This document shows, piece by piece, positions 1 to 64,000 of a stretch of 64,000 bases of DNA. The first letter of the stretch is position 1. Every line of letters begins with the position of its first letter. Both the position numbers and the translations under genes were made by a program. Location: positions 372,001 to 436,000 of the forward strand of contig NZ_SWKM01000015.1 in the NCBI RefSeq assembly GCF_005871205.1, in the 5' to 3' direction. The stretch comes from Marinobacter alexandrii. Lineage in GTDB: Bacteria > Pseudomonadota > Gammaproteobacteria > Pseudomonadales > Oleiphilaceae. The notes under the pieces were generated by a model, which was given only the letters and a program-made list of their open reading frames with translations, was not told the DNA's origin and made no database searches.

Positions 1-2393
1 CCTATACCGATAGCGACAAACTTCTGATCGCCACCCAGGTACAGATTCCAGGCGCACTCGATGCGCTCTACGCCTACGATGGCGCGCTGGGTGCGGTGGT
101 TAACGGCGGCGAGGTGGATTTTGCTGTCTGGGCGCCCACCGCCCAAAACGTTCGCCTGCACCTGCTCGACGACGCCGGCCAGTTACTTGACACCCATTCG
201 ATGACCAACGCCGGCACCGACGGCGTGTGGCGCCACACCGGCTCCAGCAGCGAGCTACTCGGGCAATACTATCAGTATGAGGTGACCGTCTATCATCCGC
301 GGACGAGTGCCATTGAAACCACCATGGTGTCTGACCCTTACGCCCTGAGCCTGTCAGCCAATGGTCAGTATGCCCAGATTGTTGACCTGACCGACCCGGC
401 CCTGGCTCCAACCGGCTGGAGCAGTACCAACCCACCGGCCCTGGCTGCCCCCGAAGACGTGGTGGTCTATGAGACCCACATCCGTGATTTCAGTGCCACC
501 GATGAAACCGTCGCCACCGCATTACGCGGCAAGTACAAGGCGTTCAGCCAACCCGCCGATGGGTCGGTCGACAGTGTCGCCCACCTCAAAGCCATGGCCG
601 ATGCTGGCGTAAGCCATTTGCACCTGCTGCCGGCATTCGACATCGCCACCGTCAACGAAAATCCAGCCCAGGTGGTTGATATCGACGACGACTTCTCCCG
701 CCTGTGCGAGCAGTCACCACAGGCGGCCAACGACTACGCGGCCCACTGCAGCGGTGGCAACAGCATTCGCTCGGTGCTCGAATCGTTCGATCCGAAAACC
801 GGCGACGCCCAAGCCCTGTATAACACCCTGCGCGGCCTGGACAGCTTCAACTGGGGCTACGATCCGGTCCACTACACCGTCCCCGAGGGCAGCTACGCAA
901 CCGACGCCAACGGTAGCCAGCGCATTGTGGAATTTCGTGAGATGGTCCAATCCGCCACTAACCTGGGCCTGAACGTGGTGATGGACGTGGTCTACAACCA
1001 CACCAACTCCTCCGGGCTGGCAGCCAACTCGGTACTGGACAAGCTGGTGCCCGGTTATTACCACCGCCAGAACCCGGAAACCGGCCAGGTCGAGAATTCC
1101 ACTTGCTGTGAGAACACCGCGTCTGAGCACGCCATGATGGAAAAGCTGATGATCGACTCCCTGGTGACCTGGGCCGAGCATTACAAGATCTCCGGCTTTC
1201 GGTTCGACCTCATGGGCCATCATATGCTGACCAACATGACCAAGGCGTTGACCGCCGTTCAGGCGGTCGACCCAGACACCTACTTCTATGGTGAAGGCTG
1301 GAACTTTGGCGAAGTCGCCAATAACGCCCGCGGTGAGAACGCCATCCAGGCCAATATGGCCGGCACCGGCATTGGGTCCTTTAACGACCGTCTTCGGGAT
1401 GCCGTGCGTGGCGGTGGCCCGTTCGACAGCGAGGACGGCATCCGTGCCAACCAGGGCTTCAGTAATGGCCTGTTCACCAACCCCAACAACCTCTCCTCCG
1501 GCGCCCAGTCGGAAAAGGATGCGCTCCTGCAACGCAGTGACTGGATTCGCGTGGGCATTGCCGGCAGCCTCGCCGACTATCGGTTTGTTGCTGCTGATGG
1601 CACTGAGAAAACCGGTGGCGAGATCGACTACAACGGCCAGAACGCCGGATACACCGCCGACCCACAGGAAATCATCAACTACGTGTCCAAGCACGACAAC
1701 CAGACTCTGTGGGACAACAACCAGTACAAGGCGCCCTACGCGGCAACCGTGATGGAACGCGCCCAGATGCAGGTGGTTGGCTTGTCCACTCCCATCCTGA
1801 GCCAGGGCATCCCCTTCCTGCACATGGGATCGGAGCTGCTCCGCTCAAAATCCATGGAACGTGACAGCTACGATTCCGGCGACTGGTACAACGAGGTGGA
1901 CTTCAGCTATCAAACATCGGCCTGGAACCGTGGCCTGCCACGGCAGGACAAGGACGGCGCCAACTGGCCGCTGATTCTCCGGGTAATCGAAGGGGCCGGC
2001 AGCAATGCCAACCCGACCCCGGGCGCCATCGCCTACACCAACGAACAGGTACAGATGCTGCTGGCAGCTCGTGCAAGCAGCCCGCTATTCCGACTGCAAA
2101 CCGCCGAGGACGTCCAGCAGCGTCTGCACTTTCTCAATACCGGCCCGGCTCAGATCCCCGGCTTGATCGCCTACCGTTTACTCGACGACGGCAGTAACGG
2201 TCTGAGTGACCTGGATGCCGGCAATGACGAACTGGTGGTTCTGATCAACGGCAGCAACAGCGCCCAAACCCTGAGCACCACTCTTACCGGCAGCTTTACC
2301 GTCTCTGCGGATACCTCCCCGACCAACGGCGCCGGTGCCAGCAATGGCGACTTTACCGTGCCCGCACTGTCTGTGGCGGTTTTTGCAAAGTGA
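1..2393 (+). CDS. pulA: Pullulanase-type alpha-1,6-glucosidase (5' end outside window)
   Basis: Glycoside hydrolase family 13 debranching enzyme that hydrolyses alpha-1,6 branch points of pullulan, starch or glycogen. The frame is open from base 3 with no stop, so the N-terminus, including any signal peptide or carbohydrate-binding module, lies to the left; 765 codons follow a GTG at 96. The pullulanase motif FNWGYDP is near 845-865. The four GH13 regions are visible: VMDVVYNHT, GFRFDLMGHH (nucleophile Asp), FYGEGWN (acid/base Glu) and VSKHDNQT. The tail resembles the C-terminal beta domain of the pullulanase (TIGR02103-like) family. The next gene is a lipoprotein 88 bases downstream on the same strand, so the two may be co-transcribed. 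The family call is firm; location in the cell cannot be judged without the N-terminus. Confidence 0.93.
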   Translation, partial: YTDSDKLLIATQVQIPGALDALYAYDGALGAVVNGGEVDFAVWAPTAQNVRLHLLDDAGQLLDTHSMTNAGTDGVWRHTGSSSELLGQYYQYEVTVYHPRTSAIETTMVSDPYALSLSANGQYAQIVDLTDPALAPTGWSSTNPPALAAPEDVVVYETHIRDFSATDETVATALRGKYKAFSQPADGSVDSVAHLKAMADAGVSHLHLLPAFDIATVNENPAQVVDIDDDFSRLCEQSPQAANDYAAHCSGGNSIRSVLESFDPKTGDAQALYNTLRGLDSFNWGYDPVHYTVPEGSYATDANGSQRIVEFREMVQSATNLGLNVVMDVVYNHTNSSGLAANSVLDKLVPGYYHRQNPETGQVENSTCCENTASEHAMMEKLMIDSLVTWAEHYKISGFRFDLMGHHMLTNMTKALTAVQAVDPDTYFYGEGWNFGEVANNARGENAIQANMAGTGIGSFNDRLRDAVRGGGPFDSEDGIRANQGFSNGLFTNPNNLSSGAQSEKDALLQRSDWIRVGIAGSLADYRFVAADGTEKTGGEIDYNGQNAGYTADPQEIINYVSKHDNQTLWDNNQYKAPYAATVMERAQMQVVGLSTPILSQGIPFLHMGSELLRSKSMERDSYDSGDWYNEVDFSYQTSAWNRGLPRQDKDGANWPLILRVIEGAGSNANPTPGAIAYTNEQVQMLLAARASSPLFRLQTAEDVQQRLHFLNTGPAQIPGLIAYRLLDDGSNGLSDLDAGNDELVVLINGSNSAQTLSTTLTGSFTVSADTSPTNGAGASNGDFTVPALSVAVFAK

Positions 2394-2481
2394 CCCAACC
2401 GATTACTTTCCCTTTGTGAGAAGTGGAGAGCCAGGCCGCCGGCATCGTGTCGGCGGCCTTCTATCAACCAGGAGTACGGAT

Positions 2482-2913
2482 ATGAACAACAAACTGAAAA
2501 CCCTGGCGCTGGCGTCAGTAATGGCCTTGTCTGCAGGCTGTGCAACGACAGGCGGCGAACGTGACTACAGTGATTCCCTGTACCTGCGAGGCCAGTTTGC
2601 CTGGTGGGATGCCCTGCCGGAGTACAAAGTGAAAAAAGTGGAAGCCGGTCTGTACCGTACCGAAGTCAAGCTGAAGGCCGATGGCCAGCCTTATGAATTC
2701 AAATTCGGCGATGCCAACTGGAGCTCCGGCACCAACTGCGGTTACCTGTCAGAGAAGGAAGACGAAAACGTACAACTGGACCAACCAGTCAATGCCAATT
2801 GCTCGGCGGTCTTTGAGAACTTCCGCTTCATGCCACCTGAAACCGGCATTTACGGTTTTTACTTTGATACCCGCGGCGAGATCCCGCAAGTGTTCATCAA
2901 CAAGGCTAACTAA
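2482..2913 (+). CDS. Small lipoprotein resembling a pullulanase-associated glycan-binding module
   Basis: A 143-residue protein with a type II signal peptide and lipobox LSAGC (Cys near residue 19), so probably membrane-anchored. An AGGAG sits just before ATG 2482; the frame stays open upstream but that part has no ribosome site and overlaps pulA. The mature part has the pattern YLRGQFAWW ... GLYRTEVKL ... YEFKFGDANWS, which resembles the X25/CBM-type beta-sandwich modules found inside some pullulanases; that resemblance is from memory and is an inference. Two cysteines near the middle (NCGY and NCSA) could form a disulfide. Position directly after pulA and before a strong terminator suggests a joint role in binding alpha-glucans at the cell surface. 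Confidence 0.75.
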   Translation: MNNKLKTLALASVMALSAGCATTGGERDYSDSLYLRGQFAWWDALPEYKVKKVEAGLYRTEVKLKADGQPYEFKFGDANWSSGTNCGYLSEKEDENVQLDQPVNANCSAVFENFRFMPPETGIYGFYFDTRGEIPQVFINKAN

Positions 2914-2917
2914 CAAG

Positions 2918-2944
2918 AAAGCCCGGGAAAATCCCGGGCTTTTT
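2918..2944 (+). terminator. Rho-independent terminator after the pulA-lipoprotein pair
   Basis: Perfect GC-rich stem (AAGCCCGGG with CCCGGGCTT, loop AAAAT-type) followed by a T run, five bases after the lipoprotein stop. The A run on the left side could let it also act on the opposite strand, where ppiD ends at 2989. Confidence 0.85.
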
Positions 2945-2988
2945 AGTGGACTGCAGCGCGCTCTCAGTCGAGCGTTCTGACGACTCGC

Positions 2989-4842
2989 TTACGGCCGTTC
3001 AACTTCCGCACGATTGCGCAGGAACTGCTGGTAGGCGCCGTATTCACGCTGCCCCTCGAGAGACGCCAGGAATTCTTCCAGCTGTCCGAACTCAGCTGAG
3101 GTTTCATCCACGGCGCCCTCGTTGACGCCATCGAGCGCTACCACAGCAGCACTGCTGCCACTGACCGACTGGCCATAGCTGACCTCACCTTCGGCAGGAC
3201 GGGACAGCGAGAATACTGCCCGCATGACAGCCGCTCCGGCATCCTGATCATTACGGGATTTCGCTTCGTAGCGGACCCAGTCGCCGGCACCCAGCTCTGA
3301 CAGTGACTGGCCTGACTCAAGGCCTGCGATGATCTCTTCAGCACGCTTACTCAAGGCGGCACGAGTTTCCTGAGCTTTCAGAGAGGCACGCACGTCCGCG
3401 GCAACCTCTTCCAGGGCCAACTGCTGGGCGTCGCGGTATTCGCGCACACGAGCCACCACAGACACGTTGTCGCCAACATCGATCAGCTCAGTGTTGTAGC
3501 CATCTTCAACCACGTCAGTGGAGAACAGCTGGCGCACCAGGCCTTCGTGATCAAAGGGCGCGGTTCCGCCATTACGGGTAATACCTTTGGCTTCGCGCAC
3601 TTCCAGGCCAAGTTCCTCGGCCGGGCCGGCAAGATCATCGGCGGCGTAAGCGGAATCCGCCAGCTGGGTCCGAATCTCGGCAAAGCGTTCTTCGGCGCGC
3701 TCGCGGGCCAGTTCACTGCGAAGCTGACCTTCAATCTCAGACAGCGGTGGTACATCCGAACGGCGCACGTCTTCCAGTTTGATGAGGTGTACCCCGAAGC
3801 TGGTTTCGACCGGCTCGGAGACTTCCCCCTCTTCCAGGGCGAACAGAGCCTCCTCAAACGCCCCGTTGTATACGCCACGGCCGGCATAGCCAAGATCACC
3901 GCCTTCTTCGGCAGAAACGGTATCAATCGAATATTCCTGAGCCAGATCCGCGAACGAAGCTCCGTCGGCAAGCTTCTGCTGCAGAGTTGCCATGGTCTGG
4001 TCAGCGTCCTCGCCATCCTCAATCAGGATGTGCGCTGCACGGCGCTCTTCCCGGGCCAGATCATCAGCACGCGTTTCATAATACGCCTGAAGCTCGTCTT
4101 CGCTGATTTCGATGGATTCTGCCAAGGCACCCAGGGACAAGGTGATATAGGCGGCATCGACCTGCTCAGGCTGTTTGAAGGCGCTGCTGTTCTCGTCGTA
4201 GAACGCCTGCACTTCGTCTTCAGTTATTTCCACCTGATCGGCGACAGCGCTCTCAGGCACCGTCACAACACGGAAATCCCGGGTCTGGTTCTGGATACGC
4301 AGCAAATGGCTGACGTTCTCGTTCGCCGCCACGCCGCTTTGCACAATACCGGCGCGGATTTGGTTGACCACGTATTGCTTACGCATAGCTTCGCGGAATT
4401 CCGCCACGCCCATCCCCATATTGCGAACGGTCGAGACAAAGCGGTCACGGTTAAACTGGCCTTCAACCTGGAACTGGGGCATCTGAGTGATCAGCGCGTC
4501 GATATCGGCATCGGTCAGGGCCAGGCCCTGGCTGTCGGCGTCCTGGATTAGCACCTGCTGCTGAATCAACGACTCCAGAACGTCTTTGCGAATCTGATCT
4601 TCATTCAGTAGAGACGGATCCGGGCTGTCCATGCGGGATAGTCGACGCTGACTTTCCATCTGGACCAGACGGAGAAACTCGCGTTCTGTGATGTCTTCAC
4701 CGTTTACCGTTGCCACTTCCGGCTCACCGGAGAAGCCGCCGATGATGGCGTCCATTCCCCAAATGGATAGGGACACGATCAGCAAACCGATAATGATTTT
4801 GGCAATGGTGCCTTGGGCGTTTTCCCGAATATCTTGAAGCAT
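2989..4842 (-). CDS. ppiD: Periplasmic folding chaperone / peptidyl-prolyl isomerase PpiD
   Basis: 617 residues, the usual length for PpiD. One membrane segment near residues 13-34 (IAKIIIGLLIVSLSIW) anchors it in the inner membrane with the rest periplasmic. A SurA-like N-terminal chaperone region (about 36-180) precedes one parvulin domain (about 265-360) with AHILI, GGDLGY and FGVHLIKL. PpiD assists proteins leaving the Sec translocon. It follows hupB on the same strand, the order remembered from Pseudomonas, but a hairpin with a T run at 4914-4945 separates them, so it may be expressed separately at a lower level. The N-terminus MLQDIRENAQG matches the family. Confidence 0.93.
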   Translation of the reverse strand: MLQDIRENAQGTIAKIIIGLLIVSLSIWGMDAIIGGFSGEPEVATVNGEDITEREFLRLVQMESQRRLSRMDSPDPSLLNEDQIRKDVLESLIQQQVLIQDADSQGLALTDADIDALITQMPQFQVEGQFNRDRFVSTVRNMGMGVAEFREAMRKQYVVNQIRAGIVQSGVAANENVSHLLRIQNQTRDFRVVTVPESAVADQVEITEDEVQAFYDENSSAFKQPEQVDAAYITLSLGALAESIEISEDELQAYYETRADDLAREERRAAHILIEDGEDADQTMATLQQKLADGASFADLAQEYSIDTVSAEEGGDLGYAGRGVYNGAFEEALFALEEGEVSEPVETSFGVHLIKLEDVRRSDVPPLSEIEGQLRSELARERAEERFAEIRTQLADSAYAADDLAGPAEELGLEVREAKGITRNGGTAPFDHEGLVRQLFSTDVVEDGYNTELIDVGDNVSVVARVREYRDAQQLALEEVAADVRASLKAQETRAALSKRAEEIIAGLESGQSLSELGAGDWVRYEAKSRNDQDAGAAVMRAVFSLSRPAEGEVSYGQSVSGSSAAVVALDGVNEGAVDETSAEFGQLEEFLASLEGQREYGAYQQFLRNRAEVERP

Positions 4843-4913
4843 GTTTCTCCCGAATCCCTGTTCAAGGTCGTGCAGTTTTCAGCGTTTGGCGATAAGCGTA
4901 GGGGCACTGAACG

Positions 4914-4945
4914 TAAAAAGGCGCACCCTATTCGGAATGCGCCTT
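4914..4945 (-). terminator. Terminator after hupB
   Basis: On the minus strand an 8-bp stem AAGGCGCA / TGCGCCTT with a 12-base loop is followed by TTTTTACG. A second stem (GCAGCTCC / GGAGCTGC, about 4957-4980) lies between it and the hupB stop. Confidence 0.7.
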
Positions 4946-4996
4946 GAATTCTTGCTGAGCAGCTCCCTGCGACAGGAGCTGCCAGAGAAAGAACCG

Positions 4997-5269
4997 TTAC
5001 TTAACGGCGTCTTTCAGGGCCTTGCCTGCTTTGAACCCAGGCACTTTGGAGGCCGCAATCTTGATCTCGGCACCAGTCTGCGGGTTACGACCGGTACGAG
5101 CAGCACGCTCTTTTACAGAGAAAGTACCAAAACCGATCAGAGTTACCTGATCACCCTTCTTCAGGGCACCGGTGATGGAGTTGGTCATTGCATCCAGAGC
5201 ACGACCAGCGGCTGCTTTGGAAATATCTGAGGATTCTGCAATTGCATCAATAAGTTCGGACTTGTTCAC
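4997..5269 (-). CDS. hupB: DNA-binding protein HU-beta
   Basis: 90-residue histone-like protein that bends and compacts DNA in the nucleoid. The sequence from [12 protein letters not shown] through [18 protein letters not shown] to the C-terminal [10 protein letters not shown] matches HU across its length. The start is GTG at 5269: an AAGGGG lies seven bases upstream and the family begins MNKSEL; the open frame continues to 5365 but that extension has no family match. It lies between lon and ppiD in the conserved order. A near-consensus sigma-70 promoter at 5463-5492 gives it its own transcript with a leader of roughly 185 bases. Confidence 0.95.
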
Positions 5270-5462
5270 ACTAAACCCCTTCGATTTCAGGTTGAAGATG
5301 TTATAGGTTGGATTGTTTTTTCTAGGACGCTCTCGACTATCGCATAGGCGGTCGGAGAATTCCATTCTTCACTTTTCTTATTCCTTGCGGTTGTTAACCG
5401 GTGCTTGGAATAGGCACTTAATGCGCGGGAGCCCTTGGTATTGGCTGCTTCACGGCGAAACA

Positions 5463-5492
5463 GTTATACCAACGGGCTCTCTGGCATGTCAA
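5463..5492 (-). promoter_or_regulatory. Sigma-70 promoter of hupB
   Basis: On the minus strand TTGACA (5492-5487), an 18-base spacer, then TATAAC (5468-5463). The -35 is perfect and the -10 matches five of six. It sits just after the lon stop and points at hupB. Found by reading; no start-site data. Confidence 0.6.
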
Positions 5493-5507
5493 CAACTCAT
5501 CAAGGCT

Positions 5508-7925
5508 TTAATGTGTATTTATGCGCTCTGCAGCGTCGCCTTCTTCGTCACGAGGCTTGCCTGAGCCAGCTTCTGAAGACTCATCTGCAGTGCGCGGCTC
5601 CGGCGGGTACGCCAGGGCAATGTCCAACACTTCGTCGATCCATTTGACCGGACGGATCTCCAAAGATTCCTTGATATTGTCCGGTATCTCTTTGAGATCT
5701 CGAATATTTTCATCGGGAATCAAGACAGTCTTGATTCCGCCGCGGTGGGCCGCGAGGAGCTTTTCCTTGAGTCCGCCAATGGCCAGAACCCGACCCCGAA
5801 GGGTGATCTCACCAGTCATAGCGACATCCGCACGGACCGGAATTTTGGTCAATGAAGAAACCAGCGCGGTGCACATACCAATACCGGCACTTGGACCGTC
5901 TTTCGGGGTTGCCCCTTCGGGAACGTGGACGTGCAGATCGTGTTTCTCATGGAAATCGTCCGCAATTCCGAGCCCGGGCGCGCGACTGCGAACCACGGTC
6001 AGAGCCGTTTGGATGGACTCCTGCATGACGTCACCGAGGGAACCGGTCTTGACCACCCGTCCCTTGCCCGGTGTCAGCGCACACTCGATGGTCAGCAGTT
6101 CACCACCCACCTGGGTCCAGGCCAGGCCGGTAACCTGGCCAATCTGGTTTTTCTCTTCCGCCAAACCGTACTTGAACTTCTTCACACCGGAGTAATCCTC
6201 CAGCATGTCCGGCTGAAGTGTCACAGAGGCCTTGTCGTTGGCCTCAACGTGCTCCCGCACCACCTTACGGCAGATCTTCGCGATCTCGCGCTCAAGGCCA
6301 CGTACGCCCGCCTCACGGGTGTAGTAACGAATCAGGTCCCGAAGAGTTTCCTCAGAAATCACCAGCTCATCCTTGCGCAGGCCGTTGGCCTTGATCTGCT
6401 TGGGCAGCAGGTAACGCAACGCGATGTTGACCTTCTCCTCCTCGGTGTAACCCGGGATACGGATAATTTCCATCCGGTCCAGCAGGGCCGGCGGAATATC
6501 CATGGAGTTGGAGGTGCACACGAACATCACGTCGGAGAGGTCGTAATCGACCTCCAGGTAATGGTCGTTAAAGGTGTGGTTCTGCTCCGGATCCAGCACT
6601 TCCAGTAATGCGGACGCCGGATCACCACGGTGGTCCATGCCCATCTTGTCGATTTCATCGAACAGGAACAGCGGGTTTTTTACGCCCACCTTGGACAGCT
6701 TCTGCAGGAGCTTGCCCGGCAGTGCACCAATGTAGGTTTTGCGGTGGCCGCGAATCTCTGCTTCGTCGCGCACGCCACCAAGTGCCATCCGGGTGTACTT
6801 CCGGTTGGTGGCCCGGGCGATGGACTGACCCAGCGAGGTCTTACCAACACCAGGAGGGCCTACCAGGCACAACACCGGACCCTTCACTTTCTTGACCCGG
6901 CTCTGTACCGCCAGGTACTCAAGGATACGTTTCTTGACCTCGTCCAGGCCGTAATGATCCCGGTCAAGAATCTCGCGCGCCTTTTCGATGTCGTGACGAA
7001 CCCGGCTGCGCTTCTTCCAGGGAATGGCCAGCATCCAGTCTATGTAGCCACGAACCACCGTGGCCTCGGCCGACATCGGCGACATCATCTTGAGCTTGTT
7101 CAGTTCAGCTTCGGTCTTCTTGCGGGCTTCCTCGGGCAGACCGGCTTCTTCAAGCTTCTGCTCCAGCTCTTCAAAATCGTTGTTGCCCTCACCGAGCTGG
7201 CCCATTTCTTTCTGAATGGCCTTCATCTGCTCGTTCAGGTAGTACTCGCGCTGGCTGCGCTCCATCTGTTTCTTGACGCGACCACGAATACGCTTCTCGA
7301 CTTCAATCAAGTCGATTTCACCGTCCAGCTTGCCCAGCAGCAGGTCAACCCGCTTGCGCACATCCAGGGCTTCCAGCAGTTCCTGCTTTTCCGGGATCCG
7401 CATTTCCAGGTGCGCAGCCATAGTGTCGGCCAGACGTTCCAGATCTTCGATGCCGGTGAGCGCATTGGATACTTCCGAAGGCACTTTTTTGGAGAGTTTT
7501 ACGTACTTTTCAAACTCATCCATCAGGGTCTTGATGAGCACGTCCTGTTCACGCTCAGGCAACCCTTCCTCATCCATCAGGGTTGCGCCACCGGACAGGT
7601 ATTCGCCTTCGGTGATATCACTGATGGTGGCCCGGGCGTTACCTTCGACCAGGACCTTTACGGTGCCATCTGGCAGCCGGAGCATCTGCAGGACCGTTGC
7701 CAACGTCCCCATATCAAACACATCAGCGGGGCCCGGCTCGTCGGTCGAGGCGTCGCGCTGGGCAACCAGGAGGATTTCCTTACTGCCTTCCATCGCGGCT
7801 TCGAGGGCCTGGATGGATTTCTCGCGGCCCACAAACAGCGGGACCACCATGTGCGGGAACACCACCACATCACGCAACGGCAGCAACGGGTAGTCTTGCA
7901 CAGTATGTTCAGGTATCCGGGTCAT
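5508..7925 (-). CDS. lon: ATP-dependent serine protease Lon
   Basis: 805 residues. Lon degrades misfolded and short-lived regulatory proteins in the cytoplasm. The N-terminal substrate-binding domain ([20 protein letters not shown]) is followed by a coiled region, the AAA+ module with Walker A GPPGVGKT and Walker B FLFDEIDK, and the protease domain with the Ser-Lys dyad (Ser679 in DGPSAG, Lys722 in GGLKEK), the same numbering I recall for E. coli. AGAGGAT lies before the ATG. The C-terminal tail of about 30 residues is rich in acidic and small residues and is not catalytic. A heat-shock-like promoter is proposed at 7966-7993. Confidence 0.97.
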
Positions 7926-7965
7926 AGGGAATCCTCTGACGGTGTTTCTTTGAGCTTACCACCCT

Positions 7966-7993
7966 TCATTGGGGCGACCGTAAAAATTGCAAT
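7966..7993 (-). promoter_or_regulatory. Possible heat-shock (sigma-32) promoter of lon
   Basis: Minus strand reads ATTGCAA, a 12-base spacer, then CCCCAATGA, close to the sigma-32 pattern CTTGAAA / CCCCATNT. It would place the start about 35 bases before the lon ATG. lon is heat-inducible in related bacteria. The spacing is at the short end. Confidence 0.4.
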
Positions 7994-8038
7994 CTCTTTA
8001 CCATACGAAACAGACTGGAAAAACGGGGATACAAAACG

Positions 8039-8066
8039 CGAAAAGGGGCGTTTCCGCCCCTTTTCG
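8039..8066 (-). terminator. Terminator after clpX
   Basis: Perfect 12-bp stem CGAAAAGGGGCG / CGCCCCTTTTCG with a 4-base loop, 26 bases after the clpX stop. It separates clpX from lon, supporting an independent lon promoter. Confidence 0.75.
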
Positions 8067-8091
8067 TTTTAACTTCCGACCAAACGCCGGA

Positions 8092-9375
8092 TCAATCTTC
8101 CGGCACTGCCTTGGCGTGGTCATTACTCGCGTAGATCTTGAAGGGTTCGGAATCCCCGTCGATCACACTTTCATCGATGACCACCTTGGCGACGTCATGC
8201 TCAGAAGGAATCTGGTACATGGTATCCAGAAGCGTGGCTTCCATGATCGAACGCAGACCACGTGCGCCGGTTTTGCGCTCCATGGCTTTGCGTGCAACCG
8301 CGCGCAAGGCGTCTTCACGGAAGTCGAGTTCAACCCCTTCCATATCAAACAGCTTTTGATACTGCTTGGTGAGCGCGTTCTTGGGCTCGGTCAGGATCTG
8401 CACCAGCGCGGGCTCGTCCAGCTCGGTCAGTGTCGCCACCACCGGCAGACGACCTACAAACTCGGGAATCAGGCCGAATTTGACCAGATCCTCGGTTTCA
8501 ACATCCTTGATGATGTCGCCAGTGCTCTTGGTGTCTTCCTGGCTGACCACAGAGGCCGAGAAGCCAATGGAACTGCGCTCGGAACGCTCCTGAATCACCT
8601 TATCCAGACCCGCAAAAGCGCCGCCACAGATAAACAGAATGTTGCCGGTGTCCACCTGCAGAAATTCCTGCTGCGGATGCTTGCGCCCACCCTGAGGCGG
8701 AACCGAGGCCACGGTACCCTCAATAAGCTTCAGCAATGCCTGCTGCACACCTTCGCCGGAGACGTCCCGGGTAATTGACGGGTTATCTGACTTCCGGGAA
8801 ATCTTATCGATCTCATCGATATAGACAATACCGCGCTGGGCCTTGTCGACATCGTAATCGCACTTCTGCAGCAGCTTCTGGATGATGTTCTCAACGTCCT
8901 CACCCACGTAGCCCGCTTCGGTCAGCGTGGTTGCATCGGCGATGGTGAACGGAACGTTCAGCATCCGCGCCAGGGTCTCGGCCAGCAAGGTCTTACCACT
9001 ACCGGTCGGACCGATCAGCAGGATGTTGCTCTTGCCAAGCTCAACATCCGCCTTGCCTTCACCGTAACGCAGGCGCTTGTAGTGGTTGTAAACCGCTACC
9101 GACAGCACAACCTTGGCGCGATCCTGGCCGATGACGTATTCGTTCAGCGTGTCGCGTATCTCTGCGGGAGTCGGGAGCCGGTCGCTGGCCTCTTCCTGAG
9201 AATTCTCCTGAATTTCCTCACGAATGATGTCATTGCACAGGTCAACACACTCGTCGCAGATGAACACCGAGGGCCCTGCAATGAGCTTGCGGACTTCATG
9301 CTGGCTCTTTCCGCAAAACGAGCAGTAGAGCAACTTGCCGTTATCGTCGCCTCTGCCGTTTCTTTCATCTGCCAT
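8092..9375 (-). CDS. clpX: ClpXP unfoldase subunit ClpX
   Basis: 427 residues. ClpX is the hexameric AAA+ ATPase that recognises, unfolds and feeds substrates to ClpP. The N-terminal zinc domain has Cys18, Cys21, Cys40 and Cys43. The Walker A motif GPTGSGKT, pore loop GYVG, Walker [10 protein letters not shown] and the ClpP-docking IGF loop (SIGFSAS) are all visible, so the protein should be functional. It is 76 bases after clpP on the same strand, in the standard tig-clpP-clpX order. Confidence 0.97.
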
Positions 9376-9451
9376 TGAAATACCTCTGATCTTGGTTAGC
9401 CGGCGTTACTGGCTATTACGCCGGCCAAGAATGATGCGATTGCTTCCAGTA

Positions 9452-10087
9452 TTATTTATTCGGGACGCGCTTATCAAGTATAGAATCAATCAGCCCATAC
9501 TCTTTCGCCTGTGCCGGATCCATGAAATTGTCACGGTCCGTGTCCTTGGCGATGGTGTCCAGATCCTGGCCGGTGTGGTGCGCCAGGATTGAGTTCAGGG
9601 TATGACGGATCTTGAGGATCTCACGGGTATGGATCTCAATATCGGTCGCCTGACCCTGGTAGCCACCCAGCGGCTGGTGAATCATCACCCGAGAATTCGG
9701 CAGGCAGGCACGCTTGCCTTCAGCGCCACCGGCCAGCAAAAACGCACCCATGCTGGCAGCCTGGCCAACACACAGGGTCGCTACGTCCGGCTTAATAAAC
9801 TGCATAGTGTCGTAGATCGACATACCAGCTGTTACCGAGCCACCTGGGCTGTTGATGTACAGGTGAATATCCTTGTCCGGATTTTCGGACTCCAGGAACA
9901 GCAGTTGGGCGACGATCAGATTGGCCATGTGATCTTCAACCGGGCCAACCAGGAAGATCACCCGCTCTTTGAGCAGACGGGAATAGATATCGAAGGAGCG
10001 CTCGCCCCTCGCGGTCTGTTCAATAACGATCGGCACCAGGCCGGAATTGGTTACCATTGCGGGACCGTCAATTGGTTTCTGCGTCAT
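9452..10087 (-). CDS. clpP: ATP-dependent Clp protease proteolytic subunit ClpP
   Basis: 211 residues, the usual length for a precursor that self-cleaves a short N-terminal peptide. The catalytic triad is visible as Ser112 (QAASMGA), His137 (MIHQP) and Asp186 (DRDN). ClpP forms the double-ring peptidase chamber served by ClpX and ClpA. It lies between tig and clpX on one strand. Confidence 0.97.
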
Positions 10088-10191
10088 GTGCGCCTGAACT
10101 CCTTATGGACAATGGGACGTGGACTCGGGCCACGGTGTTCATCACAGGTGTTTTTGCACTTCTTACTTTGCCAGCAGCTGCCCCAGATGAA

Positions 10192-10214
10192 AACAGCCGG
10201 ACAAGCCGGCTGTT
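10192..10214 (-). terminator. Stem-loop between tig and clpP
   Basis: Nine-bp stem AACAGCCGG / CCGGCTGTT with a 5-base loop, about 50 bases after the tig stop. The T run after it is short (TTTTC), so partial termination or RNA processing is as likely as full termination. Confidence 0.45.
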
Positions 10215-10262
10215 CTCTGGGGTCGACCAACAGGGCCGGAACCAGCTCCGACCCTGACCGGA

Positions 10263-11567
10263 TCAGCGCTGCTGCTGTCCAGCCTGAACGGCCTCTTCGT
10301 ACTTAACCTTCTTCTCTTTAACCTTGGCCTTTTCGAGTACCAGGTCAACGACAGCATCTTCCAGCACAGAAGACTCGATCTGCGACTTCTGCTCCGGGTT
10401 GCTGTTGAAGTGGGCAACAACTTCCTCAGGCTGTTCATACGTAGACGCGATCTCTTGGATCTTTTCATCGACCTTGGCCGGATCCGCCTTCAGGTCATTC
10501 TGTTTGACTACTTCCTGGAACAACAGACCGGTCTTAACGCGACGCTCCGCCTGCTCCTGGAAAATTTCCTTCGGCAGCTGCTGGAAATCTACCTGGCCGC
10601 CGAAACGCTGTACCGCGTCCTGACGCAGGCGATCGATTTCCTGGTCGACCAGTGCAGTCGGCACGTCCAGCTCGGTGCTTTCCAGCAGGCCATCAACAAC
10701 GTCATTCTTGACCTTGTTGGAAACCGCCTGCTTCAGCTCCCGCTCCATGTTCTTCTTCACTTCCTCACGGAACGCGGCTTCGTCTTCAGCCTCGATGCCG
10801 AACTTCTTGAAGAATTCGGCATCCAGCTCTGGCAGCTGCGGCTCTTCAACCTTGTGGATCTTGATCTCGAACTTGGCCGGCTTACCCGCCAGTTCTTCGT
10901 TGTGGTAATCCTCGGGGAAGGTCACTTCAATTTCCATGTCCTCGCCAGCTTTACCACCCTGAACGGCTTTCTCGAAGCCAGGGATCATCTGGCCGGAGCC
11001 CAGAGTCAGCCGGTGACCTTCAGCGGCACCGCCCTCGAATTCTTCACCGTCGATAGTGCCTTTGAAATCAATGGTCAGCACGTCCTTGTTCTTGGACTTG
11101 CGCTTGACTTCTTTCATGGTGGCCTGCTGACGACGCAGGTTATCGATCATGTTGTCGACATCTTTGTCAGCGATGTCAGAAGTCAGCTTTTCGACAGAGA
11201 TTGTGCTCAGGTCGCCCAGCTCGATTTCCGGCAGCACTTCGAAGATGGCAACGAACTCGAGGTCCTTGCCTTCTTCCATGGTCTTCGGCTCAAACTTCGG
11301 CCAGCCCGCAGGGTTAATGTCCTGCTCCTGCAGTGCCTTGACGTACTGGTCGCGCATAACCTCACCAACCACTTCCTGGCGGACGCTGTCACCGAAACGA
11401 CGCTTAACCACCTTCATGGGCACCTTGCCCGGGCGGAAACCATTTAGGCGTACGGTACGCGCAGTTTCCTGCAGGCGCTTCTGAACCGCCTGGTCAATTT
11501 CCTGGGCGGGCACACCAATCGTCATGCGACGTTCGATGTTGGAGGTCGTTTCAACAGACACTTGCAT
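10263..11567 (-). CDS. tig: Trigger factor (ribosome-associated chaperone and prolyl isomerase)
   Basis: 434 residues. Trigger factor binds the ribosome exit tunnel and shields nascent chains. The ribosome-docking loop GFRPGKVP is at about residues 44-51, the FKBP-type isomerase domain at about 150-245 (KGTIDGEEFEGG, TFPEDYHNEELAGK), and the helical chaperone arms follow. The C-terminus is lysine- and glutamate-rich (KAKVKEKKVKYEE). AGGATCTT precedes the ATG. It heads the tig-clpP-clpX group. Confidence 0.97.
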   Translation of the reverse strand: MQVSVETTSNIERRMTIGVPAQEIDQAVQKRLQETARTVRLNGFRPGKVPMKVVKRRFGDSVRQEVVGEVMRDQYVKALQEQDINPAGWPKFEPKTMEEGKDLEFVAIFEVLPEIELGDLSTISVEKLTSDIADKDVDNMIDNLRRQQATMKEVKRKSKNKDVLTIDFKGTIDGEEFEGGAAEGHRLTLGSGQMIPGFEKAVQGGKAGEDMEIEVTFPEDYHNEELAGKPAKFEIKIHKVEEPQLPELDAEFFKKFGIEAEDEAAFREEVKKNMERELKQAVSNKVKNDVVDGLLESTELDVPTALVDQEIDRLRQDAVQRFGGQVDFQQLPKEIFQEQAERRVKTGLLFQEVVKQNDLKADPAKVDEKIQEIASTYEQPEEVVAHFNSNPEQKSQIESSVLEDAVVDLVLEKAKVKEKKVKYEEAVQAGQQQR

Positions 11568-12039
11568 GGAAGATCCTCAAATTACAGGTTCAGTATGTGA
11601 ATGAAATCAAACTCGAAAACCGGTTTTCAGGCTCTTGCTGAAAACAGGCCGAAAATTAAAAGGCGATAGTTTATCACGGTTTGCCCCGGTGAGAGAATCA
11701 CCCATCTCACGCTTGACTAGCCACATGACACGGACAAACGAACTGTCTTTGGCTGAACTATGGGGACAAAAGATGAAAAAGAAAGGGCCCTACGGGAGGA
11801 TATTCATTGACGAACACCTCACAGGGTCTTGAAACATAAAATCAGTGGGCGGGACAGCGTTCGAGTTACCAACATCTCTTGCTCACTCGAAAATAGTGTC
11901 AGCCCTGTTTACACCCACAGCCACTCAAACCGGCAACCGACTCAAATCCCCCTCTCAAATCATAAAGCTGTGACAGTGGCATTATCTATGCTGCTTTTCT
12001 GATCCTGGATAATTCCAAAAACAAGGGAGGGCCTCACTC
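11568..12039 (+). other. 472-base intergenic region between divergent tig and the metallophosphatase gene
   Basis: It must hold the promoters of tig (minus) and of the gene at 12040 (plus). A palindrome AAAACCGGTTTT lies at about 11617-11628. A ribosome site GGGAGGG sits eight bases before ATG 12040. A 65-codon open frame at 11635-11832 has no ribosome site or recognisable sequence. The stretch looks richer in A and T than the flanking genes by eye. I see no RNA gene or repeat in it. Confidence 0.5.
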
Positions 12040-14970
12040 ATGGCGACAGCTGATCACTCCGCTCCCCCCGATTTCAGGCTCATTTCTTTGGCCCCGGTTT
12101 TTAGCCTATGGCTGGCCAAGTTTTTCCTGGCAATTGCTGTAGCCACTCTTTCAGTCAACGCTGCTGCGTCCGAGATACTAGTCTCTTCAATTGCCGACAG
12201 GTCTGCTCCACAGTCGCTGGAAACCCAGAGCCTCAAAGATGCCGCGTATATCTTTGTCGCTGGAGCTGATGATGCCAACCAGGTTCGTTTTTATCTTGAC
12301 GGCAACAGGATTCAGACAGAAAACCGCTTTCCCTGGGATGCTGCGGGGACCGCGCCAAACGGTCTTGCCCAGCCGCTTGATACCCGAAACTTTTCCGATG
12401 GCAGCTACATCCTGAGAGTAGAAATCCAACCGTCAGAAGGTCCGCTAGAAACGGTGGAAGCGGACCTTCAAATTGTTAACCAGTCACCCCCGGAAGAGGG
12501 GTCTGACGCTGCTCAGTTGCATCTGGGCTGGAAAGAAAGCCCAGCCCACTCGTTCAGCATAATGTGGTTCTCCCCGGCATCATCAGAGGCTTCAGTAAAA
12601 TTCAGACTCACAGGCGAGCAGGCTTGGCAAGTCGCGACCGGCGGGCTAAATCATCAAACCGCAGACGGTCATTATCTGAGCGTTGATGTAAACGGCCTGC
12701 TCGCAAACGCCCAATACGAATTTCAGGTATCGCTGGCCCCACAGATCTGGAGCCGATCGTATCGGGCGTCCACCATGCCCGCCTCCGGCCCTCAGAGCTT
12801 CACTGCGGGCTTTGTCGCGGATACTGGCCTGAAAGGAAGGCTAGATGGCCTGGCATCTGGCACTCAAGGCGTTATCGATGAATTACAGGCACTGGATCCC
12901 GACTTCATAATGCTAGGGGGAGACTACGCTTATTTTGACACCGACAAACGCTTCGGCACTCTTGAGCGCTCGATCTCGGCGTGGTTTGACCAAATGGCTC
13001 CGATCGCCCACTCAAAGGTGATGATGCCGGTATACGGCAACCATGAGGTTTTACTTGGCGAAAGTTTTGATGTGTGGTCGCGCTACTTTGCAACCCCCGA
13101 GGGCTGGAACGCACGAAGGATGTACAGTTTTGATATCGGGGATGTGCACTTCGTTGCAATTTACGGCCTGGACGAATTTCAAACACTTCCCCAGGACGCT
13201 CTCGATTGGATTTCCAGTGACTTACAGCAGGCTTCTCTTCAGGGACAGCGCTGGCTAATCCCATTTTTTCATGCAGCACCTTTCTCAGACGGTAGAAACC
13301 ACCCATCCGCCAGCTCACTAAGAGCACAGCTCGGGCCAATCTTCGAGGCCGCAGGTGTGAAAGTGGTACTGACCGCGCACGACCAATCTTACGAACGTAC
13401 CTATCCGCTGACAGATGTGCCAAACAACAATTCGCCCACGTCTGAAAAACGACACTGCTACACCCTGGCTGACGGTGTAAGCTGGCTCAAAGTGGCACCA
13501 GGAGGAAAACTAAGCAATATCTCAAAAGGGTTCTCCCCTTGGGCGTCGCCGACACCCCCCTCCTGGACGGTTGCTCGCAATAACTCCCTCCATCACTTTG
13601 CCTATATTTCTGTAAATTCAGACGGAATATTGGACGTGGACATCCACGGCCTGGAAGCCACCGGTGCCGCTTCACTTCGCATTGACCGGGTCCGCTATAC
13701 AACACAGGCGTGCGAGGAGGAAATCAGCGCACTACCGTCCGAGATGTCTTTTGTCCTGGAGCCAGGAGCATCCGAGCAACGTGGTTTGGCCGTTACATCA
13801 GGACAAGAAGCCACAAACTTCCGAATTACCCAAATTCCAAGCTGGCTGTCTTTGTCAGCAGTGGCGGGAATAACCCCCACAGAATTAACCGTAACTGCCG
13901 ACACCAAAGACCTATCCTATGGGCTTCATCGAGGAGTGCTGGAAGTCGCCAGCGATACTGGTACCGCAACCTGGATCCCAATCGCACTCAGGGTTGGCGC
14001 CTCAGACTATCAATTGCTGGTTTCCAGCAACGCCCAACGGAGTGCCGCCGTTCCACTTGAAGGCGCAGTACTTCAGAACGACAGCTACATTTTTGTCAGC
14101 CCGGAGTCAGATATCACCCGAGTGCGCTTCTATCTTAATGATCCAGAAGCTTTGGGGGCCGTGACCAAAACAGAAAACGTTGCTCCTTTTGATTTGGGCG
14201 GCACAGCCTCAAACGACAATGCCCTACCCTTCAACACCCAGTCATTGGCTGATGGCGCCCACACACTCGGTGCTCGCGTGTCGCTCTCGGGCATGCCAGA
14301 ACTGCTACTGAATTCCAGCTTCCAGGTCGCTAACGACGCCCCAAGACTATCTGCCACACCCAATAGCCTGGCTTTTCGACTAACAACACCCGAGACCGTC
14401 GCAGAGCAAAGCGTCCTAGTCCAAATGACGAATGGGCTTACTCCAGCCTACACGGCTCAGACCAACTCAGCGTGGTTAAGTGTAAGCCCACCTGACGGCA
14501 CCGCACCCGAAACCTTAACCGTGGGCATAAACGCTGCTGGAATTGGGCTGGGATCCTACTCTGGAGAGATAAGCCTGACCGCCGAAACCGGCGAGACGGA
14601 ATCTATCGTTGTTAGTCTCGAATACGCTGAGCCATCATCGTTGTCCCTGAAAGCAAGCACAACGCCCGACCGAAGCTCACCGTTTAACCTAGAAGGATCG
14701 GTACTCTCTGGTGACACATACATTTTTGTGCCAGAAGAATTCGGTGTGACCGAGGTTCAATTCTATCTTGACGACCCCGAGCGTCAAAACTCACCGATAC
14801 AGGTTGAGAAAAGAGCGCCATGGGATATGGCAGGCACACAATCAACAGCGCCACGCAACGCGCATCCCTTCGATTTATCCGGCCTGACCGGCGAACACCA
14901 GGTGACTGCAGTCGTAACAGTGGAGCAAAGCACCCAGGTGCTTCATGCACGCTTCCAAGTGACACCATGA
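12040..14970 (+). CDS. Secreted modular purple-acid-phosphatase-like metallophosphoesterase
   Basis: 976 residues. The N-terminus has a long signal-type hydrophobic stretch (about 13-42, ending near NAAA). Domains: module A1 (about 45-148), a fibronectin/PAP-N-like sandwich (150-245), the metallophosphatase core (255-545), a BACON-like Ig module B1 (563-653), A2 (657-767), B2 (768-862), A3 (867-976). Catalytic signs of the purple acid phosphatase type are ADTG (260-263), GGDYAY (293-298, the GDxxY form), GNHE (333-336), His411 in FFHAAPF and AHDQSYERT (446-454). The position of the second His in the usual GHxH motif is Gln449. The A modules share SS.A.RSAP, YIFV, V.FYLD, APWD and GGTA-type blocks. 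The substrate is unknown. It faces the 3' end of tRNA-Leu and looks less GC-rich than its neighbours by eye, consistent with acquisition. Confidence 0.85.
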   Translation: MATADHSAPPDFRLISLAPVFSLWLAKFFLAIAVATLSVNAAASEILVSSIADRSAPQSLETQSLKDAAYIFVAGADDANQVRFYLDGNRIQTENRFPWDAAGTAPNGLAQPLDTRNFSDGSYILRVEIQPSEGPLETVEADLQIVNQSPPEEGSDAAQLHLGWKESPAHSFSIMWFSPASSEASVKFRLTGEQAWQVATGGLNHQTADGHYLSVDVNGLLANAQYEFQVSLAPQIWSRSYRASTMPASGPQSFTAGFVADTGLKGRLDGLASGTQGVIDELQALDPDFIMLGGDYAYFDTDKRFGTLERSISAWFDQMAPIAHSKVMMPVYGNHEVLLGESFDVWSRYFATPEGWNARRMYSFDIGDVHFVAIYGLDEFQTLPQDALDWISSDLQQASLQGQRWLIPFFHAAPFSDGRNHPSASSLRAQLGPIFEAAGVKVVLTAHDQSYERTYPLTDVPNNNSPTSEKRHCYTLADGVSWLKVAPGGKLSNISKGFSPWASPTPPSWTVARNNSLHHFAYISVNSDGILDVDIHGLEATGAASLRIDRVRYTTQACEEEISALPSEMSFVLEPGASEQRGLAVTSGQEATNFRITQIPSWLSLSAVAGITPTELTVTADTKDLSYGLHRGVLEVASDTGTATWIPIALRVGASDYQLLVSSNAQRSAAVPLEGAVLQNDSYIFVSPESDITRVRFYLNDPEALGAVTKTENVAPFDLGGTASNDNALPFNTQSLADGAHTLGARVSLSGMPELLLNSSFQVANDAPRLSATPNSLAFRLTTPETVAEQSVLVQMTNGLTPAYTAQTNSAWLSVSPPDGTAPETLTVGINAAGIGLGSYSGEISLTAETGETESIVVSLEYAEPSSLSLKASTTPDRSSPFNLEGSVLSGDTYIFVPEEFGVTEVQFYLDDPERQNSPIQVEKRAPWDMAGTQSTAPRNAHPFDLSGLTGEHQVTAVVTVEQSTQVLHARFQVTP

Positions 14971-15086
14971 ATTCAGATACACAACTGAAGCCGAGAAAAA
15001 CCCTTCTCGACTTATTTCATCTGGGCGGCAATCCAACATTCGAGCGTTTCCAACACGCCCTACCAGCCATAAAAAAAGCCTCTTAG
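14967..15086 (+). CDS. Possible 39-residue coupled small protein
   Basis: An ATG at 14967 overlaps the metallophosphatase stop as ATGA, a typical coupling arrangement, and opens a 39-codon frame (MNSDTQLKPRKTLLDLF...) that stops inside the terminator stem at 15074-15106. There is no separate ribosome site and I recognise no family. It may be a remnant of a longer gene or chance. Confidence 0.25.
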   Translation: MNSDTQLKPRKTLLDLFHLGGNPTFERFQHALPAIKKAS

Positions 15087-15106
15087 ATTATCTCTAAGAG
15101 GCTTTT
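15074..15106 (+). terminator. Bidirectional terminator between the metallophosphatase gene and the tRNA operon
   Basis: Perfect 14-bp stem AAAAGCCTCTTAGA / TCTAAGAGGCTTTT with a 5-base loop. A and T runs flank both sides, so it can end plus-strand transcripts from 12040 and minus-strand transcripts leaving tRNA-Leu at 15112. Confidence 0.85.
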
Positions 15107-15111
15107 AAAGT

Positions 15112-15196
15112 TGGTGCGGGTGGAGGGACTTGAACCCCCACTCCTCTCGGAACCAGAACCTAAATCTGGCGCGTCTACCAGTTCCGCCACACCCGC
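15112..15196 (-). tRNA. tRNA-Leu (anticodon UAG)
   Basis: 85 bases with encoded CCA. Acceptor stem GCGGGTG / CACCCGC, anticodon loop TTTAGGT inside CCAGA / TCTGG, a long variable arm as expected for Leu, and T loop GTTCAAGTC. It is the last gene of the tRNA operon and its 3' end faces the accessory gene. Confidence 0.95.
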
Positions 15197-15326
15197 ATAA
15201 CTTTTAAAACTCTGCACGCTCAGTGCTTTCGCAGCTTGCGCGACTCACTTCTCGCTTTTAAGCCCACCCGTGATAGCAGCAGCTGCCAAGGAGACTCTCA
15301 TTAAAGCGGGAAACAAAAAAGAAAAT

Positions 15327-15402
15327 TGGGGTGGACGAAGGGGATCGAACCCTCGACCGCAGGAGTCACAATCCTGAGCTCTACCAACTGAGCTACGCCC
15401 AC
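15327..15402 (-). tRNA. tRNA-His (anticodon GUG)
   Basis: Anticodon loop TTGTGAC, acceptor GTGGGCG / CGTCCAC with one mispair, discriminator C followed by encoded CCA. The base upstream (15403) gives the extra G at position -1 that tRNA-His needs to pair with the discriminator C. Confidence 0.95.
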
Positions 15403-15506
15403 CACAAAAGGACTTACTTTCTAGAAACTTCCAGCGCTAGAGATCAGCGACCAGATAGTCAACTTTGCTGCTTACGGTCGCTCCGGCGCGGACCACCAAG
15501 ATATAA

Positions 15507-15583
15507 TGGCGCGCCCGGCAGGACTCGAACCTGCGACCACCCGCTTAGAAGGCGGGTGCTCTATCCAGCTGAGCTACGGGCGC
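15507..15583 (-). tRNA. tRNA-Arg (anticodon UCU)
   Basis: 77 bases. Acceptor GCGCCCG / CGGGCGC, anticodon loop CTTCTAA in CCCGC / GCGGG, T loop GTTCGAGTC, encoded CCA. Confidence 0.95.
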
Positions 15584-15616
15584 TTAACCGTTCGCCCACC
15601 TGAACATCCAGAAAAG

Positions 15617-15693
15617 TGGTCGGGGTAGAGAGATTCGAACTCCCGACATCCTGCTCCCAAAGCAGGCGCGCTACCAGACTGCGCTATACCCCG
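15617..15693 (-). tRNA. tRNA-Pro (anticodon UGG)
   Basis: 77 bases. Acceptor CGGGGTA / TACCCCG, anticodon loop TTTGGGA in CTGCT / AGCAG, T loop GTTCGAATC, encoded CCA. It is first in the minus-strand operon Pro-Arg-His-Leu, like the conserved argX-hisR-leuT-proM set with a different order. Confidence 0.95.
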
Positions 15694-15733
15694 TCTGAAC
15701 TGAACAACAAGTGCATCAGCAAAGTTGGCGCGC

Positions 15734-15762
15734 ATATTACCGGCGCCAATCGACTCCGTCAA
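15734..15762 (-). promoter_or_regulatory. Sigma-70 promoter of the tRNA operon
   Basis: On the minus strand TTGACG (15762-15757), exactly 17 bases, TAATAT (15739-15734), followed by GCGCGCC. The GC-rich discriminator is typical of stringently controlled stable-RNA promoters. Transcription should begin near 15727, about 34 bases before tRNA-Pro. Confidence 0.75.
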
Positions 15763-15924
15763 CACGGTTTTTAAAATTCGTCAAAATATCATTTTTGGTA
15801 AAGACCTTACGGCGCCTGAAAAGTTCCGAAAACCGCCGCCTACGCCCCGTCAATTGGAGTTCTGCCGGAAGCATGAGACAATGCTCGGCCTTCATTTCTC
15901 AACGCCCAAGCGACAAGACAAAAC

Positions 15925-16782
15925 ATGAGCGCCAAACTGATTAACGGAAAAGAAATCGCCGCCGGTGTCAGGCAGCAGGTTGCCGCCGGTGTAGAAGCTC
16001 GAACACAGCAGGGGCTTCGCGCGCCCGGTCTGGCCGTGGTCCTGGTCGGCGAAGATCCGGCCTCCCACGTCTATGTAGGCAACAAGCGCAAAGCCTGCGA
16101 TCAGGCCGGCATCCTCTCGCTGTCCTACGATCTGCCCGCAGACACCTCCCAGGAAGCCCTCGAAGCACTCATTGATGAGCTGAACGAAAACCCGACGGTG
16201 GATGGCATTCTGGTGCAGCTTCCGCTGCCAGAGCATCTGGATGCCGACCCGATCCTGGTCAAGATCCGCCCGGACAAAGACGTGGACGGCTTTCACCCGT
16301 ACAACATCGGCCGCTTAATGCAGCGCAAACCCTCGCTCAGGCCCTGTACGCCCGCAGGCATCATTACCCTACTGGATAGCATCAACACCCCTTACAAGGG
16401 CCAGCACGCGGTCATAGTAGGCGCCTCCAACATCGTCGGCCGCCCCATGAGCATGGAACTGCTACTGAAAGGCGCCACCACCACTGTTTGTCACCGCTTT
16501 ACCCCAAACCTGGAAAAATTCGTTGGTGAAGCAGACATTCTGATCGCCGCTGCCGGTAAACCCAACCTGATCAACGGGGAATGGGTAAAGCCCGGCGCAA
16601 CGGTCATCGACGTGGGCATCAACCGAATGGACGATGGCAAACTGCGCGGCGACGTCGACTTCAACGCGGCGGCTGAACGTGCGGCCTACATTACCCCAGT
16701 ACCGGGCGGTGTGGGGCCGATGACCATCGCCACCCTGCTCCAGAACACGCTGTATGCAGCCAACGTGCTGCACAAGAACTGA
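15925..16782 (+). CDS. folD: Methylenetetrahydrofolate dehydrogenase / cyclohydrolase FolD
   Basis: 285 residues. A bifunctional cytoplasmic enzyme that interconverts 5,10-methylene-, methenyl- and 10-formyl-tetrahydrofolate with NADP. The catalytic lysine region YVGNKRKAC, the substrate loop VQLPLPEHL, the nucleotide site [11 protein letters not shown] and the C-terminal signature [12 protein letters not shown] are all present. It lies between the tRNA operon and cysS/glnS, as in Pseudomonas, except that glcB is placed between them here. Confidence 0.97.
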
Positions 16783-16817
16783 GCACTCAGACGCTTAGAC
16801 CAATGCGCCGCACCACA

Positions 16818-16864
16818 AGCAGCCACAAAAAACCCCGCACCAGGCGGGGTTTTTTGTGGCTGCT
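16818..16864 (+). terminator. Bidirectional terminator between convergent folD and glcB
   Basis: A 21-bp perfect inverted repeat (16818-16838 with 16844-16864, loop ACCAG). The core CCCCGC / GCGGGG is bounded by A6 and T6 runs, so it works in both directions. It ends seven bases from the glcB stop. Confidence 0.9.
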
Positions 16865-16870
16865 CAGTAC

Positions 16871-19051
16871 TTATGCACCGTACTTGGCTTTTGCCTTCAG
16901 ACGGTATGCGTGCAGGAGCGGCTCGGTGTAGCCATTTGGCTGCTCACGACCCTTGAGGATCAGATCCATCGCTGCCTGGAAGGCAACACTGTCGTCAAAG
17001 TTCGGCGCCATGGCGCGATAGGACGCATCACCGGCGTTCTGCTTATCGACGACCGCGGCCATGCGCTTCATGGTCTCGTCGATCTGCGCCTCGGTGCAAA
17101 CACCGTGGTACAGCCAGTTGGTCAGCAGCTGCGAGGATATCCGCAGAGTGGCGCGGTCTTCCATCAGCCCGACGTTATTGATGTCCGGCACTTTGGAGCA
17201 ACCAACACCCTGCTCAACCCAACGCACGACGTAGCCCAGAATACCCTGCGCGTTGTTATCCAGCTCCTGCTGGATCTCCTCGGCAGACAGTGCACCCGGA
17301 TCGGCCATAACCGGCACGGTCAGGATGTCATCGATGTTCGCACGAGCGCGGCTTTCGATGTCTTTCTGAACGTCGCTCACACTGATCTGGTGGTAATGGG
17401 TTGCGTGCAGTGTTGCCGCAGTCGGTGATGGAACCCAGGCGGTGTTCGCGCCGGATTTCGGGTGACCGATCTTGGCTTCGAGCATGCCAGCCATCAAATC
17501 CGGCATGGCCCACATGCCCTTACCAATCTGAGCGACACCACGGAAACCAGTCTCAAGACCGATATCCACGTTCCACTGCTCGTAGGCGTTGATCCAGGCT
17601 GCCTGCTTCATTTCGCCCTTACGAATGAACGGTCCCAGCTCCATGGAAGTGTGCATCTCGTCACCGGTGCGGTCCAGGAAGCCAGTGTTGATGAATACCG
17701 CACGCTCTTTGGCTGCGTGGATACAGGCTTTCAGGTTGACGGTGGTGCGACGCTCTTCGTCCATGATCCCTACCTTCAGGGTGAACTGCGGCAGACCCAG
17801 GGCATCTTCTACCCGACCGAAGAATTCGTTGGTGAACGCAACTTCTTCCGGACCATGCATCTTGGGCTTAACGATGTACATGGAGCCCTTGGTGCTGTTC
17901 TGGAGACTACCGCCACCTTTCAGGTCGTGGATCGCAATCAGCGACGTGATCAGACCATCCATCAGGCCTTCCGGCACTTCCTGGCCATCGCTCAGCAACA
18001 CGGCCGGGTTGGTCATCAGGTGACCAACGTTACGGATGAACATCAGGCTGCGGCCTTTCAGGCTCAACTCGCCACCGGCAGGCGCGGTGTAGGTGCGGTC
18101 AGGATTCATCTTCCGGGTCAGCTGTTTGCCGCCCTTCTCGAAGGTTTCCTGCAGATCGCCCTTCATCAGGCCGAGCCAGTTGCGATAAGCCAGGGCCTTA
18201 TCGTCTGCGTCAACGGCGGCAACGGAATCTTCACAGTCCATGATGGTGGTCAGGGCCGACTCCATCAGCACGTCCTTGACGTGGGCGCCGTCGTCTTTGC
18301 CAATCGGATGAGTGGCATCGATCTGAATTTCGAAGTGCATGCCGTTCTTCACCAGCAGCACACCGGTCGGCGCATCGGCAGCGCCGGTGTAACCAACAAA
18401 GCCAGACTCGTCTTTCAGGCCCGTGGACTCACCGTTCTGCAGTTTGACGACCAGCTTGCCGCCCTCTACAGAGTACTTGGCGGCGTCCTTGTGGCTTCCG
18501 GATGCCAGCGGAGCCGAGCTGTCCAGCAGCTTGCGAGCCCACTCAATAACCTTGGCACCGCGCACCGGGTTGTAGCCAGCACCTTTGTCGGCACCGCCCT
18601 CTTCGGAGATGGCGTCGGTACCGTACAGCGCATCGTACAAGCTCCCCCAACGGGCGTTGGCGGCGTTCAGCGCAAAACGGGCGTTCATGATCGGCACAAC
18701 CAGCTGCGGACCCGCCATGGTGGCGACTTCCGGGTCAACGTTGGAGGTGGAGATCTTGAAATCCGCCGGCTCTTCGACCAGGTAGCCAATGTCCTTCAGG
18801 AAGGATTTGTACTCGGCCATGTCCAGCTCCTGACCTTTATGGTCGCGGTTCCAGCTGTCCATTTTTTCCTGAATCGCATCACGCTTGGCTAGCAACTCGC
18901 GGTTACGCGGGGCCAGTTCGTTCACGATTTTGTCGAAGGCGGCCCAGAATTTATCTGCGTCGACACCGGTTCCCGGGATCGCTTCGTTGTTTACGAAATC
19001 ATACAGATTCTTCGCGACCTGAATGCCGCCGACTTGTACGCGTTCTGTCAT
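16871..19051 (-). CDS. glcB: Malate synthase G
   Basis: 726 residues, the length of the G isoform. It condenses glyoxylate and acetyl-CoA to malate, feeding C2 carbon (acetate, glycolate, products of alkane oxidation) into central metabolism. The start is ATG 19051 with GAGG about 11 bases upstream ([19 protein letters not shown] matches the family); the upstream open frame runs into cysS and is not coding. Typical blocks are visible: [13 protein letters not shown]-like stretch, [39 protein letters not shown]. It lies in inverted orientation between folD and cysS, a place where I do not recall it in Pseudomonas. Confidence 0.96.
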
Positions 19052-19196
19052 CGTTGTCTGCCTCAGTGGGTTACGTTTCCCGACTCCCCCTTCGTTGAGG
19101 GGGCATTCTAATTTGAGCGCCGCATTGTACGGGAAAATGCGTATCAGGTCATTCCCACTTCTACAATGCAGCTTTTGTTTTAGCTTACTGAAAAAC

Positions 19197-20585
19197 TCAG
19201 CCCCGCCGCCAGGTTGTGCCTTCGCGGGAATCGTCCAGGATGATGCCTTTGTCCGCCAACTCATCGCGGAGGCGATCGGCTTCGGCAAAATCCCGGGCTT
19301 TGCGGGCGTCGTTGCGGGCCTGAATCATTTGTTCAATATCCTCGGCACTGAGTTCGCCGCCGATGTCGGCCTGGAAAAATGCCTCCGGATCCTGCTGCAG
19401 CAGCCCCAGAATAGAACCCAGACGGACCAGGACCGCGGCACTCTGCTTGGCTTCCTGTTCGCGCCCGTCACGACGATGCTGATTGATGTCGTTGGCCACT
19501 GCATGCAGCACCGCAATGGCACCGGCGGTGTTGAAATCATCGTCCATCACTTCCATGAAACGGCGATCGTGCTCGGTTTCACCCACGTCCGCCGCCTTGG
19601 CCGGCACGATACCGCGCAGCGAATTGTATAGCTTGGTCAGGGTGCGACCGGCTTCGGCCAGGTTATCCTCGGAATAATCGACCTGGCTGCGGTAATGGCT
19701 GGAAACCAGGAAATACCGGACCACTTCCGCCGGATAGGTTTCGAGAATTTCGCGGATCGTGAAAAAGTTGCCCAGGGACTTGGACATTTTTTCCTTGTTC
19801 ACCCGGATCGCACCCGCGTGCATCCAGGCCCGGGCAAATTCGTGGCCGGTAGCGCATTCGGATTGGGCGATTTCATTCTCGTGGTGGGGGAACAACAGAT
19901 CCGGACCACCGCCATGGATATCAAAGGTATCGCCCAGGCACTCGGTCGACATCGCCGAACACTCGATATGCCAACCCGGGCGACCATCGCCCCAGGGTGA
20001 CGGCCAGCTGACCTCGCCCTCACCTGCGGCTTTCCAGAGCGCAAAGTCCGCTGGGCTGCGCTTGGCTTCCCGGACATCGATGCGAGCACCGGCAACCAGA
20101 TCTTCGAGCTTCTTTTTGCTCAACTTGCCATAGCCGGTAAATGAATCGACGGCGAAATAGACATCGCCGTTGTCGGCGGCGTAAGCGTGATTACTGGCAA
20201 TGAGTTTATGGATCATCGCCACAATCTCATCGATATAGCTGGTCGCCCTCGGCTCTTTGGTGGGCGGTAGAACGCCCAACCGGGCCTCGTCCTCGTGCAT
20301 GGCGCGAATCATGCGATCAGTCAGATCGGTGAAGGCTTCGCCATTTTCCTCCGCCCGACGCAGGATCTTGTCATCAATGTCGGTGATGTTGCGCACGTAG
20401 TTCACGGCGTAACCCCGATGCCTCAGGTATCGGGTGATGACATCGAATGCTACCAGCACCCGAGCATGGCCAAGGTGGCAGTAGTCGTAAACGGTCATGC
20501 CGCAGACGTACATCCGCACCTTACCCGGTTCAATAGGCTTAAACTCTTCCTTGCGCTGCGAGAGCGTGTTGTAAATGCGGATCAC
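19197..20585 (-). CDS. cysS: Cysteinyl-tRNA synthetase
   Basis: 462 residues. Class I synthetase with the HIGH-type motif CHLGHARV, the KMSKS motif ([11 protein letters not shown]), and zinc ligands including Cys28 and the [10 protein letters not shown] / PHHENE region. The start is GTG at 20585, overlapping the glnS stop as GTGA, so translation is probably coupled to gln[16 protein letters not shown]-like sequence before the anticodon-binding part fits the family. Confidence 0.97.
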
Positions 20586-22261
20586 TTGCCCCCCTTACCC
20601 CAGGAATCACGAAGCGTAACGGTTCGATTGAAGACCGGCCGGCCGGCGTTCTGCGACAGCAGCTCGTCGAAGAAGAAATAGCCCTCGCGCTCAAACTGGT
20701 ACGGCAGATCTGTGCGCGGCTGCACCAGGCCCCTTTCAACCCGCGCGCCGTGCAACACAACCAGGGATTCCGGGTTCAGGTGGTCGGTAAAATCGCCATC
20801 TTTGTCACTGTCCGGGGACTCGTGATTGAACAGACGGTCGTACTGGTTGATGTCGGCCTCGACGCTGTCAGTCGCCGATACCCAGTGCACCACACCATTG
20901 GGCTTGTAGCCTTCCGGATTCACACCCAGGGTGTTCGGATCGTATTCACATTTGAGCTCGACGATCTCGCCACTGGCGTCACGAATGATCTCACGGCAGG
21001 TCATCACATACCCGCCGCGCAGCCGCACCGCCTGGTCCGGAGCAAGGCGCTTCCATTTGCGCGGCGGCTCCTCGGCGAAGTCCTCACGATCGATGAACAG
21101 GGTCTGGCTCCAGGTGACCTCACGCTCCCCCATCTCCTGATTCTGGGGATGAACCGGCAGCACCAGCGTTTCGGTCTGGTCGGCGGGGTAGTTGGTCAGG
21201 GTGACCTTGAGCGGACGCATCACGCACATGGCGCGGGGTGCGCGGGTATTCAGGTCTTCCCGGATGGCGTGCTCTAGCATGCCCACGTCGACAGTACCGC
21301 CAGCCTTGTTAACTCCCACCATGTCGCAGAAGGTGCGGATCGATTCGGGCGTGTAACCACGGCGACGCATGCCGGAAATAGTCGGCATCCGCGGGTCGTT
21401 CCAGCCTTCCACAAAATTCTCATCCACCAGGCGCTTGAGTTTGCGCTTGCTGGTGATGGTGTAGTTCAGGTTCAGCCGGGCAAATTCAATCTGGCGCGGA
21501 TGGCAAGGGCCAGAAATGTTGTCCAACACCCAATCATAGAGCGGACGGTGATCCTCGAATTCCAGGGTACACAGGGAGTGGGTGATGTTTTCGATCGCAT
21601 CCGAGATCGGATGGGTGAAATCGTACATCGGGTAGATGCACCAGTTGTCCCCGGTCTGGTGATGGTCGGCGTAACGGACGCGATAGAGAATCGGGTCCCG
21701 CAGGTTGATGTTGGGAGACGCCATGTCGATCTTCGCCCGCAACACCAACTCGCCGTTCTGGTATTTACCGTCGCGCATGTCGCGGAACAGCTGGAGGTTT
21801 TCCTCCACTGGACGATCCCGGTACGGACTGTTCTTGCCCGGCTCCTTCAGGCTGCCACGGTACTCCGCCATCTGATCAGCCGAGAGCGCACAGACATAGG
21901 CCTTGCCATTCTCGATCAACTCCTCGGCAAAGGCGTACAGCGAGTCAAAGTAGTCCGATGCGTGACGAACCTCGCCCGCCCATTGGTAACCAAGCCAGGA
22001 CACGTCCGCCTTGATGGCATCGATGTACTCCTGGTTTTCCTTTTCCGGATTGGTGTCGTCAAATCGCAGGTTACATTCGCCGCCAAAGGTCTCCGCAATG
22101 CCGAAGTTCAGGCAAATGGATTTGGCGTGACCAATGTGCAGGTAGCCATTCGGCTCCGGCGGAAAGCGGGTTACCACCTTACCGGTGTGCTCGCCCTTGG
22201 CGATGGCGTCTTCGATCAGGCTCTGAATAAAATTGTGGGCTTTCTTCGATTCGGCGCTCAT
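20582..22261 (-). CDS. glnS: Glutaminyl-tRNA synthetase
   Basis: 559 residues. Class I enzyme that charges tRNA-Gln. The HIGH motif is seen as [15 protein letters not shown] and the KMSKS equivalent as ITSKRKL. The C-terminal beta-barrel anticodon domain includes [12 protein letters not shown]. It is the first gene of a glnS-cysS operon and divergent from ppiB. A TATAAT element lies on the minus strand at 22304-22299, 38 bases before the start, as a likely -10 box without a good -35. Confidence 0.97.
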
Positions 22262-22410
22262 ACGTTCTCTGTAGAAAAGGGTGGGTCAGAAACCGCCTAT
22301 TATACTCACAAATCTGAGCCGGACTCATGCATAGCGCGAAACTCTTGCGTACAATGAGCCCTTTAGCCCAACCAATTCTTTTGACCAATTATTCTAAACA
22401 GGAACGCCCG

Positions 22411-22920
22411 ATGATTCTGCTGCAAACCAACCTCGGTGACATCAAACTCGAGCTGGACCACGACAAGGCTCCCGAGACCGCCAAAAACTTCGAACAGTAC
22501 GTTCGTGACGGTTTCTACGACGGCCTGGTTTTCCACCGGGTGATCAGCAACTTTATGATTCAGGGTGGTGGCTTCGAGCCTGGCATGACGCCCCGCAAAA
22601 CCCGCGACCCGATCCAGAATGAAGCGGATAACGGCCTGAGCAACATGCAAGGTACAGTGGCCATGGCCCGCACCATGGACCCGCACTCCGCCACCGCGCA
22701 ATTCTTCATCAATGTCGAGAACAACGGCTTCCTCGATCACAGCGCCAAAAACGCGGAAGGCTGGGGATACTGTGTTTTCGGCAAGGTGGTTGAGGGCATG
22801 GACACGGTCAACCAGATTCGTGCTGTTCGCACGACCATCAAGGCTGGCCACCAGGACGTCCCGGCAGAAGACGTCATCATCATTTCCGCCAAGGTGCTTG
22901 AGGAGGGAGGTGCAGCGTGA
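22411..22920 (+). CDS. ppiB: Cytoplasmic peptidyl-prolyl isomerase B (cyclophilin)
   Basis: 169 residues. Cyclophilin fold with [32 protein letters not shown] and the C-terminal VNQIRAV region. No signal peptide, so cytoplasmic. ATG 22411 is preceded by AGGAACG; the frame extends upstream but that part overlaps the glnS promoter region and has no family match. Its stop overlaps the GTG start of lpxH (GTGA). Confidence 0.95.
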
Positions 22921-23642
22921 CCACGCTGTTTATCTCGGATCTCCACCTGGAGGAATCCCGGCCGGACATTACCGATGCGTTTCTCGGTTTCCTGCAGGAA
23001 AAGGCCCACGGTGTAGAAAAGCTCTACATCCTGGGCGACTTCTTTGAGGCCTGGATCGGCGATGACGAGCGCACGCCGCTGCAGGAACAGATTGCTGCAG
23101 CGCTTCGCGCCGTCAGTGAAAGCGGCACCGAGATCTTCCTGATGCACGGCAACCGCGACTTCCTGATTGGTCACGACTTCTGTGACCGGGCGGGGGCAAC
23201 GCTGCTTGATGACCCAACCGTCGTTGATCTGTACGGCACCGCTACGCTGCTGATGCACGGTGACAGCCTGTGTACCGCCGATGTGGAGTACCAGAAGTTC
23301 CGCGCCAACATGCGTAATCCCCAGTGGCAGCAGATGATCCTGCAGCGCCCGCTGGCTGATCGTCAGCAGATGGCGCGCCAACTGCGGGAAATCAGCATGG
23401 CCAAGAACCAGGGCAAGGCGGAAACCATCATGGACGTCACGCCGGAAGAAGTGGTCAAGGACATGGAGGCGCACGGCGTTCAGCGCCTGATCCATGGCCA
23501 CACTCACCGGCCGGCCGAGCATCATCTGCAGGCCAATGGTCAGCCGGCAAAGCGTATTGTGCTGGGTGACTGGGATACGCACGTTTGGTGGCTAGAGGTG
23601 CAGCCCGGCCAAGAGCCGGTGCTGGATAAAAAACCGCTGTAA
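22917..23642 (+). CDS. lpxH: UDP-2,3-diacylglucosamine diphosphatase LpxH
   Basis: 241 residues. Calcineurin-like phosphoesterase that makes lipid X in lipid A synthesis at the inner membrane. The metal motifs are [37 protein letters not shown] and [11 protein letters not shown] start at 22917 overlaps the ppiB stop, with GGAGGGAGG just upstream. The ppiB-lpxH pair is conserved in related bacteria. Confidence 0.96.
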
Positions 23643-23644
23643 CG

Positions 23645-23674
23645 AGAAAGGCCGGGCACATGCCCGGCCTTTCT
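23645..23674 (+). terminator. Terminator between convergent lpxH and the aap operon
   Basis: 13-bp stem AGAAAGGCCGGGC / GCCCGGCCTTTCT with a 4-base loop, starting two bases after the lpxH stop and followed by a T-rich stretch. Symmetry suggests it also serves the aap operon that ends at 23694 on the other strand. Confidence 0.8.
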
Positions 23675-23693
23675 GTTTCTGGCGCTGGGTTTT

Positions 23694-24503
23694 TTAGTGC
23701 GCCAGGATTTGCTTGAGGAACTGCTGCGTGCGCGGCTCCTGCGGGTTGCTGAAGAAGTCGTGAGGCGGCGCCTCCTCGACAATCTCCCCGCCATCCATAA
23801 AGATCACGCGGTCTGCCACGGTCTTGGCAAAGCCCATCTCGTGGGTGACGCAGAGCATGGTCATGCCGCTGCCGGCCAGTTCGATCATGACGTCCAGCAC
23901 TTCCTTGATCATCTCGGGATCCAGTGCCGACGTTGGCTCGTCAAACAGCATGATTTTCGGCTTCATGCAGAGCGCCCGGGCAATGGCTACCCGCTGCTGC
24001 TGACCGCCAGAGAGCTGACCCGGGAACTTATGGGCCTGATCCGGAATTTTCACCCGCTCGAGGTATTCCATGGCCGAGGCCTCCGCCTCCTTCCGTGGAA
24101 TCTTGCGAACCCAGATTGGCGATAGGCAGCAGTTCTCCAACACTGTTAAGTGCGGAAACAGATTAAAGTGCTGGAACACCATGCCAACTTCCCGACGCAC
24201 GTTATCGATGTGCCGAATATCGTCCGTCAACTCGACATTATCGACAATGATTTTGCCCTGCTGGTGTTCTTCCAGCCGGTTAATGCATCGGATAAATGTC
24301 GACTTGCCGGAACCGGACGGGCCACAGATAACAATCCGCTCGCCCTGCTTAATCGTGAGATTCAGGTCCTTGAGGACGTGAAAATCGCCGTACCATTTGT
24401 GCATCCCTTCAACCCGGATAATGCCCGGATTCTTCCCCGTCTCGCCCTGAGCGGAGGACTGTACTTCAGAAGTTTGGGTTTGTTCTGTCATTGGGTTACC
24501 CAT
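23694..24503 (-). CDS. aapP: General L-amino-acid ABC transporter, ATP-binding protein
   Basis: 269 residues from ATG 24503, which overlaps the upstream permease stop as TGATG; ATG 24491 (MTEQTQ) is an alternative and neither has a clear ribosome site. Walker [11 protein letters not shown]-loop region [13 protein letters not shown], signature LSGGQQQR and Walker [12 protein letters not shown] are intact. It energises uptake of polar amino acids through AapQ and AapM. Last gene of aapJQMP. Confidence 0.94.
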
Positions 24504-25591
24504 CAGGTTTTGTGACCGGTGTCGAGTTTGCGTTCGAGGTTCTGGCTGTAACGGGAAATGCCGAAACAGAATATCCAGAAACAGAAGGCCACGAAAACAT
24601 AGCCCTCCACGGCGACGTTCTGCCAGGCCGGGTCCGTAACGGTTGACTGAACGGTGCCGAGAACATCGAACAGACCGATAATCAGGACCAGCGTGGTGTC
24701 TTTGAACAGTGCAATAAAGGTGTTCACGATGCCGGGTATAACCAGCTTCAAGGCTTGCGGCAGCACCACAAGCCCCATCTTGCGCCAATAACCCAGACCA
24801 AGTGCGTCGGCTGCTTCGTATTGCCCTCTCGGGATGGCCTGCAAGCCACCGCGAATAACTTCAGCCATGTAGGCAGACTGCCAAAGCGTGATACCAATCA
24901 GCGCTCGCATCAGCTTCTCAAAGTTCATTCCCTCGGGCAGGAACAGTGGCAGCATGACCGACGCCATAAACAGCACGGTAATCAGCGGCACCGCTCGCCA
25001 GACTTCAATGAACACCACGCTGAGACCGCGAATGATCGGCATCTCCGAGCGACGCCCAAGCGCCAGCAAAATACCAATGGGCAACGATGCCAGGATCCCG
25101 ATATAGGCCAGGATCAAGGTCAGCATCAAGCCGCCCCATTTGGTGCTTTCTACGGCTTCAAGGCCGAAGAGGCCGCCTGGAATCAGGAAGTAGCCAATCA
25201 CTGGCAGGCCGGTCATGCCGAAGATGCCAAACCATTTACGGGCGGGGAACCGCTCGATGAACTGGGGCACGAAGGCCACTGCCAGCAGCAGGAACATCAG
25301 GTCCACACGCCACTGCAGCTCGTCCGGGTAGAACCCGTAAATGAAGAAGTTCAGACGCTGGTCAATGAACAACCAGCAGGCACCCGCACCGGAACAGTCG
25401 CTGGCATCAGCGCCCAGGAAGTCTGCATCGAACAGAGCCCAGTTCAGGATCGGTCCAACGCTGGTCACAACCAGGTAGCCGACGACAACCGTGAGCAAGG
25501 CGTTGTACCAGGTAGAGAACAGATGCTCGCGCATCCATTTCACAGGCGTGAGGGCCTTTTTAGGTGGTTTCATGGTGGACTCAGTCATCAT
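24503..25591 (-). CDS. aapM: General L-amino-acid ABC transporter, permease AapM-type
   Basis: 362 residues. A long N-terminal part with extra membrane segments (about 26-60 and 95-175) precedes the BPD_transp_1-type core (about 155-350) with [21 protein letters not shown], the EAA loop that docks on the ATPase. The extended N-terminus is typical for AapM/BztC. Two acidic Cys-containing bases before it ([11 protein letters not shown]) may form an external loop with a disulfide. Start overlaps the aapQ stop by four bases. Confidence 0.93.
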
Positions 25592-26775
25592 CGCTCCTTA
25601 ATCGCCACGGCCCGGTTGTAGATGTTCATGAACAGCGAGATCGACAGACTGATGGTCAGATAAACCGCCATGGTAATGGCGACCACCTCAACCGCTTGCC
25701 CTGTCTGGTTCAGGGTCGTGCCCATGAACACGGCCACCAGGTCGGGATAACCAATGGCGGTCGCGAGCGAGGAGTTCTTGGCAAGGTTCAGATACTGACT
25801 GGTCAATGGTGGGATGATGACCCGCATGGCCTGGGGAATCACGACCAACCGCAGGGTCAGCCCATTCGACAACCCAAGCGCCTTGGACGCCTCGGTCTGT
25901 CCCTTACTCACCGACAGGATACCGGACCGAACAATCTCGGCGATAAAACTGGCCGTGTACAGCGAGAGCGCCAGCCACAGCGCCGCGAGTTCCGGAATGA
26001 TGGTGATACCACCGCCAAAATTGAAACCTTTCAGTGCCGGAACCTCCCACTCCAGCGGACTACCCGCTACGAAGTAGGCCAGTACTGGCAGGAGCACCAG
26101 AATGGCAACACCAACTTTGAAGGTCGGGAAAATCTGGCCCGTCGCCAGTTGCCGTTTCTTGGCCCAGATACGGATGCAAACCACCGCAGCAATGGCGACC
26201 AGAAGTGCACCCCAGACCAACCCGAACCCGTCCTGAGTCAGCGGCTCCGGAACGTACAGGCCACGATTGTTGAGGAACATCGTGCCACCCACCTCGATAC
26301 TCTGTCGTGGTGACGGCAAGGCACCCAAGACTGCGAAATACCAGAAGAAGATCTGCAGCAGCAAGGGAATGTTTCGGATCACTTCGATGTAGAAAAGCGA
26401 GACCTTGGCTACCAGCCAGTTACTCGACAGGCGCGCCACACCGATGAGGAAGCCAAGCAGGGTTGCCGCGATAATACCCATGACTGAGACGAGCAAGGTG
26501 TTGGTAAGACCAACCCAGAAAGTCCGTCCGTAGGACATGGTGGCATCGTACGGCACCAGGCTCATGATGATGCCGAATCCGGCGGTTTCCTCGAGGAAGC
26601 CGAAACCGGTGCTTATACCCCTGCTCTCCATATTTGAAAGCGTATTTTCTACCAGAGTCCAGCCAGCCCAGAACACCGCTGCAATGGCCACGACTTGGAA
26701 GAACAAAGAACGTACCCGGGGGTCATACCAGGGCTTTGGCCCCGCAGGCTTTGAGTCAACTGTTTGTTTTTTCAT
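25588..26775 (-). CDS. aapQ: General L-amino-acid ABC transporter, permease AapQ-type
   Basis: 395 residues from ATG 26775, which has GGGA eight bases upstream; the frame stays open to 26802. Membrane segments near 25-45, 90-125 and through the C-terminal half; the EAA-type loop EASKALGLSNGLTLRLVVIPQAM is present. It pairs with AapM to form the channel. A stem-loop at 26823-26850 separates it from aapJ. Confidence 0.93.
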   Translation of the reverse strand: MKKQTVDSKPAGPKPWYDPRVRSLFFQVVAIAAVFWAGWTLVENTLSNMESRGISTGFGFLEETAGFGIIMSLVPYDATMSYGRTFWVGLTNTLLVSVMGIIAATLLGFLIGVARLSSNWLVAKVSLFYIEVIRNIPLLLQIFFWYFAVLGALPSPRQSIEVGGTMFLNNRGLYVPEPLTQDGFGLVWGALLVAIAAVVCIRIWAKKRQLATGQIFPTFKVGVAILVLLPVLAYFVAGSPLEWEVPALKGFNFGGGITIIPELAALWLALSLYTASFIAEIVRSGILSVSKGQTEASKALGLSNGLTLRLVVIPQAMRVIIPPLTSQYLNLAKNSSLATAIGYPDLVAVFMGTTLNQTGQAVEVVAITMAVYLTISLSISLFMNIYNRAVAIKER

Positions 26776-26822
26776 GAAAATTCCCGGAAAGCTTCCCTGC
26801 ATTTTACTTCGTCAGAGACAAC

Positions 26823-26850
26823 AGCGGGTGCTCAATCTAGAGCACCCGCT
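26823..26850 (-). promoter_or_regulatory. Intercistronic stem-loop between aapJ and aapQ
   Basis: Perfect 11-bp stem AGCGGGTGCTC / GAGCACCCGCT with a 6-base loop and no T run on the minus strand. Such hairpins after a binding-protein gene commonly protect the upstream mRNA from exonucleases and raise its level above the permease genes. This role is inferred. Confidence 0.6.
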
Positions 26851-26864
26851 TCGGCTTTCAGGTC

Positions 26865-27890
26865 TTATCGAACCGGCGGTGCATACATGATGCCGCCTTC
26901 AGTCCAGAGCGCGTTGATGCCGCGATCGAGACCGAGCGGGGTGTCCGGACCCACGTTGCGATCGTACATTTCGCCGTAGTTACCAACCAACTTCACAACC
27001 TTGTGGCCGAAATCAGCTGGCAAGCCAAGCTTGGCGCCCATGTCACCGTCGGTACCCAGCAGACGCTGAATGTTCGGGTTATCGGATTTCAGCATGTCGT
27101 CGGCATTGGCGCTGGTCACACCCAGCTCTTCGGCGTTGATCTGCACCGACAGTACCCACTTCACGATGTTGAACCACTGATCGTCGCCCTGACGAACCAC
27201 CGGGCCCAGAGGCTCTTTGGAGATGGTGTTAGGCAGGATCTTGGCCGACTCCGGATCAGCCAGCTTGGAGCGCAGGGCCGCCAGCTGGGAGCGGTCGGAC
27301 GTCAGAACGTCGCAGCGACCGGCGGAGAAGCCCTGAACGGTCTGCTCAGAGGTATCAAATACGATCGGTTTGAATTCCATGCCCTTGGCACGGAAATAGT
27401 CGGACAGGTTCAGCTCAGTGGTGGTACCTGACTGGATACACACGGTAGCGCCGTCCAGCTGGGTAGCGTCATCAACACCAATGTCCTTGTTGATCAGGAA
27501 GCCCTGGCCGTCGTAATAGTTCACGCCGGCAAAGTTCAGACCCAGTGAGGCGTCACGGGTGAGCGTCCAGGTGGTGTTGCGGGAAAGCATGTCGATTTCA
27601 CCTGACTGCAAGGCAGTAAAGCGCTCTTTCGCAGTCAGCGGTGTGAATTCAACGGCCTTGGGATCGCCAAAGACAGCGGCGGCAACGGCACGACAGGTAT
27701 CGACATCGATGCCGGTCCAGTTACCTTTCTCATCAGGCTGGGAGAACCCGGGCAGACCACTGGTAACGCCGCACTGAAGATGCCCCTTTTCCTTCACATT
27801 TTCCAACGTCGTTGCAGCCATCGCACTGCTGGCCGCAAACGCGCCAGATACCAGTGCCATTCCCAGGACAATCGATTTCGTCTTATTCAT
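26865..27890 (-). CDS. aapJ: General L-amino-acid ABC transporter, periplasmic binding protein
   Basis: 341 residues from ATG 27890, with GGAGATC upstream. A cleavable signal peptide ends near SSAMAA (residues 20-26). The mature protein starts with TTLENVKEKGHLQCGV and continues with the family-3 binding-protein blocks GNWTGIDVDTCRAVAAAVFGD and LSRNTTWTLTRDASLG. Two cysteines in the mature part may pair. It captures amino acids in the periplasm for AapQMP. A sigma-54-type promoter and NtrC-type site lie upstream. Confidence 0.95.
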   Translation of the reverse strand: MNKTKSIVLGMALVSGAFAASSAMAATTLENVKEKGHLQCGVTSGLPGFSQPDEKGNWTGIDVDTCRAVAAAVFGDPKAVEFTPLTAKERFTALQSGEIDMLSRNTTWTLTRDASLGLNFAGVNYYDGQGFLINKDIGVDDATQLDGATVCIQSGTTTELNLSDYFRAKGMEFKPIVFDTSEQTVQGFSAGRCDVLTSDRSQLAALRSKLADPESAKILPNTISKEPLGPVVRQGDDQWFNIVKWVLSVQINAEELGVTSANADDMLKSDNPNIQRLLGTDGDMGAKLGLPADFGHKVVKLVGNYGEMYDRNVGPDTPLGLDRGINALWTEGGIMYAPPVR

Positions 27891-27933
27891 TATCGGATCT
27901 CCGAACTTCGGTTGGTTGCTTCGCGATGGGTTC

Positions 27934-27949
27934 AGCAAATTGTGAGCCA
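27934..27949 (-). promoter_or_regulatory. Sigma-54 promoter of the aap operon
   Basis: Minus strand TGGCTCACAATTTGCT against the consensus TGGCACG-N4-TTGCW: ten of the twelve fixed bases match, including GG and GC at exact spacing. Transcription would start near 27922, about 32 bases before aapJ. Confidence 0.65.
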
Positions 27950-27956
27950 TGCAAGC

Positions 27957-27969
27957 TATGTTATTGATA
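27957..27969 (-). promoter_or_regulatory. IHF-like site between enhancer and promoter
   Basis: Minus strand TATCAATAACATA against WATCAANNNNTTR, with one mismatch in the last three bases, inside a very AT-rich stretch. IHF commonly bends DNA between NtrC sites and sigma-54 promoters. Confidence 0.4.
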
Positions 27970-28035
27970 TATTGTATTTATTTTCATTTTTACCAGCCTA
28001 ACCTTCCCGGCCGGTCAATGAGAGCGACCAGATTG

Positions 28036-28051
28036 GGACCAGCGTGGTGCA
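28036..28051. promoter_or_regulatory. NtrC-type enhancer site upstream of aapJ
   Basis: GGACCAGCGTGGTGCA compared with the NtrC pattern GCACCA-N3-TGGTGCA: one mismatch outside the centre. It lies about 108 bases upstream of the sigma-54 -12 element, a usual distance for an NtrC enhancer. Confidence 0.55.
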
Positions 28052-28152
28052 CCAACTCTAATAGGTCGCCCTATTCCGAGGCAAGATTTAAGGGCCGTCC
28101 CCCTATAAAGTAGAACAAAGTTCGAGAAATCAACTAGTTTTTAGAGAAAAAT

Positions 28153-29037
28153 TTATGCGGATGTTTCCATCTGGGCAGGCTCACGATAGGTCTCGAGACG
28201 CTTCAGCCAGCCGCTCAGCCAACGCTCCTTTTCGATGGGATTCTCGGCATTTTCGGCTCGACGGGTTAACACCCGAGCAGCAGCCTCTCGAAAACTCATC
28301 AGCGCCGACCGCTCGGCCGTTTCCTGCTCCATTTCCAGCAGCACCTGCAGCAAGCCCCAGCCCTGTCCGTTGTAACGCTCCATACGGGACACACCCTCGC
28401 CCTTGAAGTTAACGTAATCCATCAGCGCATAGATACCACCCGGTGTGGCTGCCAACGCCTTGAGCCTCTTGCGTACCAACGGCTGCTGGGCTTCGGAGAC
28501 CTCCGCAACGACTTTCTCCAGGGATTCTTTGGCCCGACGCACGATGAACTCCGCCTGCAGTCCCTGGGAGCCGGCGAGGAATGCCTGCAATTCGGCGATC
28601 TCTACCGAGTCTTCCGCCGCCAGGAACGCCTCCCGGTTCGGCCAGGGCGCATCCATCGGATCGAGCTTCCGCAGCCACTCTGGCACTGCTAACTGGCGCT
28701 GGGTCATGTACTGGATCAGCGCCGGAAAGCTCTCAACGAATCTGCCTTCAACGCCCTTCGGATACCAGATGAAGTGACCGATGCCCAGAGACGGGAAATC
28801 TTCACCCTCGTTCCAGTGCACCAGGCATTCCAGCTTCCCGGCACACTCATTACGAAAGATCTGAGCCCCAACCCATTCCATCTGTCCAGGCTCCAGGGTT
28901 ATGGAGAGATCAGGCTCATCGGTTTCCCCCACTGCTTCTTCTTTCATGCCCGCAGTCTCGTCGGACTGGTTCTCCGGAGCATCGCAGGCGGTCAGAAACA
29001 GTACGACGGCCATCAATATCCACACGTTCTTGATCAT
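28153..29037 (-). CDS. Lysozyme-like lipoprotein of unknown function
   Basis: 294 residues. A lipoprotein signal with lipobox FLTAC (Cys18) and an acidic linker (about 20-50) precede a globular domain. The start of that domain, IFRNECAGK then WNEGEDFPSLGIGHFIWYP (about 60-92), resembles the catalytic front of T4-type lysozymes (Glu in a short helix, then GIGH), which suggests a GH24 or lysozyme-superfamily fold; this is inference. Conserved-looking GGIYALMDYVNFKGEG and RYNGQGWGLLQVL follow. The gene stands alone, with ATG start, and no operon partner. Probably attached to a membrane in the envelope and possibly acting on, or only binding, peptidoglycan. Confidence 0.7.
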   Translation of the reverse strand: MIKNVWILMAVVLFLTACDAPENQSDETAGMKEEAVGETDEPDLSITLEPGQMEWVGAQIFRNECAGKLECLVHWNEGEDFPSLGIGHFIWYPKGVEGRFVESFPALIQYMTQRQLAVPEWLRKLDPMDAPWPNREAFLAAEDSVEIAELQAFLAGSQGLQAEFIVRRAKESLEKVVAEVSEAQQPLVRKRLKALAATPGGIYALMDYVNFKGEGVSRMERYNGQGWGLLQVLLEMEQETAERSALMSFREAAARVLTRRAENAENPIEKERWLSGWLKRLETYREPAQMETSA

Positions 29038-29234
29038 AGTTTCGTTAACACCTCGGTCTTTGACTGGAGGGGAAATGCCAACCTGCTTCCCGATCCGGTT
29101 TGCTTCGACTCATTATGGAACAGAGCCGATTCTGCCGTGACAAAAACCGCCTTACGATATGGAAATAAACCACATTGACTTCTCACGAACGGCCAGACAG
29201 TCTTCTCACTATCCTAAAAACAAACGGACTTCCC

Positions 29235-30287
29235 ATGCCCAGCACCAACTCCCCTGCCTCTTCCAGCACCTCGCCTCGCATCGTTATTTTCGGTGCCGGC
29301 AGCGTGGGCTGCTACGTGGGTGGGCGCCTGCTGTCAGGGGGCGCAAACGTGGTCATGGTGGGCCGTCCGCGCCTGCGTCAGATCTTCAATGACCACCCGC
29401 TGGTACTGACCGACTATCAGGGATTTTCATTCGAGACGCGGCTCACACCGAATCAGTTCACCGACGATGCCTCGGCGGCGGCCAACGCCGATCTGGTTTT
29501 GATCACCGTGAAGTCGGCTGCCACAGCCGAAGTAGCAGACATCCTTGCCAGGGTTCTGCCCAAAGGAACGCCGGTGGTGAGTCTTCAGAACGGTATTTCA
29601 AATGCCGAAGAATTACGGGCGCGACTGCCAAACGCCCGGGTGTGCGCCGGTATGATTCCCTTCAACGTGCTGCAGAAAAGCCCCGGTCATTTCCACCACG
29701 GCACCGAAGGGCACCTGATGGCAGCCCGGGACGACAGTCTGCAGCCGAGCCTGCCGGCTTTCGAGCAGTGCGGGTTGCCGCTGGAGCTACGGGACGACAT
29801 GACCTCGGTGATGTGGTCCAAGCTGCTGCTGAACCTGAACAACCCGATCAACGCACTTTCCAATGTACCGTTGCTGGAAGAGCTGTCTGATCGCAATTAC
29901 CGTCGTTGCCTCGCCATGGCCCAGCGCGAGACGCTGGAGTTGATGAGCCAGGCGGGTATTGAGGCAGTACAACTTACCCCTGTGCCCATGCACCTGGTGC
30001 CATCAGTGATGGGACTGCCAAATTGGCTGTTCACTCGGCTAGCGAAACGGATGCTGGAGATTGACCCCATCGCCCGCTCTTCTATGTGGGAAGATCTTGA
30101 GGCCGGCCGTGCCACAGAAGTGGACTGGATCAATGGCGAAGTTGTTCGTCTTGCCGAGTCCATGAACCAGTCAGCGCCAGTCAACCAACGCCTGACCAAA
30201 CTGGTACACGATTGCGAAAACACCCGACGACGCTGGGCGGGTGACGAACTGCTGGAAGAATTGCAGGCTGCCCGAGCCTCGCGATAA
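29235..30287 (+). CDS. panE: 2-dehydropantoate 2-reductase family protein
   Basis: 350 residues from ATG 29235; a TTG 60 bases upstream is a possible alternative and neither has a strong ribosome site. The NADP-binding motif is IVIFGAGSVGCYVGGRL. VLITVKSAAT and VSLQNGISN-type blocks, the helical domain with MWSKLLLNLNNPINAL, and EVDWINGEVVRLAE near the end match ketopantoate reductase (PanE/ApbA). That enzyme makes pantoate for coenzyme A. It is longer than E. coli PanE (about 303), and paralogues with other 2-keto-acid substrates exist, so the exact substrate is not certain. Confidence 0.85.
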   Translation: MPSTNSPASSSTSPRIVIFGAGSVGCYVGGRLLSGGANVVMVGRPRLRQIFNDHPLVLTDYQGFSFETRLTPNQFTDDASAAANADLVLITVKSAATAEVADILARVLPKGTPVVSLQNGISNAEELRARLPNARVCAGMIPFNVLQKSPGHFHHGTEGHLMAARDDSLQPSLPAFEQCGLPLELRDDMTSVMWSKLLLNLNNPINALSNVPLLEELSDRNYRRCLAMAQRETLELMSQAGIEAVQLTPVPMHLVPSVMGLPNWLFTRLAKRMLEIDPIARSSMWEDLEAGRATEVDWINGEVVRLAESMNQSAPVNQRLTKLVHDCENTRRRWAGDELLEELQAARASR

Positions 30288-30292
30288 CAACT

Positions 30293-30323
30293 AAAGCGAA
30301 AGGCAGCCCGCCTTCATCGCTTT
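30293..30323. terminator. Hairpin between convergent panE and the sugar dehydrogenase gene
   Basis: Interrupted stem AAAGCGA-AAGGC / GCCTT-(CA)-TCGCTTT. It overlaps the last codons of the minus-strand gene. No long T run, so weak. Confidence 0.35.
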
Positions 30324-31894
30324 GGCGACACCCGCAGCACACGGCCATCGGACTCATCGGTTAGCAGGTAAAGTGCCCCGTCCGGTCCGGTAATGACATC
30401 CCGGATACGGGCCTTCAGCTCCTTGAAGAGAGTCTCCACATCCTCGGCCTCGCCATCCACAAACTCAACGCGGCGGACACTGCGGTCGGCAAGCGCACCC
30501 ACGAACAGATCCCCCCGCCATTCGGGAAACAGCTCACCTCGGTATCGGGTCATGCCGGAGGGCGCGATCGAGGGCGTCCACTGCAGCAGCGGCTGTTCCA
30601 TATTCGGGTATTCGGTAAACGGGGTAATCCGCGCACCGGTGTAATCCAGCCCGTAGGTGATCACCGGCCAGCCATAGTTCTGCCCCGGCCGCAGCACGTT
30701 GATTTCATCCCCGCCGCGCGGGCCATGCTCGTGACTGATCAGCAGTTGCTCGACCGGGTCGTATACCAACCCCTGCACGTTGCGGTGACCATAGCTGAAC
30801 ACTTCCGGCCGGGCGTCTGGTGAATCAATGAACGGATTGTCCTCCGGCGCCACCCCGTCGGTGCCAATGCGAACAATACTACCGAGATGATTGCCAAGGA
30901 TCTGGGCCTGCTCCCGGTAGTCAAAGCCATCGCCGAGGGTAATGATGAGCGATGCGTCTGGCAGCTGGGCCATGCGACCGCCGTAATGGGCATCCCCTTT
31001 TTTGCCCGGCAGGGCTCGAAAGATCTCTTCGACATTCTCCAGCCTATCCTCACCCAGCTTCGCCCTGGCCACGCACAGGTGATTAGCGGACTCCACACCA
31101 CAGGCATAACTGAGGAACACCAGACCGCTTGAGGCAAAATCCTCCGAGATCAGCACCTCAAACAGGCCCGCCTGTCCGGAACTGAACACCTTGGGCAGGC
31201 CCGACACTTCCCCGGGCACCAATTCACCCGCGGCCGTTATCCGGCGCAGCCGACCTGGGCGCTCAGTCACCAGGGCACCGCCGTCCGGCAGGAACGCCAG
31301 CGACCAGGGATGCTCAAGACCCGCAACCACTTCCTGTACTTGATAGCTCGCTGCGGGTTGTGCCCGCAGCTCGTCAACCGGCACGGCAAGGCCGGTGACC
31401 AGTGCCAACGCGGCGAAGGTGTTGTAGCCGGCGCGCGGCAGCCCTCTCAACGCAGTCAGCCTGGCATAGAGACCGCCGGCGCACGCGGCCGTCATCAGCA
31501 AGGCACCCACGCCAGCCAGAGTTCGGGTTGCCGCGATCAATGTCGGCGGCGGCGTCAGGGCATCAACCAGGGTAAAGGTTACCCACAGCGCCACAGCGGC
31601 GCCGAAGGCATGAAACAGAGCCCGATGGCCCAGACCAAGCACCTTTAGCAGTAGCCCGGTGACCAGGGTCGACAGCATAAAGCTGACGCCAAACACGGCG
31701 GCGTAAAAAGGACCAAACTGGCGCAAGTCATCAACCGTGGTCGACAACCGCACCCCGGCACCGATCTCAACGCCCAGCTGTTGTAAAGCCAGCAGGTTAA
31801 ACTGGGTTTGCACCACCGTCCCGAGCACCACCCCTGCCACGAAGGCGATCGCAAAGGCGGCCAAACGGCCTTTGAACCCAACTACGTTTGTCAC
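30314..31894 (-). CDS. Membrane-anchored PQQ-dependent aldose sugar dehydrogenase-like protein
   Basis: 526 residues. The first 185 or so carry about five predicted membrane segments (near 8-30, 58-84, 89-112, 122-145, 158-175), which is unusual for this family. The C-terminal 340 residues are a six-bladed propeller of the soluble aldose sugar dehydrogenase (YliI/Asd, GSDH) type: GLEHPWSLAFLPDG, GDAHYGGRMAQL, YGHRNVQGL, HEHGPRGGDEIN and NYGWPVITYG. In that family the last three groups bind PQQ, calcium and the catalytic His. The propeller should face the periplasm and oxidise an aldose, passing electrons to the respiratory chain, perhaps directly to quinone through the membrane part; this last step is speculation. 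Confidence 0.85.
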   Translation of the reverse strand: MTNVVGFKGRLAAFAIAFVAGVVLGTVVQTQFNLLALQQLGVEIGAGVRLSTTVDDLRQFGPFYAAVFGVSFMLSTLVTGLLLKVLGLGHRALFHAFGAAVALWVTFTLVDALTPPPTLIAATRTLAGVGALLMTAACAGGLYARLTALRGLPRAGYNTFAALALVTGLAVPVDELRAQPAASYQVQEVVAGLEHPWSLAFLPDGGALVTERPGRLRRITAAGELVPGEVSGLPKVFSSGQAGLFEVLISEDFASSGLVFLSYACGVESANHLCVARAKLGEDRLENVEEIFRALPGKKGDAHYGGRMAQLPDASLIITLGDGFDYREQAQILGNHLGSIVRIGTDGVAPEDNPFIDSPDARPEVFSYGHRNVQGLVYDPVEQLLISHEHGPRGGDEINVLRPGQNYGWPVITYGLDYTGARITPFTEYPNMEQPLLQWTPSIAPSGMTRYRGELFPEWRGDLFVGALADRSVRRVEFVDGEAEDVETLFKELKARIRDVITGPDGALYLLTDESDGRVLRVSPKR

Positions 31895-31965
31895 AGCTCT
31901 TTCCTTATGTTGCTGACCAGCGTTTACGAAACTATAGCGACCCTGGGGTGCCGAACACCAACGAA

Positions 31966-31994
31966 AAAACCCCGGGCTTTCGCACCGGGGTTTT
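31966..31994 (-). terminator. Terminator after fpr
   Basis: 10-bp stem AAAACCCCGG / CCGGGGTTTT with a 9-base loop and flanking A and T runs, 30 bases after the fpr stop. Confidence 0.75.
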
Positions 31995-32023
31995 GTTCGG
32001 GTTTGAGCTAGTGCTTCAAGCGA

Positions 32024-32794
32024 TTACTGCTCAACGAATGCGCGCTCGATCACGTAGTGACCCATCTCGCCACCGCGTGCTTCCTTGAAGCCCATCTTGT
32101 TCAGGATGGCGCAAGTGTCTTTAAGCATGCTCGGGCTGCCGCAGATCATGAACCGGTCATGTTCCGGATCAAAATCCGCCAGGTTCAGATCCTTGGTGAT
32201 CTTGCCGCTTTCCATGGCGTCGGTCAGACGGCCTTGGTTGCGGAACGCTTCCCGAGTGACGGTTGGATAGTATTCCAGCTTACCCTTCACCATCTCGCCA
32301 AAGAACTCGTTCTCCGGCAGCTCCTCAATATCCGCTTGGTAGGCCAGCTCAGATACGTAGCGAACACCGTGGGTCAGGATCACCTTGTCATAAGCCTCGT
32401 AGACCTCCGGGTCCTTGATGATGCTCATGAATGGTGCGAGCCCTGTACCGGTACTGATCATCCACAGGTTCTTGCCCGGCAGCAGGTTGTCCATCACCAA
32501 GGTGCCTGTCGGCTTCCGGCTCACCAGGATTTCATCGCCCACCTCAATCTTCTGCAGACGTGAGGTCAACGGGCCGTCCTGAACCTTAATCGAGAAGAAC
32601 TCCAGCTCTTCTTCGTAGTTGGCACTGGCAATGCTGTAGGCACGCATTAGCGGCTTGCCATCGGTTTCCAGACCAATCATCACAAAGTGACCGTTCTTGA
32701 AGCGGAACCCTGGGTCGCGGCTGGTCTTGAAGCTGAACAGGGTATCGTTCCAGTGGTGTACGCTGGTCACTGTTTCTTTAATCAGGTTGCTCAT
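32024..32794 (-). CDS. fpr: Ferredoxin/flavodoxin-NADP+ reductase
   Basis: 256 residues. FAD enzyme that moves electrons between NADPH and ferredoxin or flavodoxin; in pseudomonads it supports oxidative stress defence and iron-sulfur repair. FAD motif RAYSIAS, pyrophosphate and NADP region STGTGLAPFMSII, and C-terminal GSPSMLKDTCAIL are seen. GAGG lies before the ATG. It is divergent from a LysR gene of the FinR type, with 140 bases between. Confidence 0.95.
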   Translation of the reverse strand: MSNLIKETVTSVHHWNDTLFSFKTSRDPGFRFKNGHFVMIGLETDGKPLMRAYSIASANYEEELEFFSIKVQDGPLTSRLQKIEVGDEILVSRKPTGTLVMDNLLPGKNLWMISTGTGLAPFMSIIKDPEVYEAYDKVILTHGVRYVSELAYQADIEELPENEFFGEMVKGKLEYYPTVTREAFRNQGRLTDAMESGKITKDLNLADFDPEHDRFMICGSPSMLKDTCAILNKMGFKEARGGEMGHYVIERAFVEQ

Positions 32795-32934
32795 TTAAAC
32801 CTCGTCCTGCTCATTCGCCTGTGTGCGAACTATTCGAAATTGGATTGAAATAAGTTTACCCCAGGACTAACCTATCGGGAAAATGGGATATCTTCATAAC
32901 CTTATTCGAGTGAATCGATTTAGAGCGCGCCAAC

Positions 32935-33816
32935 ATGAAATACAGCTTCCGACAGCTTGAAGTTTTCCTCGCCGCGGCCAACTTCCAGAACATCACCCGG
33001 GCCGCCGAATCCCTGGCCATGTCCCAGTCCGCTGCCAGCAGCGCCCTGAAAGAACTCGAAAACCAGTTTGATATCCAGCTCTTCGATCGGGTTGGGAAAC
33101 GCCTGCAACTGAATGAGCTGGGGCGTTTGTATCGCCCGAAAGTAGAAGCCGTGCTCGCTCAGGCCAAGGAGCTGGAACAGGCCTTCAGTAAACATACGGA
33201 AGTGGGCGCACTAAAAGTCGGCGCCACGCTCACCATCGGTAACTATCTGGCCGTAGGCGTGATGGCCCAATACATGAATACCCCTACCCATCCCAGAGTC
33301 TCACTGGAAGTCGCCAACACCAGCACCATTGCCCGTCGGGTCAAGGATTTTGAACTGGATATCGGCCTGATCGAAGGTGAACTCCATGCCACCGAACTGG
33401 AGGTGCTGCCCTGGCGCGGCGATGAGTTGGTCGTGTTCTGCTCGCCCGACCACCCCCTGGCCAACAAAACGTCGCTAACCGATGACGATCTGCGCGAGGC
33501 CACCTGGATCATGCGCGAACAGGGCTCCGGCACCCGGCAAAGCTTCGAACGGGGCATGCACGGCCTGTTGTCAGATCTCAACGTGTTGCTGGAACTTGAG
33601 CACACCGAAGCCATCAAGCGGGCGGTGGAAACCAATCTCGGCATTGGCTGTTTATCAGAAGTGGTGCTCGAAGACGCCTTCCGCCGAGGCAGCCTGGCGC
33701 CCCTGAAAGTGCCGGAGCACCGGCAGTTTGACCGGCAGTTCTATTTCATCCTGCACAAGCAGAAGTATCGCAGTGCCGGCATCGATGCCTGGATGGAGCT
33801 GTGCCGTCAGCTCTAG
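32935..33816 (+). CDS. finR: LysR-family regulator of fpr (FinR-like)
   Basis: 293 residues. The N-terminal winged helix RQLEVFLAAANFQNITRAAESLAMSQSAASSALK is followed by the two-lobed effector domain (about 92-290). The sequence and its place divergent from fpr match FinR of Pseudomonas, the activator of fpr under superoxide or sulfur-related stress, as I remember it. ATG 32935 has no clear ribosome site. Its stop is one base from the stop of convergent miaE. Confidence 0.85.
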   Translation: MKYSFRQLEVFLAAANFQNITRAAESLAMSQSAASSALKELENQFDIQLFDRVGKRLQLNELGRLYRPKVEAVLAQAKELEQAFSKHTEVGALKVGATLTIGNYLAVGVMAQYMNTPTHPRVSLEVANTSTIARRVKDFELDIGLIEGELHATELEVLPWRGDELVVFCSPDHPLANKTSLTDDDLREATWIMREQGSGTRQSFERGMHGLLSDLNVLLELEHTEAIKRAVETNLGIGCLSEVVLEDAFRRGSLAPLKVPEHRQFDRQFYFILHKQKYRSAGIDAWMELCRQL

Positions 33817-33817
33817 G

Positions 33818-34423
33818 TTACTGAACCGGGCCGCTGTGGAAGCGGAATTCGGTGTCCGGCTCGGTGATCAGGCCGTGCTCGATGTCGAGAAACGCCTTCA
33901 CCCGGTCGTCGACCGGACCACCATTGGCCCGCTCCGCCAGTTTCAGATAATCCTGGTAATGCCGGGCTTCAGATTTCAGCAGACTGTTGTAGAAGTCCGC
34001 CAGCTTGTCATCCAGATGCGGCGCCAGGGTGGCAAACCGCTCACAGGAGCGGGCTTCAATGATCGCGCCGACAACCAGCACATCCACCAGACGACCGGGA
34101 TCTTCCGCCCGCACTTCCTGTCGTAACCCCGCGGCATACCGGGCCGGTGTGAGGTGATCGTAGGTCACGCCGCGCTTTTTCATGATCGCCAGCACCTGCT
34201 CGAAATGCCGGAGCTCTTCCCGGGCCAGGCGCGACATCTTATTCAGCAGGTCGGTGTTATCGACGTAGCGATACATCAGGCTCAATGCGGTGGAGGCGGC
34301 CTTTTTTTCGCAATGAGCATGATCGATCAGCATCAGGTCCTGATTTGCCAGGGCATTGTCGATCCATTGCTGCGGCGTGCGGCATGGCAGGAAGTCGTGA
34401 ATCTCTTGCAGGGCTTCGTTCAT
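33818..34423 (-). CDS. miaE: tRNA-(ms2io6A37) hydroxylase MiaE
   Basis: 201 residues from ATG 34423, which fits the family; the frame extends to 34498 without a match. A ferritin-like di-iron hydroxylase that hydroxylates the isopentenyl side chain of 2-methylthio-N6-isopentenyl-adenosine 37 in tRNAs reading UNN codons. Iron-binding residues are in HCEKKA, EELRHFEQV, EARSCERF and EARHYQDYL. Divergent from acnB. Confidence 0.92.
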   Translation of the reverse strand: MNEALQEIHDFLPCRTPQQWIDNALANQDLMLIDHAHCEKKAASTALSLMYRYVDNTDLLNKMSRLAREELRHFEQVLAIMKKRGVTYDHLTPARYAAGLRQEVRAEDPGRLVDVLVVGAIIEARSCERFATLAPHLDDKLADFYNSLLKSEARHYQDYLKLAERANGGPVDDRVKAFLDIEHGLITEPDTEFRFHSGPVQ

Positions 34424-34499
34424 GTCAGCGTTCAGGGTCGTGGAAAATGGGACGCGGGAGTATAGCGCACTTAACAGACTACTCCGACCTCTGTCCATC

Positions 34500-34528
34500 T
34501 TAACTTTATAAGGGGTTTCCTATAGAAT
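34500..34528 (+). promoter_or_regulatory. Probable sigma-70 promoter of acnB
   Basis: TTAACT, 17 bases, TAGAAT, matching the consensus at four and five of six. It would give a leader of about 85 bases before the GTG start. Confidence 0.4.
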
Positions 34529-34620
34529 GCCGCCCCAGTTTAAGGCCTTTCCGCCATAAAACTCCCGCCAGGCTGAAAAGCGCTGGGCGCGGGACATTCC
34601 AACTGATGAGGGTCCATATC

Positions 34621-37215
34621 GTGTTAGAAGCATACCGTGAACACGTTGCTGAACGTGAAGCTCTGGGTATTCCTCCCAAGCCCCTGAATGCCGAGCAAAC
34701 AGTCGCTCTGGTTGAGCTGCTGAAAAATCCGCCGGCCGGTGAAGAAGAAACTCTCGTTTATCTTCTGGAAAACCGCATCCCACCGGGCGTAGACGAAGCC
34801 GCCTACGTTAAGGCCGCATTCCTGACCGCCATCGTTAAAGATGAAGCTGCCTCCCCGCTGCTGAGCAAGCAAAAAGCAGTTGAGCTGCTGGGCATGATGC
34901 AGGGTGGCTACAACATCGCCACTCTGGTTGATCTGCTGGACGATGCCGAGCTGGCCGAACTGGCGGGCGAAAAGCTCAAGCGCACCCTGCTGATGTTCGA
35001 TGCCTTCAACGACGTGAAGGAAAAGATGGACGCCGGCAACGCCGTCGCCAAGGCTGTAGTTGAATCCTGGGCCAACGCCGAGTGGTTCACCAACAAGAAG
35101 AAGGTTCCTGAAAGCACCAAGATGGTGGTTTTCAAGGTTACCGGCGAAACCAACACCGACGACCTGTCACCGGCTCCCGATGCCTGGTCCCGTCCGGACA
35201 TCCCGCTACACGCCCGCGCTGCCTACAAAATGGAACGTGACGGCCTGAAGCCGGAAGAGCCCGGCGTTACTGGCCCGATGAGCCAGATTGACGAAATCAA
35301 AGCCAAGGGCCTGCCCGTTGCCTTCGTTGGCGACGTCGTTGGTACCGGCTCCTCACGTAAGTCTGCCACCAACTCCGTACTGTGGTTCTTCGGCGACGAC
35401 GTTCCGGGTGTACCGAACAAGCGCGCCGGCGGCGTGTGCATCGGTAACAAGGTTGCTCCGATCTTCTTCAACACCATGGAAGACGCTGGCGCCCTGGTAT
35501 TTGAAGCACCGGTTGACGATCTGAACATGGGCGACGTCATCGAGATCCGTCCATACGAAGGCAAGATCCTGAACGAAGCGGGTGAAACCATCTCCGAGTT
35601 CGGCTTCAAGTCCGACGTAATCCTGGACGAAGTTCAGGCCGGCGGCCGTATTCCGCTGATCATCGGCCGTGGCCTGACCGCCAAAGCCCGCACAGCACTG
35701 GGTCTGGGCGCCACTGACATCTTCCGTTTGCCGAGCGATCCGGAAGCTGGCACCAAGGGCTTCACCCTGGGCCAGAAGATGGTCGGTAAGGCCTGCGGCC
35801 TGGAAGAAGGCAAAGGCGTTCGTCCTGGCACTTACTGCGAGCCGCACATGACCACCGTGGGTTCACAGGACACCACCGGTCCGATGACCCGTGACGAGCT
35901 GAAAGATCTGGCGTGTCTGGGTTTCCAGGCTGACCTGGTTATGCAGTCGTTCTGCCACACCGCGGCCTACCCGAAGCCGGTCGACGTGGAAATGCAGCAC
36001 ACCATGCCGGACTTCATCCAGACCCGTGGCGGTGTTGCCCTGCGTCCGGGTGACGGCATCATCCACTCCTGGCTGAACCGCATGCTGCTGCCGGACACCG
36101 TTGGTACCGGTGGTGACTCCCACACCCGTTTCCCGATGGGCATCTCCTTCCCGGCCGGCTCTGGCCTGGTAGCCTTCGCGGCCGCCACCGGCGTTATGCC
36201 GCTGGACATGCCGGAATCCGTACTGGTGCGCTTCAAGGGCGAAATGCAGCCGGGCATCACCCTGCGTGACCTGGTTCATGCCATTCCCCTGTACGGCATC
36301 AAGCAAGGCATGCTGACCGTTGAGAAGAAAGGCAAGATCAACGAGTTCTCTGGTCGCATCCTGGAGATCGAAGGCCTTGAGCACCTGACCGTTGAGCAGG
36401 CGTTCGAGCTGTCTGACGCTTCCGCAGAGCGTTCCGCCGCCGGTTGTACCATCAACCTGTCGGAAGAGTCCGTTGCCGAATACCTGCGCTCCAACATCAC
36501 CATGCTGCGCTGGATGATTGCTGAAGGTTACGGCGATCCGCGTACCCTGGAGCGTCGCGCCAAGCAGATGGAAGAGTGGATTGCCGATCCGAAACTGATG
36601 CGGGCCGACAAAGACGCCGAGTACTCTCACATCGTCGAAATCGATCTGGCCGACATCAAAGAGCCGATCGTGTGCTGCCCGAACGACCCAGACGACGCCA
36701 AGTTCCTGTCCGAAGTGGCTGGCGACAAGGTCGACGAAGTCTTCATCGGTTCCTGCATGACCAACATCGGTCACTTCCGTGCCGCTGGTAAACTGCTTGA
36801 GCAGCACAAAGGCGCCCTGACCACCCGTTTGTGGATGTCTCCGCCGACCAAGATGGACCAGGCGCAGCTGATGGAAGAAGGCTACTTCAACACCTACGGC
36901 ACCGCCGGTGTGCGCACCGAGATGCCGGGTTGCTCCCTGTGCATGGGTAACCAGGCCCGTGTAGCAGCCAAGTCTACCGTGCTGTCTACCTCCACCCGTA
37001 ACTTCCCGAACCGCCTCGGTGATGGTGCCAATGTGTACCTGACCTCCGCGGAACTGGCAGCGGTTGGTGCGGTTCTGGGCAAACTCCCCTCCCCGCAGGA
37101 GTACATGGAGTACGCCAAGGATCTGAACAGCATGTCGAAAGAGATCTACAAGTATCTCAACTTCGACCAGATGGAGAACTACACCAAGAAGGCTGCTGAA
37201 GCGAACATCGCCTAA
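34621..37215 (+). CDS. acnB: Aconitate hydratase B
   Basis: 864 residues, equal to the usual AcnB length. Converts citrate to isocitrate in the TCA and glyoxylate cycles with a 4Fe-4S cluster; AcnB can also bind mRNA when the cluster is lost. The start is GTG 34621, since the family begins [12 protein letters not shown] and GAGGG sits nine bases upstream; ATG 34606 would add five residues and would use up the ribosome site. The HEAT-like N-terminal domain (to about 160), swivel domain and catalytic domains follow. Cluster cysteines are in FIGSCMTN and CSLCMGNQ. Confidence 0.97.
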
Positions 37216-37243
37216 GCATTAAGCCTTTACGGTAAGCTCCACG

Positions 37244-37273
37244 AAAAACGCCAGCCCTCGGGCTGGCGTTTTT
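37244..37273 (+). terminator. Terminator after acnB
   Basis: 13-14 bp stem AAAAACGCCAGCCC / GGGCTGGCGTTTTT followed by more T. Its symmetry can also end the minus-strand operon finishing at 37290. Confidence 0.9.
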
Positions 37274-37289
37274 TTATGCCTGAAAGCGC

Positions 37290-38282
37290 TTATCGCTCGA
37301 GCAGGATCTTGCCGACAGCTTCGCCAGATTCAATGCGACGGTGCGCGTCGCTGATCTGGGTAAACTTGAATCGCTGGCTATCCAGCAGCGGCTTGACCTT
37401 GCCCTGCTCCAACAAGTCGCACAGTGCTTTCAGCAGCCGTGGCTGGTCATCCATGCCAACGCCGTGCAGCAGCGATATGGAACGGAAGATCACGTGCAGC
37501 GTCAGGCTCTTGGCGTGCATCTGGCTCAGGTCGTGGGTCGAGCGGGTGTTGATCGAGCACAGACGACCGTTCACCGCCGTGGCCTCAATGGACCGGTCCA
37601 CGTTGCCACCACCGACGGTATCAAACACCAGGCTGAACCCTTTGCCACCGGTCAGACGCTGCTTGTAGTCCTCTACCGACTCGTCCTTGTAGAAAATAAT
37701 GTCATCAGCACCCAAAGCACGGGCCTGCTCGGCTTTCGCCTCGGTAGAGACCGTGGTAGCCACCCTTGCGCCCAGGTACTTGGCAATCTGGATCGCCACA
37801 TGGCCCACGCCACCGGTACCGGCGTGGATCAGCACGTGCTCACCCGACTGCAGTCCGGCCCGCTCTACCAGGGCGCTCCAGGCGGTCAGGAACACCAGCG
37901 GCAAGGCCGCACACTCGGCCAGCGGCAGGCTCATGGCAGGCGTGCGCTTACCCAGCAGGCGGACATCGGCAATCATGTAATCTGCCAATGCACCCTGCCA
38001 GCCCTTAACACCACCGGCGCAACCGAACACTTCGTCGCCTTCGACAAACCCCGTCACGCCCGGACCAACCTTGTCGACCACACCGGAGACATCACCATTG
38101 AGGATTGCGGGCATTGCCGGGCCGGTTTTCACCAGCCCTGAACGGATCTTGGTTTCCAGCGGGTTCACACTGGAGGCCACCACCTTGATGCGAACCTGAC
38201 CCTCGGCCGGTTCCGGTGTATCCACCTCGCGCTCGACAAACACCTCGGGGCCGCCGAACTCTTCGATTACCATCGCTTTCAT
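37290..38282 (-). CDS. Zinc-independent quinone oxidoreductase / medium-chain alcohol dehydrogenase-like
   Basis: 330 residues from ATG 38282, with AGAGG ten bases upstream. NADPH-binding motif AGTGGVGHVAIQIAK and the MDR substrate domain; cysteine and histidine ligands of the catalytic zinc are missing (ASSVNPLETKIRSG in their place), so it belongs to the quinone oxidoreductase branch. Substrate unknown. It is the last gene of a minus-strand run with a TauE permease (25 bases away) and TRAP genes. Confidence 0.85.
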   Translation of the reverse strand: MKAMVIEEFGGPEVFVEREVDTPEPAEGQVRIKVVASSVNPLETKIRSGLVKTGPAMPAILNGDVSGVVDKVGPGVTGFVEGDEVFGCAGGVKGWQGALADYMIADVRLLGKRTPAMSLPLAECAALPLVFLTAWSALVERAGLQSGEHVLIHAGTGGVGHVAIQIAKYLGARVATTVSTEAKAEQARALGADDIIFYKDESVEDYKQRLTGGKGFSLVFDTVGGGNVDRSIEATAVNGRLCSINTRSTHDLSQMHAKSLTLHVIFRSISLLHGVGMDDQPRLLKALCDLLEQGKVKPLLDSQRFKFTQISDAHRRIESGEAVGKILLER

Positions 38283-38307
38283 CGTCAAAAACCTCTTTAT
38301 TCGGTTA

Positions 38308-39054
38308 TCAGTACAAAATCAGTCGAACCAGAATGGCCGCCACCATGGCCAGGGTGATCGCCTTCACCCAGCGCGCGCCCTGCTTGCTCATGTTTACATG
38401 GGTCGCTATAAAGGCGCCGGTGACATTGCCAAGCGCCAGGGTCAAGCCTACTCCCCAGCGCACTTGATCGTTGATCGCAAAGACTACCAGCGCCGCGAAG
38501 GTAAATGGCAGGACAATGGAAACCTTGAGCACGTTCACCTGCCGCAGATCAATCTTGAGCATGTGGTACAGCACCACAATAAACAACACCCCGACACCGA
38601 CCTGGATAAACCCGCCATACATCCCAACGAAGAACATTGCCAGATAAATGGCCGGGGTCAGTCGGTCCACGGTCAGCGGGCGGGTATCCAGATTGGGTTG
38701 CGGCAACAGCATGAACACCGAGGCACCGATCATGGCCGAGACCAGGACCACCTCGAACACGGCATCGGGCACCCAGGTGGCCACCCAGGCCCCTAGCAGC
38801 GAACCCAGAACCGCAGGCACGGCCAGGCGCAGGCTCACCATCAGGTTGCCGTGGCCCATGCGGTGGAAACTGCCCACCGCGGTAATACTCTGTAGGGTGA
38901 TGGCCACCCGGTTGGTACCATTGGCCACCTGGGGTGGCAAGCCAAGGAACATCAACAACGGCAGGGTCAGCATGGAGCCACCTGCCGACAGCACGTTGAT
39001 GAATCCGGCAATGCCCCCCAGCGCCAACAGCGCCAGGACTTCCAGCAGTGTCAT
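38308..39054 (-). CDS. TauE/SafE-family membrane permease
   Basis: 248 residues from ATG 39054, with GGAAG upstream. About seven to eight membrane helices. The two halves carry the family motifs GGIAGFINVLSAGGSMLTLPLL with NGTNRVA, and VGMYGGFIQVGVGVLF. TauE/SafE proteins export sulfite, sulfoacetate or similar small anions, or take up others. It lies 13 bases after the fused TRAP permease, so co-expression is likely and the substrates may be linked. Confidence 0.88.
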   Translation of the reverse strand: MTLLEVLALLALGGIAGFINVLSAGGSMLTLPLLMFLGLPPQVANGTNRVAITLQSITAVGSFHRMGHGNLMVSLRLAVPAVLGSLLGAWVATWVPDAVFEVVLVSAMIGASVFMLLPQPNLDTRPLTVDRLTPAIYLAMFFVGMYGGFIQVGVGVLFIVVLYHMLKIDLRQVNVLKVSIVLPFTFAALVVFAINDQVRWGVGLTLALGNVTGAFIATHVNMSKQGARWVKAITLAMVAAILVRLILY

Positions 39055-39067
39055 AGGCCGGCTTCCG

Positions 39068-41215
39068 TCATGCGGTGGCCGGCATGGACATCCGTCGGCT
39101 CTGGCGACTGCTCCACACAAAGGCAATGATGAAGATCACCAGCCCGGTCACGTCCAACGCAATCTGGCCATGGGGCCAGAGCATGAGCACGCCAATGGGA
39201 AACATCAGCAACCGCACCAGCGGATTGAGCGGATGCTCCAGGTACCCCTCAAGCCCTGCCACGATGGCGTAAATGCCAAACAAGGCAAAGCAAAACACCT
39301 GCAACATCTGGTCGAAGTCGCCGGTGATCAACGGCGAGTAGGCAAACAGCAGCGGTACAATGTACAGCCCCTTGGCCAGCTTCCACGCGGTGAAACCGGT
39401 GCGCATCTGGGGCGTGCCGGCAATGGCGGCCGCAGCGAACGCCGTCAGGCACACCGGTGGCGTGACGTTGGAATCCTGGGACAGCCAGAAGATCACCATG
39501 TGCGCGGCCACCAATGCCATCGACAGGGTTGCCGGCGACAACGCCTGTTCCAGCAACTGCGAACTGAAGGTATCCGGCACCGACGCCAGCAACTGTTGGG
39601 CAGTCGCCTGATCCATCGGCGCGCTCAGCAGGTCCATCTTGTCCGGCGCCACCAGCATGAAGATCGACTTGGCCTGCTCCGGCAGGTTACCGCTCATCAC
39701 CAGATCCAGCAGCTGACTCTGGGCAATCAAGTTGTAGATCGCCGGAGCCGACAGCGTAGCCAGCACAATATAGGCCGCCGTCACCGGCAGCCCCATGCCC
39801 AGGATCAGTGACGCCAGCGCCACCAGAACAATGGTAATCAGCAGGCTGCCGCCGGCCCAGTCGGTAATCATAATCGAGAAGGTATTACCGATGCCGGTGG
39901 TCGACACCACCATGACAATCAGCCCGACGGTGATCAGCAGAATCGCGGTAGTGGTAATGTTGCGGGCACCCATCACCAGAGCCTCCAGGATGTCCTTGGG
40001 GCCCATCGGGTGTTTCGACAGCCAGGACGCAACGATCACCGACAGAATGGCAATACCGGCCGCGTAGGTGGGTGTAAAGCCATAGACCAGCGCCGCCACC
40101 AGAACCACCAATGGCAAAAGGAAATGCCAGCCATCCTTGAGCACATCCGTCAGAGTGGGTGCTTCATCATCCTCCAGTTTGACGGCATGGCTGCGCTTGG
40201 CCTCGATCCGGACAAACATCGCCACCGACAGGAAATACAGCAGGGCCGGCAGAGCGGCCACGGAGATGATGGTGAGGTAGGACACCTGGGTGTACGAGGC
40301 CATGATGAACGCCCCTGCCCCCATCACCGGTGGCATCAGCTGACCACCAGTGGAGGCTGCAGCCTCGACACCCGCTGCAAATCGAGCCGGGAACCCCGCC
40401 TTGCGCATCAGGGGAATGGTGATTACGCCGGTGGATACGGTATTGGCAACACTGGAGCCGGAGACAGACCCCATCAGCCCGGAGGAGAACACCGCCACGA
40501 AGCCCGGGCCACCGACAAAGCGCCCAGCGGCGCACCGGGCCAGCTCGATGATGAAGTCACCGGCGCCAGATTTCACCAGGAAGGCCCCGAACAGGATGAA
40601 CATGAACACATAGGTCCAGGAGATCCGGGCAATGGAGCCGAGCATGCCCTGGCCACCCATGTAGGAACGGAACAGGACGGTCTCCCAGGTCAGGCCCGGG
40701 AAGTTGAAGATACCGTCCACGTACTGCCCCCACCAAGCGACGTAGGACAACGCGAGAATGCACAGCACCGGGATAAACCAACCCACGCTGCGGCGCGCAA
40801 ATTCGAGAATCAGCAAGACTGCGGCAATGGAGGCTATCCAGTCGCCGGTGCTGAAATTGACACCCCGATCATAGAGCGCGTTTTCAAACAGCATCAGGTA
40901 GACCGCACAGGCCAGTGCGGCCAGGCCGAGAAACACATCAACGCCCAGCACGGCTCGTTGGCCGGCCACGGAGCGCACCCTCAGCATGGGAGTGGTCAGC
41001 GCACAAATCAGCCCGAACAGGCCAAAGTGCAAAGCCGACGTCCACAGCTCGGAGAGCGTGGACACGGTATTGAAGTACAGGTGAATCAGCGACGTGACGA
41101 TGGCCAAACCAAAAATCACCGGTCCGAGGAGCCGGTGATTAAGGCGTTCGCTGGCGTCGCTGGCGCTTTCGTCGCGAACCTCGATGTGAGGTTCGCTGGT
41201 TGGTTGCTCTGCCAC
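39068..41215 (-). CDS. TRAP transporter permease, 4TM/12TM fusion
   Basis: 715 residues in which the small DctQ-type unit (about 30-190) is fused to the large DctM-type unit (about 190-640). Motifs of the large unit include GSVSGSSVANTVSTGVITIPLM, EAAASTGGQLMPPVMGAGAF and LGMGLPVTAAYIVLA. Such fusions work with TAXI-type binding proteins, here encoded directly upstream with two bases between. Sodium-driven import of an organic anion is expected; the substrate is unknown. Confidence 0.94.
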   Translation of the reverse strand: MAEQPTSEPHIEVRDESASDASERLNHRLLGPVIFGLAIVTSLIHLYFNTVSTLSELWTSALHFGLFGLICALTTPMLRVRSVAGQRAVLGVDVFLGLAALACAVYLMLFENALYDRGVNFSTGDWIASIAAVLLILEFARRSVGWFIPVLCILALSYVAWWGQYVDGIFNFPGLTWETVLFRSYMGGQGMLGSIARISWTYVFMFILFGAFLVKSGAGDFIIELARCAAGRFVGGPGFVAVFSSGLMGSVSGSSVANTVSTGVITIPLMRKAGFPARFAAGVEAAASTGGQLMPPVMGAGAFIMASYTQVSYLTIISVAALPALLYFLSVAMFVRIEAKRSHAVKLEDDEAPTLTDVLKDGWHFLLPLVVLVAALVYGFTPTYAAGIAILSVIVASWLSKHPMGPKDILEALVMGARNITTTAILLITVGLIVMVVSTTGIGNTFSIMITDWAGGSLLITIVLVALASLILGMGLPVTAAYIVLATLSAPAIYNLIAQSQLLDLVMSGNLPEQAKSIFMLVAPDKMDLLSAPMDQATAQQLLASVPDTFSSQLLEQALSPATLSMALVAAHMVIFWLSQDSNVTPPVCLTAFAAAAIAGTPQMRTGFTAWKLAKGLYIVPLLFAYSPLITGDFDQMLQVFCFALFGIYAIVAGLEGYLEHPLNPLVRLLMFPIGVLMLWPHGQIALDVTGLVIFIIAFVWSSRQSRRMSMPATA

Positions 41216-41217
41216 GT

Positions 41218-42225
41218 TTACTCCGCGATCAGCCGCTCAGGGATATCCAGCCCCTGTTCGCGGTAGAAACGTGCCGCGCCCGGGTGCAGTGGCATGGGCA
41301 GACCGGCAATGGCCTTCTCCAGCGCCATGGCTTTGGTGGCCGGGTGAATGTTGTTCAGGAACGGCAGGTTGGCGTAGATCGTCTTGGTGATCTGATAGAC
41401 ATCCTCTTCCGGGACATCGGCACGGGCCGCCATGATATTGGGCTGGGCAATGGTGTTGATGTCCTTATCCTGATTCGGATAAGTGCCGGCCGGAATGGTG
41501 TACGGGGTCCACAGCTCAAAGTCACTGTTTACCTGGGCCAGCTGCTCGGCCGTGAAGTCCAGGGTGGTAATGTCGTCGCCCAGATTGGCGTAGGCACGGG
41601 TCACCGCGGAAGCCGGTACGCCGGCGGGAATGTTCATGCCGTCAATGTTGCCGTTCTGCATGGCATCGGCACTGGGGCCATAGCCCAGGTAAGCGATGTC
41701 CACCTGTTCCAGATCAATGCCAACCTTACCCAGGATGAAGCGACCGGAGCCCTCGGTACCGGAGTTACGGGCACCAATGGAGAAGCTCTCGTCGTACAGG
41801 TTGGTCATGTCGGAAATAGTGCCGGTGTCGACCACACTGTTGCGCACAACAAAGTGCTCAACGTTTTGCCACAGCATGGAGACTGAGCGCAGGTTCTTGT
41901 ATGGCTTGGGGACCGGACCTGTGCCATTCCAGGCGTAGGCGCCGTAGAGACCCTGAAGAATACCAAACTGAATCTGCCCTTCGTCCATCAGCTTGAGGTT
42001 CTCACCGGAGCCGGCGGAACTGATGGCAGAAACCGAGATATTGGTTTGCGGTTCGAGCTTCACCTTAATCAGCGTGGAGATTGCCACGCCGACTGGGTAA
42101 TAGGTCCCACCGGTGGTGGCTGTACCCATCACGTAGTTGCCTTCGGCATGTACACTGGTTGACAGCGAAACGGCGGCTGCGGCAACCACACCCAGAGCGG
42201 ATTTACACAGACTATTCCTGTTCAT
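41218..42225 (-). CDS. TAXI-family TRAP transporter solute-binding protein
   Basis: 335 residues with a signal peptide (SALGVVAAAAVSLSTSVHA, cut near residue 27). The TAXI signature is YVMGTATTGGTYYPVGVAISTLI; ENLKLMDEGQIQFGILQ and later blocks fit. It delivers a small organic anion to the adjacent fused permease. First gene of the operon running to 37290; AGGATAAAGAC-type ribosome site before the ATG. Confidence 0.94.
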   Translation of the reverse strand: MNRNSLCKSALGVVAAAAVSLSTSVHAEGNYVMGTATTGGTYYPVGVAISTLIKVKLEPQTNISVSAISSAGSGENLKLMDEGQIQFGILQGLYGAYAWNGTGPVPKPYKNLRSVSMLWQNVEHFVVRNSVVDTGTISDMTNLYDESFSIGARNSGTEGSGRFILGKVGIDLEQVDIAYLGYGPSADAMQNGNIDGMNIPAGVPASAVTRAYANLGDDITTLDFTAEQLAQVNSDFELWTPYTIPAGTYPNQDKDINTIAQPNIMAARADVPEEDVYQITKTIYANLPFLNNIHPATKAMALEKAIAGLPMPLHPGAARFYREQGLDIPERLIAE

Positions 42226-42371
42226 ATGTCTTTATCCTCAGATGCTTATAGTTATTTCGGGGCGCTTCCTAACAAACTATCACGGTAGCTCTTTGACGAA
42301 ACGACTGCCAGCAACACAGCACCTTCCTTCGACTTATGTCTTAGAGAGACTTAGCGCCTTTGGCCGGAAGC

Positions 42372-42408
42372 AAAAAAAAGCCCCCGTCATTACTGACGAG
42401 GGCTTTTT
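42372..42408 (-). terminator. Terminator after putP
   Basis: Stem AAAAAGCCCTCGTCA / TGACGGGGGCTTTTT (one G-U pair) with a 4-base loop and a T run on the minus strand, about 50 bases after the putP stop. Confidence 0.85.
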
Positions 42409-42455
42409 CGATTACCAAGCCAGCCCTTGCTGTTCAGCAGGGCCGGATCCGCCAG

Positions 42456-43949
42456 TTACGGCAGGTTGTGGTAACGCGCTTTGATGGCCTTATCGAAGCC
42501 GGCCAGGATTTCCGCGTGCGGCTTATCACCGAACTTGGAAACCAGAACAATGGCAATGGTCGCCAGGATGAAGCCCGGGATAATCTCGTACAGGTCCAGC
42601 AGGCCGCCGGACATGTTGCCCCAGATCACCACGGTGGCACCGCCAACAACGATACCGGCAATCGCACCGTTGCGGGTCATGTTACGCCAGAATAGCGACA
42701 GGATCAGAGCCGGACCAAAGGCCGCACCGAAACCAGCCCAGGCGTAGGAGACCAGCTCCAGAACCTTGCTGTCCGGGTTCAGACCCAGGATACAGGCGAT
42801 GATGGCAATACCGACCACGGCAAAACGACCAACCCAAACCAGCTCTTCCTGGGAGGCTTCCTTGCGGAACAGCGCCTTGTAGAAATCTTCCGCCAGAGCT
42901 GATGAAGACACCAGCAGCTGGGAATCAGCCGTACTCATGATCGCCGCCAGGATGGCCGCAAGCAGAACACCGGCAATAACCGGATGGAACAACGCATCTA
43001 CCAGCAGCATGAAGGCACGCTCGCCGTCGTCCAGCGGAGTCTCGAAGTAGCCAATGGCGGCGAAACCACACAGCAGTGCACCTAGTAGACCCATACCGCT
43101 CCAGATCACCGCAATGCGGCGAGCGGCGGGAACGTCATCTTCACTGCGAATAGCCTTGAAGCGCGCCAAGATGTGTGGCTGACCGAAATAGCCCAGCCCC
43201 CAGCCCAGCAGGGACAGGATGGACAGCGCACCCAGTGCAGCACCATCGGTACCGGTAAAGGCATCCAGGAACTCGGGGTTCTTGGCCTCCATGGCTGCAG
43301 AAGTCGCAGCCCAGCCACCGTCTGCATTGATCGCCATGATTGGGACCAGCAGCAACGCGACAAACATCAACAGGCCCTGGATAACGTCAGTCCAGGTTAC
43401 CGCCAGGAAGCCGCCGAAGAAGGTGTAGGAAACCACAGCAATGGTGCCAACAATGACTGCCACGGTGTAATCCAGCCCGAAAACCGTCTCAAACAGCTTG
43501 CCACCTGCGACCAGGCCAGAGCTGGTGTAGAACAGGAAGAACAGCAGGATGAAGAAGGCACAAATGACCCGAAGGACACGACTGGTGTCGTTGAAGCGGT
43601 TCTCAAAGAACGACGGCAGTGTCAGCGAGTCGCCGGCAGACAACGAGTAGGTGCGCAGGCGGCTGGCCACAAACAGCCAGTTCAGCCAGGTACCAGCCAA
43701 CAGGCCAACAGCAATCCAGATGGCTTCATAGCCAGCTGCGTAGGCGTAACCGGGCAGGCCCAGCAGCAGCCAACCACTCATGTCGGACGCACCGGCACTG
43801 ATCGCGGAAGGCAGGGGGCCAAGACTCCGGCCGCCCAGGATGTAATCGGAAAGATTTGAGGTTCGTTTCCAGGCTACATAGCCAATGCCGAGCATTAGCA
43901 GAATGTAGGCCAGGAACGTAATGCTAATCCCAACACTGTTTCCTATCAT
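42456..43949 (-). CDS. putP: Sodium/proline symporter
   Basis: 497 residues with about 13 membrane helices, solute:sodium symporter family. The N-terminal DYILGGRSLGPLPSAISAGASDMSGWLLLGLPGYAY is characteristic of PutP. Takes up proline as carbon, nitrogen or compatible solute. GGGGAG precedes the ATG. No putA is in view. An AraC-type regulator gene lies 240 bases upstream on the same strand. Confidence 0.94.
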   Translation of the reverse strand: MIGNSVGISITFLAYILLMLGIGYVAWKRTSNLSDYILGGRSLGPLPSAISAGASDMSGWLLLGLPGYAYAAGYEAIWIAVGLLAGTWLNWLFVASRLRTYSLSAGDSLTLPSFFENRFNDTSRVLRVICAFFILLFFLFYTSSGLVAGGKLFETVFGLDYTVAVIVGTIAVVSYTFFGGFLAVTWTDVIQGLLMFVALLLVPIMAINADGGWAATSAAMEAKNPEFLDAFTGTDGAALGALSILSLLGWGLGYFGQPHILARFKAIRSEDDVPAARRIAVIWSGMGLLGALLCGFAAIGYFETPLDDGERAFMLLVDALFHPVIAGVLLAAILAAIMSTADSQLLVSSSALAEDFYKALFRKEASQEELVWVGRFAVVGIAIIACILGLNPDSKVLELVSYAWAGFGAAFGPALILSLFWRNMTRNGAIAGIVVGGATVVIWGNMSGGLLDLYEIIPGFILATIAIVLVSKFGDKPHAEILAGFDKAIKARYHNLP

Positions 43950-44189
43950 TTCGGTTTTCTCCCCGTGCGCTATCTGGGTTAGTTATTATTGGCTTTGGAA
44001 CGGCTCTCCTTCCGCACCCTGGACACAGGATGGGAAGGGCAGCCCGACGAACTCAAAACCATGACGGAACGGAACTACGCTCCAAGGCAAATTTCAGACC
44101 TGCGTACGTTAGTATTACTACGGATCTCAAACTTGCAAAATCCTACGATCTTTTTGATAAATCGTCCAAAAAGCCGGGATTTTTCAAAA

Positions 44190-44969
44190 TCAGGCTATTT
44201 TTTCACCGAAACGTAGCTGTGAAGGCGTAGTGTCCCGATGCTTTCGCAGGGCATTGGTCAAGGCACTCTGCGAGGAAAACCCGGTGCGATAACCGACTTC
44301 TGAAATCGGCAAAGTCGTCGACACTAACAGCTGTGACGCCCGTTCAAGACGGGTCTGAAGAAGGAACTGGTGCGGGGTCACGCCAGTGGCGTCCCGAAAA
44401 ATCTCATGAAACCGGCTCGCACTCAGGCAGGCCACGGCCGCGAGATCCCTGACCCGGATCTTCCGGTGCAAGTTATCCAGAATATAACGCTTGATGTGAT
44501 CCGTGCGAATGGCATGGCGGCTGTACACCACTTTCGAACGCTGGTTCAGGCGCTCCGCCATGCAGTGAAGAATGCTGGCAGCCAGATGGTGCTTCATCAC
44601 GTCGTTAGCCGGTGCCCGGTCAAATTCGCTCGCTGCGAACTGAATCATGCCCTGGAGTCGATCATCCAGGTGCAGGGTACGCGGTCTCTCAAACAGGGGC
44701 GCCAGACGTTCATAGGCGGCATTGGCGGGGGAGTGAATGGCGGGTAACCGGGGATTCAGATCAATCACAAGAACGTGATTGCGGTTGTCACCACAGTAAT
44801 CATGGCGGGCCTCAGTGGGCACCAGACAGGCGCGAGAGTCGTCCAGATGAGATCCGTTGCCGTCGACACTCAAATTTGCCTCGCCTCGCACACCCACCAC
44901 GATCTGATGATGCTCATGGCAGTGCTGATGAGAGGCGACGGGCAACTTCAGTAGTCGAGCATCCAACAT
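44190..44969 (-). CDS. AraC-family transcriptional regulator
   Basis: 259 residues. A cupin-like N-terminal sensing part (HQHCHEHHQIVVGVRGEANL, VPTEARHDYCG) is followed by two helix-turn-helix motifs (RVRDLAAVACLSASRFHEIFRDATG and ISEVGYRTGFSSQSALTNALRK). It sits upstream of putP in the same direction; proline regulators of this family (PruR) exist in Pseudomonas, so control of proline use is a reasonable guess. No ligand can be read from the sequence. Confidence 0.88.
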   Translation of the reverse strand: MLDARLLKLPVASHQHCHEHHQIVVGVRGEANLSVDGNGSHLDDSRACLVPTEARHDYCGDNRNHVLVIDLNPRLPAIHSPANAAYERLAPLFERPRTLHLDDRLQGMIQFAASEFDRAPANDVMKHHLAASILHCMAERLNQRSKVVYSRHAIRTDHIKRYILDNLHRKIRVRDLAAVACLSASRFHEIFRDATGVTPHQFLLQTRLERASQLLVSTTLPISEVGYRTGFSSQSALTNALRKHRDTTPSQLRFGEKIA

Positions 44970-45008
44970 AGACGCAAGCGCACCTTAATATTTGATAATA
45001 TTGGTCAA

Positions 45009-46711
<1,703 letters not shown>

Positions 46712-46716
46712 GGGAA

Positions 46717-47532
46717 TTATTCCAGTAGATCGAGAGGATGCACGATTGTCGCAAGTCCGCTATCGACAGGCAAATCCTGATCGGCAAGACGCCGCACCGG
46801 AACCAGTCCGAACAAGCTGTTGAGCAGGAAAAGCCCCTGGCAGTCGGGGCCAGTCACATCGGCAATGGTCAGCGGCTGCTCCAGCACCGGTTCTCCGCGT
46901 TCACGCAGACGTTCCAATATCCACTCGCGCATGACACCGGCCACGGCCAGTGTTGAAACCGGCGGTGTGACGCAGCCATACCGGGTTTTGAGTAGCAGAT
47001 TGGTTCGCGTGCCTTCAATCAGGTAACCGTCGTGATTTGACATAATCACTTCGAAGAGCCCGTCGTGCAGTTCACGGGCCGCCATCACCTGGTCGAGTCG
47101 GTTAAGGGATTTGATGCCAGCAAACATCGGATGAACCGACAGCGGTACTCGCGAGAAATCCGCCACCACCCCCCTGGCATCGGGCTCAGGCGGAAGCGAG
47201 GCCGCAGATAACAGGAGGTTCGGGCGCATGTTGTCATCCGGGCGATAACCACGCCCACCTGCGCCGCGGGTCAGAATCAGCTTCAATACCCAGCCACTGT
47301 CAAAGCTGTCGGCCCAGCGTTGTGCAGCCTGGGCGCACACGCCGTTAAGCTCCTCCCGAGACACCACGATTCCCAGCCGGGCGGCGTCACGGACAAGGCG
47401 CACGACATGCCTGGAAAGCAGAACGCCCTGTTGCCCCTGCATCCGGACAGTCTCGAACAGACCATCGCCGTAGGCCAACCCACGATCACTAGCCGGCAAC
47501 CCGCCTTCATCCGCCCAGAACAGATTGAGCAT
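46717..47532 (-). CDS. pabC: Aminodeoxychorismate lyase
   Basis: 271 residues. PLP enzyme of the branched-chain aminotransferase fold that releases p-aminobenzoate for folate. Characteristic parts are DRGLAYGDGLFETVR, IKSLNRLDQVMAARE (catalytic Lys), EVIMSNHDGYLIEGTRTNLL. It lies between fabF and mltG in the conserved order. Confidence 0.93.
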   Translation of the reverse strand: MLNLFWADEGGLPASDRGLAYGDGLFETVRMQGQQGVLLSRHVVRLVRDAARLGIVVSREELNGVCAQAAQRWADSFDSGWVLKLILTRGAGGRGYRPDDNMRPNLLLSAASLPPEPDARGVVADFSRVPLSVHPMFAGIKSLNRLDQVMAARELHDGLFEVIMSNHDGYLIEGTRTNLLLKTRYGCVTPPVSTLAVAGVMREWILERLRERGEPVLEQPLTIADVTGPDCQGLFLLNSLFGLVPVRRLADQDLPVDSGLATIVHPLDLLE

Positions 47533-47540
47533 GAGCTGGT

Positions 47541-48788
47541 TTAGTCCTCGTAGCGGCGGAAAATCAGTGTGCCGTTGGTACCGCCAAAGCCAAAGGAATT
47601 GGAGAGCGCGACGCGAACATCTGATTTGCGGCTCTTGTTAGCGACAAAATCCAGATCACAGCCCTCATCGGGGTTGTCCAGATTGATGGTCGGCGGCAAC
47701 AGGCCATCGCGGATTGCCAGAACGGAGAAAATGCCTTCAACGGCACCGGCGGCGCCCAGCAAATGCCCGGTCATCGATTTGGTGCTGCTCATGGCCAGCT
47801 TTTCAGCGTGATCGCCAAAGACGGATTTCACCGCCGCCACTTCAGCAACATCGCCAACCTGGGTGGAGGTGCCGTGGGCGTTGATATAATCAACCTCATC
47901 CGGGCTCATTCCGGCATCGCGCAGGGCATTGTTCATGGAGCGGGCAGCGCCCTCCCCGCTCGCAGGCGGAGCGGTAATGTGGTGGGCATCATCGCTCATG
48001 CCAAAGCCGACCACTTCACCGTAGATGGTGGCACCGCGTTTCCTGGCATGTTCAAGGTCTTCCAGAACCACCACACCAGCGCCGTCGCTCAGAACAAAAC
48101 CATCCCGTTCACGATCCCAGGGCCGGCTTGCCTTCTCCGGCTCGTCGTTGCGCGTGGACAGCGCCCGGGCGGCAGAAAATGCAGCAATCCCGGTTCGGGT
48201 CGTTGCCATTTCCGAACCGCCGGCGAGCATCACGTCGGCATCGCCGTAAGCGATGGTTCGGGCCGCATAGCCAATGTTGTGAGTGCCCGTGGTGCAGGCG
48301 GTTACGATGGCAATGTTGGGACCGCGATAGCCAAAACGGATCCCGGCATTGCCGGAAATCATGTTGATCACGGAGGCAGGAACGAAGAATGGCGACACCT
48401 TTCGGGGCCCGGACTTATCCATGGTCAGCACATTTTTTTCAATGTACTCCAGACCACCAATGCCTGAGCCAATGGCGATACCTACACGGTCTTTGTCCAG
48501 CGCGTCGTAATCATCCAGGCCGCTGTCGTCCACGGCCTGTTGGGCGGCAATCAAACCGTAATGGATGAAGGCGTCAAGCTTTCGGGCTTCCTTGGTGGAC
48601 AGCCAGGGCTCAAGGTCAAGATCCTTTATGGCGCCGCCAATACGGGTGTTGTACCCGGACGCGTCAAAGCGCTCGATATTACCGATGCCACTGCGGCCCG
48701 CCCGTACGCCTTCCCAGGAACTTTTTACGTCGTTGCCCAAAGGAGACAACATCCCCATACCTGTGATGACAACCCGTCGTTTACTCAT
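47541..48788 (-). CDS. fabF: 3-oxoacyl-ACP synthase II
   Basis: 415 residues from ATG 48788 ([13 protein letters not shown] fits the family). GTG 48800, with AGGAT upstream, would add four residues. Elongating condensing enzyme of type II fatty-acid synthesis, important for unsaturated chain elongation. Catalytic Cys in [10 protein letters not shown], His in [11 protein letters not shown] and in [11 protein letters not shown]. Separated from acpP by a terminator-like hairpin at 48855-48891. Confidence 0.96.
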
Positions 48789-48854
48789 AAACTCTTTCAC
48801 CCGATCCTTTTACAAGTGCGTCCGATCACCAATTGAACCTGAATTCCAACCAAT

Positions 48855-48891
48855 AAAAAAGCCGCCCTTAGTTTAGAAACAAGGACGGCTT
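48855..48891 (-). terminator. Terminator or attenuator between acpP and fabF
   Basis: Minus-strand stem AAGCCGTCCTT / AAGGGCGGCTT (one G-U pair), loop of about 11 bases, then TTTTAT. Partial termination here would yield much more acpP than fabF mRNA, as the cell needs. Confidence 0.7.
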
Positions 48892-48919
48892 CTTGCCTGG
48901 CTTTTACTACTGCAGAGTA

Positions 48920-49153
48920 TCAGGTGTGCGCGACAATGTAGTCAATCGCGTCCTGAACACTGGCCAGCTTCTCGGCTTCTTCGTCGGGAATTTCAGTTTC
49001 AAATTCCTCTTCCAGTGCCATTACCAGCTCAACGGTGTCCAGTGAGTCAGCGCCAAGATCCTCTACAAAAGAAGATGAGTTCTGAACTTCGGACTCTTTA
49101 ACGCCCAACTGTTCACAAACGATCTTCTTCACGCGCTCTTCAACTGTACTCAT
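48920..49153 (-). CDS. acpP: Acyl carrier protein
   Basis: 77 residues. The 4'-phosphopantetheine attachment site is Ser37 in [10 protein letters not shown]. Highly acidic, as usual. It carries acyl chains for fatty-acid, phospholipid and lipid A synthesis. GTGAGGACATT before the ATG supplies the ribosome site. The 132-base gap to fabG probably holds its own promoter. Confidence 0.97.
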
Positions 49154-49285
49154 AATGTCCTCACTTTATGTGTTAACCAAGCAACTTTGTGCTGCAAGTT
49201 TAATTTAAACCCCACCCGCAAACAAGCAGGGATTCGGTCAAACATGTTGTGTGACAAGGGCTTGCGTACAAGCAGCCGCCCCAGT

Positions 49286-50029
49286 CTATCCCATGTACAT
49301 TCCGCCGTTCACGTGGATGGTCTCGCCACTCACGTATCCGGCTGCATCTGATGCCAGGAAGGCAACCACGGCTGCCACTTCTTCCGGCTCACCCAGACGA
49401 CCCGCGGGTATGATTTCCAGCATAGTCTCACGCTGCTTGTCGTCCAGTTTTTTTGTCATATCGGTGTCGATAAACCCGGGAGCCACGCAGTTGGCGGTAA
49501 TACCCCGATTCGACATTTCCTTGGCCAGACTGCGGGTAAAGCCCTCTACGCCTGCCTTGGCGGCGCAGTAGTTACCCTGCCCCGGATTTCCCATACCGGC
49601 CACCACGGAGCTGATATTGATAATCCGCCCCCACTTGGCCTTGGCCATGCCACGCAACACCGCCTTGCTGGTGCGGTACACGCTGGACAAGTTGGTTTCC
49701 AGAACCGCCGCCCAATCGTCTTCCTTCAGGCGCATCAGCAGGTTATCGCGGGTGATACCGGCGTTGTTGACCAGAATCTGAGGCGCGCCAGAGGTGCTGG
49801 CAATTTCCTTCAACCCGGCATCGATGCTTTCGGCCTCGGCAACGTTCATCACGATACCGTAGCCTTTCAGGCCCGCAGATTTGAGATCATTGGAAATGGT
49901 TTCGGCGCCTTCGGCACTGGTGGCCGTGCCAATCACTTCAGCACCCTGCTCTGCCAGCGCCCGGGCAATGGCCTTGCCAATGCCGCGAGTTGCACCGGTT
50001 ACCAGTGCGGTTTTGCCTTCCAAAGACAT
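49286..50029 (-). CDS. fabG: 3-oxoacyl-ACP reductase
   Basis: 247 residues. NADPH-dependent short-chain reductase of the elongation cycle. TGATRGIGKAIA cofactor motif, NNAGITRDNLLMR, catalytic Ser and YCAAK. GGGAG before the ATG. Fifteen bases after fabD. Confidence 0.97.
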   Translation of the reverse strand: MSLEGKTALVTGATRGIGKAIARALAEQGAEVIGTATSAEGAETISNDLKSAGLKGYGIVMNVAEAESIDAGLKEIASTSGAPQILVNNAGITRDNLLMRLKEDDWAAVLETNLSSVYRTSKAVLRGMAKAKWGRIINISSVVAGMGNPGQGNYCAAKAGVEGFTRSLAKEMSNRGITANCVAPGFIDTDMTKKLDDKQRETMLEIIPAGRLGEPEEVAAVVAFLASDAAGYVSGETIHVNGGMYMG

Positions 50030-50044
50030 GAATAACTCCCTTTT

Positions 50045-50983
50045 TTAGGACTGACTGAATGCGTCCAGCGCTTTCGCCAGTGAATCCGGCTCTTCGATAC
50101 TGTGAACAGCCAGACCACGATCAATTCGCTTGATCAAACCGGCCAGCACCTTACCAGTGCCACACTCAACTGCAACCGACACACCGCTATCCACCAGGGT
50201 GCGCACCGAATCAGTCCACAGCACCGGGGAATATAGTTGCTTTAGCAGATTGGCCTTGAGTGTATCGGAATCCGTCTCAGCGACAGCGTTAACATTTTGT
50301 ATAACGGGTATGACAGCGTCGTTAAAGCGCACATCTTCCAGTTCACCCGCAAGCTCGTCGGCAGCGCCTTTCATCAGCGCACAATGCGACGGCACACTGA
50401 CCGGCAGCGGCATAGCCTTGCGGGCACCCTTTTCCTTACAGGCCTCAATAGCGCGCTCAACGGCAGCGGCCGACCCGGCAATAACAACCTGCCCCGGGGC
50501 GTTGAAGTTAACCGCTGCGACCACGTCGCCGTTGGCGGCACTGGCACACGCGGCCACCACGTCGTCGTCCTCAAGGCCTAGAATTGCGGCCATCTTGCCT
50601 TCACCGGCAGGTACCGCGTCCTGCATCAGCTCGCCACGCAGGCGAACCAGTTTAACCGCGTCGACAAAATCGAGACTCTCTGCCGCAACCAGCGCGCTGT
50701 ATTCACCCAGGCTGTGGCCCGCCACAAAGTTGGGCCGGCCGCCACCCGCCACTTGCCAGTGACGCCACAGGGCAACACTGGCCGTCAGAAGCGCCGGCTG
50801 GGTAACCATGGTCTGGTTCAGTTCTTCGGCCGGGCCTTTCTGGCACAGCTGCCACAGGTCGTAGCCAAGGGCATTGGATGCTTCGGCAAAGGTTTTATTG
50901 ACGATGGGCCACGCCTCGGCTGCCGCTGACAGCATACCGACTGACTGGGACCCCTGACCGGGGAAAATAAAGGCTGATTTCAT
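50045..50983 (-). CDS. fabD: Malonyl-CoA:ACP transacylase
   Basis: 312 residues. Loads malonyl units onto ACP. FIFPGQGSQSVGM at the N-terminus, nucleophile Ser in AGHSLGEYSAL, and His in PSHCALM. It follows plsX after 136 bases; fabH, which lies here in enterics, is absent. Confidence 0.96.
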   Translation of the reverse strand: MKSAFIFPGQGSQSVGMLSAAAEAWPIVNKTFAEASNALGYDLWQLCQKGPAEELNQTMVTQPALLTASVALWRHWQVAGGGRPNFVAGHSLGEYSALVAAESLDFVDAVKLVRLRGELMQDAVPAGEGKMAAILGLEDDDVVAACASAANGDVVAAVNFNAPGQVVIAGSAAAVERAIEACKEKGARKAMPLPVSVPSHCALMKGAADELAGELEDVRFNDAVIPVIQNVNAVAETDSDTLKANLLKQLYSPVLWTDSVRTLVDSGVSVAVECGTGKVLAGLIKRIDRGLAVHSIEEPDSLAKALDAFSQS

Positions 50984-51119
50984 AGTGAGGATCTTAACGT
51001 CATTGAAGTGTTACGGGTGATTAGCCAATAGTACAAGTTAAGCCAATTATCCGCGAATACACATCAAAAACGGGACCGACTTTAGTCTCAGAGATGTAGA
51101 GCCCTTCAGTCGTAAAGGC

Positions 51120-52139
51120 TTAGAGCATGAGGTCATCGAGGCGATCATTGATTCGTCGAGGGACTTCCAGCTCCACTTCACGAACTGCCTGGCGAATGGC
51201 CGCCAACATCGCGCGTTCATTAGCATTGCCATGACTTTTGATGACAACTCCCTGGAGCCCAAGCAGGCTTGCACCATTGTGACGTGACGGATCCATCAGC
51301 CGCAGCAGGCGACCGATAATGGGGCGCGCCATCATGCCGACAAAACGGCCGTAGAGCGTCCGGGTGAAAGCCTGTTCCATGAGCTCAATCAACAGACCAG
51401 CGACACCCTCCCCGGTTTTCAGCGCGATATTACCGACAAAGCCATCACAAACAACCACATCGGCAACATCCCGGAACAGGTCGCTGCCCTCGACGTAACC
51501 GATGTAATTCAATGTATCGCACTGGGCCAGCATGTGAGAGGCAAGACGCACTTGTTCATTGCCCTTGATTTCCTCTTCGCCGACATTCAGCAACGCCACG
51601 CGTGGCTCGGACTGACCCGACATGGCAGACGCCATCAGAGAACCCATCAGGGCGTACTGATAGAGATTTTCAGCCGTGGAATCGACGTTAGCGCCGAGAT
51701 CAAGAACGTGGCAACGACCACGAAGAGAGGGGATAAGCTTGGAAATCGCCGGCCGTTCAATACCCGGGTACATACGGATCAGAGAACGACCGAACGCCAT
51801 CAGCGCCCCGGTATTACCGGCGCTGACACAACCCTGAGCTTCGCCATCCCGGACCAGGCCGAGGGCGATCGCCATGGAGGAACTTTTTTTGTGGCGAAGG
51901 GCATGGGAGGGGCGCTCATTCATGCGCACCACATCCGCAGCCTCAACAATGCGAATTCTCGCATGCTCTTCACGCAACAAAGCCTCAAGCTCGCTCCGTA
52001 TTCCTACCAGAACGATACTCAAGGCTTCGTTTTCACGCACCGCATCAAGCGCCGCGGAGACCACCACTGCGGCTCCGCGATCACCGCTCATGGCATCAAT
52101 GGCGATGGTTACCGGCTTCACCGTTGCTCCATCAGTCAT
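51120..52139 (-). CDS. plsX: Phosphate acyltransferase PlsX
   Basis: 339 residues. Peripheral membrane enzyme making acyl-phosphate from acyl-ACP for phospholipid synthesis. AIDAMSGDRGA near the N-terminus, ALGLVRDGEAQGCVSAGNTGAL, and VCDGFVGNIALKTGEG match. It follows rpmF after 25 bases. Confidence 0.95.
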   Translation of the reverse strand: MTDGATVKPVTIAIDAMSGDRGAAVVVSAALDAVRENEALSIVLVGIRSELEALLREEHARIRIVEAADVVRMNERPSHALRHKKSSSMAIALGLVRDGEAQGCVSAGNTGALMAFGRSLIRMYPGIERPAISKLIPSLRGRCHVLDLGANVDSTAENLYQYALMGSLMASAMSGQSEPRVALLNVGEEEIKGNEQVRLASHMLAQCDTLNYIGYVEGSDLFRDVADVVVCDGFVGNIALKTGEGVAGLLIELMEQAFTRTLYGRFVGMMARPIIGRLLRLMDPSRHNGASLLGLQGVVIKSHGNANERAMLAAIRQAVREVELEVPRRINDRLDDLML

Positions 52140-52164
52140 CGGGCGGTGCCTGATCGCAACTGAA

Positions 52165-52344
52165 TTACTCGTCAGAAGCTTCGATTACCTGCTTGCCGCG
52201 GTAAAAACCGTCCGGAGAGACGTGGTGACGACGATGAACTTCACCGGTTGTTGAATCGGTGGACAGAGCGGCAGTGCTCAGGGCGTCGTGTGAACGACGC
52301 ATGCCGCGCTTGGAACGAGTCTTGCGGTTTTTCTGTACAGCCAT
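52165..52344 (-). CDS. rpmF: 50S ribosomal protein L32
   Basis: 59 residues ([20 protein letters not shown] ...), read directly from the minus strand. The N-terminal [21 protein letters not shown] block is typical of L32; the C-terminal part [17 protein letters not shown] also matches. The zinc cysteines found in some L32 forms are absent. AGGAGCATAATC before the ATG is the ribosome site. It lies between yceD and plsX. Confidence 0.96.
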
Positions 52345-52425
52345 GATTATGCTCCTGACCTGTTTACGTAAATAAAACGTGTGTTCAGTGTAAAGCGCAG
52401 ACTCTCAATCAGAGTCAGCACCTGC

Positions 52426-52980
52426 TTAGTGTTTCGTTTTCTTGAGATCCGCCAACACGCTGAAGGGATTCTCTTTTTTCGGCTCATCCGGCTGCGCCGG
52501 AGATCCGTCTGGCTCGTAGGCTTCCAGGTCTTCGCGGGCTGGACATTCACTGCGCTCATGGAGCGGAAATGCCGGCAGCACCAACAATAGCTCGTCCTCA
52601 ACCATTGACCACAGTTCAGCACTGAAGTCATCCGTCAGGAACGGCTCAAGATCTTTCGGCAGCTGTTGCGCCTGCTCATCGCTGGTTACCAGCCCCAGCG
52701 TAAACTGGGAGTTCAGCGTTGTGCGCATGTCACCCATGCACCGCTGGCACTCAAGGCTAACCAGAGCCTCCAGCTCACCGGAGACAATACGACGGCGCTG
52801 CGCATCCATATAGAAGGACAGCTTAACGTTGCACACAGACCCTTCATCAACGCCCAGAACCGATTCCCGGAAACGAGTCAACGCACTGAGGGGAATGCTT
52901 CCCTCCAGCGTGGTGTTATGCTCCGCCAACCGATAAGGATCGACAGATTTAGGTAACTCGGCGTGTGACGCATTTGACAT
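52426..52980 (-). CDS. yceD: YceD/DUF177 family protein (23S rRNA accumulation factor)
   Basis: 184 residues. VDPYRLAEHNTTLEG at the front and SLECQRCM then CPAREDLEAYEP place it in the DUF177 family; such proteins are needed for normal 23S rRNA levels and always sit upstream of rpmF. Acidic C-terminal tail with KKENPFSVLADLKK as the conserved end. A consensus-like promoter at 52990-53018 would start transcription about three bases before the ATG. Confidence 0.93.
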   Translation of the reverse strand: MSNASHAELPKSVDPYRLAEHNTTLEGSIPLSALTRFRESVLGVDEGSVCNVKLSFYMDAQRRRIVSGELEALVSLECQRCMGDMRTTLNSQFTLGLVTSDEQAQQLPKDLEPFLTDDFSAELWSMVEDELLLVLPAFPLHERSECPAREDLEAYEPDGSPAQPDEPKKENPFSVLADLKKTKH

Positions 52981-52989
52981 AGGCGCGCA

Positions 52990-53018
52990 ATTTTAGGGGC
53001 GCAGCCCTCTGGTGTCAA
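52990..53018 (-). promoter_or_regulatory. Sigma-70 promoter of yceD-rpmF-plsX
   Basis: Minus strand TTGACA (53018-53013), 17 bases, TAAAAT (52995-52990): five or six of six at both boxes and ideal spacing. The expected start (near 52983) leaves almost no leader before ATG 52980. Confidence 0.6.
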
Positions 53019-53115
53019 AGACTTCGTTGTCTTTTGCCCGGAGGTTCCGGTGCAGATAGGTGTATCTTACGATAACCAACTTCGGGCAACTGCCCCGCTC
53101 GGCACAACCCTTAGT

Positions 53116-53159
53116 CATAACTCAGCCATAACTAAGCCATAACCAATCCATAAAAGGAA
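53116..53159 (+). repeat. Four 11-bp direct repeats in front of maf
   Basis: CATAACTCAGC, CATAACTAAGC, CATAACCAATC and CATAAAAGGAA follow each other with no spacer. The last unit contains the maf ribosome site (AAAGGAAA) before ATG 53167. Eleven bases is close to one helical turn. Confidence 0.7.
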
Positions 53160-53166
53160 ACGCCCG

Positions 53167-53763
53167 ATGTCATCGCGCCCCTTACTTCTTGCCTCATCAT
53201 CCCCATACCGCCGGGAACTGCTGGAGCGATTCGGCCTGCCATTCGAGACCGCAAGCCCCGACATCGACGAAAGCCCCAGGCCCGGCGACAGCCCGGAACA
53301 ACTGGCCACCCGCCTGGCAGAATCCAAGGCTCGCGCCCTGGCAAACCAATACCCACAACACTGGATCATTGGCTCCGACCAGGTGGCCTGCCTGCCCGAT
53401 GGCACCCTGTTATCAAAACCGGGCAGCCATGAGCAAGCCGTCAGCCAATTGCAACGCAGCAGCGGCCAGACCGTGCAATTCCTGACCGGCCTCACCCTAC
53501 TCGACCCAAGCGCAGACCGGGCACAAGCCCACTGCGAGCGCTTTTCCGTGCAATTCCGGGAACTGTCCGAGGAAGAAATCGAAGGCTACCTAAACAAGGA
53601 GCAGCCCTATGACTGCGCTGGCAGCTTCCGCATGGAAGGCCTGGGAATCACGCTATTCAAAGCCATGGAGGGGCGCGACCCGAACAGTCTGATTGGCCTG
53701 CCCCTGATCGCGCTGAATGACATGCTGAGAAACTGGGGACTCAATCCACTGCTGACCCGCTAA
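53167..53763 (+). CDS. maf: Maf-like nucleoside triphosphate pyrophosphatase
   Basis: 198 residues. Removes non-canonical or methylated nucleotides; the YceF branch prefers 7-methyl-GTP, but the branch is not proven here. LLLASSSPYRRELLERFGL at the N-terminus, SPDIDESP, IIGSDQVA and EPYDCAGSF-type QPYDCAGSFRMEG follow. Divergent from yceD, as in Pseudomonas. Confidence 0.94.
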   Translation: MSSRPLLLASSSPYRRELLERFGLPFETASPDIDESPRPGDSPEQLATRLAESKARALANQYPQHWIIGSDQVACLPDGTLLSKPGSHEQAVSQLQRSSGQTVQFLTGLTLLDPSADRAQAHCERFSVQFRELSEEEIEGYLNKEQPYDCAGSFRMEGLGITLFKAMEGRDPNSLIGLPLIALNDMLRNWGLNPLLTR

Positions 53764-53784
53764 GCAGCGAATCAGCAGAGAGTG

Positions 53785-54828
53785 TTAGCGCAGCTCCAGC
53801 CGGGACTCCAGCATCTGGCCGGCAAACCCTTCCCCGAAAGCGACGCCAAGCTGATCAACAATATCCTGCAGCGGTGACTTACGCCGACTGTAATCCACCA
53901 GATCCTCCTGGCCTACGAGCTGTCGCGCCACCCAGGAGGAACTGCCAAGCCCGTCAATGAGCCCCAACTCTTTGGCCTGCTCGCCACTCCAGATCAGACC
54001 ACTGAACAGACGCTCGTCATCGGCCAGCCGATCACCCCGACCCGCTTTCACCGCCTCAATGAACTGCTCATGGGTGTTCTCCAGCACGCCCTGCCAGAAC
54101 ACCACCTCTTCCTCCTGTTCTGGCGAGAACGGATCCAAGAAGGCCTTGTTGTCACCAGCAGTGTACAACCGACGCTCAACTCCCAGCTTCTCCATCACTC
54201 CAGTGAAACCAAAACCACCGGCAACAACCCCGATGGACCCCACCAGGCTGGCTCGGTTGGCATAGATTTCATCGGCAGCGGAGGCAATGTAGTAGGCGCC
54301 CGAGGCACCAACATCGGAAATGACTGAGTACACCTTCTTGTCCGGATACTCCTCGCGCAGGCGCTTGATCTCATCGTACACGTAGCCAGACTGCACCGGG
54401 CTTCCGCCAGGACTGTTGATGCGCAACACCACGGCCACGGCATTCTTTTCCTCGAACGCCGTGCGCAGCGCGCCAACGATGTTGTCGGCGCTGGCCAGCT
54501 CATCGGCAGCAATCGGCCCATTGATCTCAACCAGCGCGGTGTGCTTACCGGTCGCCGAGTCGATGGTATCGCCGAGTGGAAATTTGAACATGAAAAGCAG
54601 AGCGAACAGATAGCCGAACGTCAGGAACTTGAAGAATATCCCCCAGCGACGACTGCGACGCTGCTCCGATTGCAGCGACATCACCAGCTTTTCGATCAGC
54701 TTCCAGTCTCGCCCGGATTCGGGAGGCAGGTTTGGCGTCTTTCGGCCCGCCTTGGGCTTGGCACCACCCTCTTGCTCCACCGGCTTATCGCCCCAATCGG
54801 GGTTATTATCGGAATCCCAGTCAGTCAT
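53785..54828 (-). CDS. sppA: Signal peptide peptidase SppA, S49 family
   Basis: 347 residues, the short one-domain form. One membrane segment (about 65-83, FFKFLTFGYLFALLFMF) anchors it, the rest is periplasmic. ALVEINGPIAADE starts the domain; the catalytic Ser is in VGASGAYYIASAAD with RASLVGSIGV following, and a Lys is supplied further on. It degrades remnant signal peptides. The N-terminal 60 residues are charged and cytoplasmic. Confidence 0.93.
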   Translation of the reverse strand: MTDWDSDNNPDWGDKPVEQEGGAKPKAGRKTPNLPPESGRDWKLIEKLVMSLQSEQRRSRRWGIFFKFLTFGYLFALLFMFKFPLGDTIDSATGKHTALVEINGPIAADELASADNIVGALRTAFEEKNAVAVVLRINSPGGSPVQSGYVYDEIKRLREEYPDKKVYSVISDVGASGAYYIASAADEIYANRASLVGSIGVVAGGFGFTGVMEKLGVERRLYTAGDNKAFLDPFSPEQEEEVVFWQGVLENTHEQFIEAVKAGRGDRLADDERLFSGLIWSGEQAKELGLIDGLGSSSWVARQLVGQEDLVDYSRRKSPLQDIVDQLGVAFGEGFAGQMLESRLELR

Positions 54829-54866
54829 GCATACATCCTGTCAGCAACGTTCAAATAGAACTGGCG

Positions 54867-55514
54867 TTAAAGCCCCAACACCTTACGAAGATCCGGCACC
54901 GTGTCGACAATGGCGTGCGGCGAGTAGTCGCCGAGCACATCGCGCTTGTGCACACCCCACTCCACACCGATGGACGGCATGCCAATCCGCTGGGCCATAT
55001 CAAGGTCATAGCGGGTATCGCCGATCATCACTGCATCCGCCGGCTCAATACCGTAGAACCGGACAATCTCCTCGAGCATGGCAGGGTCTGGCTTCGACCG
55101 GGTTTCATCGGCGCAACGAGTAATATTGAAATGCGGACCAAGACCACTGGAATCCAGCGCCATGTCCAGGCCACGCCTGCTCTTGCCAGTCGCCACCGAA
55201 CATCCGAGGCCCGCGCCACGAATATCAGTCACCACATCGGCCATGCCGGCAAAGACATTCTGGGGCGTAGTTACCTTGCTGAAGAAGTAGCGGCCATAGC
55301 CTTCGCGAATAGCTGTCATCTCCTCCCGACTAATGCCCGGGTAGAGTTTCTCAAGCGCCTCAATCATGCCGAGACCAATAATGTCGCGATACGCCTCCCG
55401 CTCCAGTTGCGGGTAACCCAGTTCGGTCGCAGCCTGATGCAGACTTTCGGCAATGTGCTCCACGGAATCCACCAGGGTCCCGTCCCAATCAAATATGACA
55501 ACCTTGACCTTCAT
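54867..55514 (-). CDS. HAD-family hydrolase, phosphoglycolate-phosphatase-like
   Basis: 215 residues. HAD motif I FDWDGTLVDS, motif II VATGKSRRGL, motif III/IV KPDPAML and MIGDTRYDLDMA. A helical cap lies between motifs I and II (subfamily IA). Starts one codon step after the rluC stop, so translation is coupled. In Pseudomonas a HAD gene of the same type occupies this spot. The substrate is not evident. Confidence 0.9.
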   Translation of the reverse strand: MKVKVVIFDWDGTLVDSVEHIAESLHQAATELGYPQLEREAYRDIIGLGMIEALEKLYPGISREEMTAIREGYGRYFFSKVTTPQNVFAGMADVVTDIRGAGLGCSVATGKSRRGLDMALDSSGLGPHFNITRCADETRSKPDPAMLEEIVRFYGIEPADAVMIGDTRYDLDMAQRIGMPSIGVEWGVHKRDVLGDYSPHAIVDTVPDLRKVLGL

Positions 55515-56621
55515 CTATTGGTTCCTGTTGCGCGCTTCCAGAATTTTGAGCACATCCGCAAATGCATCGTCGTAGGGTGCCTCCAACCGCATCGGCTCAC
55601 CGGTAACCGGTAAACTGAATTCGAGCGCCCGGGCGTGAAGCATAAGCCGCTGACCACCAACAGCACGGAAGGCCTTGAGGCTTACATCATCCATATACTT
55701 GTCGTCACCGGCAATCGGATGACCCTCGCAGGTGCAGTGCACGCGTATCTGATGGGTCCGACCGGTAACCGGAGACGCCTCGACCAGACTGTACCCTTCA
55801 TAGCGCTGTAGGCAGCGAAACAGAGTCAGAGACTCCTTGCCGGCGTCATCAACCTTCACCCGACGCTCGCCATTGGGCATCTCGTAGCGCAGCAAAGGCG
55901 CCTCTACCCGCTTTACCGCCTCCGACCAGTGACCACTCACCAGGGCATGGTAGTGCTTGCGGATACGCTTATGGCGCAATTCATCCTGCAGGAAACGCAG
56001 GGCCGAACGCTTCTTGGCCACCATTACCAGGCCGGAAGTATCCCGGTCGAGCCGATGCACCAGCTCCAGGAAGCGGGATTCTGGGCGCGCCGAACGCAGC
56101 ACTTCAATCAAACCGAAGCTGAGCCCGCTACCACCGTGAACGGCAATGCCAGAGGGCTTGTTAACCACCAGCATCTGCTCGTTCTCGAACACCACCGCGG
56201 CTTCCATGACACCCTGAACCCGGGCACCCGGCTCCACCTGGGTCGGCTTCTCCTTAATGGTCACCGGCGGGATACGAACCTGGTCGCCGGCTTTCAATCG
56301 GGTATCAGGCTTGACCCGGCCCTTGTTGACGCGCACCTCGCCTTTTCGAACCACCCTATAGATAATGCTCTTGGGCACACCGCGAAGCTGAGCCAGCAGA
56401 AAATTATCGACCCTTTGCCCCTCGTTATCTTCATCGACAACGACCACCTGAACCCCCTGGCGCACCTCTTTCCGCTCAGTTTGACGCTCAGTGCTCGGGC
56501 GACGATCAGTTCCGATGCGCTCGGTGCTCGGCGACTTGCGCGCGGCATCCCGGGCCCGAGGGGCGGCGGCTTTTGCCGGTCGCTTTGCGGCGGATTTTCT
56601 GCGCGCGGGCTTGCGGGACAT
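55515..56621 (-). CDS. rluC: 23S rRNA pseudouridine synthase RluC
   Basis: 368 residues from ATG 56621, with AAGGAATTCT upstream. A basic N-terminal extension (residues 1-50, rich in Lys, Arg and Ala) precedes the S4 RNA-binding domain (about 65-125) and the RluA-type catalytic domain with HRLDRDTSGLVMVAK, whose Asp is the catalytic residue. Modifies U955, U2504 and U2580 (E. coli numbers) in 23S rRNA. Divergent from rne. The 50-residue extension is longer than I expect. Confidence 0.93.
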   Translation of the reverse strand: MSRKPARRKSAAKRPAKAAAPRARDAARKSPSTERIGTDRRPSTERQTERKEVRQGVQVVVVDEDNEGQRVDNFLLAQLRGVPKSIIYRVVRKGEVRVNKGRVKPDTRLKAGDQVRIPPVTIKEKPTQVEPGARVQGVMEAAVVFENEQMLVVNKPSGIAVHGGSGLSFGLIEVLRSARPESRFLELVHRLDRDTSGLVMVAKKRSALRFLQDELRHKRIRKHYHALVSGHWSEAVKRVEAPLLRYEMPNGERRVKVDDAGKESLTLFRCLQRYEGYSLVEASPVTGRTHQIRVHCTCEGHPIAGDDKYMDDVSLKAFRAVGGQRLMLHARALEFSLPVTGEPMRLEAPYDDAFADVLKILEARNRNQ

Positions 56622-57215
56622 AGAATTCCTTAGGAGCAGGTGATTGCAGCATTGAATGGCCACCCGAATGCTGTTATATTCCGGCGTGCTCTGTCGTTTG
56701 TCTACGGCCTGACAGACTCTAGTCAGAAGCCGGAGCGGCAGAAGTATACCGACACTATTCGAGAGTTTGAACGCCGCATGCCCAATCACTATCGGGCAAC
56801 GGCGGAGAAAATGCTCCCGGGGCCCCAGGACAGACCGATGACGGCTGCACCCTGCTTCCGGGAGAGTATTAAAACCGTACGGAAAACCGACGGGCGACAT
56901 CGCGAAGAATCATTGCCACCCAGGGCCGGGCCGTCCAGCTTACGAATACGACGTGAGACCCAGGCACCTGAGTGAACCTGAAAACGGATTATATGCGTCA
57001 ACAGACATCAACTTTATACGACCTCTCGCTGCCCACAGGTGGCCAGACTGTCGGTGGTCTAAGACCAATAGGATCGCACCCCATAAGGGTCTGATTCGTC
57101 TGGCCGCCGGTATGCTCTTGATGTAGAAGAGCCCCGCGGCACGCACATCCTGCTTCGCTGATACGACCCCTCATGGTTTTCTGTCAAAATTAAACGACAG
57201 GAACTTCTTCTTTCC
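56622..57215 (+). other. 594-base region between rluC and rne, mostly the rne leader
   Basis: Holds divergent promoters and a probable long 5' leader of rne. RNase E leaders in related bacteria are long and let RNase E cut its own mRNA. Possible stems: CTCCCGG (56814-56820) with CCGGGAG (56858-56864), and GCTCTT / AAGAGC (57114-57132) about 85 bases before the start. Short open frames here (for example 56640-56975) have no ribosome site or recognised sequence. Confidence 0.5.
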
Positions 57216-60200
57216 ATGAAAAGAATGCTCATCAATGCAACTCATCCCGAAGAGTTGCGCGTCGCACTGGTCGACGGCCAGCGTCTGTTCGACCTTGATA
57301 TCGAATCCAGTTCCCGCGAGCAGAAAAAAGCCAACATCTACAAGGGCCGCATTACCCGCGTTGAGCCCAGTCTTGAGGCCGCCTTTGTCGACTTCGGCGC
57401 CGAGCGCCACGGCTTTCTGCCCCTGAAGGAAATCTCCAAAGAGTACTTCAAGAAATCACCCGGCCAGATCGAAGGCAAGGTCAACATCAAGGACGTGGTC
57501 GCCGAAGGCCAGGAAGTCATCGTCCAGGTTGATAAGGAAGAGCGCGGCAACAAAGGCGCTGCCCTGACCACCTTCATCTCCCTTGCCGGACGCTACCTGG
57601 TTTTGATGCCCAACAACGCCCGCGCCGGAGGTATTTCCCGTCGCATCGAAGGCGAAGAGCGGGCTCAGCTCAAGGAAGCCATGAACGACGTTCAGGTGCC
57701 CAAGTCCATGGGCATCATCGTGCGTACCGCCGGCATTGGCCGCAACTCCGAAGAACTTCAGTGGGATCTCGACTACCTGGTGCAGTTCTGGGAAGCCATC
57801 ACCCAAGCCGCCGGCGAACGTAAAGCCCCCTTCCTGATTCACCAGGAAAGCAACGTGATCATCCGCGCCGTGCGCGACTACCTCCGTCAGGACATCGGCG
57901 AAGTGCTGATCGACTCCAACAGTGTTTACGAGGACGTTCTGAACTTCGTCCGCGCTGTGATGCCCACGTTCGAGAACAAGATCAAGCTGTACAAGGATGA
58001 AATCCCACTGTTCAGCCGCTACCAGATCGAAGGCCAGATCGAGACTGCTTTCCAGCGTGAAGTGAAGCTGCCATCCGGCGGCTCCATCGTCATCGATCCG
58101 ACCGAAGCCCTGGTGTCCATCGACATCAACTCCTCCCGCGCTACCAAGGGTCACGACATTGAGGAGACCGCACTGCAGACCAACCTGGAAGCGGCGGAAG
58201 AAATCGCCCGTCAGTTGCGCCTGCGTGATATGGGAGGCCTGATCGTTATCGACTTCATCGACATGACACCGGCCAAGCACCAGCGTGAAGTTGAACAAAA
58301 GATCCGCGAAGCTCTGGAAATTGACCGCGCCCGAGTTCAGGTCGGCAAGATCTCCCGCTTTGGCCTGCTCGAGATGTCCCGCCAGCGCCTGCGCCCCTCT
58401 CTGGGCGAGACCCGCAGCGAAGTCTGCCCTCGCTGTGAAGGCCAGGGCACGATTCGTGGCATCGAGTCGCTGGCACTGAGCATCATGCGCCTGATTTACG
58501 AAGAGTCCTCCAAGGAGAAGACCGGCGAAGTTCGTGCCGTGGTTCCCGTTTCCGTGGCGACCTTCCTGCTGAACGAAAAGCGCAAGCAGCTGGCCGATAT
58601 CGAAGCGGACCAGGAAGTGAGCGTGGTTGTGGTACCCGTTCCGCACATGGAAACACCGCATTTTGAAATTCTGAGAATGCGCCAGGACGAGACCACACCT
58701 GAGCACGTTTCCAGCCACCAGGTGGCCCAGGAATACAGCGTGCGTGAGGAAGAGGTATTCGAGGCACCGGCTCCTGAGCGCCCGGCTCGCGAACAGGCCG
58801 CCGTTAAGGCCATTCGCCCGAGTGCACCGGCCCCCACCTCGGCCGCGAAAGCAGTCGAGGCGCCAGAACAGGAAGAAGGCCTGTTCCGCCGTCTGGGTCG
58901 CAAGATCGCCGGCTTCTTCAGCGATGAAGAAGCTCAGACCGAAGAGAGCCGCGACAAGAACAAGGCTGCCCGTGAAGACCGCCGCAACCAGGGTCGCCAG
59001 GACCGTCGCAAATCCCGCGTAGCCCGCGATGATCAACGCGCTGGTGGCAACCGCAGCGGCAGTGATCGTCGCCAGGGCGGCCAGCAAGGCCGCGGTGACG
59101 ACAACCGTGGACGCGGGCGCAACCGCGGCGACGACCAGAACCGCAACGCCCAGAAACGCCCGGCAGCCGACAAGAGCGTCGAGAGCAAAGGTGCTGATAA
59201 CCGTGGCGGCGACAACAAAGGTGGTGATGGCCGCAGGGACAATCAAAACCGTGGTCGTGGCCAGGGTCGCAACAAGCCCCAGCGCGAGCAGAAGGAAGCG
59301 CAGGAGCAGAAGGACCAGACGGACCAGAAGGTCCAACAGGATACTGGCAAGAAACCAGCCAGCGCTGACAAAGGCGGTTCGGCCGACAAAGGTGGTTCAG
59401 CCGAAAAAGGCCGTAAGCCCCGTCGTCAACGTGGTCGCGATGGCTCGCCGTCCGACACTCCAACCTCTACTCCGGCCGATCGCAAGACTTCACGCAGCGA
59501 AAAGCACCAGAAGGACACCCAGCCTGAGCAAACGGCCGATACTGGCAAGCAGGATGTAAGGGCTGCCGAAGGTCGCCAAAAGCCGCGCGAGAAAGTAGCA
59601 CCGGAGAAGGCGGCCGACAACAAGCCGGCCCAGGATACCGGCGCACCGACGCAGGCCAAAGCTGAGCCCAAAACAGAAGCCAAGACCGAAGCCAAGCCAG
59701 AGACCAAGGGCGAGACAGCGAAGCCCTCAGCGAAAGCGGAGAGCACTCAGCCGGCCAAGGCAAAAAGCACTCCGGAGCCGAAGGCTGCGGATAAGCCCGA
59801 GACCAAGGCGGAAGCCAAGGCCGAGTCAGCCCAAGAAGCTCCGGTGAAGCGGGCCAAGCCAGCCAAGGCTGACGAGCAAGCCAACACCGCCGCAGCCGCA
59901 GACAGCAAAGAAGCCGACAAGCCGGCGGCGAAGGCCGACACAGCCAAGCCGTCGCCAAGCCCGGAAGCCAAACCTGCCGCAGAAGAAAAGCCGGCAGCAG
60001 AGGCCGAGACCATTGAGCAGAAGCCGGCCCCGCAGAAGGCCGCCCAGGAAACTGGCGCGGACCAGAAAGCAACTGAGCAGACAACTCCTGAGCAGAAGAC
60101 TCCTGAGCAGAAGACTCCGGAGCAGAAGGCTCCGGAGCAGAAAGCGCCCCGGCAAGAAGCGGCTGAAGAGAAGAAGCCTGAGCAGTCAGGGCCAGAGCAA

Positions 60201-60548
60201 AAGCCAGCCAAGGCAAAAGCGCCTGAGCAAGAGGCCGCTAAGGCAGCCCCGGCAGAGCCGAAGGCGCCCGCTCAGAAGGAAACGGCTGCCAAGGCACCCG
60301 AGCAGAAGGTTGCTGAAGCCAAACCCGCAGAGAAGGCTCCGGAGCCGAAGCCTGCGGCAGCAGAATCCAAGCCAGAAACCGCCAAGCCTGCCTCTTCAGT
60401 AGCAGCGGCAGATCAGGAAAAGGCCGCAGCCGAGTCCAAGCCGGCCGTTGAAGTTCCGGTGACACCGGGCCGCGCCTACAATGATCCGAGAGAAGTCCGT
60501 AAGCGCCAACGCGCTGCGGAAGAGGCCAAGAAAGCCGGGAGTAATTAA
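57216..60548 (+). CDS. rne: Ribonuclease E
   Basis: 1110 residues. Essential endoribonuclease for mRNA decay and rRNA/tRNA processing, scaffold of the degradosome at the inner membrane. The catalytic half keeps E. coli numbering: S1 domain around 35-120, Mg-binding Asp303 (VSIDINSS) and Asp346 (VIDFIDM), zinc-link Cys404 and Cys407 (CPRCEGQG). After about residue 530 it is disordered: an amphipathic part ([14 protein letters not shown], about 563-576) that may touch the membrane, Arg/Gly/Asp-rich RNA-binding stretches (590-720), and a long Ala/Lys/Pro/Glu/Gln tract (800-1080). It ends with [14 protein letters not shown], which resembles the NDPR short motif reported for Pseudomonas RNase E as a partner site (from memory). 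The ribosome site is weak (AGGAA, 13 bases away). Confidence 0.96.
60084..60143 (+). repeat. Four 15-bp tandem repeats inside rne
   Basis: Units of the form ACTCCTGAGCAGAAG, encoding (T/A)PEQK; the first two are identical and the next two differ at one to three bases. More degenerate copies flank them. Such a tract can change copy number without a frameshift. Confidence 0.8.
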
Positions 60549-60551
60549 AGA

Positions 60552-61094
60552 ATGCTATCCAATTCCGACATTGATGCGCTGGAAGACATCCTGTTTGCCG
60601 AGCCCTGGGGCGAAGACGCCCTGGACTTCTTCGGCTTCCATGGCGTTGTCTGCGCCAGCGTGGTCGGCCCGGCAGAACTGAGCGCGGAAGAAATTTTCCG
60701 CCTCGCCACTGGCGTCCAGACGGTGCCAGATAGCGGAGTTCCGGAAGTCTTCCGTCGCTGCGTTCAGCAATTGGCTTCGGCCATGGCCCACGCCCTGGAT
60801 ATGGGCCAGGCCCTGGAACTGCCAGAACCGGAAGACGGCGACCCGATGAACGCACTGGAAAACTGGTGCGCCGGGTTTGTCGACACCTTCCTGGAGCGTG
60901 AAGAGGAATGGCTGGAAGCAGCCAGCGAGGACGAAACCGCAGATCTGCTGGTGCCGATGCTGACGCTGTCCGGGTTGTTCGAAGACGAGGATTTCCAGAA
61001 CGTTCGTAACAGCGAGAAGCTGTCACGGCAAATGGCGGATGCTATTCCGGATTCTCTGACCGACCTGTATCTGCTGTTCCACGCACCGGATTAA
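60552..61094 (+). CDS. UPF0149 (YecA/YgfB) family protein
   Basis: 180 residues, all-helical and strongly acidic. FFGFHGVVCASVVGP and the C-terminal half with ENWCAGFVDTF and PMLTLSGLFED match the UPF0149 family. Known members bind regulators or PepP-linked genes, but no role can be assigned here. It starts three bases after rne and is likely co-translated with it. Its last four bases overlap the end of the convergent PHP gene. Confidence 0.85.
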   Translation: MLSNSDIDALEDILFAEPWGEDALDFFGFHGVVCASVVGPAELSAEEIFRLATGVQTVPDSGVPEVFRRCVQQLASAMAHALDMGQALELPEPEDGDPMNALENWCAGFVDTFLEREEEWLEAASEDETADLLVPMLTLSGLFEDEDFQNVRNSEKLSRQMADAIPDSLTDLYLLFHAPD

Positions 61095-61969
61095 ACCGGT
61101 GCGGGCACGCCCACAGGAGTTTTGAAATAATGCCAGACCGGCTCAAGCCCGTCTGGCATTTTCATTATGCGGCCCAGCTCACACCAGGCAGGTCCCGGGA
61201 AATGGAAGTCACTACCTTGGGATGCCAGCAATTGCTCACGGCGGCACAACTCCACCAGAAAGCCCAGATCGCCACTGGACTGGCCTGAGGTTGAAACCTC
61301 GATAGCTCGTCCACCCGCACGCCGAAAATCGGCGGTAAGGTCCCGCAACTTGGTGGCGGTAAGCTGGTACTTACGCGGGTGCGCTAGCACCGCAATCCCA
61401 CCGGCATCATTAATCCACTGGACTACTTCGGATAACTCCGGCCAGTAGGCCTTGACGTCACCGGGTTTCCCGCTACCCAAATGGCGCTTGAACGCCTGGG
61501 CGGTATTGCTGACCACGCCATCCTGCACCAGAATCTGAGCAAAATGGGGCCGGCCAGGCACATCACCACCTGATGCGGCAGTCGCCCGCTCCAACAGATC
61601 GGGTACCTTCAGCTTGCCCAGGCGATCGGCAATCATCCGCGCCCTCGCCCACCGGTTTTCATTCTGTTGCTCGAGCGCTTGCTGGAACGCCGGGTTTTCA
61701 GGATCAAAATCCAGACCAACCACATGAATAGTGCGACTCTTCCACAGGCAGGACAGCTCGATACCGGGAATGATCACCAAACCCTGCTCGGCGGCAGCGC
61801 TGCGAGCCTCATCCAAGCCTGCAATGGTATCGTGGTCAGTCAGCGCCAGATGGGTCACGCCCCGTTCAGCTGCCCGGCTCACCAAGTCAGTCGGTGTCAG
61901 GGCGCCGTCAGAGGCGGTGCTGTGGCAGTGCAGATCGATGCACAAATCAAGGTCTTGCGGTATAGTCAC
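61091..61969 (-). CDS. PHP-domain phosphoesterase (RNase AM / YciV type)
   Basis: 292 residues from GTG 61969, with AGGA seven bases upstream; the frame is open to 62077 but lacks a match there. Metal motifs: IDLHCHSTASDGALTP, ALTDHDTIAGL, IPGIELSC and QGSDFHFPG. In E. coli the homologue (YciV) is a 5' exonuclease maturing the 5' ends of rRNAs and degrades 3',5'-bisphosphates. That function is by family. Confidence 0.9.
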   Translation of the reverse strand: MTIPQDLDLCIDLHCHSTASDGALTPTDLVSRAAERGVTHLALTDHDTIAGLDEARSAAAEQGLVIIPGIELSCLWKSRTIHVVGLDFDPENPAFQQALEQQNENRWARARMIADRLGKLKVPDLLERATAASGGDVPGRPHFAQILVQDGVVSNTAQAFKRHLGSGKPGDVKAYWPELSEVVQWINDAGGIAVLAHPRKYQLTATKLRDLTADFRRAGGRAIEVSTSGQSSGDLGFLVELCRREQLLASQGSDFHFPGPAWCELGRIMKMPDGLEPVWHYFKTPVGVPAPV

Positions 61970-62089
61970 TAAAAATCCTGAATCAGGTGGTTGGCAAAGG
62001 CGCCAGTTTGACGACCAGTGTACCAGCCATGCCCTGATCGTGTGACAGATCTTGTTGCCAGACGAACTGGCAACCAACCGGAGAGCGGT

Positions 62090-62389
62090 ATGTATTACGC
62101 CATTATCAGCGAAGACGTCGAAAACAGCCTACCCATGCGCCAATCCGCGCGGCCTGCGCACCTTGAGCGCCTGCACGCACTGAAAGCCGAAGGTCGCCTG
62201 CTGGTGGCTGGCCCCCATCCGGCCATCGATACCCCGGATCCCGGTGAAGCCGGCTTCACCGGCAGCCTGGTGGTCGCAGAATTTGATTCGCTCGAGGCCG
62301 CTCAGGCCTGGGCCGACGCCGACCCCTACATCGAAGCTGGGGTCTATCAGAAGGTCGTGGTCAAACCGTTCAAAGCCGTGCTGCCTTAG
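62090..62389 (+). CDS. YciI-like protein
   Basis: 99 residues from ATG 62090, with GGAG upstream. The YCII fold features are [27 protein letters not shown] and [20 protein letters not shown]; a conserved His-Asp pair could be catalytic. Role unclear. It often lies near septation or intracellular-septation genes and near YciV, and it is divergent from the PHP gene here. Confidence 0.88.
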
Positions 62390-62514
62390 GCGCCGGACCC
62401 CATTGCATGAGTTTATTGTAATGCGGGCCCGCTTGAACGACCGACTATCTATGACAGAATTGCGGCTTTGAACAATGACAGCAATTTAATCGTCTAACTC
62501 AGGGATCGTATCCA

Positions 62515-63186
62515 GTGACGCCTTTCCGTCTCCTTATCAGTCTACTTTTCGTTGTGTCCTCTGTGGCTGTGGCTCAGGCCAAAACCGTCTGGGTTGACGA
62601 CCAGCTTTACCTGCCGGTTCGGGCCGGCGCCGGTACCCAGTTTCGAATTATCGAAAATGCGGTTCCCAGCGGCACCCCTTTGGAGGTGCTGGAAACCACC
62701 GATTCCGGTTATACCCGGGTTCGCACTCCGAAAGGCACGGAAGGCTGGGTTTCCAGCCAGTACTTGAGCGACTCCCCTATTGCCGCTGATCGCCTGAAGC
62801 GAGCCAACCGCGAACTGGAGCAAGCCCGCAGTGAGCTGTCCCAGGTGAAGCAACAGCTGTCCGAGACCACTCAGCAGCGTAATGCTCTGGAAAATGCTGA
62901 AGCATCCCTGTCAGAGCGCTCAGAAACACTTCAGGAAGAACTCCAGCGAATCAAGAGCATTGCCGCGGACTCCATCAACCTGGAGCGCCGCAACCGTGAG
63001 CTAAGGGAAGAGAACCAGAAAATCCGCAACGATCTCGAAGTACTGACCGCTGAAAACGAGCGACTGGAAGCCAGCAAGGAATCCGATTTCATGCTATTGG
63101 GCGCCGGACTGGTGCTTGGTGGCGTGCTGTTGGCGCTGATCATTCCGATGCTGAAACCAACAAGAAAAACCGACAACTGGGCCTGA
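62515..63186 (+). CDS. SH3-domain protein with coiled coil and C-terminal anchor (TIGR04211-like)
   Basis: 223 residues from GTG 62515, with AGGGAT upstream. Signal peptide (about 1-22, ending near VAQA), a bacterial SH3 domain (about 25-85, LYLPVRAGAGTQFRII, GTPLEVLET, GWVSSQYL), a long coiled coil (about 93-190) and one membrane helix near the C-terminus (FMLLGAGLVLGGVLLALIIPML), with a short charged tail. It should be anchored in the inner membrane with the SH3 domain in the periplasm. Function unknown; perhaps envelope binding. Four bases from the next gene. Confidence 0.9.
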   Translation: MTPFRLLISLLFVVSSVAVAQAKTVWVDDQLYLPVRAGAGTQFRIIENAVPSGTPLEVLETTDSGYTRVRTPKGTEGWVSSQYLSDSPIAADRLKRANRELEQARSELSQVKQQLSETTQQRNALENAEASLSERSETLQEELQRIKSIAADSINLERRNRELREENQKIRNDLEVLTAENERLEASKESDFMLLGAGLVLGGVLLALIIPMLKPTRKTDNWA

Positions 63187-63190
63187 TACC

Positions 63191-63481
63191 ATGAAGGATT
63201 ATTCGGAAAAGCGCGATTTTCACCGCATGCAGGTGAACTCGGAAATCGAGATTACCGACAGTCAGGGCAACCGCTTTAAAGGCGTCTGCCGTGACCTCAG
63301 TGCGGCCGGTATGCAAATCTACGTTGAACAGGAAGTAGCGACCGGCGAAGAGCTGCAGACCGTGCTGCACCCCAGTAGCGACCAGTTTCCGCCACTGGAA
63401 ACGGTGTGCGAGGTGATTCGATGCGAGCCGAACGGTAACGGGTTCCTGCTGGGAACGAATATCAGCGAAGTCACACGTTAA
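63191..63481 (+). CDS. PilZ-domain protein
   Basis: 96 residues, a PilZ domain alone. The c-di-GMP motifs are present: RDFHR (RxxxR, near residues 8-12) and DLSAAG (DxSxxG, near 36-41), so it probably binds c-di-GMP. It follows the SH3-anchor gene by four bases, so the two are likely made together. No effector domain is attached, so any partner is unknown. Confidence 0.92.
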   Translation: MKDYSEKRDFHRMQVNSEIEITDSQGNRFKGVCRDLSAAGMQIYVEQEVATGEELQTVLHPSSDQFPPLETVCEVIRCEPNGNGFLLGTNISEVTR

Positions 63482-63517
63482 ACGATCACTCGCTGACCAA
63501 GTGTCATCTGCAGAACG

Positions 63518-63546
63518 AAAAACGGCGGCCAGTGGCCGCCGTTTTT
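63518..63546 (+). terminator. Terminator between the PilZ gene and convergent rraA
   Basis: 13-bp stem AAAAACGGCGGCC / GGCCGCCGTTTTT with a 3-base loop, flanked by A and T runs on the two sides. Confidence 0.9.
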
Positions 63547-63590
63547 GTGTCTCTGGCCCACGAATGGGATGAGGACTAAGGGGTAACGCC

Positions 63591-64000
63591 TCAGACCAGA
63601 GGCTTCTTGGAGACGATAATGCCGTTGTTGTCGGCGTAGACATAGTCGCCCGGACGGAAAGTCACGCCGCCGAAGGTCACCGGCACATTCAGGTCACCCA
63701 GACCGCGCTTCTCACTCTTGCGCGGATGCGTGCCCAGCGCCTGAACACCCAGCGCAGTGTTACCAATCTCATCAACATCACGCACACAGCCGTAGATAAT
63801 CAGACCGGCCCAGCCATTGCTGGCGGCCTTCTCCGCCAGCATGTCACCCAGCAGCGCGTGGCGCTTTGAAGCACCACCGTCCACCACCATAACGCGGCCA
63901 TTGCCCGGCAGGCCCACCTGTTCCTTGACCACGGAGTTGTCCTCGAAGCACTTCACGGTGACGATTTCGCCACCGAATGCCCTGTTGCCACCGTAGTTGT
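63591..64000 (-). CDS. rraA: Ribonuclease E activity regulator RraA (5' end outside window)
   Basis: The frame is open to the right edge of the window, so the first part of the gene is missing; reading it on gives [21 protein letters not shown], which matches the RraA N-terminal region. [31 protein letters not shown] and [18 protein letters not shown] follow. RraA forms a trimer that binds RNase E and blocks its activity. In some bacteria this fold is a 4-hydroxy-4-methyl-2-oxoglutarate aldolase, so function is by family. It lies about 3 kb from rne. Confidence 0.9.

Follow-up and report, generated by a model that had tools for sequence, protein, structure and literature searches.

A predicted exported purple acid phosphatase-like protein with Ig-like and BACON-like modules behind a PEP-CTERM-box-type promoter in Marinobacter alexandrii

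The window analysed here, a stretch of 64,000 nucleotides from Marinobacter alexandrii, contains one intact open reading frame that starts with ATG and encodes a protein of 976 residues (Table 1). When the whole protein was searched against Pfam, four families scored above their cut-offs: Metallophos (39.8 bits, cut-off 21.5), Pur_ac_phosph_N (37.2, cut-off 30), BACON_2 (30.0, cut-off 25) and Big_7 (30.0, cut-off 24.1). The domain order is signal peptide-A1-[PAP_N + metallophosphatase]-B1-A2-B2-A3, where PAP stands for purple acid phosphatase, A and B denote the two kinds of repeated module, and the module boundaries were placed by hand from alignments. A modular exported protein with the order A1-sandwich-core-B1-A2-B2-A3 had been proposed in the first-pass annotation, and the reading frame, the Pfam matches and the module alignments bear this out. 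Neither unrelated A modules nor a core of another kind emerged from the domain searches, as A1 to A3 are homologous and the core is a metallophosphatase. The predicted export-signal region contains no cysteine and therefore no lipobox. A3 forms the C-terminal end of the protein, whose last residues are HARFQVTP, and no anchor follows it. The AlphaFold model of the whole protein was poor (pLDDT 53.3) and was used solely to call the PAP fold.

Table 1. Features of the phosphatase gene and its upstream region (positions within the window).
Feature	Position	Strand	Basis
Motif 1, PEP-CTERM-box-like, TGTCAGCCCTGTTTACA (17 nt, 3' end TTTACA); predicted PrsR site	11897..11913	+	Features of PMC1569441
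Motif 2, putative sigma-54 -24/-12 element, TGGCATTATCTATGCT	11977..11992	+	Pattern search
Ribosome-binding-site-like sequence, AAGGGAGG	12024..12031	+	By eye
Gene for the 976-residue modular metallophosphatase	12040..14970	+	Open reading frame, translation, Pfam
N-terminal export signal, hydrophobic stretch (predicted)	12040..12171	+	Sequence by eye; AlphaFold helix 18-39
Module A1, Ig-like, Big_7-related (residues 45-148)	12172..12483	+	Pfam, module alignment
Purple acid phosphatase N-terminal Fn3-like sandwich, PF16656 (about residues 155-246)	12502..12777	+	Pfam
Metallophosphatase core, PF00149 (about residues 252-560)	12793..13719	+	Pfam, phmmer, homologue alignment, Foldseek
Q449 codon, seventh-metal-ligand position	13384..13386	+	Homologue alignment, His in 31/34
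Module B1, BACON_2-like (residues 561-656)	13720..14007	+	Alignment to B2; alone below Pfam cut-off
Module A2, Ig-like (residues 657-766)	14008..14337	+	Alignments, AlphaFold model, structure comparison
Module B2, BACON_2, PF19190 (residues 767-866)	14338..14637	+	Pfam, 28.1 bits vs cut-off 25
Module A3, Ig-like via homology to A2 (residues 867-976)	14638..14967	+	Module alignments

With regard to the enzyme, the PAP-like core described earlier was recovered by several routes, since PF16656 followed by PF00149 scored above their cut-offs and both phmmer and Foldseek agree on PAPs. phmmer found the purple acid phosphatase 6gja at 2e-16, with AHDQSYER aligned to GHVHAYER, and the top 15 Foldseek rows obtained with the full-length model were all PAP chains (best 1.5e-17, target TM 0.54-0.66). 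The PAP-type fold can thus be assigned with high confidence. The protein resembles purple acid phosphatases such as the wheat phytase isoform (6giz) and that of red kidney bean (2qfp/4dhl) in placing a PF16656 sandwich before a PF00149 core, and it has the D, GDxxY, GNHE and H motifs and the first His of the last motif in common with the plant PAPs. Unlike these, it is bacterial, carries Gln as the last ligand (AHDQ), is combined with an A/BACON array and has a PEP-CTERM-box-like promoter. The next metallophosphatase after the PAP chains in Foldseek was PhoD (2yeq, 5.6e-9), which would be in line with a secreted enzyme of another type, a phosphodiesterase or nucleotide pyrophosphatase whose substrates are nucleotides, fragments of extracellular DNA or polymers that contain phosphodiesters; extracellular DNA is often part of the matrix, which also counts for such an enzyme. 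However, both sequence and fold lie nearer to the PAPs than to PhoD and no specificity-determining feature was found, and we regard this activity as very unlikely.

The metal site of PAPs consists of seven ligands in five motifs (D, GDxxY, GNH, H, GHxH). Six of them are present here (D261, D295, Y298, N334, H411 and H447), whereas the last His of GHxH is replaced by Gln (Q449, in AHDQ). Strict seven-ligand membership of the PAPs thus fails with six ligands present, and because the last His is Gln449 we call the protein PAP-like rather than a canonical PAP. In 34 aligned homologues this position is His in 31 and Gln in three, namely the phosphatase of this genome, its orthologue in a relative (G002) and a Methylotetracoccus protein; four further sequences from a phylum search all have His, which brings Gln to 3 of 38. 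Left out of this count were four sequences whose match stops short of the last motif (L058, L066, L069 and L070) and two class matches without a locus. D261, D295, N334, H411 and H447 are kept in each aligned row that has the column. The Y298 column is more variable (Tyr in 25 of the 34 rows, another residue in eight and a gap in one), and all three Gln-bearing proteins keep the Tyr. C473 and C558 are invariant across these three clade members and, judged from the sequence, could form a disulfide.

Replacing one canonical ligand might weaken or abolish activity. The protein would then be a pseudoenzyme in which loss of the seventh ligand ended catalysis and the PAP fold took on a binding role within a matrix adhesin, as the occurrence of Gln in place of the conserved His in all three clade members and the adhesin-like remainder of the protein would allow. 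Against this, the other six ligands are kept in all three, including the Tyr that is missing in 8 of the 33 homologues with a residue in that column, and in the 5'-nucleotidase UshA Gln serves as a working ligand at the corresponding place. We consider a pseudoenzyme improbable and infer that the metal site is altered rather than dead; the PAP-like core is predicted, with moderate confidence, to be catalytic.

The homologue from Methylotetracoccus oryzae (L004:5974-7623; 44% identity, AHDQ) consists of A1 and the PAP core. It differs from the phosphatase in being 549 residues long, with the B1-A2-B2-A3 extension and thus the remaining modules absent, and the relaxed form of the promoter box described below was absent from the 13.6 kb around it.

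The A modules are clearly related to one another. The A1/A2, A1/A3 and A2/A3 alignments gave z = 29, 20 and 29, respectively, and none of 1000 shuffles reached the score in any of them, as against z = 3.2 (13 of 1000 shuffles reaching the score), -0.6 and -0.4 for three A-vs-B control alignments. The three copies had been said to share sequence blocks, and this is so for YIFV, which is exact in A1, A2 and A3, but GGTA is exact in A2 only, its counterparts being AGTA in A1 and AGTQ in A3. The APWD-like block reads FPWD, APFD and APWD in A1, A2 and A3, respectively. An alignment of 15 A modules, taken from one Methylotetracoccus protein and from six proteins of the own genus, has eight invariant columns. 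Taken singly, A1 (16.3 bits) and A2 (15.6 bits) fall below the Big_7 cut-off of 24.1 bits and A3 has no Pfam match; Laminin_G_3, GldM_2nd and TcfC were also considered for the A modules and dropped because their scores lay under the Pfam cut-offs.

The AlphaFold model of A2, built with four rows in the alignment, is a beta sandwich with a mean pLDDT of 93.6. Its nearest solved folds are the Fn3-like modules of CbhA (3pdd; VIA Z 9.3, 2.4 A over 83 residues) and CelAly B1 (9kvu; VIA Z 8.9, 2.3 A over 82 residues), at an identity of just 18-23% and with a common Ig-type fold that says nothing on function. Foldseek returned Ig-like domains mixed with other sandwiches for A2, with four rows at E <= 0.001, and likewise gives no function. 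As modelled for A2 and extended by homology to A1 and A3, the A module is a divergent bacterial Ig-like module. The description of the B modules as BACON-like also holds. B2 passes the BACON_2 cut-off on its own, and B1, which alone reaches 14.6 bits against the cut-off of 25, is a weaker relative that aligns to B2 with z = 8.5 (0 of 1000 shuffles reach the score).

A maximum-likelihood tree built from 21 A modules places each of A1, A2 and A3 beside its own counterpart in the G002 orthologue (ultrafast bootstrap 97-99), which is 55% identical to the phosphatase. The three copies are thus older than the split between the two proteins. The forks that order the copies are weak, and A1-first and A2/A3-first branching were not separated. 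The first-pass annotation had suggested an old internal duplication around the enzyme; the tree agrees with the age of the copies, but A modules also lie outside the enzyme context. They occur in a BACON-bearing paralogue and in a very long protein from another genus, so that shuffling of modules contributed as well. With the enzyme taken out, the phosphatase reads A-B-A-B-A, and from this order, which does not in itself demonstrate an insertion, we infer that the enzyme sits within an alternating A/B array. An A profile found five copies in the own genome at E <= 1, three in the phosphatase and two in the 1500-residue paralogue, and across the class (369 genomes, E <= 1e-5) it found matches in three genomes, the own one and a pair from a single other genus. 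One copy from that genus (G158) is very long and combines A modules with PKD domains, and by eye it also has BACON-like stretches and an apparent beta-helix; in its first 500 residues Pfam gives PKD and neither BACON nor Big_7.

The upstream region of the gene carries a two-part promoter. In the available text of Haft 2006 (PMC1569441), proteobacterial PEP-CTERM genes are preceded by a 17-nt motif with a TTTACA end, the box spacer having a mean of 62.8 nt (SD 10.6, range 32-92), and by a sigma-54 motif (-24GG/-12GC) at a mean distance of 71 nt from the start codon; a few boxes also precede non-PEP-CTERM genes. The phosphatase gene shows this externally defined box as judged by the TTTACA end, a spacer of 63 nt between motifs 1 and 2 and the -24/-12 element. 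The TGC of motif 2 ends at 11991, with 48 nt from there to the ATG. A strict pattern (TGTCR-N7-WTACA-N50..80-TGGCA-N7-TGC) occurs at only two places in the 4.34-Mb genome, upstream of the phosphatase gene and of the paralogue, and its reversed control gave 0 matches there. This pattern was refined on these two genes, so its genome-wide exclusivity is partly circular and only the Haft features are external; the count shows specificity rather than independent discovery. The strict pattern stands ahead of all six same-genus A-module genes that were read, with a spacer of 63 nt in the two phosphatases and 65 nt in the four paralogues.

A relaxed box was found ahead of four of the five own-genome PEP-CTERM matches over cut-off and had 0 matches in 290,442 bases of other loci. 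It occurs once in the window, where 60 window shuffles gave an average of 0.067 and a largest count of 2; a looser box without GTC gave one background match. Motif 2 is unremarkable when taken alone, as TGGCAY-N5-ATGCT has 10 matches in the genome vs 6 for the reversed control, one of the 10 lying elsewhere within the window. The phosphatase gene resembles pepA of Aquincola (PMC9850573) and the PrsK/PrsR/PrsT set of Haft 2006 (PMC1569441), as far as the available texts describe them, in having a -24/-12 element and an upstream enhancer-type motif. It differs in that those genes encode PEP-CTERM-tailed proteins. According to the accessible part of the Aquincola paper (PMC9850573), a PEP-CTERM gene whose -24/-12 promoter was mapped depends on RpoN. 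We assign the predicted promoter of the phosphatase gene to the PEP-CTERM-box type with fairly high confidence.

The same region bears on whether the protein is instead a Pho-controlled secreted phosphatase that scavenges phosphate, with the modules as generic spacers or particle adhesins. A match of 13 of 18 positions to the Pho-box consensus lies at 11957 and the PAP-type fold would suit this role; moreover, purple acid phosphatase is named in the portion available of a paper from 2025 that deals with inositol phosphates as a source of phosphorus in the sea (PMC12406696). However, the window has eight other sites that match the Pho box equally well, which makes the one at 11957 one of nine, and the bipartite PEP-CTERM box is a much rarer element that the exopolysaccharide-linked paralogue has too. 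Pho control was set aside as the explanation on these counts; the site at 11957 may still allow some phosphate control, and we regard phosphate scavenging as unlikely.

PEP-CTERM/exosortase systems under PrsK/PrsR control occur in many proteobacteria, and to our knowledge the function of most PrsK/PrsR target genes is unknown. The own genome has six PEP-CTERM (TIGR02595) matches at E <= 1, five of them over cut-off and all away from the phosphatase; the one of these five without the box, a 67-residue frame at C1:924621 (the 2-kb stretch L157 was scanned), we suspect to be a false hit. For L155 the start codon was taken at position 820, an in-frame ATG being present also at 808. The phosphatase itself has no TIGR02595 tail and is therefore probably not an exosortase substrate. 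The paralogue (L017:8875-13377, 1500 residues) lies inside an exosortase/PrsK-PrsR-PrsT exopolysaccharide locus, in which PrsK, PrsR and PrsT all score over their profile cut-offs (TIGR02916, 661 bits, cut-off 300; TIGR02915, 562.7, cut-off 502.6; TIGR02917, 377.6, cut-off 312.2). The exosortase of this locus scores over the cut-off of TIGR02602 and below that of the XrtA model. Read from the sequence, the paralogue has the order A-B-A-B-B followed by a GSDH-like propeller and Kelch repeats; Pfam gave BACON_2 over cut-off in both copies scanned and GSDH in one. It shares with the phosphatase the A and BACON modules, an export signal by eye, the lack of a PEP-CTERM match and the promoter, and differs in having beta-propellers in place of the phosphatase. 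It was found in four of the 58 relatives, own genome included (G000, G002, G013 and G020). PrsR is present in 43 of the 58 vs two with the full-length phosphatase (own included), which makes the phosphatase dispensable to the PrsR system.

The phosphatase gene sits between tig and a tRNA cluster, an interval that is short in most relatives. The cluster, Leu-His-Arg-Pro, lies about 0.2-0.9 kb from tig in 21 of the 22 other same-genus genomes compared; the exception, G018, has a different 619-residue reading frame between the two, with no Pfam match at E <= 0.001. Compared with G028, similarity fades past about 11703, apart from a patch near 11761-11788, and returns near 15066, so that about 3.3 kb differ. 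A divergent tRNA-Leu arriving with the phosphatase gene was considered and is unlikely, since G028, which has no phosphatase match, carries an 89% identical tRNA-Leu stretch 0.3 kb from its tig. The single full-length orthologue among the 57 other relatives, that of the same-genus genome G002 (L018, ATG taken at 8085, stop at 11006), has an identical architecture, AHDQ and the bipartite promoter with a 63-nt spacer. It lies away from the tig-tRNA interval, among different neighbours (by eye, type-VI-secretion-like genes and a cysteine synthase gene), and the promoter is present at both places. One orthologue among 57 relatives, at another locus, suggests horizontal gain or repeated loss. A plasmid collection gave nine records, all below 60% identity and covering 19-36% of the query.

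Taken together, the A/BACON embedding and the two-part promoter that the gene has in common with exopolysaccharide-linked surface proteins suggest a matrix role over simple phosphate scavenging. The reading we favour, and hold to be somewhat probable, is that of a secreted matrix-associated PAP-fold phosphohydrolase of the PrsR regulon, made under PrsK/PrsR/sigma-54 control. PrsK/PrsR and sigma-54 would turn the gene on alongside exopolysaccharide-associated surface proteins, and the N-terminal signal would export the protein without a PEP-CTERM anchor. Both kinds of module, the Ig-like A and the BACON ones, may extend or space the enzyme or hold it on a matrix polymer; matrix binding by these modules is predicted with moderate to low confidence, and an earlier proposal, in the excerpt available to us of PMC11216935, gives BACON the role of a spacer. 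The dimetal site with Gln449 would then take phosphate off a matrix- or polymer-borne ester. Weighing against this explanation are the replaced canonical ligand, the missing PEP-CTERM tail and the poor full-length model, as well as the PEP-CTERM match and the Methylotetracoccus homologue that lack the box, the rarity of the phosphatase among PrsR-bearing relatives and the Pho-like site.

We found no open-licence paper combining 'PEP-CTERM' and 'purple acid phosphatase'. A bolder reading, which we put forward tentatively and consider doubtful, is that these proteins form a new class of Gln-site PAP-fold matrix enzymes on an Ig/BACON scaffold, switched by PrsR/sigma-54, that trim phosphate from the cell's own phosphorylated exopolysaccharide or matrix proteins. 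If so, phosphate trimming would tune the charge and cohesion of the matrix. The Gln-for-His swap in the PAP site offers a natural test of metal choice within a well-studied enzyme family, and a secreted enzyme in the PrsK/PrsR regulon would offer a biochemical handle on that regulon. If its substrate is a matrix component, phosphate removal would join exopolysaccharide maturation or release.

An insertion spot seems to lie between tig and tRNA-Leu: the interval is occupied by the phosphatase gene here, holds a 619-aa ORF with no Pfam match in G018, a related genome, and measures less than 0.9 kb in 21 other same-genus genomes. Two variants of the adjoining tRNA-Leu(TAG) region seem to circulate within the genus, as judged by sequence identities of only 73–83% to most same-genus genomes, compared to 89% to G028 and G004 and 88% to G026. 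The hairpin that precedes this region, read by eye and not among the hairpins listed, is also present in G028 and is likely to be a bidirectional terminator.

With regard to the PEP-CTERM box, the strict form (motif 1 plus the sigma-54-type motif 2) is present for the gene of the 1500-aa protein. Four PEP-CTERM genes of the same genome (loci L154, L155 and L156) carry relaxed boxes; a 494-aa gene, with methylcitrate-dehydratase-type likeness by eye, sits between two of them. Motif 1 was absent upstream of the second motif 2 match in the window. The long frame from another genus combines an A module with PKD domains and many NNWWG-type repeats, probably a beta-helix, as judged by eye.

Coordinates of the features in the window and at two other loci
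Feature	Position	Remarks
tig/tRNA-Leu interval	window 11568-15111	occupied by phosphatase gene
Hairpin with A and T tracts	window 15072-15101	between phosphatase gene and tRNA-Leu; by eye
tRNA-Leu(TAG) region	window 15112-15196	
Second TGGCAC-N5-ATGCT match	window 32620-32635	pattern match
A/BACON-GSDH-Kelch protein, 1500 aa	L017:8875-13377	own genome, contig C15; exosortase locus
Open frame, >3700 aa	L064:1-11181	another genus of the class
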